From the NCBI GenBank assembly GCA_947579605.1, contig OX388307.1, positions 4,813,237 to 4,877,236 of the forward strand: DNA of 64,000 nucleotides. Direction: 5' to 3'. A program made the position numbers and the translations under genes. The DNA is from Athripsodes cinereus. Its lineage: Eukaryota > Arthropoda > Insecta > Trichoptera > Leptoceridae. Shown piece after piece: positions 1 through 64,000 of the stretch (its first letter is position 1; each line of letters starts with the position of its first letter). The notes beneath the pieces were generated by a model. The model saw nothing but the letters and a program-made list of their open reading frames with translations, made no database searches and had not been told where the DNA came from.

Positions 1-542
1 CTCTCCCTTAATATACATATTGGGAAGTACATGTTAAACGGTTTATAGCGGGAAAAAATACGAAAAAGTTTATATCGAAATAAGGGTACGATGGTTGTTA
101 CGTAAAACGAAATTCTGTTGAAAGAGATAAGTGGATAAGCTGAATTAGTCCTCAACATTCTACTTGAGTTATATTTCAGGTATCTAAAGACACGTGGATA
201 GTTCATAAATTCACATATTTACAGAATCCTTTTATATATATCTTTCCCATCACGGCATCTCTTACAAAACGTGTAACCAATATACTATTTCCATATATGA
301 AATTCTACTACCTAAACACCGACACAGTGAATATATTTCCATATAAAACATAATATGTAGTGAGAGGTCTCCATTTCATAAAAACAAACATTCAGATTAG
401 GTGGCATATCCCATAGCAGACATATTCATGTTTTTATTTTGTGTTTTTTAATTCTACTTTACAAGTAGGTACCTACCTAATTAACTTTTTTAAATATATT
501 TTAAATCATTAAAATCAGGTAAAACAGTAGGTAATCGTAGCT
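1..542. other. AT-rich non-coding stretch with a family A scrap
   Basis: No open frame or RNA gene is supported here. The only recognisable piece is at about 247-286, where CCATCACGGCATCTCTTACA resembles the end of the dispersed repeat called family A in this annotation (fuller copies at 2721, 31428 and 60781). The rest is AT-rich sequence without repeated or coding structure that I can see. Confidence 0.5.
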
Positions 543-939
543 AAATTTCACCTGACAATGATTTATTCATTTATCTACGGCAAAAGTCTTTTTTACTTGT
601 TATATATAAAATTTCACCTGACAATGATTTATTCATTTATCTACGGCAAAAGTCTTTTTTACTTGTTATATATAAAATTTCACCTGACAATGATTTATTC
701 ATTTATCTACGGCAAAAGTCTTTTTTACTTGTTATATATAAAATTTCACCTGACAATGATTTATTCATTTATCTACGGCAAAAGTCTTTTTTACTTGTTA
801 TATATAAAATTTCACCTGACAATGATTTATTCATTTATCTACGGCAAAAGTCTTTTTTACTTGTTATATATAAAATTTCACCTGACAATGATTTATTCAT
901 TTATCTACGGCAAAAGTCTTTTTTACTTGTTATATATAA
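543..939. repeat. Minisatellite: six perfect 66-bp units
   Basis: A 66-bp unit beginning AAATTTCACCTGACAATG is repeated six times head to tail with no mismatch that I can find; the ATG inside the unit falls at 558, 624, 690, 756, 822 and 888. Because 66 is divisible by three and the unit has no stop in one frame, the array produces an artefactual 160-codon reading frame (558-1040) encoding a 22-residue repeat. I do not regard that frame as a gene: it is AT-driven, opens inside the array and runs out into unrelated sequence. Perfect identity implies a recent expansion or ongoing homogenisation. Confidence 0.95.
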
Positions 940-1143
940 ATCATTTTTACATCAATAAAATTGAAAACAAAGCAAATACACATACAAATGTCAAAGACAT
1001 AAAAACTTATAAAAGACAATATAAAAGAAACAATACATAAGATATTAAAATTTAAATAAACAATGCATACATGTACAGAATATAAAAAAATTAAACCACA
1101 ATACAAATATATAAAATGTCCTGATTTTCAAGTTGAATACTAA

Positions 1144-1359
1144 AATATTTCAAAATTCAAATTACTTCTCGAAAAATCCTTTAAGATCAAAAACGAATTC
1201 GAAATTCACGTTGGTGGAGAAGACATGAATGATGGTGAAGTAGAAGTAATACAAAAAGAAGGAATGGGAGGGCAACGACCCACTATGAAAGCTTCAACAG
1301 ATGTTTTATACAACACATTAGTATCTTATACAACTGCTAGACAACTAGGGCATAAATAA
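1144..1359 (+). CDS. Unrecognised coding-like fragment, no ATG start
   Basis: A frame open from 1144 to the TAA at 1357-1359 reads about 71 residues with a protein-like composition unlike the surrounding AT-rich frames. It has a lysine-rich start, then VGGEDMNDGEVEVIQKEGMG near the middle and VSYTTARQLGHK at the C terminus. Glycine, acidic residues and arginine are well represented, which is unusual for chance ORFs in this window. It lacks an initiator ATG at its 5' end and is directly followed by a TAAA microsatellite, so it may be the last exon of a gene or the 3' end of a degraded transposon gene. I do not recognise the family. Confidence 0.4.
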   Translation, partial: NISKFKLLLEKSFKIKNEFEIHVGGEDMNDGEVEVIQKEGMGGQRPTMKASTDVLYNTLVSYTTARQLGHK

Positions 1360-2188
1360 ATAAATAAATAAGGAGCATTATTTATTTACGTAGACACACA
1401 CGTAATACATTCCTACCACAATAATAATAATTAACATACAAATTAATCTGAAGCATTAAAACTATCACGACTGCCATTAATAATGTAACCAGCGCCATAA
1501 TTCTTCACCGGCTCAATGGCAATTAACACGTGATGCCATAAAATAATATACCGATACGACAAAGTACAATAAGGGGGATGCATCCCACACTAGAGGAAAT
1601 AAATAGGATGTATTTGTATAATCTATACATTGAATAAATTTTTCAGGAAATCCAGCAAGGTATGCGGACCATGTCTGCTTTTAGCTCAGCAGTAGTGGAA
1701 GCGAAAAGGACTTACTGTTATCTGGATTAAATAATTGCTGTCAGGAATAACTGAGAATCTATAGTAAAAGATCGGAAAGCTTAGCGATCAACTATATTCA
1801 AAGAAAGCTTTTCAAAAAAGTTTTACAAGAGTTCGTGTAGTTCTATAAACATAAAAATAGAAAAAGTTTCAGAGAGAAGATAAAGAAACGTCTGTTAATA
1901 CTTTGAGTTAAAGGGAAACAAAATTCATACAAAAATTTCACAACCCTTGAATTTGTTTATGTTATCTGTACACATACGGCGCTAAACAAATAAGAATCCA
2001 CATACCATGACAATTATAATTTCTATAAAAAGAAGTAGAAACCCCTTACAATTTGGTTTGTGGACATGTATTTTATATTCTGTCCACATACACTAGTTAC
2101 TTCTCACGTTTACTAATTGAGACATTTATTTGAATGCTAATATTATAGAGCCTTAATAATCCTGGCAGGTGGAAGGGGGGGGGCTTAC
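1360..2188. other. Non-coding, nothing assigned
   Basis: The stretch opens with a short TAAA run and a GGAGCATTATTTATTTACG tract, then AT-rich unique-looking sequence. No repeat family, RNA gene or credible reading frame was seen. Confidence 0.4.
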
Positions 2189-2208
2189 CAGTGCGACAGC
2201 AACGACAC
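2189..2208 (-). other. Candidate 20-nt microexon on the minus strand
   Basis: Read on the minus strand, TTTCCCACAG (acceptor-like, plus 2209-2218) is followed after only 20 nt by CACTG and GTAAGC (donor-like, plus 2183-2188). Both splice signals are close to consensus, but the pyrimidine tract upstream of the acceptor is weak and 20 nt is very short. This is speculation unless transcript data support it. Alternatively the GTAAGC is a chance donor. Confidence 0.15.
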
Positions 2209-2720
2209 CTGTGGGAAATACCACGAATAGCAACACAACAAACTATAAAACATACACATATATACATGCATAGCTAGAGAGCTATATTAAAATGTATGTA
2301 GGTGTGTACTGTGTACACTTCTTGGTGTGATTACACACAGTGTCCTTTAAGTATAAACAAGTTTAAGGATAACACATTACGTTTAATGGAGGCATTACAC
2401 AGGATTATATTGGGGATTTTTATGTGACATTTACACGCTACAGTATCTAGGTACTACGTAATAATGTTGCTGGTATTATGAATAAAATCCCTGCATAGTA
2501 ATGTTAAAATTTTATGGGACAGGGAGGACACGCTGAACATTTTTATTTTTCCAGGTAGAGATGAGGTCAACATATTCTTTTGAAAATATGACAATATTTA
2601 ACACTTAAAATGGGAAGATCTAGATTGGAATCCTATCGCCGAATAATTGTCAAATGTAGCATAATTACGATCATCCGTAACGTCCATTAATAAGCTGAGA
2701 GAACCCAGCAGATACTATAC

Positions 2721-2850
2721 TATACCATCACCGCATAATCCACTAGTGGGGTAGCCAGCAGACTAGCTGCATATAAGAAACAAGAATGCTGTCCTCTCCG
2801 TGCCAATATAAAATCAAGACGTTCAGGATGGGTGGCAAACCTCATCCCAC
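2721..2850 (+). repeat. Family A dispersed repeat copy
   Basis: Starts TATACCATCACCGCATAATC, continues through GGGGTAGCCAGCAGACTAGC and GTGCCAATA to TTCAGGATGGGTGGCA. The same order of blocks recurs at 6694, 27598, 31428, 44420, 57575 and 60781 on the plus strand and at 52660, 54335 and 63210 on the minus strand. The outer 40 bp resemble the 3' terminus of the RTE-like LINE that follows at 2871, so family A may be a LINE-derived internal-deletion product. Confidence 0.7.
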
Positions 2851-2870
2851 TATTGTTTCTGTTACTATTA

Positions 2871-3200
2871 CTATACCCTCACGCCGTATCCCAAGTGGGG
2901 TAGGCAGAGAGAACGGAACGCCATATAGATCTACTCTACATACTTCTTTTGCTTCCTTCACATTCATTCAATTTCTCATACAAAACACGCAAATTTCTCT
3001 CTGTCAACCTTAATAATTAGATCCACGTTTTCTCACACCCTCTCTTTCAAGTAAATTCACTGTCTTCATAATCCTTTCATTGTCCATTCACTTCACATAT
3101 CCAAACCATCGCACATTTATTAACCTGCATGTTATCCATAACACTCTTCTCGCATCTGCTCATTCTCCTAATATCCTCATTCCTCACACTATGTTTTCAC
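2871..3200 (-). mobile_element. RTE-like LINE, decayed 3' fragment
   Basis: On the plus strand the copy begins at the LINE 3' terminus (CTATACCCTCACGCCGTATC) and runs backwards into coding debris. The minus strand, with frame changes, gives matches to the conserved RWFGHVERM region of lepidopteran RTE-type endonuclease-reverse transcriptases (for example WFGYVK followed by MDNERIMKTV). The fuller copy is at 39585-40311. It is 5'-truncated and interrupted by stops. Confidence 0.65.
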
Positions 3201-5339
3201 ATTTTTTTTTTAGTAAATCTTATTCTACTCCGGGAATCTACAGATATATATGATAATACTTATTAAATATCTCAAATACATATTGGCCAAAAATCGTTTT
3301 CGATATATTACCTATATACAATACATAAGTATGTCAACGAGTTCTGGGAGTAAAAAGCAATTTCCCCGTAAGAGGGAGCACGCTAAATAATAATGACGTT
3401 ATATAGGAAGTCATCACATCACTCCATATTTCTACTCCTACTGCTACCCCTTTTCTTAATATACCTAAGCTGTAATAAGAGACAGCCACCTTCTTCGTCT
3501 TCCATTTCCTTATTAATAAAATTATGTCACTTGATGGAATATCGCTGGCTAAAATTTTTAAATATTTCGTTACGATGTAAGGCACATGAATATCTAGACA
3601 TTGTGCAAAACGCAAACGTCACAAACAATTACGACAATGTAAGTGGAGAGTGTGATAGAATTTAATGTTGGTTAATAATTTTTATGGATTTTTGTAATAT
3701 TTTTCGAATAACTGTAACATTGTTTGGTCCAAAATAAAAGAAATATTGAAGGCCACCAATTGACCACCCGCTTAGCGCACAAGTTTGGGGGTTCCATTTA
3801 CCCGAAATTCTTAACTAAGCTAGTCTTATCCACACTGGAGACGCTATAGTAAGCAGTCTAAAGCGGTGGCCGACCAAAGTAGCCCCCGTGTTTGGGATCT
3901 TTCGGCTACACTCCTTCGATGTCCCTCTAGCCGAGCAAAGATTTAATAAAATAACAAAAAAAGCATTTTCTTAACCTAGGTACCAAATCAATATTTAACA
4001 TATAACAAAAAATAAATAAAAATAACTAGTAAAAATGTTTCCAAATTCACGAGCAATTGAGAATTAAAACTGAAAAATAACAAAAATATTACTGACACAA
4101 TGTTCAAATATATTATTATTTTATATTTGCAAATACAGAATAGGGGAGTCGAGTCTGATAATAATTCAGGAATCTTTTGCAAAAGATGATGGATTTAGAG
4201 TTATATTTATAATACAAGGGTCCTTCTCTCTTCGGAGGCGCAGCGGTAGTAGACAGGGTCCTTCGATAAATTTGGAAAATCCCTCGTATTATTAGTATTA
4301 AAATATGTTATATTATTTATTGCCCGTTCCTTCTCACTTCTTGGCAAAGTGAAATACAGTAGCACTCGGGTATTTTCATCGTTATTTTTTTATCAAGCAC
4401 GCAGCTTGAAGCTGGTGTGATTGATATTATCCTCATATTTGAATGATCTTGTGCAATTTCAGTTGTTCCATTTGTCCACTTCCCGATTCCAATAAAGTGG
4501 CAGATATGTATTTCTATTTCCATAATAGTTATTACGTGACCATAATGTGTTCAGTAAATCTGCGCACCACTTAGAGCAGCAGCAGAGTATAACGGATAAA
4601 TAATCAATGTAACCTAGTTCTCTAAAAAAAATATATCCTCATCATTTATGTATATATTTTTAACTACTCCATAAAAATAAGGCACTCAAGACAATCTTCT
4701 ATACGAAGTTGCATTAAATTTTTCGTGAATCTTATAAATTTAAAACGTGAATCCATTTCTAAAATAAACAAAATGTCTACCTGTTGCCTATGCATAAAAA
4801 ACGTCATAATATGTAAATTTTATCAATATAAAGACGAAATACAGTACACTAAATGAATAAACGTTAAATGATGAAAAAAAGTATACCATCATGGGACAAA
4901 ACAGAGCAATAAAATTAGGGTTTAGGACTGATATAAGAACAGTAAGTAGTATTATTTATATGCATGTAGTATCCCCCTGAAGTACATACGTTATTCCAAT
5001 ATTAGATACAAACAAAGCCTATTTAATTCACGTAATATTCAGAACTCTTATTAACACGACGCGAACTGAATAAAATAATTTCTACATGTGACAACTTTTG
5101 ATTTTGTCCTCTTGAAAATTGTTGATAAAATATATCCGAAACTTGTTCTGATTTCCCGGACACTTCCTAAATGTTTGATTCTTTGGACTTTTTTTATGAT
5201 ATATATTTTTTAGATATGAAGTATTTTATCTGGTAAATAAGAATCCGGTCGAGTTTTGTTGATTTTTTAACCACAAAATTGATTACTTGCATTTTTCGTA
5301 CGCGTTCGGCATATCAAATGTTTAAATTTTGACAAATTG
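3201..5339. other. Mostly unassigned non-coding DNA
   Basis: No gene supported. The opposite-strand ORFs near 3334-3665 are short, AT-shaped and mutually overlapping. A 25-bp block CTACACTCCTTCGATGTCCC plus CTCTAG at 3906-3930 recurs exactly at 28847-28871. Around 4225-4260 there is a small GC-richer patch with no assignable structure. Confidence 0.4.
3906..3930 (+). repeat. 25-bp block shared exactly with 28847-28871
   Basis: The block begins CTACACTCCTTCGATGTC and ends CCTCTAG, and is identical at 28847-28871, 25 kb away, with weaker similarity on the left (GGATCTTTCGG versus GGAATCTTTTGA). Identity over 25 bp in such AT-rich DNA is not chance. It is probably part of a dispersed repeat whose other sections have diverged. 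Confidence 0.6.
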
Positions 5340-5450
5340 TATGTTAGGTTAGGTGAGGTCTGGTATTATTTAATACTACAACACATTAAATTGACAATTA
5401 TTTTTACGTTTGACTGATTGCAGTTTAGGTCAGGTTAGGTCTGGAATTAT
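5340..5450 (+). repeat. Duplicated TTAGGTTAGG-type segment
   Basis: Two related segments, TTAGGTTAGGTGAGGTCTGG at 5343-5362 and AGGTCAGGTTAGGTCTGG at about 5427-5444, each followed by a TATTATTT/AATTATTTT tract, lie about 84 bp apart. GGTTAGGT tracts are common interspersed motifs in insect genomes. This is too short and imperfect to call an interstitial telomere array. Confidence 0.5.
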
Positions 5451-6693
5451 TTTATTCTCCAGTATTGAGCACGAAAAATACAACCAATCAAATTTGTGCT
5501 TTTGAAATCGACCAAATTTTGACGAATTATCATTTCTCAGGTGAAGTACTACATAACTACATCTAAGTATATAAAACATAAATTCGAAGTAATTTAATAG
5601 TATTATAGTCAAAAAATGTATGGATAGATACCAAACTATACACTTGCATGCCTACATATTATGTTTGATTGGTAAATACCATATGCCTGAGCTAACTATT
5701 ATATAAATGTATGGCTATATATATTTGTTGATAGAGTACTAACTTACCTAGTTATGTTTGCATGTTTTTTATAGATAAATTTTATTTTTTGTAATTGAAG
5801 ACTATAATTTTCTTCTTCACGTTGGTTGTAAAAAGGCATAAATATTTCACGAATAAATAAATAAATATAATTACAAAATATATAAATTTTTGACTTCTTG
5901 CATTACACCAGTACTAAACGTTATATTGTTATTTTTATTTATTTATTTTATTTATTTTAATAGATACAACAGCTTTAACAATGAATAATACAATAATATA
6001 CATTTAATAATTTACATCGCCAATGTTAATGAGTGATTTATATAGATGCGCATAAAATTGCGAATTCTCGAATTGTTATTTCGCATAGCTCTACTTTGTT
6101 TTTTTTTATAAGATTTAAAAAACTCAGGTAAAGCCCGGCTTATGGGCTTTCATAGAAAACGCGCCACTGACTGATACATATTTTTACCATGCGTAAGTAA
6201 ACGGTAAAGAGGAGGACATACGGTACAATACACATCTAAAAATAATACAAGGTGAGTGAATACTCAAGAAGGTACGTAGGTTTCTGGAGGAGTACTTATA
6301 GGCTTTGTAAAATGATTTATTATGCCCGGGGAAAGAATGGAGATTGGACCCGGAGATGGTTTTATTATTATTATTATATACATGATAATTTATTGTACAA
6401 TAATAATAATAACACTAACAAAATTTATTATCATATATACGCAGACAATCAACAACAATTGTATATACGAAAAGGGGTGCAATTTGTGTAATTTTATGGT
6501 ATGTACAGTTACACATATTCATATTATTGAGAAAATTTCAAAGAAAATATGGTTCAGGAAATTGCTGAAAGCCGGTAGAGGAATGTCTATTTTTAAAGAT
6601 ATTTTTTACGTTTTTCTATAGGTACCTACTTTTTTTGTAAATCTTTATAAAGGTGGAAATATTGAATGGTATTATTTTTACAACTTATTCATT
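5451..6693. other. Non-coding with simple TTTA repeats
   Basis: Contains TTTATTTA-type simple repeats near 5935-5960 and an ATT tract near 6361-6380. The overlapping plus-strand ORFs at 6252-6621 are made largely of Ile/Tyr/Asn runs from that tract and are not gene-like. Confidence 0.45.
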
Positions 6694-6775
6694 CATACCA
6701 TCACGGCATTTCTCATGAGTGGGGTAACCAGTGGAGTAACTGCGTGTTATAAACATGAAATTCATGGTCTTTTTG
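6694..6775 (+). repeat. Family A dispersed repeat, short copy
   Basis: CATACCATCACGGCATTTCT followed by GAGTGGGGTAACCAGTGGAG and a TATAAACATGAAATTCATGG block matches the first 80 bp of family A. Downstream homology is lost. Confidence 0.65.
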
Positions 6776-7083
6776 TTATTAGTGTTCAATTATTATTCAA
6801 TTATATTCAATTATAAACAATACCTCAAAACAGCAACTAAGGTTGCTGGTGTCAAAGGCTACCATTAAAGGTTTGTTTATGGATGGATGGCATATTTAGT
6901 CGATGCAAGATATTGTAAGATTTGTAATTATTTCATAACTGTACACAATTTCAAGATCACGCGACACATCTGCTAATGCTAAGACAAGAACTGATATTAA
7001 CATCTGATACGAAGTTAAGAATGTAACAATTATATTCTTCTTTTGTCTACCTCTGAAGTGATGCGGTGTATGCACGTGGTAAA

Positions 7084-7125
7084 GCTTACCTGTAACAAAA
7101 AAGAAAAATAATGTTAGTTAAAAAA
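7084..7125 (-). promoter_or_regulatory. Recursive-splice (ratchet-point) candidate
   Basis: On the minus strand the order is a branch-point-like TAACTAAC (plus 7113-7120), a U-rich tract TTTTTCTTTTTTGTTACAG, and immediately GTAAGC, giving a back-to-back acceptor|donor CAG|GTAAGC with the junction at 7090/7089. That is the layout of insect recursive splice sites, where a zero-length exon lets a long intron be removed in steps. It would place this part of the window inside a long intron of a minus-strand gene. No flanking exons were identified, so function is inferred from the motif only. Confidence 0.45.
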
Positions 7126-7429
7126 AAAACAATCACAAAAATAAATTAACAACGCTGAATAGAGCGTCCATTTGGTGTCACAGAACAGTTCAATTAGTTG
7201 ATAGGTACTATGTACCTACATGATGTTACCGCCTGGTAGTTAAATTAGCCAGTAAACTGAATGGCTAGGCAGTTAGTTAACTCCCAGCATTCATTAGAAC
7301 AGCTAGCTTTATTGTTTAATGCGACGTTTATCAATCTCAATGCCACAGTGCTAAATAAAAAAAGTTTAACTTCAGGCAAAACTTGAAAATTGACGCGTCA
7401 TCGGGATTTAACGAAACGGCTAGGTATTC
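7126..7429. other. Non-coding, nothing assigned
   Basis: AT-rich sequence with a repeated CAGTTAGTTAACTC-like motif near 7240-7290; no feature supported. Confidence 0.35.
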
Positions 7430-7868
7430 AATAATAATAAACACTTTATTGTCAAAAATAAATTTTACAAAAGGCGTACATATTGCCTTGAGGCAAAGTC
7501 TTCCAGTAAACCTACTTCAATGTTTGATAAGCGAGTTTAGATCAATTTAGGTAAACAGGACGTATAAACAGAAAATAGAATATAATATAAAACAAGAATA
7601 CATAGATGAATACAAGAAAAATGTAAGCATAAACCTATGCCTATATACAAGTATCTAAGTGAGTGCTCAGTGCTATCTACTATTAATGAGATGGTGAGTT
7701 GTTTATGAGGGATTTTACTTTATATTTGAATGAGCCTATAGTTGAAGAGGACCGAATATCATTCGGGAGGTTGTTCCAGATTCTGGTAGCATGTACGGTG
7801 AAAGATGATGAGTAAAAACATGTACTATGAGTGCCGGCATTTAACTCACCGCCTAGCCATTTAGTCAA
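7430..7868 (-). mobile_element. CR1/Jockey-like LINE, 3' terminal fragment
   Basis: The minus frame at 7683-7868 encodes about 61 residues including ATRIWNNLPNDIRSS and SFKYKVKSLI. This is the conserved WN-LP-IR...SFK-LK motif at the C terminus of CR1/L2/Jockey-type reverse transcriptases. Downstream on the same strand lies a 3' UTR ending GACAATAAAGTGTTTATTAT with an ATT-type tail at plus 7430-7440. The copy is 5'-truncated, as is usual for LINE insertions by target-primed reverse transcription. The exact clade cannot be decided from this length. Confidence 0.75.
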
Positions 7869-8195
7869 CTGACTGAATCAACTATCGGACGGCGACTTAT
7901 ATATAAAGTTCATAAAATAGTTTATAATATAATTTTATTATTGCATGAATATTAATATACAGGAATTTAATAAATGACAAAGCAAATGCTTCTAAACCAA
8001 TAATAGTAATCGCCAAATACATGTGACTATTTTACTGTTAATAAATATGCACTACATACGAGTAGATTCGTTATTTTTATTTTGTTTGTAAATATGTACG
8101 TATGTTTAATTGTCGTCTTAACGAAAATGCAACTATAGTGACATAATATTACCCTCTATAAAAACTCTCGGCTTTAACAAACTACCTGCTTAAAG

Positions 8196-8600
8196 ATTAT
8201 TTGGTCAATTTCTACTATAGGTTATCCAATAGTATCCAGTTAGAAATTATATATTGATGATCATAATTTTACGATTTTTTATTATCCTTCACTGTGTACC
8301 GTAACAAGATATCACAGAAGCCATATGGGGGACGAGGGTTTGCATCTTGTCCAGTGATTGTAATTTAATGTAAATGCATAATTATGCCATGAAATTCGAC
8401 TATGTACAGGAGTAAATCATTACAAATACAAATTATATTATAAATACAATTTGTACCCCTCCCCCATCTCATACCTGGATGCCCTATGATATCTTGTAAC
8501 GGTGTACAGTGAAATATAATAAAAATAAATACAACAATGATCATCAATAATATCTAACTGGATACTATTGGATAACCTATAGTAGAAATTGACCGATTAT
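8196..8600. mobile_element. Palindromic MITE with ~125-bp inverted arms
   Basis: The left arm (8196 to about 8325) reads ATTATTTGGTCAATTTCTAC, TATAGGTTATCCAATAGTAT and on to CCGTAACAAGATATCAC. The right arm (about 8475-8600) is its reverse complement with scattered changes (GTGATATCTTGTTACGG versus TATGATATCTTGTAACGG, and GGATACTATTGGATAACC preserved). The middle has no coding capacity. It is a non-autonomous foldback or MITE-like element; the superfamily is undetermined because a clear target duplication was not found. Confidence 0.75.
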
Positions 8601-8714
8601 TTTACATATTTTATTTACTTATTGAATAATATATACTTTTTTGTGAAACCATGTCTAAAATTGAATCTGAAAGTAACCATATGGTCCTTCATGTTAACCA
8701 AATTATTGTCATTA

Positions 8715-9035
8715 TCTTCTTCTTCTTCTTTTACTTCAGTTAGGACTATGTCCTGTGGTTCTCGGAGCCTGCTCCTGGGAGGTGGATGTCCAACTGTCCC
8801 TCCATCGTTTAGGTGGTCTTCCAGGGGGTCTGTTTCCTGTCATGCTTTCATCTGCTGCAATTCTCACCACTCGATCTGAGCTCGCCCTCTCCACATGATC
8901 TCTCCAGAAACGTCTTCTTGTTCTGCCCCATCGCACAACATCTTCGACATTACAGATTCTTCTAATTTCTGAATTTCTCATTCTGTCACGAAGAGTTATA
9001 CCTGCGATGGGTCGTAGAGTTTTCATTGTCATTAT
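8715..9035 (-). mobile_element. LINE 3' fragment (GRPPKRW family)
   Basis: The minus frame 8736-9032 encodes 98 residues with LRPIAGITLRDRMRNSEIRR near the N terminus, then RFWRDHVERA and GRPPGRPPKRWRDSW. This is the classical C-terminal region of insect endonuclease-reverse transcriptases (compare GVTRLDRIRN..DIR, W.GHV.R and GRPKKRW). The stop is followed by a GAAGAAGAAGAAG tail (plus 8715-8732), as in RTE/CR1-type elements with short simple-repeat tails. The copy is 5'-truncated but this part is uninterrupted, so the insertion is fairly young. Confidence 0.8.
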
Positions 9036-9220
9036 AATTTACTAAAATTATTATTACTGGTTAGATGAGAGAAATCACTGAGTAATATAAAATACCTGGT
9101 GACAATCTCCCAACACATTTTTTTAATGCAAATTAATTGGTTGTTTTCGTTATATAACTGACGATGCTCGAAAAAAGAAAAATAAATAAACAATCTTGAT
9201 GTAGGTACTTAATTATATCG

Positions 9221-9335
9221 TCAACCGACAGTATTTGGTGGAAATTCATGTTAAATTAATGAAAATAAAACACTTATATTTAGTGCTTCCACCGAGACTT
9301 TATTAATTGCGAGCCGACATTAAATTTCCTTGATT
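9221..9335 (-). mobile_element. Penelope-like terminal-repeat fragment (PLE-A), ribozyme lost
   Basis: The minus strand reads GGCTCGCAATTAATAAAG, then a variable AT region, then AATTTCCACCAAATACTGTC and GGTTGACG. The block order and the end (TCCACCAAGAACCGTCGGTT in better copies) match PLE-A copies at 34761-34900 and 54964-55095. The CUGACGA core of the hammerhead is not recognisable here. Confidence 0.55.
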
Positions 9336-10224
9336 TTTCAATATAAAAGGTTTGTATATGCAGAACGGAGATTACAACTCGAGAACCTCGTGACTCAAAG
9401 ACAAGAAAGTTACTTTCATGCACACGGGCCGTCGATATGAAGATGTCCTGGATACCTATAGATGTTATATGTATTTATGTTTGGTGCGATGTATCATCGC
9501 GTGAGTACCATTACACAAGATTTATGTCTTAGTTTGGGTCAAAATAGATCTGTGTGAATCGTCTCGAATTTGTATGTTATATGTTGTAATTATTCCAAAG
9601 CCGAGTTGAAAGTTAGTAAAATTAATTTTATATTAATAACCAGAATGTAATAATAATAATATGTATGATTAAAGCGGTCAAACAAATGAAAGACAAACAA
9701 TTAATGGGATAAATTCATTGAAACAATTGAAATGAATAACTGAATGTCAACCAATGATGATAATATTAAATCATTGCAATGGCTAGTTAGTTAGCTTCAG
9801 TACCTACCTTATATTATTTATATAAAATCATAATATTGAATGGCTATGTTGATGATGCAGCCGCAATAAAACTATGCACACATGCAATTCAAAAAGCGAC
9901 AAGTCCATTCCAAAAATAGCATATTTCGAAAAAATTGTTTTGCTTGTATACCAGACCTGATTATTATAGGTACTTGGTAAAAATTTAACTTCCTTTATAG
10001 TTTATCCGTTACTTAATTAATACACAAGTTCCAAAAGTGTACGCAAGGATAAAAATAAGTGATGTATCTATTCTCCTGCAGATCCATTTTTCATAGATAT
10101 TTAACTATTTATGTTTCTATTTTAGTTGGCTATTATGTAGTTTAATCAATACGATGAAAATCCACCTCTAAAAACTTCAATAGTGACAGAAATAGAAATG
10201 TGCTGTTTTCTTAGTTTCAATGTT
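9336..10224. other. Non-coding, nothing assigned
   Basis: AT-rich DNA with no recognised repeat. The CTGACGATGCTCGAAA string at about 9158 superficially resembles a hammerhead core but has no stem II. Confidence 0.35.
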
Positions 10225-10279
10225 CTTCCATCGATGAGGATTTGCAGGCATACGCCGCAAGTGGCGATCGATTCTTACT

Positions 10280-10325
10280 GACTACCGCCCCGCAAAGGAA
10301 GTAGCGTGATGGTGGTATTAGTTGC
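10280..10325 (+). mobile_element. RTE-like LINE 3' terminus scrap
   Basis: CGCCCCGCAAAGGAAGTAGC followed by GTGATGGTGGTAT resembles the last codons and terminus of the RTE-like LINE. The minus-strand copy at 39.6 kb ends AYPAREVA-stop followed by WY-type sequence. Very short and therefore uncertain. Confidence 0.35.
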
Positions 10326-10410
10326 TCTTAATTCGTTATTTTTTAAAAATGTAAAGCAAGTATTTAGATAGCTACAGTGGAATTTTGAAAAAAAAAAATT
10401 TATTTAAATT

Positions 10411-10606
10411 TTTCAATTTTGCTGTGGAACAAAATTCCCTTTGAGATGCGAACTCTGGAGAGTGTGGAGGTGTTCAAGACGAGGTTAAAGACCCTATTGT
10501 TCGGGAGGTGTTATGATTCTTAAATGGGCCCTTGCGGTGGTTTCTCCACAAAACGGCGCATCATAAATAAGTTGTCTAGTTATTATTATTATTATTATTA
10601 TTATTA
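10411..10606 (+). mobile_element. CR1/L2-like LINE 3' end with (ATT)n tail
   Basis: From 10422 the frame reads LWNKIPFEMRTLESVEVF and then KTRLKTLLFGRCYDS-stop, the conserved C terminus of CR1/L2-type RTs (WN.LP..IR.....FK..LKT.LF). It is followed by a 3' UTR (GGGCCCTTGCGGTGG, CACAAAACGGCGCATC, GTCTAG) and an (ATT)n tail at about 10582-10605. The 3' end is shared with the SINE at 25881 and with LINE ends at 42297, 50172 and 61852. Confidence 0.8.
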
Positions 10607-10848
10607 CAGTTCAAGTTAACTTTTTAACATTGTTGAAAATTAATGTTAATCTCTATTTCAGACCCTTATGACTGTCCAATTCCTCACGGGGTGAAGTTCA
10701 AACGACAGGCATAACAAAAAAAGTCTTTAAAACAAACCCTATTTTAGTTTTAAAAAAGCATTGGCTCATGCCATTATTATCCATAAGTTTATAGGAAGAA
10801 TAGCTGTTAGTATAACATCATGACGAATTAAAGGACGAAATATTCTCC

Positions 10849-11110
10849 TTCTTCTTCTTTCAAGTCGGTCCCTCAAAGCTGAGGATCGTGACCACCATGA
10901 CCCCAACCAAGCGACAAGCTCCTCCACTGTGCCCTGTCCTCCGCTTGCCTAAACGCCTCACATATTGTACCCCCTGCATCATCTCTCACATAATCTGACA
11001 ATCTTGTTGGTATTCGGCCCCTGCTTCTTCTTCCTTCGACTCCACCAGACAATATATTTTTCTCCGGATTGTCTGACTCACGTCTTAAAATATGTCCGAA
11101 AAAGCTTAAT
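10849..11110 (-). mobile_element. LINE RT C-terminal fragment with GAA tail
   Basis: The minus strand encodes RILSFFGHILRRESDN, then GVEGRRSRGRIPTRLSDYVR and AEDRAQWRSLSLGWG before a stop. This matches insect endonuclease-RT C-termini (FGH..RR..D; EGRRSRGRSPTRW; DR..WR). A GAAGAAGAAG tail lies at plus 10850-10860. The copy is 5'-truncated with an open frame over about 85 codons. Confidence 0.8.
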
Positions 11111-11998
11111 ATACGTCTTTGACGAAATAAGTCGCCCTTAAAAAGTTGTTACGAGATGAATTAAGTAATTTTCAAAATTCTAAATGATGGACTTGGTGCA
11201 TTTTGTCTGAAAACATCACATTTCAACAAATATACGATGCACAAGAATATTTATTGTGCATTAAAATAATAATAATAGTAATACAATTGTTATTGCTGAT
11301 AGATAATAAAATATAGATGGACGAGTTGGGGCATACAAATCCATATTCATATCGGATTGGATTTATTTACTATGGATGGACATCAGTGGACAACGAAATA
11401 ATAAGTACCCACCATCAATACAAAACATTACAAATAATTTATTTACACAACATATTTTATTTTCATTATTATACCGTGGAGTTCCTAGCAAAGAATACAT
11501 CTTCCATTCTTTCTGTGGTTTTCGAGTGTCCTGTAAAAGCCATATACCAGTAAAACATTCCGTATTACAATATCTTCTTCATCTGCAACTCAGCGAAGAA
11601 GTATGCAACCAATCTTAAATGTCTTAATTTTTAATGCCATAAAGAGGAAGACTTGCATACATTGCATGTTCGCTGAGTACTTAACATCTAGGATATAGCG
11701 TGATGGTATGAGTTAACGAATGAATACTTCAAACAAAAATGAGCTGAAAAACTTTGTAGTGCAATCAGTGTCAACCTAGTGGCTGAAGAGAAAGAGTACA
11801 GATAAAAAAGCAATTACAAAGAAAGAGCATAGAGAAAATTATTATTTTTGACACTGGCATTGAGGTTGAGCAACATAATTTAAGCTCCTGCAAAGACAAA
11901 CATAATTGTATTAAAACCATCCATCCTGAATATCTTATTTTTACGACATGGAGAGAACTTGTGTAGGCTTTATGGCATTTATCCAATCTTCAAATTAT
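11111..11998. other. Non-coding, nothing assigned
   Basis: Two overlapping plus-strand ORFs of 78 and 80 codons at 11317-11618 show no motif. The minus ORF at 11771-11986 may partly continue decayed LINE sequence from 12000-12159 but is not recognisable. Confidence 0.35.
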
Positions 11999-12159
11999 TG
12001 TATTCTCCTCTCTGTCAGCGTCCAGGCTTCCATATCATATAACAACACTGGAAACACGTAACAATATACAATACGCATTTTGAGATCCAAGAGAAACTTT
12101 TTTTTATCAGGATGTCTTGCATCGTCACGAAGACTCCGCGTCTTTGCTGAATGCGGCAT
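11999..12159 (-). mobile_element. LINE reverse-transcriptase scrap
   Basis: The minus frame from an ATG at 12159 reads SLRDDARHPDKK, then LKMRIVYCYVFPVLLYDMEA and WTLTERRI. This corresponds to the K-RLL-CYV-SVLLYG-E-WTL motif found just after the RT core in many insect LINEs. No simple-repeat tail or clear boundary is visible. Confidence 0.65.
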
Positions 12160-12379
12160 TTTAAATGTATACAGTACCTATATTTAAATCCGTTTCACAA
12201 ACATAATAATTTGAATGCTATTTAATAATGTATTAGAACATGGCAATGTAAAATTTAAATATGTTATGCAAAATTACCATAATCAATACAGATTAATGTA
12301 ATTTGAACAGAATTACAAAACATTATTTAGTATAAAATTATGGCCTTCGATTTAACCCGGCACATGGTTCTATCGAAAC

Positions 12380-12387
12380 TATCGATA
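12380..12387. promoter_or_regulatory. DRE-type TATCGATA motif
   Basis: A palindromic TATCGATA lies in a locally GC-richer patch (12355-12460, with CCCGGCAC, CCCGCCCTCC and CACGCTCGAGATAACGCG). DREF-bound TATCGATA is a frequent insect core-promoter element, and the patch might be a promoter. No TSS, downstream ORF or transcript evidence is available. Confidence 0.2.
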
Positions 12388-13290
12388 CAAATTAATCCCG
12401 CCCTCCAAATTGCAGATTGGCCGGTTCGCCCACGCTCGAGATAACGCGTCGCATACAAATCGACAACACAGACAAAAAATACTTATAAAAACAACAACCG
12501 TACAATAAGAAAAGTATTATTGTTACATTCGTACAGAAAGAAATGTGTCTTAGAATAATACCTTTTTGCGAAAATACTTTCAATATTAATTAAATATAAC
12601 AAAGAAATTCTGCATTGAGAAAAGAGTAGGTATTAATCAAGTTAGTTTATTACCATTGCTAAAAAGGGTTGGATGAGTCTCTCGACAACAAAATGTAAAT
12701 TTTGAAATAGATTAGTCCTTTTCGATGAATTGTTTACAGATAAAGATGTATGTATGTAAATGTAAACGATTAATAATATGTCGTCAGTTAAAACAGTTAC
12801 AAATAAATACATACAAATATAATAACTGGAAGTAATTGATTGGTACAAATTGTTACATTGGGAACGCTTATTAATCAATGTAGCATGGATAAATGATAAA
12901 TATAAGTAATTAATCGTGATATGAATCATTCAATAATTATCACTATTCTTTGCGTTGCGACAGAGAAACAATTGAGCTAAGTAAGCGAAAAATAGTTAAA
13001 CGTTGGATGGCGTAATTCAAGTGATACGTAAATTAATTTCATTCATGGAGACGTCAGCGATTTATTGCAAATTTTTCGACAAATCTTAATAAAAGAAGGT
13101 GACGTAGAAAAAGGTTAATTTCTATTTATTAATATTGAAAAGAGACCTACCTCAGACCAAACTAAAATTATCCTCACGGGCGACCTGAAGGCCGGCCGTT
13201 CAAAACCGCCGTCGCGTCGTGGGAATCTTTTATACTACTTCTCTTTTCAATGTCCCTTAAAAAAAGAAATACGCCACCCAAATATTTATT

Positions 13291-13350
13291 AGCCAGCCTA
13301 AGTCAATTCGTAAATATTGGGACGTCTTCCTTCGATGAAAATTTACACAA
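13291..13350 (+). repeat. Family C repeat, short copy
   Basis: AGCCAGCCTAAGTCAATTCG, then GGGACGTCTTCCTTCGATGA, match the start of family C (better copies at 14222 and 29085). Confidence 0.6.
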
Positions 13351-13542
13351 AGAATAAATGCAATATCCAATTTGATACATATCTATACATATGGATGCCT
13401 ACTAACTTGAATTGTCTATAAATAGTGCCCATCCATTTATTTATACATGGTTGTTTTTATTGATGATATTTGGTTGCATTTTTGTTGTTGTTATTATTTT
13501 GGTTATATATATTTGAATTACTTAACACCAATTTGTGAATTT

Positions 13543-13611
13543 GTATGTTTATATATGTATATATATTGTAAATGGCTATATGAGCCGAAAATTGAATAAA
13601 TAAATAAATAT
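13543..13611 (+). mobile_element. Retroelement 3'-tail-like block
   Basis: ATTGTAAATGGCTATATGAG followed by CCGAAAATTGAATAAATAAA looks like a LINE 3' UTR that ends in a polyadenylation signal and AATA-type tail; similar GGCTAT...GAATAAATAAAT tails are common in insect non-LTR elements. No coding sequence is attached. Confidence 0.4.
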
Positions 13612-14221
13612 CTGTTCGGATTAGTAAAGTTATTATGGACGCTGACCAAAATACAATAAAAATGGAACATTCTCCTAAAGTAACATCGAGCAACATTCAA
13701 CCGGGTCGTCTTTAGTACAAGGACGTTTGTATTTATTTATGTTAAGTGGCAATCCACCCAAATGGAGTGATTAATGGTTCAAGTATTTCTTAATATCAAC
13801 TTTTAATAATTTATTGTTTAAGGTCAAATAATATTGTTCACTTCACATCAATGACACTGCATACTACTCGCCTATTTCCCGTTCGCAATGGAATGCTAGG
13901 CTTGCTCCGAAGTAAATACCTATATGTAACTACGATATGAAATAATTATGTATCGACATGCAAACTACAAGTTTTGTATGAACTTTCATCATTTTGTTTA
14001 AATAAGAGGCTTTGATTAGAATAAATTACTGGAATATCTACGAAATCCATTAAGCTGCCTTCATTAAAACGTTATTCATATAAATATAAGTACGATATTT
14101 TTTTGTAAGTGAGAAGACAAACTTTGTGTTTTTTCTGCGGTAAACCTATTATCTACCACAGTTATATCGTAAAAGTAAGAATGGCAAAATTAGTGAATGT
14201 TGTCCATGGACACCGAAAGTA
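13612..14221. other. Non-coding, nothing assigned
   Basis: No repeat family or gene recognised between the AATA tail and the family C copy. Confidence 0.35.
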
Positions 14222-14350
14222 ATCACTTAAGCCAGCCTAGAGCCAATTCGTTGGCGTTTGGACTCCATTCCTACTTCTTTCGATTAGATTTTTCACAATG
14301 TTACATGGCACTCAAATCGAGATGCCTCATTGGTTGTGTCATCTACGCGT
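14222..14350 (+). repeat. Family C repeat copy
   Basis: ATCACTTAAGCCAGCCTAGA, GCCAATTCGTTGGCGTTTGG, CTTCTTTCGATTAGATT and a CACAATGTTACATGG block align in order with 29085-29215. Further short copies are at 13291 (+) and 15380 (-). There is no coding potential or recognisable termini; the class is unknown. Confidence 0.7.
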
Positions 14351-15379
14351 TAAGGCCAAATCCATTTAAACAAACAAAATAAGTAAATATTCAAAACATT
14401 TACCTCACTTATGACAAACATCTATTTGGAGGACAATGAAACAGTACAATGATCTAAATTTAAGGTAGAGTTTGAAAATGAGTAGGAGCATTTTAAAACA
14501 ATCTATAAAATGACAGCATCCCTTTATAAAATAATCAGTAACTAACTGCGTGTAACGAGTTTCACTCTGAGCCGTAAAAAAATAGCTCATTCAGCATGGG
14601 TGGACCCTGGACTATCTCATCGCTAAATCGAAAAAGATAAACTTTGTGTTTCACTTATACCTGTCTCTTACAAAACACAGCAAACTTGTAGTAAAAAGTA
14701 GGGGACCTATTTAATTGCGAACATTTTACGCACAAAGAACCAAAAACCAACCTCCACAGACATCCTAATATAAGACAATTAATAACACACACATATATAA
14801 ACGCTGACAATTTCATACAGATAGAAATGTATCTAATAAAACATTAATTTAATTAATTATATTACAAAGCACTGACCTACACCACTAATTAAACGTTTGT
14901 ACACAAGACAGACAGATAGTATGAATCAACGCCGCCGACTATGAGATACAGAGACTTAGATAATAGATAATAATTTTGTATGTAACTATAGCGCTAGTGG
15001 TGCCTACGTACCGTGGTGACATTACATTATGTACCTACTATTATTATTAATAATACTGTTTTCCATGCACAACATCAGAACGTAGGTAGGTACCTAACTA
15101 GTTTAGTCGGTGATTAGCAAATTATATATCATGCATATTATCTCGACGATTCCGTTTGCAAATCAGTTAAATCCATTTCATCTAGACGTAAGCTTAACAA
15201 ATGTTGATAGATGGGTACGTTTTAATACCTTGGGTACATTATAATATTATTACTGTTTGTAGGACTATGAAGTAAATGAATTTTTAAAATGTTAAGAAAA
15301 TTACCCAACAGATACCTCATCCGCACAACCAACCGACTGTGCAAACTCCCTTTTGTATGAAACAGGAAAGGTGTCCCGA
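14351..15379. other. Non-coding, nothing assigned
   Basis: AT-rich with GTACCTACTATTATTATTAA-type simple tracts and TAGGTAGGTACCTA near 15080. No gene supported. Confidence 0.35.
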
Positions 15380-15410
15380 TGCTTACGAATCGGCTTAGGC
15401 TGGTAAATTA
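15380..15410 (-). repeat. Family C repeat scrap
   Basis: The minus strand reads ACCAGCCTAAGCCGATTCGT then AAGCATCGGG, matching the central block of family C. Confidence 0.5.
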
Positions 15411-15689
15411 AATTGAATTAAATCGGCTTGGGTAATTTTCTTAATATCTTCACTCTCGCAGGTGTGAAAATCCAGCTAAATGCGAAAACTTCGTTTAACA
15501 TTTTTAAAATGGTTTTGTTCAGTTACGTTACGACACACAAAGACATAGTTATATCAAATTTGAGTAAAGTGATAATAATAAGGCATATTTTGATTGTTTT
15601 CAAACATGACTAGATTTGTTATAATCAGTACTCAAAATATCTATAATATCCATACAGCAAACTTAATCATAAAAGTAATTGTAGTGTAA

Positions 15690-15775
15690 CCGATGTAGGT
15701 CGACAGTGGGATACGAAAGCACGATCTCTCGATTGAAAATCTTGGATAATCATCAGGCTGCTGACCACCTTGTGA
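15690..15775 (-). mobile_element. tRNA-derived SINE (family S3)
   Basis: Minus strand: GGTGGTCAGCAGCCTGATGA (A-box-like), GATTTTCAATCGAGAGATCG, then TTTCGTATCCCACTGTCGAC (B-box region, degraded). It aligns over its whole length with 60680-60772, where the B box is better (GGGTTTGATTCCACTCG). The tRNA-like head without an acceptor-stem partner and the dispersed repetition indicate a SINE, not a functional tRNA gene. Confidence 0.6.
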
Positions 15776-16439
15776 TATTGAGAATTTTTCTCTTATCCGA
15801 GACTAGTAGTAGAAAGATAAGTCTATAAAATACAGTAAAATGGAGATAGATAATACGTTTTTCTTACTAATGACGCTAAAAGAGAAAATGCATATGCATT
15901 TATATCAGATTAGCATGTACCAACAAGTACACATTGCAGCAAAGAAACTAAAGACAATTGCAAATAATAAGTGTACACATATTTATTTACCGAATCAGAA
16001 TAAGAATAAACATACATTGAAATACCACAGACATGATAAAAAAACTTTTATTTTTCTTTTGTGAAGTGTAGATGTATTTATAATAATACGATTACATACA
16101 ATTTTTTATCAACTATCAAATATTTGTACTTTTCTATCTTTATCGATTCACCTCTAAAGTGAAAACAATAAAAAACGTTTGCACCATGCTACATTTAAAT
16201 ACATCCCTCATATATCAATCCCTGGATCATATCCACACTTTAACAATATTTCAAATAACGAATTATATGATCTCTCCGTAACTTGAGTCAAGAGAAATAG
16301 ACATATTTCAATGATGAATAAATACAATTGTAAATGGTTCAAACACAGCCTCATGAACTCTAACAATAACCCTAAAGAAAAAAATTAAGATTGTTAATAC
16401 TGTATATACTTTTAGGAAGATCTTATAAAATATAAGTTG
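15776..16439. other. Non-coding, nothing assigned
   Basis: A 74-codon ORF at 15840-16064 is Lys/His/Asn-rich with no motif; not considered a gene. Confidence 0.35.
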
Positions 16440-16560
16440 ATCACGTCATCATCTATGCAGGTGATGAAAAAGCAGTGGATTCACGTTGCTGGAGATGTAA
16501 AAGCGAGAGAGTTTTGAAGAAGTCTGTAACCAGCAGTGGTGCAGCAAGTAAGTAATCATT
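16440..16560 (+). mobile_element. LINE 3' end scrap
   Basis: Frames spanning 16470-16545 give WIHVAGDVKARE and, after a frame change, EEVCNQQWCS, resembling the W...A.DR..W....E...QQW C-terminal motif of insect endonuclease-RTs. Short and frameshifted, hence low certainty. Confidence 0.4.
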
Positions 16561-17033
16561 ATTTCTATATTACCATTGTTATATCGGCCACACTGATTTC
16601 AGATATGTGCAATAAACTAAACTGGTAGAACTTACACTAAATCAACATAAATTATTATTGCTCATAATACACAAAGTCGTAATAATATTATGTACAATGT
16701 ATTATATAATAGAGACTGAGGTTTATATGGGGGGATGACAAGTTAATTAGATCCATTGTACGAAATAGCAAGGCATTAAAGTGCGTAGAAAACTTCAGAG
16801 TCATTATTACGCGCATTTTTTCGACATCACTAATGTTGAAACTTATTTTAGGGGCAATATATTTCATACATTATTATTATTAGTAGTAGAAGTAGAAGGT
16901 ACTGAAACTAGCCTTTTGAACTCTACAGTGACATTGTGTAACTAATCTTATTTAAATTAGCCCAATTCTAGATACGTTTTAGTCGAACATTAACGCTGTT
17001 GATTTTTTAAAGAAATATGTATCTGAGTTTTTG

Positions 17034-17178
17034 TTATAAACCCAAATACAACTTTATACACCTTTACAGTTAGCTAAAAGCTTGTGTCGTGAAAGGGGAA
17101 CTTGCCGGCATCTGGGATCGAACTGCCCACTTCTTGTCGGTGAAGCCAAGACTCTACCTCCAGGCTACAGACGAACTC
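17034..17178 (-). mobile_element. tRNA-derived SINE (family S1), minus copy
   Basis: The minus strand gives GAGTTCGTCTGTAGCCTGGA, GGTAGAGTCTTGGCTTCACC, a degraded B box (AGTTCGATCCCAGATGCC), then CCCCTTTCACGACACAAGCT and a tail TTGTATTTGGGTTTATAAC. The same order occurs at 24376 and 45463 on the plus strand. The copies are 80-90% alike by eye. Confidence 0.8.
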
Positions 17179-17240
17179 AAAATACTATATTCATAATATA
17201 TTTACGATACGCGAAAAAATGAAATTTGTACCCCCCCCCC

Positions 17241-17336
17241 CGAATAAAAACGTAACACTTGCATAATCCAATCAAGCCAATCGACCCAAAAAAAGCTTTT
17301 AAATATAGCTTAAACATACTACCGTATTAGATTAAA
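17241..17336 (+). repeat. Family E repeat (paired with 51786-51881)
   Basis: Beginning just after an 11-nt C run (17231-17241), the block CGAATAAAAACGTAACACTT, GCATAATCCAATCAAGCCAA, TCGACCC and AAATATAGCTTAAACATA through GTATTAGATTA recurs at 51786-51881 with only a handful of differences. No termini or coding. Confidence 0.75.
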
Positions 17337-19009
17337 ATATTGCAATAGAGCGCTTTTTTCATGCTACATTCATCTTAACCGTAACATTCTATGTTTAAAA
17401 TAGATATGATTTACTGATGCAGAAAGAGTATATTTCAAATAACAAAAAGTACAACCTGCACTTAAATAATAAGAAATGGAAGTGAGAATGAGGTAGGTCA
17501 GCGAGCAAGATTAACCATAGAAAGAAACGAATGAAGAAAAATTGATTATAGAAAATGATTGAAAAGTCAAATAAAATAAACAAACATACCGACGAAACGA
17601 AATATTAATATAAAACAATGATACAAATTTCCGTCGAAATTCGATTATGTTTCAAAAGTTCAGAGCGATAAGCTGAAATTCGCGTGACGGCGACGCCGAC
17701 GTCCGCAACTGAAGACTACGAACGGAAATCAAATCGGGAAAACGTACGGGAAATAACAACGTAAAGGAACAATATATACTTTACATAGTGGACAGTTATT
17801 AAGGTTAGCCATCAAATATAATCAATTTATTTAATTTAAGGGAAAATATTATTATATTCGACAAGCGACATTACAGAAAATATACAAAGTTTCCGAGTAT
17901 ATTGACCGTAATTTACGAATAACTGTTGTTTGGAATAAAATTAGTTATTGTACCAAAATTCAAAACTTTATCAATCTCGTCACGACATTTCATAGTAATT
18001 TGTTTCACATATATCAATAAATTGTAAATATTATAAACGTGATAATCTCAATTACCCGACGAGAAAGGAAGTTTTTTGCAAATGCGCTAAGAAATTCATA
18101 CTTCATGTACTGAAATATCTTAAGTGTCCAAACACAAGCATAATGGAAAATACTTTTGATGCCTCCTCGCTGTTGGGAAACTGGCTCTAAACTGGAGATA
18201 GCTTAAAATCTTAACTTAGAGTTTGAAGACTATTAACACTTTTTTAGTAACTGAATTCTGTAATGTCACAAAAAATATTTTTTCAGGTTTCACGGTCCTT
18301 ATCGTGTTTTCATACAAGTATCATACAGAAATTAATAAATTAAATAAACACTCATACGACCCTGTTTTTATTTCTATTTGTGAATATATACCTACTTATT
18401 TTCCCAAAACCAATCTTCTATAAAACAAAAACTTCAAATCCCCTCAAATTGGAAGGAATCCCTTATACAGTCTTGCGTAGTATATAATATCGTGTCTACC
18501 GGTAAATAAAAGTCCAACGTAGTCTATAAAAGCCTCAAAACAAATTTGGATAGATTCAGTCCGTAGTATTATTATTACTATCATAATAATACACCGACCC
18601 TCCTAAGACCTTCAAGCCTTAGGATATCACATGTGATGTTACGTACTTAAGACAGTAGGATATGCGCTCTGTGCAGCCTCTTGCAACGCAATAAATCTGC
18701 ATCGGCTTACTGGCTGACTGACACAACGTATCAACGTCACACAGGGATGCAGTCACGGTATAAATCAAGCTTAATATAAAGCCAGTACTACGCCACATAG
18801 ACTTGAACACGGCACATATTAATTTTAAGACATTTAATATGGAGGGAAACCACTTTTCCATTTGTGTTTAACCGTTCGTAATAAAAATAAACTTAACATC
18901 CTGGATTATAATATCTACTAATGCTCAATTCCTACAAAGGTGTATTAAGTTTCTTTTTTTTATTTACGTTATTTTTGTACCCGTCTATCCCTCAGAAGAA
19001 ATATATAAA
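17337..19009. other. Unassigned; includes a small CpG-rich patch
   Basis: Around 17675-17750 there is a CpG-richer patch (CGTGACGGCGACGCCGACGT), possibly regulatory, without any ORF attached. The remainder is AT-rich with a few 60-80 codon ORFs of no recognisable content. Confidence 0.35.
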
Positions 19010-19162
19010 GTCATTGAGTTTGACAATGACTCTATAAGTCGAAACCAGGTCACTACTCAATAAAAAGATCAAGTAAAACTAAAACCAATTATGTTTTTTC
19101 CATAATATAATATAAACATGGAGTTTTACAAAATTAACGTCGACTCAATAAATAAATAAGAG
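19010..19162 (+). mobile_element. Penelope-like terminal repeat (PLE-B) with decayed hammerhead
   Basis: TTTGACAATGACTCTATAAG then TCGAAACCAGGTCACTACTC is followed by AAGTAAAACTAAAACCAATT, TCCATAATATAATATAAAC, ATGGAGTTTTA and the end AACGTCGACTCAATAAATAA. The first part folds like a type I hammerhead with GACU/AGUC stem II, GAAAC and a final GUC. The core is UUGACAA instead of CUGANGA (two changes), so it should be inactive. The 3' end includes the extension seen on one side of the 48.8-kb element. 5'-truncated single arm. Confidence 0.6.
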
Positions 19163-20688
19163 AATCTTGTTGCACAAAATGCAATCATCGATGAAAACAT
19201 TAACAAGAAATACTTAGTGAAATATTTATTTAGTGGAGAAGATAAAAATATGGAAAAGATTAGAAAAGAAGAATAGCAACGAAGTAATAAAAATGTTACT
19301 CGACAATAAGATTTGTAAACCTCAAATGACATAGTTTCCAGTATTTGAAGACGGAAAACGTAGCGCGAGAACCCTGCAGTCCCGACACCATTCATAGCTT
19401 CCTGTCGCGCTGGAGATAAAGAAATATTCGGCTAAACGATCGTCCTAATGGTACGATACATACTCGTACACATGGGGGAGGGGGAGAGCCTCGCGGCTGT
19501 ACAAAGATAATGTCCTAATAGAATACTGTACTATGTCACGAGAAAATTGAGAAAATACCCCTCTTTGCAGAAGTCCTAGACTATGATATTCGTGATAATC
19601 TGTACACGACTACCTGATTCAAAATATTGATTGCGCACAATATGTCTATCGATTTATACCATTACAGCATATCTATCTAATAAACTACAATTATAATAAA
19701 CATTAAGATTGTAGGTATTCAAGTTGTCCTCTTGTCAATATAATAAAATGTAAGCAAAATAATTAAGATTGCCAATATAATAAAATGTGAGCAATATCTC
19801 AAAAAAGATGCAGTTTTGTGGAATATCTGTTTTCCATAAGCTTAAAAAGCAGCTTGCTCGTTTTAAAACATTTAAAATAGTGCGAAAATTTGCTACAAGC
19901 CTGAAAAATTAAGTTACGGATCTAAAATTAATTTTCAAATATCGTTTATACTTACATAAAATCAATTCAATACAATGTAAGTATTTCACCCAAAAGATCT
20001 CTAATTACTACATATCAAGCTGTGTTAAGCAAATATCCTAGGTAATTTGGAAGGAGATGTGTTATTTCAATAAGACTACGACATAGCCCTAGATAATACT
20101 ACACTCTACGCTACGCTATGCTACGACGCGGTACCTACTACGGATCTACGACACCCTGCCTGAAACCAGCCGTGCAGGGAGAAGAAACTTTATGTAGATA
20201 CCTAATATAATACATAATGCTATCACGAAACCATTCCCAACTGGATATATTTCTTACTTTTGTTTCTAGTTTAACTTTCTTTTTATTTATTTTTTAGTGC
20301 AAAAGACATTTGTATTGATGCAATTCAAACTGCAAGTTGATATTAAATATAAACAATTTATTATTATTCGCTGTGTTTGTGCAGTAGTAGAATTGTTTTT
20401 TTTTTTACTAAAATTCTAAAAATATATAAATTGATGACCGAGAGATACATTTCTTTGATTGATTGACAATGTCCAAAGACAAAAGACGCCTCTCTTGGTA
20501 CTCAATACGTGATTTATCATTATTTTTTCTATACATTGAAAACAATATCTATAATATATATATATGGGTCTGGATGTTGTGCATTGTATATGCGTGTCAT
20601 TGCATTAGTTCATCTAGCACAAGATTCATATCTGAGTTTGGGACTAGCTCGAAATGTGTTTCACATATGTTGTCCAGCATATATATTT
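19163..20688. other. Non-coding, nothing assigned
   Basis: No gene or repeat family recognised. Near 20098-20125 there is a short CTACGCTACGCTATGCTACG simple tract. Confidence 0.35.
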
Positions 20689-20890
20689 ATTATTAATTTA
20701 AAATAAAATAAACTTTGTATTTTCCACTAGAATAACTTTAATTAGAGTTAAAACGTTTTCGCAACTATGTACTTGTTCCATCATCAGTAACAATACTAAA
20801 CATAAACTAGAGGAAAATACAAAGTTTATTTTATTTTAAATTAATAATGAATATGGAATTCCACAGTGTTAATCACGAAACATTCGAAAA
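20689..20890. mobile_element. Short foldback Penelope-like element (PLE-C)
   Basis: A 36-bp inverted repeat, starting TTATTAATTTAAAATAAAAT (20689-20724) and ending as its exact reverse complement (20812-20847), brackets a hammerhead on the minus strand. The right arm continues with an extension (ATTCCACAGTGTTAATCACG) resembling the TCCAC-type extensions of the 34.8, 50.3, 55.1 and 57.1 kb elements; the left arm lacks it. An 8-bp direct repeat ATATATTT borders the element (20681-20688 and 20891-20898), but it is AT-rich and alone would be weak evidence of a target duplication. Confidence 0.75.
20747..20791 (-). ncRNA. Hammerhead ribozyme (type I, PLE-C)
   Basis: Minus strand: stem I GUUA (20791-20788) pairs with UAAC (20750-20747). 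The core is CUGAUGA (20787-20781), followed by an unpaired U. Stem II is GGAAC/GUUGC with one G-G mismatch, and GAA is at 20760-20758. Stem III comes from the palindrome AACGUU, and cleavage is expected after U at 20751. All invariant core residues are present. The very short self-complementary stem III is what Penelope-like element hammerheads show, and such motifs often work as dimers. The G-G mismatch in stem II may weaken it. Confidence 0.75.
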
Positions 20891-22049
20891 ATATATTTTT
20901 ACGTTATATGAGAAAATATATATCATTCAACGATAAAAAAAACTTCGTCCAATTCAACATATTTTCACATTTATAACTTATAATGTTATATATTATAAAC
21001 TACAAGAGTTAAGTAAATCATCACCAGGGTTCGAATCTTGAATCTCCTAATTAAGATTCCGAAATAATCACACCCAGCTACCCATCTCAGTATTCGTGAA
21101 TCAATGTAAAAATAAAAATAATAATATCAAAAATTCATGATGTTAAAAATCTATAAATAACTATTTTAACTCCATTGCTTTTATACGGATGAAATTGAAA
21201 GAGCATTCTTCAGTTCAATAAAGAATGTAATCCCTTTAAATTTATCTTCAGAAATAATAATAATAATATATTTCATTCTGAAACTTGTTAAAATCCACGG
21301 TTAATAATATTATTATTGAAAAGCCAGAACGTTCTGAAAAGTCTATTGAGCGGAATCATATTCAGCAGATAATAAATACGTAACTTAGTAGGTAGTGTAC
21401 ATATATTAAGAACGGTCCCTAAAGTTTTATTTAATAATTGCTAAATTACAGCGATTTATAAAAATACAAGGGAAAACTTTATTTTTACCGCACTAGTATT
21501 ATTCGAACCACAAGGATAGAATAAAAAACCAAACTAATCCCAAAGCATAAAAAATTGTTAAAAAAATATTTTTCACCCGTGTCCATTCCCCGCTGAACAT
21601 TGGCGTCTTCGTGATCATGCCACATCACTCTATCATCTGCTAAAACCTTCCACCTATTTCTCATCGTCTCCTCGCATTTCTCTTCCGCGTCATTGGTCTC
21701 CAATCCATCATCTACCATCTTGTCTGCGACTTACACGTACGTCCATTTCCATTTCAAATTCTCTTACGGATTATAATGTTCACATGGTATTTGATATAAC
21801 TTGCAATAATCATTGTGGTTATTATTATTTGTCTAGTGGAATTGCTGCGGGTGCCGATTGCATAGAAAAATATATTATTAAAAAATATTCCAGTCGGCGG
21901 GAAAAAATGAAATTTTCAGCGATATGAAAAATAATAACGTCAGTGTGCGGCTAATTATGACGTTATTTTTATAACAATACCTACATAATATCAAACGAGA
22001 GTATTAGATAATGTACAATGATAATAATATTCATTTCAACAGAAGCGAG
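20891..22049. other. Unassigned, with a possible LINE scrap
   Basis: Contains GGGTTCGAATC at about 21027, a lone B-box-like word with no A box. At 21560-21760 the minus frame (ORF 21485-21718) has RWKVLADDRVMWHDHED, vaguely like the DR..W motif of LINE C-termini, but not enough to classify. Confidence 0.35.
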
Positions 22050-22270
22050 CCCCCGTAATGGACGTAAAACTAATGGAGCGTTGTGACGTTTAATAATAGT
22101 AATAGTAGTAAAAATATATTCATGGGCGTCCACGTGACGTCACGACGGCTGCTGTGCGTCGTTGTCAAGGTGACGACGACGACGGCGAGGGAGGTACTGG
22201 GAGGGGGATGACGTGTAGACGTACTAGTGTAGATGTCCGTCTCCATGGCGACTAACGACGCCTTAATGTT
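22050..22270. promoter_or_regulatory. CpG-rich patch with overlapping E-box and CRE
   Basis: This 220-bp patch is clearly richer in GC and CpG than its surroundings (GACGACGACGACGGCGAGGG, GGCGTCCACGTGACGTCACG). CACGTG (22131-22136) and TGACGTCA (22135-22142) overlap to form a composite bHLH/CREB-type site. In an AT-rich insect genome such a patch may be a promoter or enhancer. No downstream start codon or splice donor with convincing context was found on either strand. Confidence 0.35.
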
Positions 22271-22538
22271 AGGAACTTCTATACTTTCCCGTGTTCTCTA
22301 ATTCACATCTTATACTTATATTATTTTACGTTAAGGATGCTGTCAGTCGCGACTATATCTGACTTCTGGATGATATGATCTAAATATATCATCTAAATAT
22401 ATGTGTATATTATTTGTTATGTTATCACGTTGAGAATGTAATTATTTTTTTGAAAGCAAGAAACACATTCTTCTAGCAATATTTCCTTTGTTTTTTTTAG
22501 TAATTTTTTCAGCGTGCTTTACGAATTTTGTTTTTTAC

Positions 22539-22615
22539 CTTTTACAAAACACTCGAAATTTTATAGAAAAGAATGTGAGGCCTTTTCTTTGTCGAGAACT
22601 CCACGGGACACGACA
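22539..22615 (+). repeat. Family A repeat, distal-part copy
   Basis: AACACTCGAAATTTTATAGA, AAAGAATGTGAGGCCTTTTC and GAGAACTCCACGGGAC match the distal third of the long family A copy at 27598-27820 (GGACACTCGAAATTTTAAAG, GAGGCCTTTTCTTTAC, GGGGACTCCAAGGGG). Confidence 0.65.
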
Positions 22616-22988
22616 GGATATTTATTATCCGATTTTTAGTTATTTTCGTTTGGAAATGGTTCGCAAAGTTATACCCTGCTTTTCTATCTTCATAATACCG
22701 TAATCTTTATTCGCATAAAATAGACATACCTACATAAATGTGTACACATATTATACAAAGCACATATTTTATAACATATAACTAAGCAAATTGACAATGT
22801 AATGCTTTCGTTAAGTACAACGTGACAGTGTATAGATAGATTCAGCTTACTGACAGAAATGCAAATTTAAAAATAAATAAATTCTACTTGAATAAATACA
22901 AAAACATACAACATTCTTTTACTAAAACAATAATAGTATTTTTTTCTTTTGCGTATGTCTTTTCATTGTCCTTGTTGACTTTTAAGGA

Positions 22989-23411
22989 TCACTTTAACAT
23001 ACCCTGCATAATAAAAAAATTTGAGAAAATGAGCTGAAAAGCTAAATTTATACATTTATATTTGGTTAAAACACCCTGTTCATTTTCATTTTGAAAATAT
23101 ATATTGTTTTTATTAAGAACCGAAAGAGACGACATCCGTCTTTTTCGGATGCCTAATACGAAAAATTTTCTTTTAAATTTTGTAACATTTGTTTTTGTAT
23201 TTAAATTATTCGATTGTTCCTGAAATTCAGGTTTTGTCTTTTTTATTACTGAAAAGCGCAGAGGTAGGTGAATTACTTCATTGATTCTTCCAATACACTG
23301 ACGACCAGGGCATTTTTTTTTATTCTGAACTTTGCTTAAATCTAGGCATAAACTCGTTTGCGGGTGCACTGCCATAAAATGAAACAAGACGAACCATGCT
23401 TGAATGTGCAC
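22989..23411 (-). CDS. Unrecognised 140-codon ORF, doubtful
   Basis: A minus frame with ATG at 23411 encodes 140 residues, Lys/Asn-rich, with no signal peptide, zinc finger or catalytic motif that I recognise (for example CLDLSKVQNKKKCPGRQC near residues 22-39). It is one of the three longest frames in the window, but its codon usage follows the local base composition. It may be chance, or decayed transposon coding. Listed because it is too long to ignore. Confidence 0.15.
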   Translation of the reverse strand: MHIQAWFVLFHFMAVHPQTSLCLDLSKVQNKKKCPGRQCIGRINEVIHLPLRFSVIKKTKPEFQEQSNNLNTKTNVTKFKRKFFVLGIRKRRMSSLSVLNKNNIYFQNENEQGVLTKYKCINLAFQLIFSNFFIMQGMLK

Positions 23412-24189
23412 ATTACATTATCAATGAATAAAACAATAAATAACCCTATATTTCCATCACTTACATGGCTTTGACTTTACAACGTACACTCTCAAACTTC
23501 GAGACAGCTTTCACTTTTTCCCCATTACAGAGAGGGATGTATGATATAAAGAAATATGTAGGTATGATGCATGAACTTTGACGTCACAGCAACGTGTACA
23601 AGTAGATAATAAGATACTTACCTCCATATAGTGTGATTTATAACGACATTATTGTCACGAAAGATTGTACCGTGTACCTACTATGTATTGACAGAGAATT
23701 ATTATTGAAATCAGAAATCACATAAAAATTATAGGATTTATTTATAGAATTGACACCAATTTGTAACATTGAAATAGGAATCTTAACTCAGAGATGTGGT
23801 ATCATACTTTTTATTTACCAACTTCCAACTGATGACCCACCTATCTTGAATGTCTTTTTTACGGCATAAATTGGATGACCTGTATATTATTATGACATTC
23901 TGGCAGCCCACTGCACTGGCTATCTCAGTTGTTGAACGTGTCGTGATGGTAAAAAGAAAAAGAGTGGAAAATGACTGAGATTACGTAATGGGACATTTAG
24001 AAGACGTAAAAAATCATTCAACGCTATAAAATCTGTGAAAAATTAAATAGCTAAGTGGAGCCTTGGAATAAGGCTGAACACCCATTTATATCGAATGTGT
24101 TTACGAGTATCAAGCTGATGAGAGACCACTATAAATCTTCACTTTCAAAAGAATCAGATTACCAACCAACTTAGTACAAAAAAGATAAT
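23412..24189. other. Non-coding, nothing assigned
   Basis: A perfect-looking donor GGAG|GTAAGTAT exists on the minus strand at about 23617-23626, but no exon frame or acceptor supports it. Confidence 0.35.
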
Positions 24190-24312
24190 TTATTAGGATG
24201 AAAACACAATTGATTTTAGTTTGAATACAATGTAAAGCTTTAATCAATTGTGTTTTCTTCCATATATAAACTTGAAGTTTTAGAAAAGAAACGTCAACTC
24301 AGTCAATAAATA
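24190..24312. mobile_element. Penelope-like PLE-B fragment, inverted arms
   Basis: The left portion GAAAACACAATTGATTTTAG is inverted relative to the right portion AATCAATTGTGTTTTCTTCC. The right arm then runs into CATATATAAACTTGAAGTTT, AGAAACGTCAACTCAGTCAA and TAAATAAAT, the PLE-B 3' extension. The ribozyme segment is absent. It mirrors the 48.8-kb element with the extension on the opposite side. Confidence 0.55.
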
Positions 24313-24375
24313 AATATAATATTTTGATACTGATGATTAATACTGATTGTACTCATAGTCAATTTATAGTTTATA

Positions 24376-24552
24376 GAGTTCGTCGGTAGCCTGGAGTTAG
24401 AGTCTCGGCCTTATGAACATGAGGTCCGGGGTTCGATACCAGGTGCCGGCAAACTCCCCTTTCACGACACAAGCTTTTAGCTTACTGTGAAAGGTGTATA
24501 AGGTTGTATTTGGGTTTATAACAAAACCCAGATATATCTTTAAAAAAAAAGT
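24376..24552 (+). mobile_element. tRNA-derived SINE (family S1)
   Basis: The order is GAGTTCGTCGGTAGCCTGGA with an A-box-like TAGCCTGGAGTTAGAG, the B box GGTTCGATACC, the body AAACTCCCCTTTCACGACAC, AAGCTTTTAGCTTACTGTGA and TGTATTTGGGTTTATAAC, then a short A tail (24540-24552). The head resembles a tRNA but lacks a pairing acceptor stem. RNA polymerase III transcription and LINE-driven mobility are inferred from family knowledge. Confidence 0.85.
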
Positions 24553-25130
24553 TAAAAATGCATTTTCATTAATACAGAAATTACTCACAAAACAAAAAAA
24601 AACAATTATTTCTCATTTCCATAAGATGTTTTCTCTACAACAATAAAATTCCCATTTCTATAACAGTGATTAATCTCACAAGAGAGAAACGAACTTAACA
24701 ATTTTTAGATAGGAAATTGCGAAAAGGCACTCTCTGCGAGTAGGTGGTAGTTGTCTGTAGGATTTCCTAATGCATTTATTATTAATATTTAGAAGTAGAT
24801 AGGCACAGCCGCCCTAGGGGCAAGAAATATGAGATGTGGCCATTAACGCTCACGCAGTCAAAACATAATTATTTGGTAAAATTCAATTACCTGCTTGAGG
24901 TGCGCGCGTGGTAATATGCCAGTAATCGAATACCGACAGCGATAATTTGTTCAGGGGTACTTTAAAAAATTAATGTTAAGAGTCTATAGACAATATTCAA
25001 ATATGTAAGCCGAGATGCTGCAATACTAGGTTGACGAAAAAACAGACTGCAAATCTAGTTAATATAAAATAGTTTACGAATAAATGCGCCAAAGATCAAG
25101 ATCAAAAATATTTATTTCCATCAACACAAT
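24553..25130. other. Non-coding; minus-strand tail-like tract at the end
   Basis: At 25094-25130 the minus strand reads GGAAATAAATATTTTTGATC followed by TTGATCTTTGG, like a retroelement 3' tail of (GATCTT) type, perhaps belonging with the unclassified sequence at 25131-25523. Confidence 0.3.
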
Positions 25131-25523
25131 ATGGCGTTAGCTTTTTACATGTTAATCAAGCAGTATTATAGACAAAAAACACAAACAGATGCAACAATTT
25201 TATGTTATGGCAAAGTCATGAAAATATATTATGTATTAAGGATGCGTGCCATGCCCCATCACTGCAGAATTGAATACATACATGCTACCTTTAACAAGGT
25301 ACTTGAAAACATAAAGAAAAGAGCAGGAGACTTGTTCCATTCCGGAGGATCCATTAATATAGAAATTTGTAGAAAGGCAAATGGCTTCCATATCCAACAT
25401 TGGATTAAAATTGTCATCGATGAGGATAAAGTTACAAAAAATCACATATGTACAACGCTTCTAAGATTCCTGCATAATATATTATTTTATTCTCAAATTA
25501 TATTGCTCGATATTCGGAAGTAA
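25131..25523 (+). CDS. Unrecognised 130-codon ORF, possibly transposon-derived
   Basis: This frame encodes 130 residues with a fairly balanced composition, including CRIEYIHATFNKVLENIKK and AGDLFHSGGSINIEICRKAN. No domain is recognised and there is no signal peptide. The opposite strand (25236-25445) also has a 69-codon frame, and the minus strand ends upstream in a retroelement-like tail. One reading is therefore that the coding sense was once minus and that this is a decayed element. A cellular gene cannot be excluded. Confidence 0.2.
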   Translation: MALAFYMLIKQYYRQKTQTDATILCYGKVMKIYYVLRMRAMPHHCRIEYIHATFNKVLENIKKRAGDLFHSGGSINIEICRKANGFHIQHWIKIVIDEDKVTKNHICTTLLRFLHNILFYSQIILLDIRK

Positions 25524-25880
25524 TGGTATATCTACCAACAGTTATAAGTCCCCTTAACGAACATTCCGAAATACAGGGACGGTCACCGGGGCGTGATCGT
25601 ATTTTTAAAAAGATTCGACGAATTATTGTGGGTGTACATGATTTGATTTATTACGGAATATGATCCGATTAAGGAATTTAAGCGGCGTTCATAAAACTTA
25701 TATACCTACCTTAAGATACTTAAAGAGAATTGTTTCAATCACTTTTCTAAGTGAAATGTAGAAGGTATTTAATCACCTTTAAGGTGCTTAGAAGAAATCT
25801 ATTTACACAAAATATTTTAAGTATATGTATGTAGGCTTACTTTTTTATTATTTTTATTTTTTTATTGTGAAACTATAATA
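25524..25880. other. Non-coding, nothing assigned
   Basis: No feature recognised. Confidence 0.35.
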
Positions 25881-26125
25881 TATGATGCCCAGTGTAGAGC
25901 GGAAGGAACGATGTTGATTTAAATCACGAGGTCCCGGGTTTGATTCCCGGCCAAGGCAAAATGAAGAATGACCCTTTTCTGGAGTGTGGAGGTATTCAAG
26001 CCAAGGTTAAAACCACTATTGTTCAGGAGGTGTAATGATTCTCTAATAGGCCCTTGCGGTGGTTTTTTCACAAAACGGCGCATCTTTAAAAAAATGTCTA
26101 ATTATTATTATTATTTTTCCAAATT
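25881..26125 (+). mobile_element. tRNA-derived SINE with LINE-type 3' end (family S2)
   Basis: The head has a degraded A box (about 25888-25905) and an excellent B box in GAGGTCCCGGGTTTGATTCC (25930-25949). From about 25976 the body is homologous to the CR1/L2-like LINE 3' end: GAGTGTGGAGGTATTCAAGC, AGGCCCTTGCGGTGGTT, CACAAAACGGCGCATC, TGTCTAATTATTATTATT. The frame VEVFKPRLKPLLFRRCNDS still recalls the LINE protein end (VEVFKTRLKTLLFGRCYDS at 10411). A tRNA head with a LINE tail is the standard design of a SINE mobilised by its partner LINE. Confidence 0.85.
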
Positions 26126-26404
26126 TTTATTAATCCTTAAAGTTTCTGAGTCTGGGTGTTACATACATTTGACATGTTATGTTATATCAAATTGTTAATA
26201 TATTATGCATTTATATTTATATAAATTATGGCAACCCCTTCTCAAGTGAGGTAGTCTAATAGCACGTAATGGACATATAGTTCATTCTCTTCGTATTGTA
26301 AACGAGTGTATCTAAAATAATGTGGCTGAGAAAAGGGGTTATTTTTTTTAAATTTTGATATTTTAATACGTATATAAGAAAATAAAGTAGGTACTAAGAG
26401 TGCA

Positions 26405-26545
26405 CCGAGATAATAATAATATAATTTTATTGCACAATAAGAAGCATACATAACTATGTACCAAGTTATAAAACAATGTGATACAAATAAACGATATTGT
26501 GCAATGGGAGAGTTTATCGCAGAAGCGATATCTTCCAACTAACCC
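26405..26545 (-). mobile_element. LINE 3' UTR fragment
   Basis: The minus strand reads GGAAGATATCGCTTCTGCGA, TAAACTCTCCCATTGCACAA and ends GTGCAATAAAATTATATTAT. This arrangement (GGAAGAGAT-CGCT-GCGATAA-...-CATTGTACA...AATAAA-TTATTATT) is typical of insect Jockey/CR1-type 3' UTRs. No coding part is retained. Confidence 0.6.
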
Positions 26546-27597
26546 ATAAATATATAAATATATAAATATATGAATCAGTTAAAGGCAAGCCCACAAAAAG
26601 GACAAAAATTCTTGGAGACAAACGATAGAATTTTATTTATAATAATAATACTAAGATTGAATGAGAAGGAATCATGTACAATGCAATGTAAGTACAGACA
26701 AATGAAATAACAGTATGAGAAGTTGTAAGAGAACACAATAATAAAGTTTAAGGATTATGACAGACAATAATAAAAGCTGTCAGAGAGAGAAAGAGGGAGA
26801 AATAAGAAGCGACTGGGCTGAGAACAAAGTCAGGTTTATACATTCTAAGTTGGAAGAAAGATGGTTCAGATAGTTTTATAGCGAGTTAACTCACCAAACG
26901 GCTTAGTTAAGTGTAAGTGTAACTCTACTCAAAATATTTCAAACTGACAACATATTTGACTTTGGTATTCCCTTACCTGTGATAGTTAATCTAATTATTT
27001 AAAAAAAAAAACAATGTAATGGCAACATTGAAAAGAAATACTTGAAATAATTTTGTTTGAAAGTTTGGAGCAGTTACTGGTGTCCAAGACGACTGAAACG
27101 ATAGATACATTTACCTTAAAAAAATTAAAAGATAAGCAAAGCCTTTATCTCGTTTTGGATTATATTTTTCCAAATTTCTTAATTAAATACGTTATAAGGC
27201 GATTAAATAAGTACATAGTTCACTTAATCTGTTTCGACAAATTACTAGAGATTACTTGCTTCTTGCTCTGAAGTCGTCAAAAGTTGATGAACAGCTCGCT
27301 ACTTAACTAGACAAAGTCTAAATCTGCCTTTTGACTAAACACAGACTGCACTCATACAATAATATAATAAGAAACATACGCACAACAAAACTACGTAACA
27401 TTATTCTGGATGGTGGCCAACTGATCTGTCTTCTATGGAGATACTTTTATCACAACAATTTTCATATATAATAATAATGTTCTTGCTATCTCTACACCAA
27501 AATACCAACACATTTCACAACAACGAATTATGTCTACGGTCGTAGATTTTTCATGCTTGAAACATGCATGTACCATTGCATACAGAATACTACTACT
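26546..27597. other. Unassigned; weak splice-like site at 26976
   Basis: On the minus strand ACTATCACAG|GTAAGG (junction 26977/26976) is a second back-to-back acceptor/donor, but with a poorer pyrimidine tract than at 7.09 kb. The rest is AT-rich with TATAAATA-type simple repeats at about 26546-26575. Confidence 0.3.
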
Positions 27598-27820
27598 ACT
27601 ATACCATCACATGTATGTATTAAATAGGCAGATCGTTCTCTTCGTGCCAATAAAAAATAAGACAATCAGGATGGGTGACATAAGTAATCGCTCAACTTTA
27701 CGTTGTAAGGTATATCTTACACGGGATGTTTTGCGAACACATACTCTTTAAAGGACACTCGAAATTTTAAAGAAAAGGGTGGGAGGCCTTTTCTTTACAG
27801 GGGACTCCAAGGGGCGAACA
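27598..27820 (+). repeat. Family A dispersed repeat, longest plus-strand copy
   Basis: The blocks in order are ACTATACCATCAC, CGTGCCAATAAAAAATAAGA, CAATCAGGATGGGTGACATA, ATCGCTCAACTTTACG, ACACGGGATGTTTTGCGAAC, GGACACTCGAAATTTTAAAG, GAGGCCTTTTCTTTACAG and GGGACTCCAAGGGG. This defines a consensus of about 220 bp. No tRNA head and no coding of its own; origin from a LINE 3' region is the best guess. Confidence 0.75.
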
Positions 27821-28282
27821 ATCTAAATTGACAGATTTAAAGTACGATATTGAAACCAATATTATTTAAGTTATAACAATGGAATTTGATTAACAATACT
27901 AACCCATCGCTTTCAATACTCCCAATAATTGATCCAATGGGAACACGTATTAGATCTATTATTGCTTAGTTTTGTAGTTCAAGTGATTCTGCAGTTGCAA
28001 TTATTGATGAATGAGTACAATAATGCATATTACCATTATATTATTACACTGACTTTAAGCCCAGCGTAGCTCATAAAATTGGAAAAGGAGACGAAGAATA
28101 AAAATATGACAACACCCATTTGACAAATTGACACTTATATATCACTTTTCCTTATGCCTTTAAATGAACCCTTTGTATTAAAAAAAAATCCGTGCGAAGA
28201 TTTTTTTCGAACTAATATAGTTTTCACACCTAAGTTAGTATTTTGTATTTTAAAAATGTATATTTATACCCTCAAGAAGGCG

Positions 28283-28412
28283 CAAACAACGTGTCAACGG
28301 GTGCTCACCAACTTGGAAGATCTGCAAAAAGATGGCGAGACAGCTGAAGCTCTGTGGCCCAGGAGACCTCTACACCATAGGAACAGAAGAAGAAGTATTT
28401 ATACCCACATGC
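28283..28412 (+). mobile_element. LINE 3' end with GAA tail
   Basis: GTGTCAACGGGTGCTCACCA to AGGAGACCTCTACACCATAG is GC-richer than its flanks and ends in AACAGAAGAAGAAG (28382-28395), the tail type of LINE ends at 8715, 10850, 37148 and 40670. Residual coding (RQLKLCGPGD) is not diagnostic. Confidence 0.45.
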
Positions 28413-29084
28413 AGGGAAAATGGAACGCCATATTGATCTAGCCTTGGATACTTCGTAATTGAAATTATGAAAATATCTCGAAATATACTTGTTTTGAGTT
28501 CTTTGCTTTGATTTTTTACTGAAAAAAGGCGATAATATAAAATGCTGTGGTACCTTAAATTACATATTTATGATCGAACAGGCTAAAATATTTATGTAGG
28601 GATTGCATAATCAATCTGTGCTATTATACTTCTGAGGCAAGAAAGTTATTCCCCTGTAAAAGGGTTTTGTACTACAAATGGTCGAAGTGGATGATACCAT
28701 AGACGAAACTTTATATTGCTAGACCAGGCAATAATAATAATAGTACATAGGTAGAACTATTAGGTATTATTATTTAACAAGATGTAAGAACTTGAACTAG
28801 AGGGAGGATTTTAATACTTGATGATGTATCGTGTGGAATCTTTTGACTACACTCCTTCGATGTCCCTCTAGACCCAGTTAAACATAATATTACTAAATAT
28901 TTTAAAACTTGGTTGTTAACTGGTCGAACTAGCAATAGAAAAAAGTACCGAGCATAACGTTCCTCCGCCATTTAGATGATCCCAAATAAAAACTGATGCT
29001 TCTACAAGTTTTCATTTTATGTTTTTCGATTGAAAGATCTTACCGTGAAAATAAGAACGGAGGAACTGGTGAACGTTGTAATTG
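28413..29084. other. Unassigned; contains the 25-bp block repeated from 3906
   Basis: 28421-28450 resembles the RTE 3' region (GGAACGCCATATTGATCTAG). 28847-28871 is the exact repeat of 3906-3930. No gene. Confidence 0.4.
28847..28871 (+). repeat. 25-bp block identical to 3906-3930
   Basis: Exact repeat of the block starting CTACACTCCTTCGATGTC; see 3906-3930. Confidence 0.6.
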
Positions 29085-29215
29085 ATTACTTAAGCCAGCC
29101 TACGCCAATTCGCAAGCGTTAGGATGCCTTTCTCACTTCTTCCCATTAGATTGTGCACGATATAACATTGTGTAAACATGGTTATCCGATCGATATGTCT
29201 GATTGGTATTCATTA
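29085..29215 (+). repeat. Family C repeat copy
   Basis: GATTACTTAAGCCAGCCTAC, GCCAATTCGCAAGCGTTAGG, CACTTCTTCCCATTAGATT and ATATAACATTGTGTAAACAT align with 14222-14350 at roughly 75-80% identity by eye. Confidence 0.7.
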
Positions 29216-29507
29216 TATTATTAATTAAATACGTAAGATCTTTGAAGTAAGTCGAGCACAAAGGAAGAAAACCTAACACCGCTATCATATTATGTATAAT
29301 ATTAGTGGATGATCGATAGGATAATCAAAGTTGACAGCAGTGGCGTAGCGTCCAATAAAAACAAAAAACACAGCATGACTATAATAGTGTGCTTGTCATA
29401 CATGCAAAATACCAAGGAGTGCTCTAACAATTGCATGATGGTTGCAAAATTTCTTGGACCAACCTAATTTACAAATTACAAAGATGTATAAAAAACTATT
29501 ATACTAT

Positions 29508-29690
29508 ACTTTACCCTCATACCGTGTCAAAGGTGAGGTAGACAGAGAGAATGGAACGCTATATTGATCTAACCTTACATACTTCTTTCGCTTCCACCAG
29601 ATTATAATCTAATTTCTCATACATGCATGCCGATTTCTCGTTCCCAACTCGCGAACTTCCCTGAGAATTTGATTCACGCGTAAAAACTAC
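29508..29690 (-). mobile_element. RTE-like LINE 3' end
   Basis: On the plus strand TTTACCCTCATACCGTGTCA, GTAGACAGAGAGAATGGAAC, GCTATATTGATCTAACC and CTTCTTTCGCTTCCACC follow the 3' terminus order of the RTE-like copies at 2871, 39585 and 63050. The region upstream in element sense (29620-29690) is too decayed to translate. Confidence 0.65.
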
Positions 29691-30784
29691 GCCTACGTAG
29701 ATATCTTGAACGTCTGCACTTTCTCATACAAAAATGAATCGGGAATCATTTCAAATTCATATACCTATTATATATACAAAATTGAAAACGAGGCGACCGG
29801 GCTAGATTTTTTAAAAAAAAAAAACTGTTTTTGTTATGATTTTTTATATTTAATTGTGAAAACGATCAAGTTGAAAAAACGTCTATTTCATTATGAAAGC
29901 ATGGCCAATGTAAAAAATCTAGTCCCACCAATGCCACACTGTAGGATAAGTATGTATGTATGTATATACCTAGTACACAAATGAATTATTACAATATAAT
30001 GATTGAGTGACTGCTGAAGGGATTCTTCCTGAAACTATAGTATGCGTAAATAATATCGATATATCATTAATAATAAAATGGGGGATAACCGATATATGTA
30101 CTGGAGTACCGTCTTAACACTACACGTACCCAAATCGTAATGATATTTTCATACATTTCAGGGCATTAAAAATCTTTCTATCCATTAAGACATCTCCCGC
30201 AAACAAACACAATGAACATACATGTCGTTCTCGTTGTGATAAATATGATACTTTAAGGAAGCGTGATATCCCTCATAACAGCTTAATTGAAGATGTCAAG
30301 TCGCGTTTTATACGTGGCGGAGGAGATTTTTACAGCACACTGAAACATTTACCAAAAAAGAGTAGGAGATGCTATTTGGAGACTTCAACGAGATGAATAA
30401 TTGAACATATTTAATTATTTCTTGTATGCGATGTTCTACGAATACGTGACTCTTACAGGAAACTCAGGAAACTAAAGGATATATCGACTATTCAGTTCTA
30501 TAGGCCACCAAGAAATTTTTCAAAAACTAATAAAACGTAAAAAGTAATATTCTTTCAATTCTATTAGAAGCACATATTTGTCTTGAGTTTTCGGTAGAAC
30601 TTTAACGAAGCATATTTTGAAATATTAGAATTTCGAGTTGTTGCTTTGTGGAACTGGAGATTCAATATCTTCTAATCCGAGGATTTCGCGGTCGGTAAAA
30701 CATTAGATGCTAACATTTGATATCATTTTCGCTTTTTAAATAGTCAAATTCAAATGCTTTCATTAACTTTTTTAGTAATTTACA
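29691..30784. other. Non-coding, nothing assigned
   Basis: A 92-codon ORF (29706-29984) has Asn/Lys/Tyr composition only. No repeats recognised. Confidence 0.35.
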
Positions 30785-30965
30785 TATTGTGTTAACAACC
30801 AGAGCCCGTAGACAATTTGTACTTAGCGATCGTCTACTGGCGAACTTTTCGACAATCTACCTACACGTACCGTATAATTATGCGTTATTGTTGCAGTTAT
30901 TGACGAAAATTCGTTTGTAGGCGATCGCCAAGTACAAATTGTCTACGGGCTCTGGTTACACAATA
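30785..30965. mobile_element. Palindromic MITE (30.8 kb)
   Basis: The left end TATTGTGTTAACAACCAGAG, CCCGTAGACAATTTGTACTT, AGCGATCG is the reverse complement (with small gaps) of the right end CGATCGCCAAGTACAAATTG, TCTACGGGCTCTGG, TTACACAATA. The arms are about 50 bp with roughly 80 bp between them. A TA dinucleotide at each outer edge is compatible with a Tc1/mariner-type target duplication but is not diagnostic. Confidence 0.75.
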
Positions 30966-31427
30966 TTGAACTTTATTCGAAATTGTTGGAAATTATACTG
31001 ATATTACATCGTTACAAGATGTCAGATCCTTCAGATAAGGATCAACAGTGGAGGTGGTGTATCAATAGGGGGTGATGTATGTTATTCATCATCCTTTAGA
31101 AATATAAGGAATACATAATTAAGACAGGAAAGACGAAGGCATTCAGTTAATTAATGAGGATATAAGTAAAACATAAAGATCATAATATTACGATAGGCAC
31201 ATTATAGAAATTTGAAATGTAGGTACACACAGATTAAATTAAACATTCTTCTATCATTTGTTTATTGCATGAATAAATATTAACTTATTCACGTTACTAG
31301 AATTACCAAAAGTAATCTTTAAATACATAAATAACTAAAAAATTGTTGCAAGAGACATCCTTGCCTAAAATGAGTTTGCTTTAGTACCAGTTAGTCTACT
31401 AATAATGTAAGAAATTAGACTACAACT
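30966..31427. other. Non-coding, nothing assigned
   Basis: No feature recognised. Confidence 0.35.
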
Positions 31428-31570
31428 ATACCATCACGGCATCTCACACGTGTTGTAGCCAGCAGACAAGCTGCTAGCAATAAACATGAAAGCTGTCTTC
31501 TGTTGACAATAAAATTAAAACATTCAGGATGGGTGGCTAACATCATCGCTGAACTTAAAATGTAAACTGT
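31428..31570 (+). repeat. Family A dispersed repeat copy
   Basis: ATACCATCACGGCATCTCAC, GTGTTGTAGCCAGCAGACAA, GCTGCTAGCAATAAACATGA and TTCAGGATGGGTGGCTAACA follow the family order closely; this is the best-preserved left half in the window. Confidence 0.75.
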
Positions 31571-31943
31571 CTATTTTTCGAATACCTTCCTGACACTCGT
31601 AAACCTACGGTAAAGATTAAAAGACCAACTCTTTAACGGTTGCTCCACGGAACAGCGATATAGATATTAAGATAAAAATTCTATAATAACAGCCTAGTGT
31701 GGAAGTATTTCCCATTTCTTCGTTCATAAATACCGCGTGAAGCTAAATTTATATCAATGGAAAATAAAATAAATAAATGTCTAGCGAAGTAAACATCTGA
31801 TTACATTAACGATACATAGAAACACCTCTATGCGCCCTAAAATATAATCAGCGTAATTGGCATAATCTATCGTTAAAATGAGAAAGTTTAATATTTTATA
31901 TGTGATGTTTTATAACACCTGTTTTTTAAAGGTTACTCTAAAG

Positions 31944-32180
31944 CGGCGGTTTTCAAAGTGGGGGCGCCCCCCCAGGGGGGGGGGGGGGGGGCGCAGAGAC
32001 CTTCAAAGGGGGGCGCGGGACACCTGTAGTGGACCTTATTTAGAGATAAAGTGGGCTACTCACACACCTAAACAACAACTGTTCTAGTATAAACCTAAAA
32101 AAAAATCGGGGGGGGGGGAGGTGCGGAAATACGTTTTGGTAGAAAAGGGGGCGCGGCCCAAATAAGTTAGGGAATCCCTG
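31944..32180. mobile_element. hAT-like MITE with long G runs
   Basis: The left end CGGCGGTTTTCAAAGTG differs by one base from the hAT-type terminus CAGCGGTTTTCAAAGTG. The right end reads, on the minus strand, CAGGGATTCCCTAACTTATT, also of hAT CAGNGRTTC type. The flanks carry a related octamer, CTCTAAAG (31936-31943) and GTCTAAAG (32183-32190), offset by 2 bp on the right, so the target duplication is imperfect. Inside are a 17-G run (31975-31991) and an 11-G run (32108-32118). No transposase is encoded. Confidence 0.65.
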
Positions 32181-32190
32181 CAGTCTAAAG

Positions 32191-32794
32191 TTTTCAGAAA
32201 AGAGTAGGAGCCTTACTTTGTTGAATAAAAAAATGAAAACACGTAAATGGACGACCGTAAGAAATTCAAATTTAATAAATTCCGAAATCCATGAGTACAG
32301 TGAAAGTCGGATAATAATACTTAAAAGTTAGTACATATTTAATAGCAATAACAAAAGTGTTTGGTTTATTAAAAATTCATATCGAAAAACAGAAATTCGC
32401 GGTTTGAAATACTGAAAGCAGCAGCACTTTGCCGTACAGTGGACGCCGGAGAATCATTTCCCGACGTAAAAGTTTTCGCATACATAAAATAACGTCGAGC
32501 CTTTTAAGAAAGTGTTTAAAATGTATAACGGAGAAAATGTGTAGAATGCTTATCAAAATCAAGCAGAATTATCAAGCATTAAATTTCAATATTCACAAAG
32601 GCTCAATATTCGTTAATGCGGAAGATAAAATCTACCTACATATTCTACTTAATTTCAACGAATTTTGTATTCAAAAAACTTAAATTTTGTTATCATAATT
32701 TAAATAATAAAAGCTAATAACGCTACAGCATTTTATACCTTAGTAGATAATGTGACCAATGTGTAAGATAGCGTTTCGTATTTATGAAACAAAC
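32191..32794. other. Non-coding, nothing assigned
   Basis: Overlapping 61- and 84-codon ORFs on opposite strands (32377-32683) show no motif. Confidence 0.35.
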
Positions 32795-33190
32795 ATGAGA
32801 TTGTATAACGTATTCATGAGATTCACGTGAGGTTACATAACGTGTTTATAAAACTCACTAAGGTTGCATAATGCGCTCATGAGATTCACGTAAGGTTGCA
32901 TAACGTGTTCATGAAACTCACTAAGGTTGCATAATGCACTCATGAGATTCACGTAAGGTTGCATAACGTGTTTATAAAACTCACTAAGGTTGCATAATGT
33001 GCTCATGAGATTCACGTAAGGTTGCATAACGTGCTCATGAAACTCGCTAAGGTTGCACTAAGTGCTCATGAGATTCACGTAAGGGTGCATAACGTGTTCA
33101 TGAAACTCGCTAAGGTTGCATAAAGTGCTTATGAGATTCACGTTAAATTACATATGGAATGTTCATAAAAATCACTCAAGGTTGCGATGT
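32795..33190. repeat. Minisatellite: 63-bp dimeric units
   Basis: GAGATTCACGT recurs at 32818, 32881, 32944, 33007, 33070 and 33133, exactly every 63 bp. Each unit contains two related half-units (GAGATTCACGTAAGGTTGCA and GAAACTCACTAAGGTTGCAT types) of about 32 and 31 bp, so this is a two-level repeat. Outer units are more diverged than inner ones. The 21-residue repeat in the minus frame 32833-33027 is a by-product of the period being a multiple of three. Confidence 0.9.
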
Positions 33191-34760
33191 ATGAAATTTA
33201 ACGACATGTTACACGTAATGTAGCACGATTTTTTGTCCATGAGACTCGTATATTAAAGCGATATTGTACAAGTGATCCTCATAAGGTACCTTGAGGTTAT
33301 TCCAAAGACCGCAAATAAATAATAGTGGCAGAGTATGTATGGTTGAATAGACATTTCAAATTAAAAGTTTCATACATTTCTCTAGTCTCTGATTTGATAT
33401 ACGAACATAATATTATATATACTCTAGAACCGTACTCACTCCACTGCGTAAAAAATGGAAAAGGTGGGAGATATTTTTTTTATAAATCATAATATTTTTC
33501 TCCCATTCGCGAGTAAGATAGACGGGGTCCACCACCTTCTCCATCATCACTACACTTGCTTGCAGGAGGGGAAAATAGAGAGCAAGGTATCGATTCGACA
33601 AGTAAATGAAAAATCGCTAAAATTATTATACTCCAATAGAGAAGAGGCGTGCAATGCAGGGTTGTGAAACGTGAAGGAATTATGTATTAAAATGAAACAC
33701 TTAAACAGCAAAATCCACAGTATATGCACATTTTTATAAACTTGTGTTTTAAACATTGTAAAAATACAATAAATAAATAGGTAATTAAAGTAATTTAAAT
33801 TTGTACAGCATTACAGAAGTAATTGTGAAGAGACCCAAAAATGCATTTGTAAACATTGAAGACTCTCTCATATATACAATTATCTAAAAAGTCAGGGGAC
33901 TTTAATTTATATGCTTTTCTGTATAAGTTTTAGCCTCAAAGGCTGGTCAGCCAAATCCGGCCCTGTGTTATGATTTCGTTTAAATGGTTGTCTACAAATT
34001 TCGATGCAGTGCCGTACGTACAACGGCAAAAAATGTTAAAGTAATTGATACAACCATGTTTGTAAATAAAATAAAATAGAAACGCTAAATAAACACAACC
34101 CTTAGTCTAGTTTTGAAATCAAAATGCACTTCGAAGGAAAAAAAGATTTTCACGTACCATTTCCGTTCAGCCGTTACTCCTAAGAGAAATTCCAACATAG
34201 GGTCGACTGAACACAACAGAGAAATAACAGTATGTATGAACAAATTTCTATAGAAATAATAATAGTAGGTGCATGTTGGGATCCCTCCCAATACAGTAGT
34301 GGGAGCTTCTCTCTAAATCCTAGAGCCCTCAGTTACATTAATGTAGTTACAAATACACCCGAGGGCAATGTGCAGGAAGCCGGTTGAAAAATAATCTGGT
34401 ACTGAATAAAATAAATAAACAGTAGGTATGTACGAATACACACACAGACATAAAGAGAGAGGATGATCTTGTATTTGTAATAGGTATGATATTATGACCT
34501 CAGGGCTTAACAGTGAGTGCAAAGGACTTTTGATTAAATAGAATACTGTCGACATCAATGAACCCGTGTAGTTTTATATAAGTATGAACAGTTTGTACAA
34601 ATTTAAACAAACATCATAAAGTTTTTCTTCTGTACAAATAATGACGCTAAGTCGTCATTCGTTCATCAAATGACCTGTAGCGTCTAATTAAAAAGTTTTT
34701 ATTGAAAGTGCAAATATTTTAAATAGCACATTTCTTAACAAAGAGATCTTAAAAAAAGTT
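33191..34760. other. Non-coding, nothing assigned
   Basis: Several opposing 60-80 codon frames overlap one another (33413-33756, 34085-34558) and none carries a motif. No repeats recognised. Confidence 0.35.
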
Positions 34761-34900
34761 CAACACATTAACCGACGGTTCTTGGTGGAATTATTAAACA
34801 TGATAATAAAATATCAAAATGAAACACGTAATGAAGTAATTTCAATTGACTTATATTTGCGAGCCGGACGAGCATCTCATCGTCAGGCAAATTTAAAGTG
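34761..34900 (-). mobile_element. Penelope-like terminal repeat (PLE-A), decayed ribozyme
   Basis: On the minus strand the copy reads AAATTTGCCTGACGATGAGA, GGCTCGCAAATATAAGTC, then GTGTTTCATTTTGATATTTT, and ends ATTCCACCAAGAACCGTCGG. The hammerhead stem I (AUUUGC with GCAAAU) and CUGACGA core (34886-34880) are intact. About 10 nt containing the GAAA strand are missing compared with the copy at 54975, so it cannot cleave. The 3' extension is complete on the left. Confidence 0.7.
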
Positions 34901-35072
34901 AAGTTATGTTATGTAAGAATTTTCAAATGGAAAATTAAATGACAAAAGTAATTGATTTTTTCAAAGCAAGTTCCAGACAATAACACTACGAGTATGTAGT
35001 TGGGCAATTTAAATTCTCAAAAATTGAAATATATTTAAACAGGCACTCAAATCTTAACACAAAAAAAGATAA

Positions 35073-35628
35073 TCGACTGTGCTCAGGACAAAAGCATCAA
35101 ACCACAATTTTGGCAAAAGTTGTTTTATGTTTTGAAGTCAATCATTTGTGTCTTGTACACATTCTGGTAAAAGGATTCAATCCACAAAAGTCTAGTTTTT
35201 ATAGAAAAAGCAAAATATTTTTTTTTAGCAAGGACTTAATTGCAAATACCCAATAGGACAAAGGACTCAAACAGCATAAGTTTCATTATTAACACCAAAA
35301 AATTTCATCCAGACATAATTTTACGGCGAGGAAAAAGGCATCAAACCACATAACCCCAAACATGCGACATACATATCTCATTAACATGTTGCTAAAGTTT
35401 GTCAGGACAAAGGATTTAATCAACATTTTTTTTGATTTTTTGCTTATAACTTGATAATTCCTGAATATTTTTTCTTAAATTTTTATGACATGATAAAAAA
35501 ACTACATTACAAAAAGATGGTAAAATAATAATGACAAAAATTTGAAATTTTCTTTATCCTACAGTTTTTTGCTTCTCCTATAAAATTTGACCAATGTGGT
35601 TTGATGCCTTTGTCCTGAGCACAGTCGA
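35073..35628. mobile_element. Element with 34-bp TIRs and internal repeats of the TIR
   Basis: The left end TCGACTGTGCTCAGGACAAA (35073) continues AGCATCAAACCACA; the right end is its near-exact reverse complement (TGTGGTTTGATGCCTTTGTC, CTGAGCACAGTCGA, 35595-35628). Internal direct copies of the same word occur around 35176 (GGATTCAATCCACA), 35258 (AGGACAAAGGACTCAAAC), 35330 (AAAGGCATCAAACCACATAA) and 35401 (CAGGACAAAGGATTTAATCA), spaced about 70-85 bp. No coding. It resembles MITEs whose subterminal repeats match the terminal repeat; the superfamily is unknown. Confidence 0.7.
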
Positions 35629-37147
35629 ATATTAAATAGCAAGTCGGATAATTTCTAGAGAGATATAGATTAATTCCCTACACTTTTTATTAAGTACCCA
35701 AATATCACAACAAAATTTATACATTTTTTACAATTAAATTGTTCAAATATTCACCACACAGTATCAAATCCCCTTTACTAGGGATATTGACAAACGGTGT
35801 ATGCATTTGTTAATACAAATAATAAAATTTAATACTAAAAATAGTTTTGATGTATTTAACGCATAAAGATTATTAAAAAAAATAATACCACAGCCAGACA
35901 GTGACAACGTTTGAATGATTAAAAAAACGAGACAAATCCTCATAAAAACTCATAAAGAAGAATTTATTATTAATGGTTTGATGGATTTTGAACCATAAAT
36001 GCTTTGTAGATTTTACCTATTGTTAAAATGAACGGAAAACTGAGGGGAAAATTCTAGAGCAACTATATTAAAAAATACGTATTTTTCTATCTACAAAACA
36101 GAACGCTCTTAACAAAGAAAGATTTACATACTATATGAGATTTTTGTAAGAAAAGAAGCGAATTAACTATATTGCCTATATGGCGAATATGGTCTTCTTG
36201 CTCCCAATAGTCTCATATAAATCTTTTAATTTTTCCATTCTCCATATTTGCTTCCTCCTACCCACACCACGCTCTTGGCGGTGTAGAAATTATCATGAAC
36301 TACCAAACGATGGCGTTATTGTTTGTCCATTTTAAAACTATCAATTATTCTGCAAAATATGCCACACTCATTATATAATTTTATCAAATTACTTTTTTTT
36401 AATGAATGATGTATTTACTTTCATGTTTGATGAAAATTTCGGTCATTTATTCATAAACAAATAAAAAAAGTGGATTGTCAATCAATTGTTAATATTTTCT
36501 GTTTGTCGCCGCATTAAAAAAACGACATTCCAAATAACATCAACTTAAATTAACACAGAGATGAGATATTTGAAAAACTATTACAGCTGAAAACTTTGTA
36601 CCTCGATCCTCAGACCTTTAAGTTCAGTTAAAGAGCCGATTAATGTAGGTCCATACCTATTTGAGTTTTTTTTTAAGAAAAACTTTGATATTTAAAAAAT
36701 TTCTACCCAACCCCTAAAAATATTAAGTTTAATTTTTGGCATAATTTCATAAGACTATCTATTGTATAATAAGTAAATAGCTTTTTGAATAAATGAAGAA
36801 GCATGCTGCATCTCAAACTATGTAAATGTATTCATAATACGAAAAAGTATCGGGACATTTCATATTTCATTCACGCGAAAAATTCGCCTCGAAATTCACT
36901 GATATTATCATAAATTCTATTTGATTACATTTCCAACATTGGAATAGACTGTATAAATATAGGAACATATTATTTCTATGATACTCTGACTCTAGTGAAT
37001 GGTGAGCAGAACAATCCACTAAAACAACCTGTACAATAAACTGTATTTCATCTTTAAACTGAAATAGATCACTCAGATGTGTCAAATTAAATATCACAAG
37101 ATTTCACATGTATTTTATTTATTACAACATTGACCTGGATCAAGAAG
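35629..37147. other. Non-coding, nothing assigned
   Basis: A weak inverted pair near 36118-36225 (ATACTATATGAGATTT and AGTCTCATATAAATC) could be another decayed MITE. ORFs are short and AT-driven. Confidence 0.35.
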
Positions 37148-38103
37148 TTAATTCTTCTTCTTCTTCTTATGGGTTATACCCGTTATATTCGTATCTCAAG
37201 ATCCCGCAGCCATGAGATCGCGTCGTCCGACCCTAAACTAAGTGCTTGCAACCCGCCATCGTATGAATATCGGGGACATATGTTCACCACGTGGTCTGTT
37301 GTTTGGTCAGCACCACACACACATAACGGAGAGTCTGCGAGTCCCCATTGATGTAGGTGTGATGCTGTGCATCCGACCCCACTCCTTAGTCTGTTCAGCG
37401 TGCACCAGAGTTTTCTGGGCAAAGTAGAGCCTGGAAGCTGTACAGTTGGATCTGCAACCAGGTTATGGTTTTTCACCCTTGTCGTTGCCCACAGATCTCG
37501 CCATTTGTCATCAGTTGGTTGTCTATCGCTTGCAGCTGTAATCCAATATGGATGCCGCGATTTTAGTCGATATTTAGGTGGATGTTCTATATCTATATGT
37601 ATAGGGAGATCTGGATTATTAATGATTTTCTGGTGTTCTCTGTATAGTGCTTCTTCACGCCTGAGATGTGCGGGCGGTATATTGGAGAGCACTGGGAGCC
37701 AAGGTAGAGGAGTTGGTTTGAGAGTACCACTGATAATTCTCATAGCTTCATTTAGTTGGGTGTCTATGAGTTTTGTATGTGCACTTTTTAGCCACACTGG
37801 TGAACAATACTCTGCGGCTGAGTAAACCAAACCGATTCCCGCAGTTTTCAATGTTCGGGCATCACATCCCCACGTAGTTCCGGCGAGTTTATATAGCACA
37901 TTAAGTCTACTCTTTACTTTTTGCTGGAGGGTTTCAAGATGAGCCTTGTATGTTAGTGCTCTGTCCAGTGTAACACCTAGATAACGAGGGTGTGCTTCAT
38001 TATGTATTCTGCTTCCTCCAGAGTAGACATCAACTTCTTTTCTCGCCTGTGCATTGTGGAGATGGAAAGATGTAACGGTTGTTTTGTTTGGGTTTGGCTT
38101 AAG
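37148..38103 (-). mobile_element. Non-LTR retrotransposon, open RT C-terminal half
   Basis: On the minus strand a frame is open from about 38101 to the stop at 37183, roughly 307 codons. It has no ATG at its start and opens KPNPNKTTVTSFHL. Then come YLGVTLDRALTYKAHLETLQ, YSAAEYCSPVWLKSAHTKLI, LNEAMRIISGTLKPTPLPWL, YRLKSRHPYW and, near the end, a CxC...H...C knuckle in LCVCGADQTTDHVVNICPRY. These are the post-catalytic RT, thumb and C-terminal cysteine motifs of insect non-LTR elements. The catalytic YADD lies upstream and is missing by 5' truncation. The stop is followed by an AAGAAGAAGAAGAA tail (plus 37148-37163). The clade is not certain. An uninterrupted frame suggests recent insertion. 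Confidence 0.9.
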
Positions 38104-39584
38104 TTTCTATTTTTTGAAGTTAATTACTGAATATATTAACAAAAACATACATTCAGTATGTGTACCAGCAAAGATACTCAATGTACCAGAAAAATTTAAG
38201 TCTAAATAAATCAAAGTTAATTGAATCATCATAAAAACAACGTAAAATTTAGTACCGAATAACTTACAATCTTCGAAATGAATAAGATACCAAAACAAAT
38301 CAAGAACAAAAAAAATTGGCAAGCATTTATTTAAAATAAATCAGATTTAGTTAGTATTTTGTTTTAGTGTTCAAGAGATGTTCATATGGCTTTCGCAGAC
38401 TCGATCTAATGACAACCTATTTAATTTTTATTTTAAAGTAAGTCCAAAATTCGGCGTATGGATTTTCATCAACTGTATTTTCAATTCGATATTTGGTCAA
38501 GTACAGTATGGATTATCAATCAAGGTTAAACAGGACTAGATATCACATTCATGTACTAGAAAAACACTATTTTCTTCCAAGTAATTCACTTAGAGACGAC
38601 TCATTGCTCATTCAAAAGTATTCGACATTGGTTATCAGTTTTATCTTTTCACTAATAGTCTACATGAACCGACTCATAACTCGGATCATTCACTCGCTCA
38701 TCTCTATTTCAAAGTTTAGTATTTGCAATGGTAGTAGGTACTGGTACGTACGCCCGCTGGGAATACCTATGCCCTCGCAACATTTTGAGAGAAATATAAT
38801 ATAAAAGAATATAAACGAGAGATTTCTTTTTTTTACATTATCAAGTACATTTTTTCTAGCTCTTAATAATAATAATATCTGGCGTATGATATTAGGCACA
38901 CGATGTTTGTTTTGTGAAATAGGTTTACGCTAATTGAAAATATTATGCAACTACCTCTCAAAGTCACTTCTTACGAAACACTCCGGAAATCGGGAACATA
39001 CTTACTGAATAAAAATGGGTATTTACTTAAGCGAGTAAGTATAAAAGAACGTAGGGAGAGTACGTAGACACAACAAAATTATTTGTTTTAGGTTATTTGG
39101 GTGACTTTTATTTATATACTAGCTTTTATAACCCGGCAACGCTCGGGTTTAAAAACAGATATTCATCCAAATATGTGAGTTAAAACTACACAATCTTATT
39201 GAAAAAATGAACTTAAAATCTATTTAGCAGCAAAAAAAGTACATGTCATAATAATAATCAGCTCTATGCGTGCCAAAATCATATATACAATACATACAGT
39301 TTGTCAAAAAATAGTTGACAAATAATCGAGGGCGCTGTTATCTTTCACATTGTAGCCCTATTCAAACATTGATTGTGTAAAAACGAAACCTTGTAAGAGA
39401 ACCTACTTTCACATTACATTCATCACTTTCAATTCTCACTCTTTCTATCAGTCTCTTTCCGTGCATACATTTAGTTGCTGACTCTTTTTATTATTCACTC
39501 TTTTAGTTCCAGACAAAAAAAAATCCTATAGCTAATAATAATAAGCTAGGACCTCTCCAAGTAAATGGACTTTTTACATACATA
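38104..39584. other. Non-coding, nothing assigned
   Basis: Sequence immediately beyond the LINE 5' junction is AT-rich with no homology recognised. ORFs at 38107-38899 are short and mutually overlapping. Confidence 0.35.
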
Positions 39585-40311
39585 CATATATACCATCACG
39601 CCACTTCCCTCGCGGGGTAGGCAAAAAGGATTGAGCGCTTTTTCCTTCTATCCTTGCATACATCTTTCGCTTCCGTCACTGTCATACAATTTCTCATGCA
39701 TGCTCTCCTGTTCAATGTGCTCAACACGTGACCGCCCTGTAGGATTTGATTTAAATGATCTTGCTTTTGAACCTCGGACGTCCACGTCTCCGAGCACCAT
39801 TCCTCTTAGCCAAATATATCTTCTTTGTCATTCTGTCCTCATTCATTCTTTCCACATGCCCAAACCATTGTAACATATTTATATTCATCCCTGTAACCAC
39901 ACCAACTTTCATTCCACATTCCTTTCGTAAATAACTGTTACACACACAATCTCTCAGACCTTTACCACACATCCTTCTCAACGATCTCATTTCTACCACT
40001 TTCATCCTTCTCTAAACATGTCCACGTCTCACTTGCATACATGAGTGTTGGCACTAAGATAGCAGAGTGCACTAACCATTTAGCTGTGGTAGATATGTTC
40101 CTATTTGCAATTATTGGTCGGATTGCACCATTTACCTTATTGCCAGCAACTTTTCTCCTTTCAATCGCTTTCACACTTCCCATCTCTCGTGAACAAACTA
40201 TCCAAGTACACACATTCGTCAACTTGCTCTAACACTTCGTTGTCAATCATTACCTGTCATACTGTTCTCTCACTTCCTCTTTCAAAGACCATGACTTTGG
40301 ACTTCTTTTAC
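39585..40311 (-). mobile_element. RTE-like LINE, frameshifted RT C-terminal copy
   Basis: The minus strand, read across at least two frame changes, contains KKSKVMVFERGSERTV, VDECVYLDSLFTRDGK, then KVNGAIRPIIANRNISTTAK, LVPTLMYASETWTC, MRSLRRMCGKGLRDC, NMLQWFGHVERMNEDRMTKK and a terminal AYPAREVA before the stop. This order matches lepidopteran endonuclease-reverse transcriptases of the RTE clade. The element ends with CTACCCCGCGAGGGAAGTGG and CGTGATGGTATATA at plus 39585. It is 5'-truncated and inactive. Confidence 0.85.
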
Positions 40312-40557
40312 ATGATAAAATCATTTAATAAATACTTAGCATTTTCACCTTCAGAAGCATATACTGGTTAAATGGCTGCATAATGATAGACATCATCTAA
40401 CTAAGGATATCCTCACAATTACACATCCATGAAAATATGCTGTTAACTGTAATATTTTACATTAAAGGGAAAATAAAACAGACTCGTAATTATAATATAA
40501 AACTATTTAATAAAAACAGTAAAATAAATATAAGAAATATGTAGTGTAACATTCGAC
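40312..40557. other. Short unassigned segment
   Basis: Contains a mild family A-like phrase (GGTTAAATGGCTGCATAATG) but not enough to assign. Confidence 0.3.
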
Positions 40558-40680
40558 AGTGGACCGGTGTCAGAACCGTGGAGGAGCTGTTTCGCGCCGC
40601 CCAGGACAGGGAAGCTTTCTCTCAAATGGTCGTCAACGTCGGGGGGACCCGGCAAGACACATGAAGAAGAAGAAGAAGTG
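40558..40680 (+). mobile_element. LINE 3' terminal fragment with AAG tail
   Basis: The frame reads WTGVRTVEELFRAAQDREAF then SQMVVNVGGTRQDT-stop, the DR..W/F..MV..V C-terminal pattern of insect endonuclease-RTs. It is followed directly by GAAGAAGAAGAAG (40665-40678). Strong 5' truncation leaves about 40 codons. Confidence 0.7.
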
Positions 40681-41423
40681 TAATACAAATGCACTTTTTG
40701 GCGAATGGAGTAGATATCAAAATCATCCTGGACGGCCTTCCCTATGTTTTCTTTTATAATTCTTCTTATAGAACTCACAGATAATCCTGAAAGAAAAGAA
40801 CATTGAAATTCATCAGCAATACAGTAATTTAACTTCCTAGAAACACGGGATTGTCATATAAGTGAGTCATCGAGACATTCCATACACAATCATTTAATGA
40901 TGCATTATTATTAAGCATCTGAGACATTCACTTCAGCTTTTTATTTAGCTTATTCTAATATTTGGTAAAATAATTTGCCTTTTTAAGTAAATTCATTACA
41001 TTAAATATATTTTAAGAAGGCACAGAATTGAATAGTAATCTTGTAATAGAAATACAATTAAGAGTCGTCAAACATAAAAAAAATACAATTTAAAATATTA
41101 AGACAGTGCTTACCAGTCAAATCAATGTTTTTTGGAAAACATTGTTAATCTACCAGCGTAGTTTTTGAGCTTCAAACTCCGCTTAACACTGGGAATATTT
41201 CTTGAAAACATTTTTTTTTAGATACACTACGTATTGTTTTATTCAGTTTTATATTTTTAAAGTCTTTTAAAATCAAAACAAAGTCCAAAAAATTTACCGG
41301 ATCACCAAACGCCATACAATTGACAGATCGGACAGTGTTGCCAGTGTAACTAATTTGTGTTTTATCATCGGTACAAATATCTGTTGCATTAGAAAAAAAG
41401 GGAATCGTGAGAAAATAATTATT
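40681..41423. other. Non-coding, nothing assigned
   Basis: A donor-like CTG|GTAAGCAC occurs on the minus strand at about 41109-41116 without supporting exon structure. Otherwise AT-rich. Confidence 0.35.
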
Positions 41424-41902
41424 CTAAAGTAGCATTCACATTGCTTCACACTGGATGATCATTCAGAGTGTCAGGGTCAAACCTGTTCATCGAAAGTGAA
41501 CACGTCTGTTCACATTTGTTCATCCTATGCTCTCACTGCCATGTCAACACTTTCAGTCATGTTGTATTTTGACATATTTTCGTACAAAGATATAATTAAA
41601 TAAATAAAAAAATGAAAAAAAGCCCTTAAAACAAATCAATATAGTTCTCGACTGCATAATAATTTTGTATATGATTCTGACATTCTATACAAATTCATAG
41701 AGAATAAAACAAAAAATAAGATAAAATTTGTTTATGGTCGTTTCAGTGAAAGGTCCTTTCATCGAAATTATGACGGGCTGTTATCGCTTTCATCCGTCAT
41801 CGCTAGTGATCATTATTGATGAAACGCCCGTTCACACCTTTTTATCTTGGAGGTTCATCCGGAGTGATCACTGAAAGTGAACAAATGTGAACGACCCTTT
41901 AG
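41424..41902. mobile_element. MITE with 26-bp imperfect TIRs
   Basis: The left terminus CTAAAGTAGCATTCACATTG, CTTCAC pairs with the right terminus, which reads CTAAAGGGTCGTTCACATTT, GTTCAC on the minus strand. Subterminal words (GTGAACA, TTCATC, GATCAT) are repeated in both halves. The 479-bp interior has no coding. No convincing target duplication was seen, so the superfamily is open. Confidence 0.65.
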
Positions 41903-41948
41903 AAAACTGACGATATTTATTCCTATACTATTTCGAAAATTTAGCGAT

Positions 41949-41960
41949 GGGGGGGGGGGG
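41949..41960 (+). repeat. 12-G homopolymer
   Basis: An uninterrupted run of 12 G residues lies in AT-rich DNA, next to the MITE. Length is likely polymorphic and sequencing-sensitive. Confidence 0.8.
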
Positions 41961-43063
41961 TAGAAATTGAAATATGAAACAGAATTGTGAACAGTATGAT
42001 TTATATCATTTTTGGGTAGATGGCGCTCTTGTAGCTGACTGAACCCATAACTTCTCCAATTTTTTAATCAAATATAATAGTTTATCGATTAAGTTTTTAT
42101 TTATTTTTATTTTCCGACCAAAATAAAGTGTTTTTTTTTATTTGATAGTTTTGTTTTTTGTGTTTGTTTCTAAAAATTAAGTGATAAATTTTAATAAAAT
42201 TAAATCTAATACCTAAAATTTGTGACAATAAAAATAGTTTACATGATTTGTATTTTAAGAGTAATAAAAATAAATTAAAGTGACAAATAATATTGTAAAT
42301 GCGCTCTTGAGGTGATTTCATTACAAAAACAGCGCAATATAAGTGATCTAATAATAATCATGTTGGAGTAAAAATTATATTTTTCCCATGTGTAAGGTCC
42401 CATTGTGCGGTATTTTCTTGGCAAAATGCAGGTAATTTTGGTCACACAATCTGGCAACCCTGATTTTGACACTTAGTATCTCTATGCTTATTATGACAGT
42501 TTTGAATTGTTTACGTTTAGTGTTAGAAATTCTATAATTATTTTGAATTTAGAATACTTTCATGAAATTTAAAATTACTGCAAACCATACAATAATAATT
42601 TTATTATACGAAAGTACAAATCGCGGACATTATTCTTTATTTGAAATGTAATTATATTCCTAAAAAATAGATGTAACGCAAATAATGCTTTAGAGCCACA
42701 AATTTCTTTTCAGAGTGAGTCATAAAACAGAATTATAAAGTTGGTATGCAATTCTAACAATTATCTTTATCAATAGACAGTATCTTAATATCTAAATTTT
42801 GAAAATCTTATGTTTTTAGATGCATGTTTTGAATAAATGAAATACTTCTAATGAAACAGATTGATGCAAGCATAATATTGAAATGATATCCTTTACAAAA
42901 GTGCCTAACTACCATTATGTTAAATGCAAGTTTTAGAAATGTTATCTATGGCTTGGTATAGTTATATTATATGATGACATTATATTATGAGATAATTAAG
43001 AATGATGCATCTCACACCCTTTTCTGTGATTGTTATAACAGATAACTTTATTTAGAAATTAAA
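41961..43063. other. Mostly unassigned; LINE 3' end at 42297
   Basis: Apart from the LINE end listed separately, this is AT-rich DNA with short tyrosine/lysine-rich ORFs only. Confidence 0.35.
42297..42356 (+). mobile_element. CR1/L2-like LINE/SINE 3' end, decayed
   Basis: AAATGCGCTCTTGAGGTGAT, TTCATTACAAAAACAGCGCA, ATATAAGTGATCTAATAATA follows the order of the shared LINE/SINE tail (GGCCCTTGCGGTGG, CACAAAACGGCGCATC, TTGTCTAGTTATTATT). Confidence 0.55.
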
Positions 43064-43375
43064 AGAAACTCAGAATATCCTTCAATAAAATAAGAACACA
43101 TATAAATAGTATTGTTGTAGATATGAGTTTTTTTATTTTATTTTGATGTTTACCTTACTTTGACAAAAGAACATTGAAGCATCATTGAATTAGTTCCGTG
43201 TTTTTGATATTATTGGTAACCATATTTTGAAATAAAAAGAAACTGAATATCAACAATAAAATAAGAACACATATTAATAGCATGGTCGTAGATATATGAG
43301 ATTTTTAGTGATTTTCAAGTTTACCAAACATCGACAAAAGATCGTTGATACATCATCATTTATAAATTAAATCTT
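43064..43375 (+). repeat. Diverged tandem duplication, ~180-bp unit
   Basis: TCAATAAAATAAGAACACAT, TAAATAGTATTGTTGTAGAT and TTGACAAAAGAACATTGAAG (43081-43190) recur as ACAATAAAATAAGAACACAT, TAATAGCATGGTCGTAGAT and CGACAAAAGATCGTTGATAC (43251-43355). Identity is about 75-80% by eye. Confidence 0.65.
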
Positions 43376-43930
43376 TATAAAAGTATACATATTAAATGTT
43401 TTCAGCTCGCCTACTGGATGATACATATCGTACAGAGGACATAAAAGTCAAAAAACAAACAAACTAATGAACTGATGTACCAACCAAAATATTAATGTAT
43501 TGGATTCTATGTCATTCATGTCGGCCATTATGAAATTAGCCCAAGATGTCAAAAATATGCAATTTTAACTTGCATAATTCAGGAGTTTTTATCATAATCA
43601 AACACAACAATTTATAACCAAAATAATCCCCAAATGTTTAGTTTCAGTACTGATGTATTTCGCGTCACATCCATTGTGAAATTAATTCAGTACACTGAAA
43701 AATGTTCGACCATGAATATTGCTACTTACAAAAACTTTCATAGATTTTTCCATACAAATTTTATTATTATAATTTCTTTATCAATACATAAGATATTTTA
43801 AATGTTTTTAGCCTTGAACGTGCCCAGGAGATGAGACCTCGTATAGAGTGTATTATTTTACTTCTGTCTTTCCTTATTTCAGAGTCCATAAAGGACATAC
43901 GCACATACGAACCGACTCAAATATTTATGT
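43376..43930 (+). repeat. Family D repeat, two local copies
   Basis: TTTTTAGCCTTGAACGTGCC, CAGGAGATGAGACCTCGTAT, AGAGTGTATTATTTTACTTC (about 43800-43870) matches 59660-59720 (ACCTGTCCAATAGATGGAAC, CTCGTATAGAATGTATTATT). A weaker copy lies at about 43385-43450 (TTTTCAGCTCGCCTACTGGA). Class unknown; no coding. Confidence 0.5.
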
Positions 43931-44149
43931 GTGGATTTGCTTGAAAACAGAGATGGAAAATAAAATATATAAAAGTACCATTTTAGTATCTTGCCCTCAA
44001 TGATTTTTTAAGAAATTTAAGGGGGAAAATCAACAGATTTTTTTTTTCTAATAACTCCTAAAAAAGGAGTGCTTCACTGGAAGATATTCCTTCGTAATAA
44101 TTGATAACTTATTTAAAATAAGCTATAATACACGTGAATAAATCGGATT

Positions 44150-44345
44150 TATGGAGTTGACTTATTTTGTGAAACTCCATAATAATTTGGGTAAAAATGA
44201 ACGCAAATGGTTTAAGTTTAACCAAATTTTAATAATTAAGTGACCTGGTTACAACTTACAAAATCATTGCCAAACTTTGACAAAAACTAGCAACTTGATA
44301 TAGACTTTGTTAGTCTAAACCAGGCGACTCAATTATCAAAAAATA
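44150..44345. mobile_element. Penelope-like element (PLE-B), two decayed inverted hammerheads
   Basis: The left arm on the minus strand reads TTTGGCAATGATTTTGTAAG, TTGTAACCAGGTCACTTAAT. The right arm on the plus strand reads CTTGATATAGACTTTGTTAG, TCTAAACCAGGCGACTCAAT, then AGTAAAACTAGAATCATAAG. Both align with the PLE-B ribozyme block at 19.0 and 48.9 kb in head-to-head orientation. The left end GGAGTTGAC recalls the PLE-B extension. Both cores carry substitutions and should be inactive. Confidence 0.5.
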
Positions 44346-44419
44346 GTAAAACTAGAATCATAAGTATTTTTTTATACCTAAATTGTATTTATTTATACTA
44401 AACCTAGATAAATATCTAT

Positions 44420-44600
44420 GACTTCATGATATCCTCCCAAAGTGAGGTAATGAGTAGACTAATAAATTGCAAGTTATAAATATACATATTGTCCTCTTTG
44501 TACCAATAATAAGACATTAAGGATTGGTTGCATACCTCATTGCCGAATTGAAGATGGCAAATGCTTTTTACATGACACTCCAAAGTTAATAGAAAGAATG
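44420..44600 (+). repeat. Family A dispersed repeat copy
   Basis: ATGATATCCTCCCAAAGTGA, GGTAATGAGTAGACTA, TTGTCCTCTTTGTACCAATA, AGACATTAAGGATTGGTTGC, ATACCTCATTGCCGAATTGA and ATGACACTCCAAAGTTAATA keep the family order at about 70% identity. Confidence 0.65.
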
Positions 44601-45049
44601 AGAGATAGTAACAACCTACTATGTAAACACATTTAAAAGCACGTTCCGTTCAAAGTTGCGGTGAATCAATTACCAGTACCGTACACGTAGTTGTAAGCTA
44701 TCTATTGTGAAAGGTGCCTCTATTATTAATTACAGTGAAGTGAACATGTTTATTACAACTAAAGGGTTCAGTCGAAAGCGGCGAGCGCACTTTAAATAAA
44801 AAGTATAAAGTGAATGAGTAATAAATATACTGCATCCGAGAACAAGAGTGCAAAGAAGCAGCATTAATAGGAAGAAAATTATATACTAAATAAGCTACAG
44901 CTAACGCAGTGTTAAACATCTACTGTTAACAAGGCAGTAAATGGTTTCAAGACTGTAAGTACCACAAGAAGTAAAAATTTATAAAAAGGTCCGTATTATA
45001 AAATGCATACAATATGCATGGGTGATACGGATACTTTTTTAATTATGAA
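44601..45049. other. Non-coding, nothing assigned
   Basis: No feature recognised. Confidence 0.35.
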
Positions 45050-45165
45050 GATTAAGAAATTTGACCGTTAAAGGTGGAGGGCGATGGCAAAGAGCAGAAA
45101 GAAGTGGTGTGTGATTGAAGAGCTCTTTAACCAGTAATGAATGGGCGCAGGAACAAGAAGAGACT
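45050..45165 (+). mobile_element. Probable LINE 3' end scrap
   Basis: TGGAGGGCGATGGCAAAGAG and AAGTGGTGTGTGATTGAAGA read WRAMAKSRKKWCVIEELFNQ, resembling the W..M...R..W C-terminal pattern of insect LINEs. It ends near AACAAGAAGAGAC, a possible degraded tail. Confidence 0.35.
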
Positions 45166-45462
45166 GTGAACTCTTAAACAAATATGTGGAACTTGCTTGA
45201 GACACATCTCATATTCTACAGACAATACTCAATTCGGAGAAAGAATATCAGCCAAGCACACCTAGGTATTACCGAATTAGGTGATGTTGTATTTCTTAGC
45301 CTTATTCGATATTTGCATGTGTTAAATTAACATTTATGTAACTTCATACAATAGTTCATTGTATAAAAAAAAATTCGCAAAGAATGTCTAAAAAGTAGAC
45401 AAAATAGAAGTGACAAAATGAATACACAATAGAAATGTGTATTCATGTGAGTTATAAAAATG

Positions 45463-45655
45463 TGAGTTCGTCGGTAGCCTGGAGGTAGAGTCTCGGCCTC
45501 GTGAACATGGGGTCGATGGTTCGATACCAGGTGCCGGCAAACTCCCCTTTCACGACACAAGCTTTTAGTAGCTTACTGTGAAAGGTGTATAAGGTTGTAT
45601 TTGGGTTTATAACAAACAAAACCCAGATATATCTTTTTTTAAAAAAAAAAAAAAA
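45463..45655 (+). mobile_element. tRNA-derived SINE (family S1), best copy
   Basis: The order is GAGTTCGTCGGTAGCCTGGA, GGTAGAGTCTCGGCCTCGTG, ACATGGGGTCGATGGTTCGA, TACCAGGTGCCGGCAAACTC, the shared body, and a poly-A tail (45640-45654). A- and B-box words (TAGCCTGGAGGTAGAG, GGTTCGATACC) are at normal spacing. A short AAAAATG word on both sides is compatible with a target duplication but is low-complexity. Confidence 0.85.
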
Positions 45656-45771
45656 TGAAAGAAAAACTAGACAGGTGATGAGGCGTTTTATCAATTATTT
45701 TATAAATATGCTGAAAGTGAACAAAAGAACAAGGGTATGAACCTTTGGTATATTGTGTACATCTTATGTAC

Positions 45772-46118
45772 TAGTGATGTAACGAATATTCGCATTCGCA
45801 TTCGCGAATATTCGCATATTTCAAAGTATTCGCATTCGCATTTCTATTCGCAAAAAAATATGCGAATGTTTTGCGAATATTATTTTGGTAGTAAAGAATT
45901 GGATATTCGGTAAAAGCACCGGATATTTACCCGGTACATTGTAGAAAATAGTACTGCAAGAAAATATTCTTTATTCAAATTCAGATACCATTTTAAATTC
46001 GGCGACAGGGTGTAGAAATTTTAATGTTTGAGCAATTGTAGAAATTTATGCAAGTCAATATTCGCTATTCGCATTCGCATTCGCGAATATCCAAAATCAC
46101 ATATTCGTTACATCACTA
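45772..46118. mobile_element. hAT-like MITE with perfect 8-bp target duplication
   Basis: The termini TAGTGATGTAACGAATAT (left) and its reverse complement (right, ending CATCACTA at 46118) are 18-bp TIRs. TTATGTAC flanks both sides exactly (45764-45771 and 46119-46126). The subterminal regions contain repeated ATTCGCATTCGC words in both orientations. The interior has no transposase. An 8-bp duplication and a TAGTGATGTA-type terminus indicate the hAT superfamily. A diverged relative is at 59901. Confidence 0.9.
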
Positions 46119-46126
46119 TTATGTAC

Positions 46127-46680
46127 ACGTAAAAAAATTACAATTCGTACTGTTTTATGGGATATTTAGACAATAAAACATAAACTCGAGATTAGTGGGG
46201 AGTTAACGTCAGTGAAGGTAGTACCTACCTACGTGTAAAGTAATCTGTATAATCACGATTAATATTAATTGTTACGAGTATCAGAGAGTGCAGGGGATTC
46301 GCTAATTATAAGGGTTAAGGAATTAAGTACTATGTACAAAGTATTATTACATATAGAGGAAGTGAGTAACATAGTTGGTAGTCGATGGCAGAAGCAGTAG
46401 CCGCCTCCGGGTCTGGTTTGGTTTGGTCTAGAGTGCAAGTGACGCGGCGAGGTTCTGAGAGGAGAGATATGACTATGAATAGCGGCAAAAGGGAAAACCA
46501 TCATAATGTTCTACTATGTAAATACGATGTAATGAATAAGCAAGGAATAAAATATAAATGAGTACTAAAAGAGTCTGTACAACGTTATAAGCCGTTTCAC
46601 TTGGAATTAGTACGTATAAAAATTTGCGATCTTACTTTTTACGTTTAGCATATCGTAAGTAAGCATCAAATACCAACATA
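46127..46680. other. Non-coding, nothing assigned
   Basis: No repeat family recognised. Confidence 0.35.
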
Positions 46681-46830
46681 CCACTATTTATAACATACAC
46701 GAAATTAGACTGTTGTCTGGTTATCGGGTTTCTGTATTGTAGCTTTTTCTGGCTCAATCTTTCGGAAAAAGTGCTGCCGCCATCTTCAGGAATTTGAAAC
46801 ACTAATAGACAACGTGATAAATACCCTGAA
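46681..46830 (-). mobile_element. Possible Penelope-like scrap with degraded ribozyme
   Basis: The minus strand has TTCCTGAAGATGGCGGCAGC followed, 11 nt on, by CCGAAAGATTGAGCC. CUGAAGA and GAAA are hammerhead core words at a plausible distance, but stem II pairs only through GG/CC and no stem I or III was found. Kept as a low-confidence relic. Confidence 0.2.
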
Positions 46831-47880
46831 ACCTGAAGAATAATTTGACGAAGATAAGGTAAATTAGATGACTATTCGTCATTAAGCAGTTTATGTACAA
46901 TGACAATGTACCTACCATAATTTAAAATACAAATGTGCACATATTTAAACTTTAAAAATTTTGTTCTTCACTCTTTCATAATAGACAATATTACTGAGTT
47001 AAGAATGTCAAGGAAATATGTGCCATAAAAAAGCTCTAAAAAGTGTAGGCCTGTTTCCAATTTTCAGTTAGAGGACAAAAAACAATTTTCAGTTAGAGGA
47101 CAAAAAACAATTTTCGAACATGATTCTAAACTTTTGATTTCGATAGAATACTCGTATGACGGGTAGTTATTTCACTTTAAGGTTTTCAAAAGGTACTATG
47201 CTTTTTAATTAAATAAAGAGGTAATATAGATACTAGGTAATGCATGAGAGGAGAAGATTTTAAACAGTTGATAATATTAAGAAAGTAGCTACCTACATTG
47301 TAGAGTGAGATTTTCAATGGAATATTGTTTCTAGAGAAGGCGATCACTTAGCGAAGATAGTACCTAGTAATACTACAATAGTATACGACATGGTGGGTCG
47401 TGAAGCTACCGATGCTCTGAAGTTACGAACCGAAACGCATAATATGTAGTATCTTCTCCGATAAGTGCCGAAAGCTTTTAGAGAAGATAACTAAAATAAC
47501 TGAATGAAGAAGAGGAAATGATAACTAGAACAACCGAACGAAGAACCTAGTAATAGCTGAAAGGGATTGAGTGGGGCGACATCGACATAATTTTGTTAAA
47601 CCTGAAAAGCCAGCGGAAAATAAAGGAATTTACAAAATTCACATCCGAGGATAAGACGTGTAAGATTATTTTGCGTGAAATTTGGAAGACGAAACTATAA
47701 GAATAAGAGATTTTTGTTTCATTTTTTTAGTATTTATAACACATGCATATAATATAATATACTGAATGCCAGCGCACACTCAACAAAGATCTGTAATTTC
47801 TGTAACAAGATTGAAGACGGAAAGACAAAGAAGGCTAGATAATGTAAGAGCATTATTCTTTGGTCCCTAAGGTTTCCGAT
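46831..47880. other. Non-coding; a 25-bp tandem pair at 47059
   Basis: AATTTTCAGTTAGAGGACAA plus AAAAC is duplicated exactly in tandem (47059-47083, 47084-47108). Otherwise no assignable feature. Confidence 0.5.
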
Positions 47881-47950
47881 GGCCTGGACTTTCATGATGC
47901 AGCGTTCCTATGACATCGATATCATATCATCAGGAAAGTTGAGGGTAGAG
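47881..47950 (-). other. Hammerhead-like relic
   Basis: The minus strand has ACTTTC, then CUGAUGA, a 5-bp hairpin UAUGA...UCAUA, then GGAAC and, after 9 nt, GAAAGT complementary to ACTTTC. Stem I (6 bp), the first core strand and stem II are present. The base after GAA is C and stem III is not formed, so an active ribozyme is unlikely. Confidence 0.25.
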
Positions 47951-48835
47951 GTAACTCAATACGCGCAGAGATAGACTCTCAGAATGGTGTTGGCAAATTT
48001 TTGTCCTTTGCTCTCGAGAAGGAGTCAAAACGGATGATTTTGTTGGGTTTAATACTGGGAAAATATTGTAGTGAAATAAATATGTAAATTGGTATATGTG
48101 GCCTTCGTATGTTACCCTTTTGACCTTTCTCATGCATAACCTTTCATCGCTTTACAAATATTTTATTTTTTGAGATAAAATAGATTAATTATATTCATGG
48201 TTTTTCATTAAAATTCATACAAAACTGTGAAAATATAATAAAGAGGAAAGAGTTACCACTATAAATAATACACGTGAAGCTTCTATTAGAGATACGAGTG
48301 ATTATAATTGCCTAATAAAAATGTAAATGTCTATTTCAACCATCATCGTATGGACCCTAATGTTTAAAATATTCATCACCAGTACAGTACAGATTTATAA
48401 TAATTTAATACGATGATATGACATATGTCCCTTGACAAGTTAACATACTAAATTGCGAACGGCGCGCATACTATACTTCTACAATCATAAAAGAGAAATA
48501 CTGTTAGTATGTTCGAAGTAATTGGGTTATAATGCATTTGACTAAGGGGTTACAATTCAAGAAATGAAAGAAATTGTTCGGAACAACATGAACATTCACC
48601 GTTTTGTTGTTAAAAACTTGTATTTAATGAACCTAATCTGAAGATTGATTCGAAATCTTCTTATATGTCTTTTTAATTCATTCAGTTGATTGGTACAGTT
48701 GATTACAAAATATGGCAACATTAGCAACTATTAACTTATCCAAAGCATTGTACAACAGTCAAATCTAGAAAAAAAAATAGCTAACATAAAACAAATGCAA
48801 CAATAATTAATACAACAAATTAAGTCAATCAAACT
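47951..48835. other. Non-coding, nothing assigned
   Basis: Ends with GTCAATCAAACT (48824-48835), the left target duplication of the next element. Confidence 0.4.
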
Positions 48836-49002
48836 ATTTATTGAGTTGACGGTAAAAACTCCATGTTTATATATGGAAAAACACAATTGGTTTTAGTTTT
48901 ACTCAGATCAGTTTAACAATGACTTTATAAGTCAAAACCAGGTCACTGCTCATTAAAATATTTTAAGTAAAACTAAAACCAATTGTGTTTTTTTCCATAT
49001 TT
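48836..49002. mobile_element. Foldback Penelope-like element (PLE-B), 12-bp target duplication
   Basis: A 167-bp element is bordered by an exact 12-bp direct repeat GTCAATCAAACT (48824-48835, 49003-49014). The left part is inverted: it carries the extension TATTGAGTTGACGGTAAAAA, CTCCATG, then ATATGGAAAAACACAATTGG. The right part is forward and ends AAACCAATTGTGTTTTTTTC, CATATT without the extension. Between them is one decayed hammerhead block (TTAACAATGACTTTATAAGT, CAAAACCAGGTCACT), in which stem II is perfect but the CUGANGA core and the G of GAAA are mutated. The shape matches PLE-C, -D and -E. Confidence 0.8.
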
Positions 49003-49014
49003 GTCAATCAAACT

Positions 49015-50171
49015 CACGATCTGATCACGCCAATCTACATACATTATAATATATAAATAAAATTAAGCCATTTCTAAAATATAAGATAGGTTTACGAGAA
49101 ACATCGGGCTAATAACTTTAGTCATTTTTAAACATGCAATCAAAGAGCAGATTCTGCTATGTACAAATATACATGATATTATATAACATAAACGTCCAAC
49201 GTCCACCATTTACACATTAAAGGGGCACGCCTAATAAGCGTTGTAATATAACATACAGGATAGTATTAAAACGAGTGACCAAAAATACAAATTATAGGTT
49301 GCAAAAAGTACGGAAATGAGCATACAAAATCACTGACTGGGCGACTAAATATGAGCGATGACATAATACTAATGTGAGCGACCACTTTATATACAGTTTG
49401 TGCGAACATATGTGGTAATTTTCTAGCAAATAAATAAATCGAAAATTGTCAAAATTTAGTAGGTAATAAAATTAATTTAAAATGTGCTGCATTTAACTTA
49501 AGGCTCCGTGTTTATAAAAACAAATAAATATTATGAAAACAAAGGTGAGATTTCATCTTCGCGATACAAACGTATAGTTTAATTTGAAGATCCAACCCAA
49601 CTTAAAATAAATAGATAAGTTTATATATTTTTTTTATTTCTCTTGGTATTTTCTGTCACTTTGTAGAGGTATAAAGTCGCTCAATTAGTATTTTTCGTCG
49701 ATCGCTTTGTATTTTCAGTTGCTCATCTTGAACAATTGTGGGCCATTTTTACAGCTCGGTTATGCATTTTTTGTCACTCGATATTAGTCCCCAACTTAGT
49801 TTGTTTCTCTGTCGCCTAAACAGTATTAGAGTTGGTTTGCTGTTAGTCAACCATTCGGTCGCCCGTTTAAATATTTCCCTAAAATATATTGCCATACGAA
49901 GCGGACATGATCTAAATTTAAATAAGGACTAAATATTATGATTTAAAAACAAATTACAAGTTTAAAACATTTAACATAGGTTCAAAAATTCTTCTCCTGA
50001 CGCTAATCAATGCTTCTCTCGAGAGCACAGGGTGGAAATAGGCCTTTTCCATTCGGAACAATTTTGCGACAATCTTCCCACGACATTCCAAATGTTCTGA
50101 TGTCGTTGTCATAGAAACAAAGTATTGTGAAAGAGCTAGGAGAATATCATTTTAATACCTTACTTTTTTCA
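49015..50171. other. Non-coding, nothing assigned
   Basis: No repeats recognised. A 64-codon ORF at 49738-49932 has no motif. Confidence 0.35.
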
Positions 50172-50240
50172 AATAATAATAATTTAAGTCTAGACAATTT
50201 CTATCGCGCCATTTTGTGAAAATACACGGCAAAGGTGAAC
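50172..50240 (-). mobile_element. CR1/L2-like LINE/SINE 3' end
   Basis: The minus strand reads TTTTCACAAAATGGCGCGAT, AGAAATTGTCTAGACTTAAA, TTATTATTATTT, matching the shared LINE/SINE tail and its ATT-type terminus. Confidence 0.6.
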
Positions 50241-50443
50241 ACACATTTAATTTTCAAAAAACTATTCTATTGAAATCCTTAAGGTACCTATATAATTTTT
50301 ATTTCAATTGAGTATTTAAAAAAACAAATTAATTAAAATGTCAAAAACATTAATGTTGTTGACCGAAGGTACTTGTTGGAAGTCCATTTCAAGATAATTG
50401 AAAAAAACACAATATGTAGTTAACTTCCAAATGACTTTATTAA

Positions 50444-50487
50444 CTTCGCGTACTAGTATTCGGAGACTCTCGTCTCCATATCAGGCG
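50444..50487 (-). ncRNA. Hammerhead with one-base core deletion (PLE-D left arm)
   Basis: Same fold as at 51314-51357, but on the minus strand the core reads CUGAUAUGGAGAC instead of CUGAUGAUGGAGAC. This removes the equivalent of G8, whose 2'-hydroxyl acts in catalysis. The rest of the motif (stem II GGAGAC/GUCUCC with GAGA loop, GAA, UACUAGUA) is unchanged. It should be dead. Confidence 0.7.
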
Positions 50488-51313
50488 ATTAGTAAAAAAG
50501 TAAAATAAGATACAGAGACAAACAGTATTTATAGGATTTGAACAAAAGAAAGTTGGGAGAAGCCCGTGTTGATAAGAAAGTAATTACAATTCATTGATGA
50601 AAAACTATTGGAAAATGAACCGCTGTGGACGGATTCACGAGAGAATAATTTAAGATTCATCTTTATTCCCTAAGTAACACATGTTTATCCTCGGTGATTC
50701 CGATACAATAATCAAAGCCTTTTGAAAAATATAACAATATAATATTATAAAAAGAATATTACTGCCTTTGTTTTCCTTGTTTACAGTTAATTTGCTGTTG
50801 GGGGTCATCAACCATCGATCTGCCTACTTCAACTCAGCACCTTACCTGTACACTACATTTCTTCAAACATCATTAGAATAATCGTGTTGTTTTTATAAAT
50901 CAAATATCTCACATCATTATTACAATGTTAAAGTCACTATACTCATATTGAGCTAAATCATATTGTTAATTTTTATAAGTAACTTCCTTTTTCTATTAAT
51001 AATTGATTCACATGTACCTACCTTAAGAAACTTAAATTTTAGTTAATAATCTAGCATTTTTGCTCTTCTCTGATTTGGGTTTTCTGTGGTTTCCCCATTT
51101 CGCAATAAGGTAAATACTGGAGAAGTTAGATATTTATAAGTATTTTTCTTAAATTATTCTCTCGTGAATCCGTCCACAGCGGTTCATTTTCCAATAGTTT
51201 TTCATCAATGAATTGTAATTACTTTCTTATCAACACGGGCTTCTCCCAACTTTCTTTTGTTCAAATCCTATAAATACTGTTTGTCTCTGTATCTTATTTT
51301 ACTTTTTTACTAA

Positions 51314-51357
51314 TCGCCTGATGATGGAGACGAGAGTCTCCGAATACTAGTACGCGA
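51314..51357 (+). ncRNA. Hammerhead-type ribozyme with swapped 15.1-16.1 pair (PLE-D right arm)
   Basis: Stem I is UCGC (51314-51317) with GCGA (51354-51357), and the core CUGAUGA is at 51318-51324. After an extra U, stem II GGAGAC/GUCUCC is perfect with a GAGA tetraloop (51326-51341). GAA follows at 51342-51344, then the stem III palindrome UACUAGUA and C at 51353. In canonical hammerheads the pair next to the cleavage site is A15.1-U16.1; here it is U-A, giving a UAC triplet instead of NUH. Activity is therefore uncertain although the fold is convincing. Confidence 0.65.
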
Positions 51358-51422
51358 AGTTAATAAAGTCATTTGGAAGTTAACTACATATTGTGTTTTT
51401 TTCAATTAAATTAAAATGTCAA

Positions 51423-52659
51423 TAATTGATCGAATAAAATATCAATATTATTCTGCTAGACGATTGACTTATTGCCATGGATACCAATCCATCATACTTT
51501 TTTTTTTATTTAAATGATGCCACATCCCAAAGGAACCGAAAACAGGAATATTCGTTTGTACCTACAAAGTTATTTGATTGAAATATTTAAATATCTATTG
51601 AAGGAATCAACTAAGCTATATAATAATTTCATATTACTAACGATCGTAAATACAGAAAAGTTCCAGTCTATACCATCGTGTCAACTTCCATAAATGAAGC
51701 TGCCAACGGACTATATTTCCGCTACGAATATACAACAAGTCGTCCATATATTTACAACACGCGAATAAATAAAACATGTACCCTCCGAATAAAAATGTAA
51801 CACACTTGCATAATCCAATCAAGCCAATCGACCTAAAAAAGCTGTTAAATATAGCTTAAACATAATATCGTATTAGATTATAATCACATAGTGTTTCAAA
51901 GAGGAAAATGGGAATACAGCGGAGAGACTGAAATATAAATGTAATAATAGTTGTAATAACAAAAAAGAATGACTAAGTTTGTGCCTCAAAGTCAATCAGT
52001 CAGTCGGGGGGTGAGTGCAATCGACCGCGTTAATTTTCAATATATATTCAAAATAAATACAATTTAATAAAACGCTTATTGAATGAACATAATAAAAATA
52101 ATAGAATGTACATAATATTATACATGGATAATAATAATACTTAAACCTAACGTCGTTTAGGGCTCGAGTAAACCTTAAAGACGCCACCCCTTTTGATAAA
52201 ATAATGACTACACGTCCGTGCAAAGTACTGGTAATTTTGATACCCCACACCCCCATTAAAGACGACATGGGCGGCAAACCATTCACAAATAATTCGAATA
52301 TACAAATCAACACTAATTAAGGGAATGTATTCATTTTAGGCCAATTAAATTAACGAATCCTTACATAAACTAGTGTCAACTTGAGCATCTAGCAATTATA
52401 TATACTATGTTCTTTGAATACCACTTTGACTTTGAATTTGATACACAAAACTAAAACCGACAATATTATTGACTGATCGGTGGTTAATTGCATTCATTTG
52501 TTTCACGCTAATTAATAAGATGCATTTACTTTCTATGTAGTCATAAACAATCTCATTTATGCAGAATGGGTAAGTTTTTATTAGGTAGTGGACAACGTCA
52601 TGAGATACAATATTTTTGTATAAAAAATATCACGGTAAAGAAGGGGCCACCCACTCATT
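51423..52659. other. Unassigned apart from family E
   Basis: Contains the family E copy (listed separately) and a 105-codon minus ORF (51996-52313) of no recognised family. The phrase GLPPMSSLMGVWG in it is noted but not diagnostic. Confidence 0.35.
51786..51881 (+). repeat. Family E repeat (paired with 17241-17336)
   Basis: CGAATAAAAATGTAACACAC, TTGCATAATCCAATCAAGCC, AATCGACC, AAATATAGCTTAAACATA, GTATTAGATTA; about 90% identical by eye to 17241-17336 in the same orientation. Confidence 0.75.
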
Positions 52660-52842
52660 GCTGCAAGTTTCTGAGTGTTCTGTAAATGGAAGGTATTCGT
52701 AAAACATGACGTTTTAAGACATTTAACATCTTAGTTCGACGGTGATTGTCTTCACTTCTATAAGCACGGAGAGAACGACTTGTATGTTTATCAAAAGCAG
52801 TTGTTTCACAGACTACCCCACTTGTGGGAGATGCCGTAATGT
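52660..52842 (-). repeat. Family A dispersed repeat copy
   Basis: The inner edge ACTACCCCACTTGTGGGAGA, TGCCGTAATG (52813-52842) is the reverse complement of the family A start. The distal part (GGTATTCGTAAAACATGACG) corresponds to the CATGATGTTTT block of plus-strand copies. Confidence 0.6.
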
Positions 52843-54005
52843 GTTGGATAAACGAAAAAATAACAAATGCGTTATTAAAAGTGCAGTGATTTTTCAACAA
52901 ATTTGGTATGACGTTTTTTCTCTATTCACAATTAAAATAATAATTTTACTACTAAAACTAAACCATACACAGCAGCGTAGGGCATTGAACATACTCCTGC
53001 GATTTTAGGAATCCAAAAAGGGCAAGGACTAAATTATAGGTACAAAAAAAATAATGAGCAGTTCCATTGTGGGGCGATAATCGCGCGAGGTCTATTATTA
53101 AATTTAAAGATTGTCTATTCCTAGTACAAATAATAGTAAAAATAATAATAGTATAAAATGTGCAACAATAGGTGCTTAAAAAGGGGGCGCGTCTGATATA
53201 CAACACAATATAATATAATGAATATTCCTAAATAAAGTAGGAATACAAGTAGTGCTATTTAAGCGGCGGTTCCTCTTTACGAGCATTGACCGGCGGCCCG
53301 TTCCCTTTATAAATTCATTAAAATATATTTACATGCGAATAAACAATGCTTCAAAATATATACTACTCTTTAAATAACCACAATGCATCTATATTCGTCA
53401 TTATGGATGGGAATTATGAGAGAAAATCGACGTTTCCAGTATAGAAGTTGTTTTTATGATTCCACAGCACCCCTACCATTCTCACCCACCAGCCGCTTCT
53501 TCAGTAGTAATAGTAGTGCCAACATAGACATGGTATACCTACGGCAGTTATTGTATTCTGCACTTGTCGTCGTCCGTACTAGAGGGGGAGATATGAAATG
53601 CAATGCACCCCCGTACAATATTATTATTATGTACATCTTACTAAAATATTTTAGTCGACTCTCCCCTATCAGCAACTGTAAACACCGTGTAAAGTCGGAG
53701 AACGTAGAACTCGAAACACTTGAATTTGCAATACAATTTAGATAATGCATATAAAGCACAGTTTTTTGTTCACATCCGTGTAACTTACGTGAGAAATCCA
53801 AACAGCGGAACCTTAAGATGCGCACACAATAATTTCCCTGTTTGTACAACGGGGTAATAAAGTTACCGAATACAAAATGTTGCAAATTTTTATCCGGAGT
53901 CGAAAAATGCAAACAACATTTCCGTATCATACGCATGCATTGTACCATAGAGGGATAAGAAGGGGGGAGAACTATTTGTAAAACTGTTAGAATTTAAACA
54001 TTCAT
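52843..54005. other. Overlapping long ORFs on both strands, doubtful
   Basis: The minus frame 53454-53948 (164 codons, CFSTPDKNLQHFV and similar) and the plus frame 53383-53745 (120 codons) overlap. They are the longest unassigned frames in the window. Local GC is somewhat higher, which lengthens chance ORFs. Neither shows a domain, signal peptide or repeat; I do not call a gene. Confidence 0.25.
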
Positions 54006-54059
54006 TTGAAAAAAAAAAAGAATTGGAAACTAGATGTTTTGCCAATAGCGAATTTTGAA

Positions 54060-54260
54060 ATTCGAATTGAATTAGTTACTTCGGATATTCCTCGGATCGC
54101 CCACATTGCTGCAAAGAAGACAACAGCTGGCTCACGTTCACGAGGAGACCACCAAAAAGATGGAAGAATAGCTGGTCCTCGGTGTCACAAGAGGGAATCA
54201 CTTCCGAAACAACATATCAATGATCTATTACACGAGGAAGAAAAAGAAGAGGATATTCGA
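54060..54260 (+). mobile_element. LINE 3' end, decayed
   Basis: CGTTCACGAGGAGACCACCA, AAAAGATGGAAGAATAGCTG read, across a frame change, RGRPPKRWKNSW, the conserved block also seen at 8736-9032. It ends GAGGAAGAAAAAGAAGAGG, a GAA-type tail. Confidence 0.6.
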
Positions 54261-54334
54261 TACAGGCTTACTTGTAAAAAATACCTAATTTAAGATTTAA
54301 TTTAATGGTTCCGTTGAGCACCTGGCAAAGAATC

Positions 54335-54512
54335 GGTGTCCTTTAAAAGGGAGGTGTTCGAAGAAATATACACCATATCATACTAACTCAGCGATGAGGT
54401 CCGGCACCCATTCTGAATATGTTAACTATTATTGGCACACAAAGCGTAACTTCTGTGTTCATTACATACAGTCAGTCCGCTGGCTACCCCACTAGTGGGA
54501 AATGCCGTGATA
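54335..54512 (-). repeat. Family A dispersed repeat copy
   Basis: In plus orientation GATGAGGTCCGGCACCCATT, CTGAATATG, ATTATTGGCACACAAAG, AGTCCGCTGGCTACCCCACT, AGTGGGAAATGCCGTGAT is the exact reversed block order of family A; the right edge is well conserved. Confidence 0.75.
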
Positions 54513-54899
54513 ACTAGATTAGGTAGGTACTTTCAATGTTCAATTCAAATAAGATTCTTAATAAAGTATTAACACCCCAGTCATCACATTCAGGAAGAAC
54601 AGACTCGTATGATTTATTGAAGGATAGACCCTAGCCTTAGGTGTATACATATAAGAAAAGAGAGACAGAGGAAAGGGTGAAATTGTAGACATGCAATTCT
54701 AATGAGTTTGCACAACAATAACAACAAGACGGCGATAAATCACGACACCCCTATTATAGTATTATATTATAACCGTTTATATAACTGTAAGTTGGAGGGA
54801 AACTGCAGTCTGTCGAATTTTGACCAAAATGACTTGTCCATATTTTTTCAGTCCTCGTAATCGTCTTTTTTATGGCTTATTGACCTATATTCAAAGCGC
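54513..54899. other. Non-coding, nothing assigned
   Basis: No feature recognised before the duplicated segment at 54900. Confidence 0.35.
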
Positions 54900-54963
54900 A
54901 TTATATTTCGTGATAAATTGAATACATATAAGCATGTATGTCCAATTTTAGACAAATGAAAAC

Positions 54964-55095
54964 ATAAAGTAAAGTTTGCCTGACGATGAGAACGGAAACT
55001 CTTGAAAGCCCGCTCGCAAAAATTATCTAGATATCGTGTTTCATTTAAAAATTATTAATATGATCATCCACCAAGAACCGTCGGTTGATAAATTA
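54964..55095 (+). mobile_element. Penelope-like terminal repeat (PLE-A) with intact hammerhead
   Basis: ACATAAAGTAAAG leads into the hammerhead (54975-55020), then ATTATCTAGATATCGTGTTT, CATTTAAAAATTATTAATAT and the end TCCACCAAGAACCGTCGGTT. Two other family members are at 9221 and 34761 on the minus strand. Only one arm is present. Assignment to the Penelope-like group rests on the ribozyme type and the architecture of related elements in this window, not on a protein. Confidence 0.7.
54975..55020 (+). ncRNA. Hammerhead ribozyme (type I, PLE-A)
   Basis: Stem I is UUUGC (54975-54979) with GCAAA (55016-55020), 5 bp. The core is CUGACGA (54980-54986). Stem II is GAG/CUC with the loop AACGGAAA and flanking U residues. 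GAA is at 55004-55006. Stem III is AGC/GCU with a CC loop (55007-55014), giving a canonical A15.1-U16.1 pair, and cleavage is expected after C55015 (CUC triplet). Every invariant residue is present; the weak point is the 3-bp stem II. The tiny stem III is the hallmark of hammerheads reported in Penelope-like elements. Confidence 0.85.
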
Positions 55096-55240
55096 AACTA
55101 AATCAAACAACCCCAATTTGTGGCGCAACCGCAATTATATTTCGTGATAAATTTAATACATATAAACATAAAATGTATTAAATATAAACATATATATTAT
55201 ATAGGTATGCCCAATTTTAGACAAATCAAAACGACTACAT

Positions 55241-55993
55241 TTTGACGTCATATCTACTAGTTTTTAAGAAAATGAGAGCAATAGTTAAAAATCATCTTTG
55301 ACAGTAGTTTTGTGTTAACAAACATTTGAGAAATAACGGTAAATATATCTCAAGACATAGAGTAGCATAGCTTCAACCTACAGAAATATGACCTATCCAG
55401 ATACAACCTAACAATTAATAAATATAATTGGTACCCATTCTAACAAAGAAATTAGGGCCGATTTCAATAGCTTCCGAACAGTCGGCGATCGAGGTTGTCA
55501 ACGATCATACAAAAATATGCTTTTAGGTTAATTTGTGCTAAGTTACTACGTACTGTTCACCTAGAAACATTTGTTCAGATCAGATCAAATCAGTTGCTAG
55601 GGAAGCACAATGCATGTTTTCTTTAAGATGGCAGAAGTAGATTTATTCATAAGTACTTAATTACGAGTATGTTTGATTGTCGTATGTACATAGATGAAGA
55701 CACTGATATATTTACTAATGGTTTAATTTAAAAATATAATGACTTCATGTAATGTGAACTTTATGCACAAATAATAAAGATAACTCGTCAACGTTGTTGG
55801 TAATTTTATTTATTTATTTATTTATTCTTCTTGCACATCATCATTACATTACATAACAGTGTTAACAAAATAATATGAAATTTTAAAAACTAGGACGATT
55901 TTACACTGTCACAATTTTGAAATCAAACTGAAATGTTTTTTACAGATGTTTTGTTAACAGGCAATTTACTAAAGTTATACTTCTCATGATATT
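55241..55993. other. Non-coding with a TTTA simple repeat
   Basis: A TTTATTTATTTATTTATTTA tract lies at about 55806-55827. The remainder is unassigned. Confidence 0.4.
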
Positions 55994-56190
55994 CCTGAGT
56001 CAAAACGCACTTTAGCGTTACGTTTTCGTGTCGCAATCGTTCGAATGTAGACGACGTTGCGCCAAAGTGACAATTTTCGTAACTGTTGTATATTTTAGCT
56101 ACGAAAATTGACACTTATCGCATCGCGTCGACTACATTCGAACGTACACGACACGAAAACGTAACGCTAAATAATGTGTTTTGACTCAGG
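55994..56190. mobile_element. Palindromic MITE (56.0 kb), ~80-bp arms
   Basis: The left arm CCTGAGTCAAAACGCACTTT, AGCGTTACGTTTTCGTGTCG, CGTTCGAATGTAG is mirrored on the right by CTACATTCGAACG, CGACACGAAAACGTAACGCT, GTTTTGACTCAGG. An inner pair (ACAATTTTCGTAACTG and GCTACGAAAATTGACA) extends the hairpin. The interior is CpG-rich for this window. No coding and no evident target duplication. Confidence 0.75.
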
Positions 56191-57138
56191 TCTCTGAAGT
56201 TGTGATGAGATGTAAGTATTCGACAGGTTTCTTTTGCAAATTTCACAGTGTGTAAAGCTCTGAGTACAAATCGCTGAACAAATGAATGATAAAGTCAAAA
56301 TATAATATATTTATTATAATAGTGATAACAATTGTAAATATGCAAATATTGTTAACATATTCAAATAACGATTCAATGACCGATAATGAAATAACAGGTA
56401 AGAAAACTGCGCTATAAACATTGACCTAATAGACTATAGACTAGTAACGTAGTACTATAATTACCTCATAAAATACGCTCCAAAATTTATTACAATTTGC
56501 TATTTCACTTCCGACATTAATATGGTAAACGTGTCCCTCGCTCTCATACATAATAATATTATCATCCTATATACTCACAAAATCATAAAAGGACCTTAAA
56601 ATATAATAATAATAATCCAGAAGTGCTTCAAATTAAACAAGTTATTATAAACACAAAACTACTATTATTAAAGACGCACTCCTAACATACGAAACATCGA
56701 CATATTTTGTGTCAACAGTAACATATTTTTATAAAATAAATGCATCTACAACGAGGTACTCGAGGGAAATTTGAACTTCCTTTTTGAACCAACGCTCGTT
56801 TAAGACTGATAGATATGAAATTATTTTGGTCGCATTACCAATTTTTTCATTAAATTTCCAATCTACTCTAAATGTCATTGGCTGTAAATATGGATTATAA
56901 ATCATACATATACGCATGTGACTTCTTATTTCAAATCTACAAGTTTCTATAAGCTCCAAATACCTAATTGTTAGTAAACTGAAATATGTATGCAACTGGA
57001 CAACGACTCACTCCCAAAGCAGCATATAGAAGTAACAAAGTAGTAAGAACGTAGTCAAATATCTATATACGATATAGGATACTTGAGTATACGAAATATA
57101 TGGTAAAATTGCGTCAAAATATAATAAAGTTAATAAAT
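56191..57138. other. Non-coding, nothing assigned
   Basis: Ends with TTAATAAAT (57130-57138), the probable left target duplication of PLE-E. Confidence 0.35.
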
Positions 57139-57232
57139 ATTCTATATTTTCAAGTGTAACTTTGTGGAAATACATTATAAAAGATAATATTTAAATTAAA
57201 ACACTGTTTAATTCCACTATGAGATTGCTTTA

Positions 57233-57276
57233 ATTAAAACGTTTTCGACTACAATGTAGTCATCATCAGTAATAAC
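57233..57276 (-). ncRNA. Hammerhead ribozyme (PLE-E left arm)
   Basis: Exact reverse complement of the motif at 57421-57464: core CUGAUGA at plus 57269-57263, stem II GACUAC/GUAGUC, then GAAAACGUUU. See that entry for the full fold. Confidence 0.85.
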
Positions 57277-57420
57277 ACAATACTAAATCTAAAATTATCC
57301 ACACACTATGATAATCATGATAATAATTATGATAATAATCCACACACACACTGCCAATTGTGACCACTCCTTAAATTTTTAATATTGTTGTATGTCCTTT
57401 AATTTTAGATTTAGTATTGT

Positions 57421-57464
57421 GTTATTACTGATGATGACTACATTGTAGTCGAAAACGTTTTAAT
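57421..57464 (+). ncRNA. Hammerhead ribozyme (PLE-E right arm)
   Basis: Stem I AUUA (57424-57427) pairs with UAAU (57461-57464). The core is CUGAUGA (57428-57434), then a spacer U. Stem II is GACUAC (57436-57441) with GUAGUC (57445-57450) around an AUU loop. GAA is at 57451-57453, the stem III palindrome AACGUU at 57454-57459, and H17 is U57460. All invariant nucleotides are in place. The palindromic stem III has almost no loop in cis, so dimeric hammerheads in trans or tandem are expected to fold better, as described for Penelope-like element ribozymes. Confidence 0.85.
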
Positions 57465-57574
57465 TAAAGCAATCTCATAGTGGAATTAAACAGTGTTTTA
57501 ATTTAAATATTATCTTTTTAATAAATTTAAATGATTTACGGGAAGCTTTTCAAAGTAAAGTAATTAACAACAAA

Positions 57575-57750
57575 TAAATATGCTGATTATATTCTTTCTG
57601 CCAATAAAAAGCAAGACATTCAGAATTAGTGGCGTCATATACCTCACTGCTAAATTAAATATATTGAATATTCTATACATGATGTTTTTATAAATATCTT
57701 TATTTACAGGCCATTACAAAATTTACAGAAAAGAGTGTGAGACTTGTTAA
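57575..57750 (+). repeat. Family A dispersed repeat copy
   Basis: AATATGCTGATTATATTCTT, TCTGCCAATAAAAAGCAAGA, CATTCAGAATTAGTGGCGTC, ATATACCTCACTGCTAAATT and, after a 40-bp interruption, ACAGAAAAGAGTGTGAGAC follow the family order. Confidence 0.65.
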
Positions 57751-59559
57751 CCGAATAATAATTACTATTGAAGTTATACAGAGTGATTATATGTAATAAT
57801 TAGTATTCAAATTGCATAAGTAACCTTGACTCTTTTAATCGTATGCACATAGAAATTGATTGTTTAATTAACAGACGCTACTAATCACTATTAAGAAGTG
57901 ATTTAGCACAATTTATATTACCTACTACTTAAATATTCAAAGCGTTCTCTCATCCCATCTTAAGAGAGTTACGGGGCACTTTTAAACACTTGGTTCTAAC
58001 AGGATACTCCAAAATAGCTATGTATCTAAATAATTTATAACCATAGAATTTATTATAAGCTATAACCACGAAAAGTAAAATAATTTTTTTAATGATATGG
58101 ACAGCATTAAAAATGTAAGATTATAAGTGTTTTATCTTGTGCGCAGACCAGAGATAATCACAGATCAAGCGAGAATGAAACACCAGATCTACCTGTCTTA
58201 GCACATTTCTTTTGCTTCTTCCACATCACACAATCTCAATTTATTTTCTTGTTTTCTATTACATTACTTGTCTAGTAAAACGAAATACTTGTTTTTATTT
58301 CAATATCATTAGAGAATTCAAAAACTACCCTAATATGTTTTGAGGAAGTGCGTACGAATAACTAAGCTTGGGGTGCTGTTGCACCGCCTCGCCACCGTAA
58401 TGTAACACAAGACGATGAGAGTTGTGTTTCACCCAGAGGCAATGAAATGTGCGTAAAAAGGGTGCCCCTATATACATTATAGATATGCACAAACGCAACC
58501 GGCAACACGACACTGCAAAATCAATAGTGTGCAACAACTAAATGAATACAGTAATACACACATTTACATTGAATTTAATAACGTTGTAGGGTGAATAGAA
58601 AACTATATTTTAAAACGAACTCCAAAAAAAACAAACAATTTAAGAAAATGCGAATAAGGTAAAACAAATACGATCCTTAATATTTACAATAACTGACCGT
58701 CTTTCTTAAGTTGAGACACAGAGTGTAAAAACCAACTTAATTTTTATTTTTTAAATTAAATTATTTTATTATGAAACATATACAATTTTTTAAACACTAC
58801 ACAAATTTTAAAACTACACAATGTTCAGCTCATTTCTTCGAAATTGAGCGGTTTCGATTAAAACTATATTTTATAGTACATTTTACTTTAAAAGGTATAC
58901 ACAGATGAAAATATATTGGCCACCCCAGGTCTGAATCAAAACAAACTACCCTTGAAACTAAGTAATGCATAATATAAAGACATTGAATTGAAATACCACA
59001 TGAGGGAAGCTTGGATCTTACGTAATATCTACACAATCATTAATTTATTTACTGGTGTAATTCAACCCGACTTCCATCACGAAATAAATATCAAATTGGC
59101 AAGTTAACACTTTAAAAACTGGCAACACTATCATTCAAATACTTTCGACAGTACTATCCATGTCCTATCATGATCTGATATAAAATATTGGTGAATATTT
59201 TTTGTATAGTAGTCCAAAAATATTACAAATGTAGTATTTTTACGACTACTATACTATACTATACTACTATTTAGCATATTTAATAAAAATGTAATCACCG
59301 TGTCGGTGTTGAGGTAGTAGAATTCCATAACGAAATTCTATTCTATTCTGTTCTATCTTTAAAGGCCACTCACTAAATGAATGAAACAAATGTTTTATTC
59401 TTCTATTCGATTTATTTAAAGACCCTTTTGTCTTGTTAGGACATTGTCAATCATGTATCACTAATAATTGTTACAAGTACGATAATGTCCTAGCAAGACG
59501 AAAAACGTCACTATCTTTAATTAATCTAATAGTAGAATAAAACATTAATTTTTTTTATT
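57751..59559. other. Mostly unassigned
   Basis: At about 58160-58245 ATGAAACACCAGATCTACCT, GCTTCTTCCACATCACACAA weakly recalls the RTE 3' region (minus). A CTATACTATACTATACTACT simple tract lies at 59253-59272. No genes. Confidence 0.35.
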
Positions 59560-59790
59560 TCGATATAAAAATGTTTTGATACAACATGCAAAACAGTATA
59601 CAGTAGGTATTCAATTCCCATGCAAATCTGACATCTCTGTCAATATATAAGATTTTTACAATATTTTAGCATAAAACCTGTCCAATAGATGGAACCTCGT
59701 ATAGAATGTATTATTTTTTCTCTGTTTTGTCTAATTTAAGTGTTTATAAAGTAGATACATAAAAACAAATGAACGGTCACAAATATTTAA
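59560..59790 (+). repeat. Family D repeat copy
   Basis: ATAAGATTTTTACAATATTT, AGCATAAAACCTGTCCAATA, GATGGAACCTCGTATAGAAT, GTATTATTTT and CACAAATATTTAAATTAG align with 43730-43930 at roughly 70-75%. Confidence 0.55.
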
Positions 59791-59900
59791 ATTAGATTTA
59801 TTGCATACAAAGAACTACTAAGTGCAGTGTAGGTACATGGCCACATATAGATGCAATAACCACATAATGAATAGTAAAGAAAAAGCTCGTAAGTAGGTAT

Positions 59901-60371
59901 TAGTGATGTAACGATCATTCGCATAAAAACAATGCGAATATTGAGAATGTTAATCTTCAGTTGGAAGTCTTGTCTTAATGAGAAAAAATGCGTATTTCTA
60001 TAAAAATTGTGATACGAAAACAATGAGATCGTAACGTATTCCAAATTTCCACATCAAATCGAAAATTTGGGGACGAAGGGACGATAATAAGATTGCCAAT
60101 GTTCTTATTGAGGATTGATGTCTCTCTCAATAAAAAACTTATAGTAAAAAAATTGGTTTTTAATTTCATTCACAAAGGGTGGTAATTTTAAAAGTTGGGT
60201 GTTTTTCAGAAATTGTGATACAAACACGAAAAAATATCCCAAATTCTCACGCCACATTGAAAGTTAAGCAACAAGAGTTAGATATTTTGAAAATCGTGAT
60301 AACCCTAGAGTAAAAAAGAATGATATTCCAATTCGCGAATGTCAAAAATTAAAACATTCGATACATCACTA
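59901..60371. mobile_element. hAT-like MITE, diverged relative of 45772
   Basis: The left terminus TAGTGATGTAACGATCATTC and the right terminus (minus strand TAGTGATGTATCGAATGTTT) are TIRs of the same type as the 45.8-kb element. The flanking octamers GTAGGTAT and ATATGTAT match at only 5 of 8 positions, consistent with age. The interior lacks a transposase frame. Confidence 0.7.
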
Positions 60372-60679
60372 ATATGTATGATTGAAATCAAAAACCACTC
60401 AAAAACAACCCTGATTTCGTTAGAGTTATTGATACTTGATACACCAACAAAATATTATGGCGTAACAAGAGGGGTAGGGATTTTGATTTTTTTTTTTAAT
60501 TAAACAAATAGTTTAAGTATATACATTTTTATAGATACATATATCTTCCCCAATTCTGTGGAATCCCTTGTGGCATAGGCAAAAAGAACTGAATCACTTA
60601 CTGTTTTTTATACACTAATATATTTTATTTATAAAAAAATATTCAGACTGACGAATTACAAGTAATATGCTTGTGCTGT
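60372..60679. other. Non-coding, nothing assigned
   Basis: Contains CTTCCCCAATTCTGTGGAAT, CCCTTGTGGCATAGGCAAAA at 60546-60585, faintly like the RTE 3' terminus; not enough to assign. Confidence 0.35.
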
Positions 60680-60772
60680 GTTGATGGAGTAAGTCGGCTG
60701 CGAGTGGAATCAAACCCGTGTCTCTTTATTGAAAGTCCGAGATTTTACCATCGGACTACTGACCACAGCTAT
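60680..60772 (-). mobile_element. tRNA-derived SINE (family S3)
   Basis: Minus strand: GTGGTCAGTAGTCCGATGGT, AAAATCTCGGACTTTCAATA, AAGAGACACGGGTTTGATTC, CACTCGCAGCCGAC. The A-box-like and B-box (GGGTTTGATTCCA) elements are at tRNA-like spacing. It aligns with 15690-15775. Only the head is clear; the tail was not identified. Confidence 0.65.
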
Positions 60773-60780
60773 GCTTTAAC

Positions 60781-61035
60781 ATTTGCAGGAATCTCTCACA
60801 AATGGTATAATCAGTGGACTCACAACATAAATTGTACTTAAAAGTAGTCCTTTACGTGCCATAATGTGAGAGATTCAGGATGGGAGGTATGATCTCATTA
60901 CTAAGTAGAAAATTGTGTATGTCTTATAATACGTGATGTTTTTCATATAGCCACCTGCTTCTTAAATGACACTATAAAACTTAAGAAAAAAATAGCAAAC
61001 CAATGCTATCCTAAGAACTCCACACAGAAACGTTT
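60781..61035 (+). repeat. Family A dispersed repeat, near full-length copy
   Basis: GCAGGAATCTCTCACAAATG, GTATAATCAGTGGACTCACA, AGTAGTCCTTTACGTGCCAT, GAGAGATTCAGGATGGGAGG, ATACGTGATGTTTTTCATAT, CTTAAATGACACTATAAAAC and AAGAACTCCACACAG follow the complete family order. Confidence 0.7.
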
Positions 61036-61206
61036 CTTGTTCTGAAACGGTATATGAAATATTAAACTCTGTTAATGTCCGAATTCCTGCACTTTCACCA
61101 TTATTAGACATAAGAACACCCCCTCTTAAAATTCCTTGTGTTCCATCCAGCCCTTAGACTATATAATGTAGATTAGTTTGTTCCATTCTTTGGTTTTCAG
61201 TAACTC

Positions 61207-61234
61207 TTGCCCTGAAGGCGAAAGCGCTCGGCGA
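61207..61234 (+). other. Hammerhead-like motif without stem II
   Basis: Stem I UUGCC/GGCGA (5 bp including a G-U pair), CUGAAG, GC, GAA, then AGC/GCU palindrome and C give the outline of a type I hammerhead in which A9 and stem II have been lost. The GAAAGC...GCUC half is the same as in PLE-A. Probably a Penelope-like relic; not expected to cleave. Confidence 0.35.
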
Positions 61235-61851
61235 TTAAGATTTGTATTTATTTTATCATGTTAATTGATTTAATACTTAATTTTACGTGAAAACCAAGTT
61301 TTTTTTAATATAACATTTTACTTTTTTTTATATTAAAATGAATTTTCACAACGTTAACGCACTAACCTTAAATTTAATTAAATATTAAACTCTGATTTGA
61401 AGTTTTTCTCTAAAACACAGAATAACGTAAAAAGAACTAAAACAAAGAAAAAAATCGAAACCAAAAGAATAATCGAAAATAATTTCACGCCTGTCAATAC
61501 GCTACTAACTTTCGACAGGAAGAGTCGTTGAAGCGGCGCCTATTATTTAAAAAAAATAAAGAGAAAAAACAACGAAAAAAGTCAAACTTTTTTCCCATTC
61601 AACGCGAGTGTAGTAGATGCTTGAAAAAAGATGAAAACGAAAATATTGTAAGTTCCTTATTTTAGAATGTCCACATTTTAAGATTTTAACAAATTATATT
61701 TTTTAAGTCTTGAGCACATTGAATATGAGAGCGTGCGTGAACTGGAAGTTATAGAAACGAAAAGTGTGTAAATGGCGCCAGATCCTCTCTACCTACACTG
61801 CAAAGAAAGCGGTGTGATGATATGTATATATATATATTTTACAATTCAACC
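61235..61851. other. Non-coding, nothing assigned
   Basis: AT-rich; a GAAGCGGCGCC word at about 61529 and a TATATATATA tract at 61825-61836 are the only notable points. Confidence 0.35.
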
Positions 61852-62408
61852 AATAATAATAATAATAACTAGACAATTTATAGTGCGCCGTTTTGTGGAA
61901 TATATTCACTTCAAGGGCGCATCCTAAAATATCGTGTTTATACCTATGATTGAAGCCTGATACATATAATACAAATATTAATAAGCTATTATAAAAACTA
62001 AACATATATAAATAACAATAAGTTGTACAATTTATATCATTTATATGATATACCAAACAAGTGTGTCTTTAATCGACTCTTGAACAGATCAAGAGACTGT
62101 GTCTTACGCACTTGTTCAGGAAGATCATTCCACATGGATGGTCCAGCCGAGCTGAAGGCTCGAAAGGAATACTTAGGTCTCCCTCTTACACCGATTTCCG
62201 TCAACCTGACACCCGTATCAGAACCTGACCTAAGAGTGCTTTGTCTTTGATTTGGAACTTGCTGTCTACAGAGTTCGGAGATGTATGATGGAGCCATATT
62301 ATGAATGGATTTGAAGACTGTGAGGCAAACCTTGAAAGCAATCCTTTCAGCGCACTTGAGCCAGTGCAGATTTTTGAGGGTACTAGTTATATGGGAGCGT
62401 TGGTCCAT
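61852..62408 (-). mobile_element. CR1/L2-like LINE, C-terminal RT fragment with intact 3' UTR
   Basis: The minus frame 62037-62408 encodes 123 residues: HITSTLKNLHWLKCAERIAF, KVCLTVFKSIHNMAPSYISE, LTEIGVRGRPKYSFRAFSSA, GPSMWNDLPEQVRKTQSLDL, FKSRLKTHLF. This is the textbook C terminus of L2/CR1-type reverse transcriptases (LHWLPV..RI.FK......H..AP.Y; G...WN.LP..IR......FK..LKT.LF). The stop is followed by a 3' UTR whose end (CCACAAAACGGCGCAC, TTGTCTAGTTATTATTATTA) matches the S2 SINE. It is 5'-truncated but otherwise intact, probably the youngest member here. Confidence 0.9.
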
Positions 62409-63049
62409 TTTGAAAATTAACCTTAAATTAACCTAACCAAAAATTAATATTAAAAAACCAAAAATATGTAATACTCGTATTATTTATTTATAGATGAATC
62501 TGGGTTTAGAATAAACCGAAAAAAGCCCAAAACACCCAGACAGTAAGTAATATACTTGTGTCGTGAACAATACATATATTATTTTATAATGACGTGGATG
62601 CTGCCCTAGAATTTACCAATTTACAGTGTTTTGTCGCGTAAAAGATACTCTAGTATTGTCCAGAAATAATACTTATATGTAGTAACAATTAATCAGTTAT
62701 CTTTTTAGCTTAAATCAGATGGATGGAAACATACACATAAATAATATTTAATTTATTTTTGTAGACGTGAATTGTTATAGCTTTAAATCATTTAGGGGAG
62801 ACGAGATGAGAGAGCATTTCTCAAAATAAACAACCTCTTTGCGGTTAAGTTGACTCGCTTACCATTATCAATATTTATTTTAATTTATTATTATTACCCA
62901 ACTTACATAGAGACTACCGGAGCACAAAGAACACAAATATTTGTCAGAATACCTAATAATAATATTAATATTACCTAGTATATACTTATACAGTAATATA
63001 AAGCAAGTACATAGTTCAGTGTACACAGGCTTAGTTAATATATACTAAT
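62409..63049. other. Non-coding, nothing assigned
   Basis: Unique-looking AT-rich DNA. No feature recognised. Confidence 0.35.
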
Positions 63050-63380
63050 ATACTATACCCTCATACCGTAACGTATATGGGGTAGGCAGAAAGAACGGAT
63101 CGCCATATAGATCAATCCTTACATATATATGTACTTCTTTCGTTTCTTCTACACTCATACAATTTTTCACGCACGTACGTTGATTTCTCTTACTCAACAC
63201 ACGGCCGTCTATGTCGCACTTATTTCATCCAACATTTTCCATTCAGCTTTTAGGCATGCCACCCATTCTAAGTGCCCCTTTTTATTGGCAAGGAGAGGAC
63301 GACCAACCAATCGATTATAAGTATGCAGTTGGTCAGCTAGCTGCCTCACGTCTTGTGAGAAATGCCATGATGGTATGAAT
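63050..63380 (-). mobile_element. RTE 3' end fused to a family A block, mirrored ends
   Basis: The plus-strand left edge CTATACCCTCATACCGTAAC, GGGGTAGGCAGAAAGAAC is an RTE-like terminus. The right edge, read on the minus strand, is TTCATACCATCATGGCATTT, CTCACAAG, a family A terminus, so the unit has similar inverted ends. On the minus strand the frame from an ATG at about 63327 reads MHTYNRLVGRPLLANKKGHL, EWVACLKAEWKMLDE, and further on LSKRNQRTCVKNCMSVEE, which aligns with the penultimate region of lepidopteran RTE proteins (STRNRRACMKRLMDVSEARE). This copy links family A physically to the RTE 3' end. Confidence 0.65.
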
Positions 63381-64000
63381 GAACATATTAAGTCTAGAAT
63401 TCAAATACTTACTATACCAATAGACTCCAATTTTATGTAAGTATTTCAAATATGCCATTTTGCAACCTACTGTTATTTTCAGTCCTCTGTGCTTTTAAAA
63501 TAATAACCATTCCTCTTCATTCGTTTTCCACCATTCCTTTCAGCAGCACAGACTAGAATCAAACTTCCTTCAGAGCGATTCTGCTTATCAACATACCCAT
63601 AAATCCGATTATTTTACTGGATAACACAGAAACACAAATTTCCATTTCCCCCTCCCCCTTTCAAAACGAAAAAAACAATGAAGAACTACTCGCCCTTAAT
63701 TCTATACCAATTTAGTCATATCTTACTGAGACATTCTTTACCGTCACTGTGGTCACAAGAACGGTAAATTGTGAAAGAGAAAAATGTACACAGTAAATTA
63801 TACACTCTTGAAAATAAAAATAGTGAAAAGTCACAATAATGTTTTGGAGGTTAAACGACACATTTTGTTGCCACATTAAATTTATCGATGTACAAAGTTT
63901 ACACTGCAATTATGGAGCTCCTAGCGAGTACCTACACGGATAGTTATGTATTGCAGTTCTGTATTAGTCTACTCGATGTGCGTAGGGGAGATTTCAAAGG
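63381..64000. other. Non-coding, nothing assigned
   Basis: Short ORFs only (63712-63909, minus, 65 codons) and no recognised repeat. Confidence 0.35.

Follow-up and report, generated by a model that had tools for sequence, protein, structure and literature searches.

Among Penelope-like elements (PLEs), copies with inverted pLTRs are described for a rotifer in PMC3846280, one of the two pLTRs bearing a 31-bp tail at its 3' end. According to the same account, the inverted copies are mostly arranged head-to-head and show duplications of 8-10 bp, unrelated sequence is caught between the pLTRs in a few cases and some copies have no duplication. In the papers considered here, the mechanism that produces inverted pLTRs in PLEs is unsettled; this source argues for self-priming and leaves the matter open. 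Minimal hammerhead ribozymes are reported to be conserved in PLEs (PMC6155905). For PAc, the Poseidon element of Anolis carolinensis, PMC11167929 describes a PLE protein that cuts and extends both DNA strands in vitro and favours A+T-rich sites, with reverse transcription starting at two internal sites and the tail corresponding to the stretch between them. The same source reports that hammerhead mutations leave PLE insertion in vitro unaffected, and also that the PAc hammerhead does not cleave unless protein is present and that its cleavage site yielded no reads, which leaves the role of the motif unsettled in an established PLE too.

Here we describe an element, E1 (50331-51422), located in the window, that is, the whole 64-kb stretch of DNA that was analysed (32.2% G+C). 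E1 consists, in this order, of a target-site duplication (50331-50344), a 50-bp tail (50345-50394, minus strand), a 261-bp arm (50395-50655, sense on the minus strand), a unique and non-coding spacer of 491 bp (50656-51146), a 262-bp inverted arm (51147-51408, sense on the plus strand, delimited by alignment and exact-word pairing) and a second copy of the duplication (51409-51422), which adjoins the right arm. The ends of the element face outward, and only the left one has the tail, which holds an ORF-start-like ATG at 50387, going down, that opens MDFQQVPSVNN... The duplication, AATTAAAATGTCAA, is exact, 14 bp long and A+T-rich, and a match of this length or longer was reached in 3 of 10000 random placements. 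The insert between the duplications measures 1,064 bp; the span proposed from the letters in the sequence-only reading, 50345-51409, is nearly equal to it but not exact. We infer that the arms of E1 are pLTRs.

Both local alignment and exact-word pairing showed the two arms (50395-50655 and 51147-51408) to be inverted copies of each other apart from one base, confirming the single difference over about 260 bp that had been noticed earlier. The left arm, reverse-complemented, reads CTGATATGG and the right arm CTGATGATGG, and the left arm indeed lacks the G of CUGAUGA as had been claimed, with a core CUGAU-A on the left, where one G is absent, and CUGAUGA on the right. We take the absent base to be G8 of the hammerhead numbering. 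The local alignment extended over 272 columns with further mismatches at 50390, 50393 and 50394, all of which correspond to the tail and duplication zone, beyond the E1 arm.

The right arm carries a type I minimal hammerhead (51314-51357, plus strand, core at 51318), identified by a stem scan with shuffle control. It consists of stem I (TCGC/GCGA), the core CTGATGA, one additional T, a stem II of GGAGAC/GTCTCC closed by a GAGA loop, GAA, and stem III (TAC-TA-GTA), with predicted cleavage after the next C. All three stems and the core CUGANGA ... GAA are present, with an inserted U following A9. The equivalent motif of the left arm lacks G8 (CTGAT-ATGG). The core alone is weak evidence, since a loose pattern of core, gap and GAAA gave 3 matches in the window (1.06 expected), none of them at 51318, and 7 of 100 shuffles also reached 3. 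The stem scan, which required stems I, II and III and allowed one extra base after A9, returned 4 motifs in the window, compared with none in any of 200 dinucleotide shuffles (mean 0.0, maximum 0). Because the motifs at 51318 and 57269/57428 were already known when the scan was designed, only the one at 54980 is independent of that design. When one core substitution was allowed the count was again 4, against a shuffle mean of 0.115 and a maximum of 2.

Folded alone, the arms of E1 gave energies of -14.5 and -14.7 kcal/mol with stems I and II forming in both, and the lowest-energy fold of each arm also pairs part of the core and is not the exact hammerhead fold; restricted to stems I and II in the hammerhead register, the right arm gave -11.9 kcal/mol. 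In the minimum-energy fold of the whole-element transcript (-520 kcal/mol), every one of the 261 bases of the left arm is paired with its mirror base, which would bury both motifs in a long hairpin. The left-arm ribozyme is very probably inactive, since G8 is missing and the G8C mutation abolishes cleavage in a PLE hammerhead (PMC11167929). The earlier description of one folded and one dead ribozyme needs qualification, as folding by itself does not tell the arms apart. In addition, the A15.1-U16.1 pair is absent from both arms, which have U15.1-A16.1 instead. A natural variant with U15.1-A16.1 self-cleaves less efficiently, and for mutants at 15.1/16.1 a loss of at least tenfold is cited (PMC3088659), so the right arm, off consensus at this pair, is only possibly alive and its predicted ribozyme is probably weak.

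In all 4 motifs returned by the stem scan in the window a single U separates A9 from stem II, so that A9-U-G10.1 reads AUG. The ORF of PAc is reported to start at stem II, after C3 and G8 (PMC11167929). A start-codon role of the extra U in E1 and E2, the second inverted element presented below, is only a possibility, and the hammerhead AUG does not appear to be a working ORF start in them since it opens only 8 (E1 right arm) and 4 codons. The extra-U pattern CTGATGATGACT..AGTCGAAA was found in 70 stretches of viral contigs (L002-L071), 51 of them distinct, and 67 of the 70 passed the stem test as complete hammerheads (43 type III and 24 type I), indicating that the extra U is widely tolerated. 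At least 120 matches were listed for the canonical form in viral contigs, and among the canonical matches in the retrieved viral loci 110 of 125 passed the stem test. The exact E1 ribozyme pattern had 0 matches in viral contigs. A looser version had a single match in genome contigs, in Thiohalocapsa, coding-like by eye and taken as chance, and the tail pattern matched 9 loci in viral contigs that were also taken as chance, with no hammerhead seen by eye in the 150 upstream bases inspected (only 22 for L074).

Rfam proved uninformative as a hammerhead test. It detected no hammerhead in the window, and none at gathering scores in 34 of the at least 190 viral pattern loci, which comprised 17 canonical-pattern loci (22 tRNA matches, all in L133) and 17 extra-U loci (one tRNA). 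Scans of L004, L006, L017 and L081, and again of part of L006, likewise returned no hammerhead.

A second inverted element, E2 (57131-57526), has the same layout as E1. It is bounded by the 8-bp duplications TAATAAAT (57131-57138 and 57519-57526) and contains a 40-bp tail on the left only (57139-57178) and two identical arms of 119 bp (57179-57297 and 57400-57518), which carry intact, identical hammerheads, one per strand (57269/57428). Counted as a 9-bp match, with one base common to the arm, the duplication was equalled in 80 of 10000 random placements, and this 8-9-bp duplication is only moderately significant. The E2 tail starts just past the arm with an ATG, and its codons, MYFHKVTLENI, are similar to the MDFQQVPSVNN of E1.

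The tail motif ATGnnnTTCCAnnAAnT occurs exactly 3 times in the window (50387-, 57175- and 9249-) against 0.12 expected, with 0 of 100 shuffles reaching 3. This count is partly circular, because E1 and E2 supplied the motif and one of its letters was relaxed once the match at 9249 was known. With one mismatch there were 7 matches against 3.55 expected, which is not above chance (11 of 100 shuffles reach 7), and with two mismatches there were dozens, mostly chance. From these, eleven tail starts (five E-numbered and six c-numbered) were chosen by eye, and no count rests on this choice. The overall similarity between ends gives better support than the tail-motif count. Over 85 columns, the 3' end of E1 matches that of the single end E4 at 72.9% identity (E 5e-5), and the single ends E3 and k34 reach 75% over 77 columns at their 3' ends (E 1e-6); both E values apply to the 64-kb A+T-rich window. 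E3 (54980-55097, plus strand) has an intact core CTGACGA at 54980 and a tail-start ATG at 55060; E4 (9201-9345, minus strand) has its tail-start ATG at 9249 and a core decayed beyond recognition; k34 (34746-34900, minus strand) keeps CTGACGA and has the stem II/GAA region deleted. None of the three was seen to have an inverted partner spanning its whole end. In the alignment all three read GCTCGC at the cleavage point, so that U at 16.1 looks ancestral, and the deviation is common to both E1 arms. Counting the left and right ends of E1 together with E3, E4 and k34, 3 of the 5 related ends, a small sample picked in this window by tail-side end similarity, are broken in three different ways, which looks like decay.

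Further features were noted in the window. A third inverted element, E5 (20683-20854), is 76% self-complementary over 177 columns and contains, on the minus strand near its centre (20757-20787), an intact core CTGATGA with an imperfect stem II; its tail runs from 20853 (plus strand), with the tail start MEFHSVN on the right, and its 8-bp candidate duplication (20679/20916) is not significant, with 8 bp or more reached in 187 of 5000 placements. A second family of PLE-like ends lies at 18990-19153 (plus), 44147-44330 (minus) and 48894-49001 (plus), with cores read by eye as TTGACAA, TTGGCAA and TTAACAA. In 3 of the 5 aligned rows of this family U3 and A8 replace C3 and G8, while the core of a fourth row is unrecognisable and the fifth row does not extend over it; U3-A8 covariation is reported in natural hammerheads (PMC3088659). 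The ORF-start-like tails MEFYYLNTDTV (59248-59588) and MKFYYLNTDTV (297, plus strand) were also observed, the former adjoining an imperfect palindrome (59375-59560, about 73% over 192 columns) that gave no match in the hammerhead stem scan. A 42-bp inverted repeat is present at 8203-8244 and 8553-8594, with 308 bp between its copies.

As to coding capacity, the E1 spacer has stops throughout all six frames, and its six-frame translations had no Pfam match, including to RT or GIY-YIG endonuclease; it may hold a short RT remnant. Ten ORFs of the 64-kb window that were searched likewise had no Pfam match, and the single short match of one window ORF in viral contigs has no bearing on E1. Two open frames on the minus strand (37186-38106 and 8739-9038), also without a Pfam match, resemble by eye the C-terminal parts of non-LTR retrotransposon polyproteins. 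Together with the G+C content of 32%, the lack of long ORFs points to a eukaryotic source, an insect being no more than a guess.

With regard to PLE anatomy, E1 shows inverted arms, a hammerhead in the arm, an A+T-rich 14-bp duplication and a tail at one pLTR end, of 50 bp in E1 (beyond the usual 30-40) and 40 bp in E2, and its spacer lacks the telomerase-like RT domain and the GIY-YIG endonuclease. Since no RT or endonuclease was found, the PLE origin is deduced from anatomy, and because the protein is absent we term E1 PLE-like, non-autonomous or truncated, and not a full PLE. We consider it probable that E1 is a non-autonomous or truncated Penelope-like insertion and that its loss of G8 was a random one-base deletion.

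The sole difference between the arms sits in a catalytic-core position, which could favour the idea that the G8 deletion was selected or maintained so as to leave one active ribozyme. The sequence-only reading had raised the possibility that selection acts against a transcript with two active ribozymes, but since the arms are inverted the transcript of each strand holds at most one sense hammerhead, and because the plus transcript carries one sense and one antisense copy, and the minus transcript the reverse, two active ribozymes per transcript are not possible for the E1 pair. The ribozymes of E1 are on opposite strands, E2 keeps both motifs intact, the right arm is off consensus too, PAc hammerhead mutants, including G8C, are reported still to insert in vitro (PMC11167929), and chance alone would place a lone change in the core in about 4% of cases; selection on the core deletion is therefore extremely improbable, and we rejected it on the strand logic, the intact E2 pair and the odds. 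More precisely, a random single difference would fall in one of the roughly 11 invariant core positions of 261 with a probability of 4.2%, these positions having been chosen afterwards, and anywhere in the 44-base motif of 261 with a probability of 17%, figures that speak for the simple chance which had been offered as the other explanation. A single core deletion is by itself of little weight, and the intact motif pair in E2 suggests that the loss of G8 reflects chance decay and not selection. An error of sequencing or assembly, with arms that are in fact identical, would concern one base in a single record, and long inverted repeats are difficult to assemble, but the G8 site is not a homopolymer and we regard such an error as improbable.

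Inverted termini and a non-coding interior would also be expected if E1 were a DNA transposon of the fold-back or MITE-like type, with terminal inverted repeats that resemble a hammerhead by coincidence. This origin is very unlikely, as the duplications differ in length (14 bp and 8-9 bp), the tail is at one end only, the hammerhead scan is far above shuffles and the single ends E3, E4 and k34 have no seen inverted partner of the whole end. More weight should be given to a PLE-like origin in which a single template primed itself or folded back to produce the inverted arms, a model that PMC3846280 draws from palindromes at inverted junctions and favours for head-to-head copies. The near-identity of the arms is as expected from one molecule copied twice, but the 3' termini of E1 and E2 differ in having or lacking a tail, which fits two separate starts of reverse transcription, and no inverted pair of at least 20 bases lies wholly within the E1 spacer, so that we judge self-priming rather unlikely. 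Two-strand priming at two template sites is our preferred, though unproven, explanation for the formation of E1 and E2.

In two-strand priming, a PLE protein would nick an A+T-rich target on each strand, with roughly 14 bp between the two nicks, and each nicked 3' end would prime reverse transcription inside the element RNA. A distal start on one strand would leave the tail and a proximal start on the other would leave none; the two cDNAs would be joined within the element, giving two inverted pLTR copies with the duplication outside. The one-base deletion could have come from an RT error, been present in the source RNA or arisen after insertion, and with the left ribozyme dead and the right one probably weak it would have had little or no consequence for insertion. 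That E1 and E2 record two-strand priming, and that the extension seen with PAc in vitro is the in vivo rule for inverted pLTRs, can be put forward only tentatively. As small, clean copies whose duplications are readable and whose tail is confined to one end, both elements are well suited to separating two-strand priming from self-priming.

Among known systems, metazoan non-LTR retrozymes (PMC7229834) resemble E1 as small non-coding repeats with type I hammerheads and low G+C. They are described as tandem repeats with small circular RNAs, whereas the copies in E1 are inverted, with one motif per strand, and lack the direct arrangement of hammerheads that characterises retrozymes. E1 is like the minimal PLE hammerheads (PMC6155905) in being type I with a very short stem III, and it differs from those described there in that one arm has lost G8 and both carry U15.1-A16.1. 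Adineta vaga Pen2a and related families (PMC3846280) have in common with E1 inverted pLTRs, a tail at one end and a short duplication, and a captured spacer is present in a few of these PLEs as well; the Adineta vaga PLEs described there differ from E1, which has no RT/GIY-YIG ORF and no direct pLTR pair, and has a duplication of 14 instead of 8-10 bp and a tail of 50 instead of 31 bp. PAc (PMC11167929) is a full-length element in tandem repeats, whereas E1 comprises short inverted ends only, but the two are alike in the hammerhead at the junction of pLTR and ORF start and in the A+T-rich target, and the tail of PAc, which under two-strand priming would be comparable to that of E1, is explained by two RT start sites.
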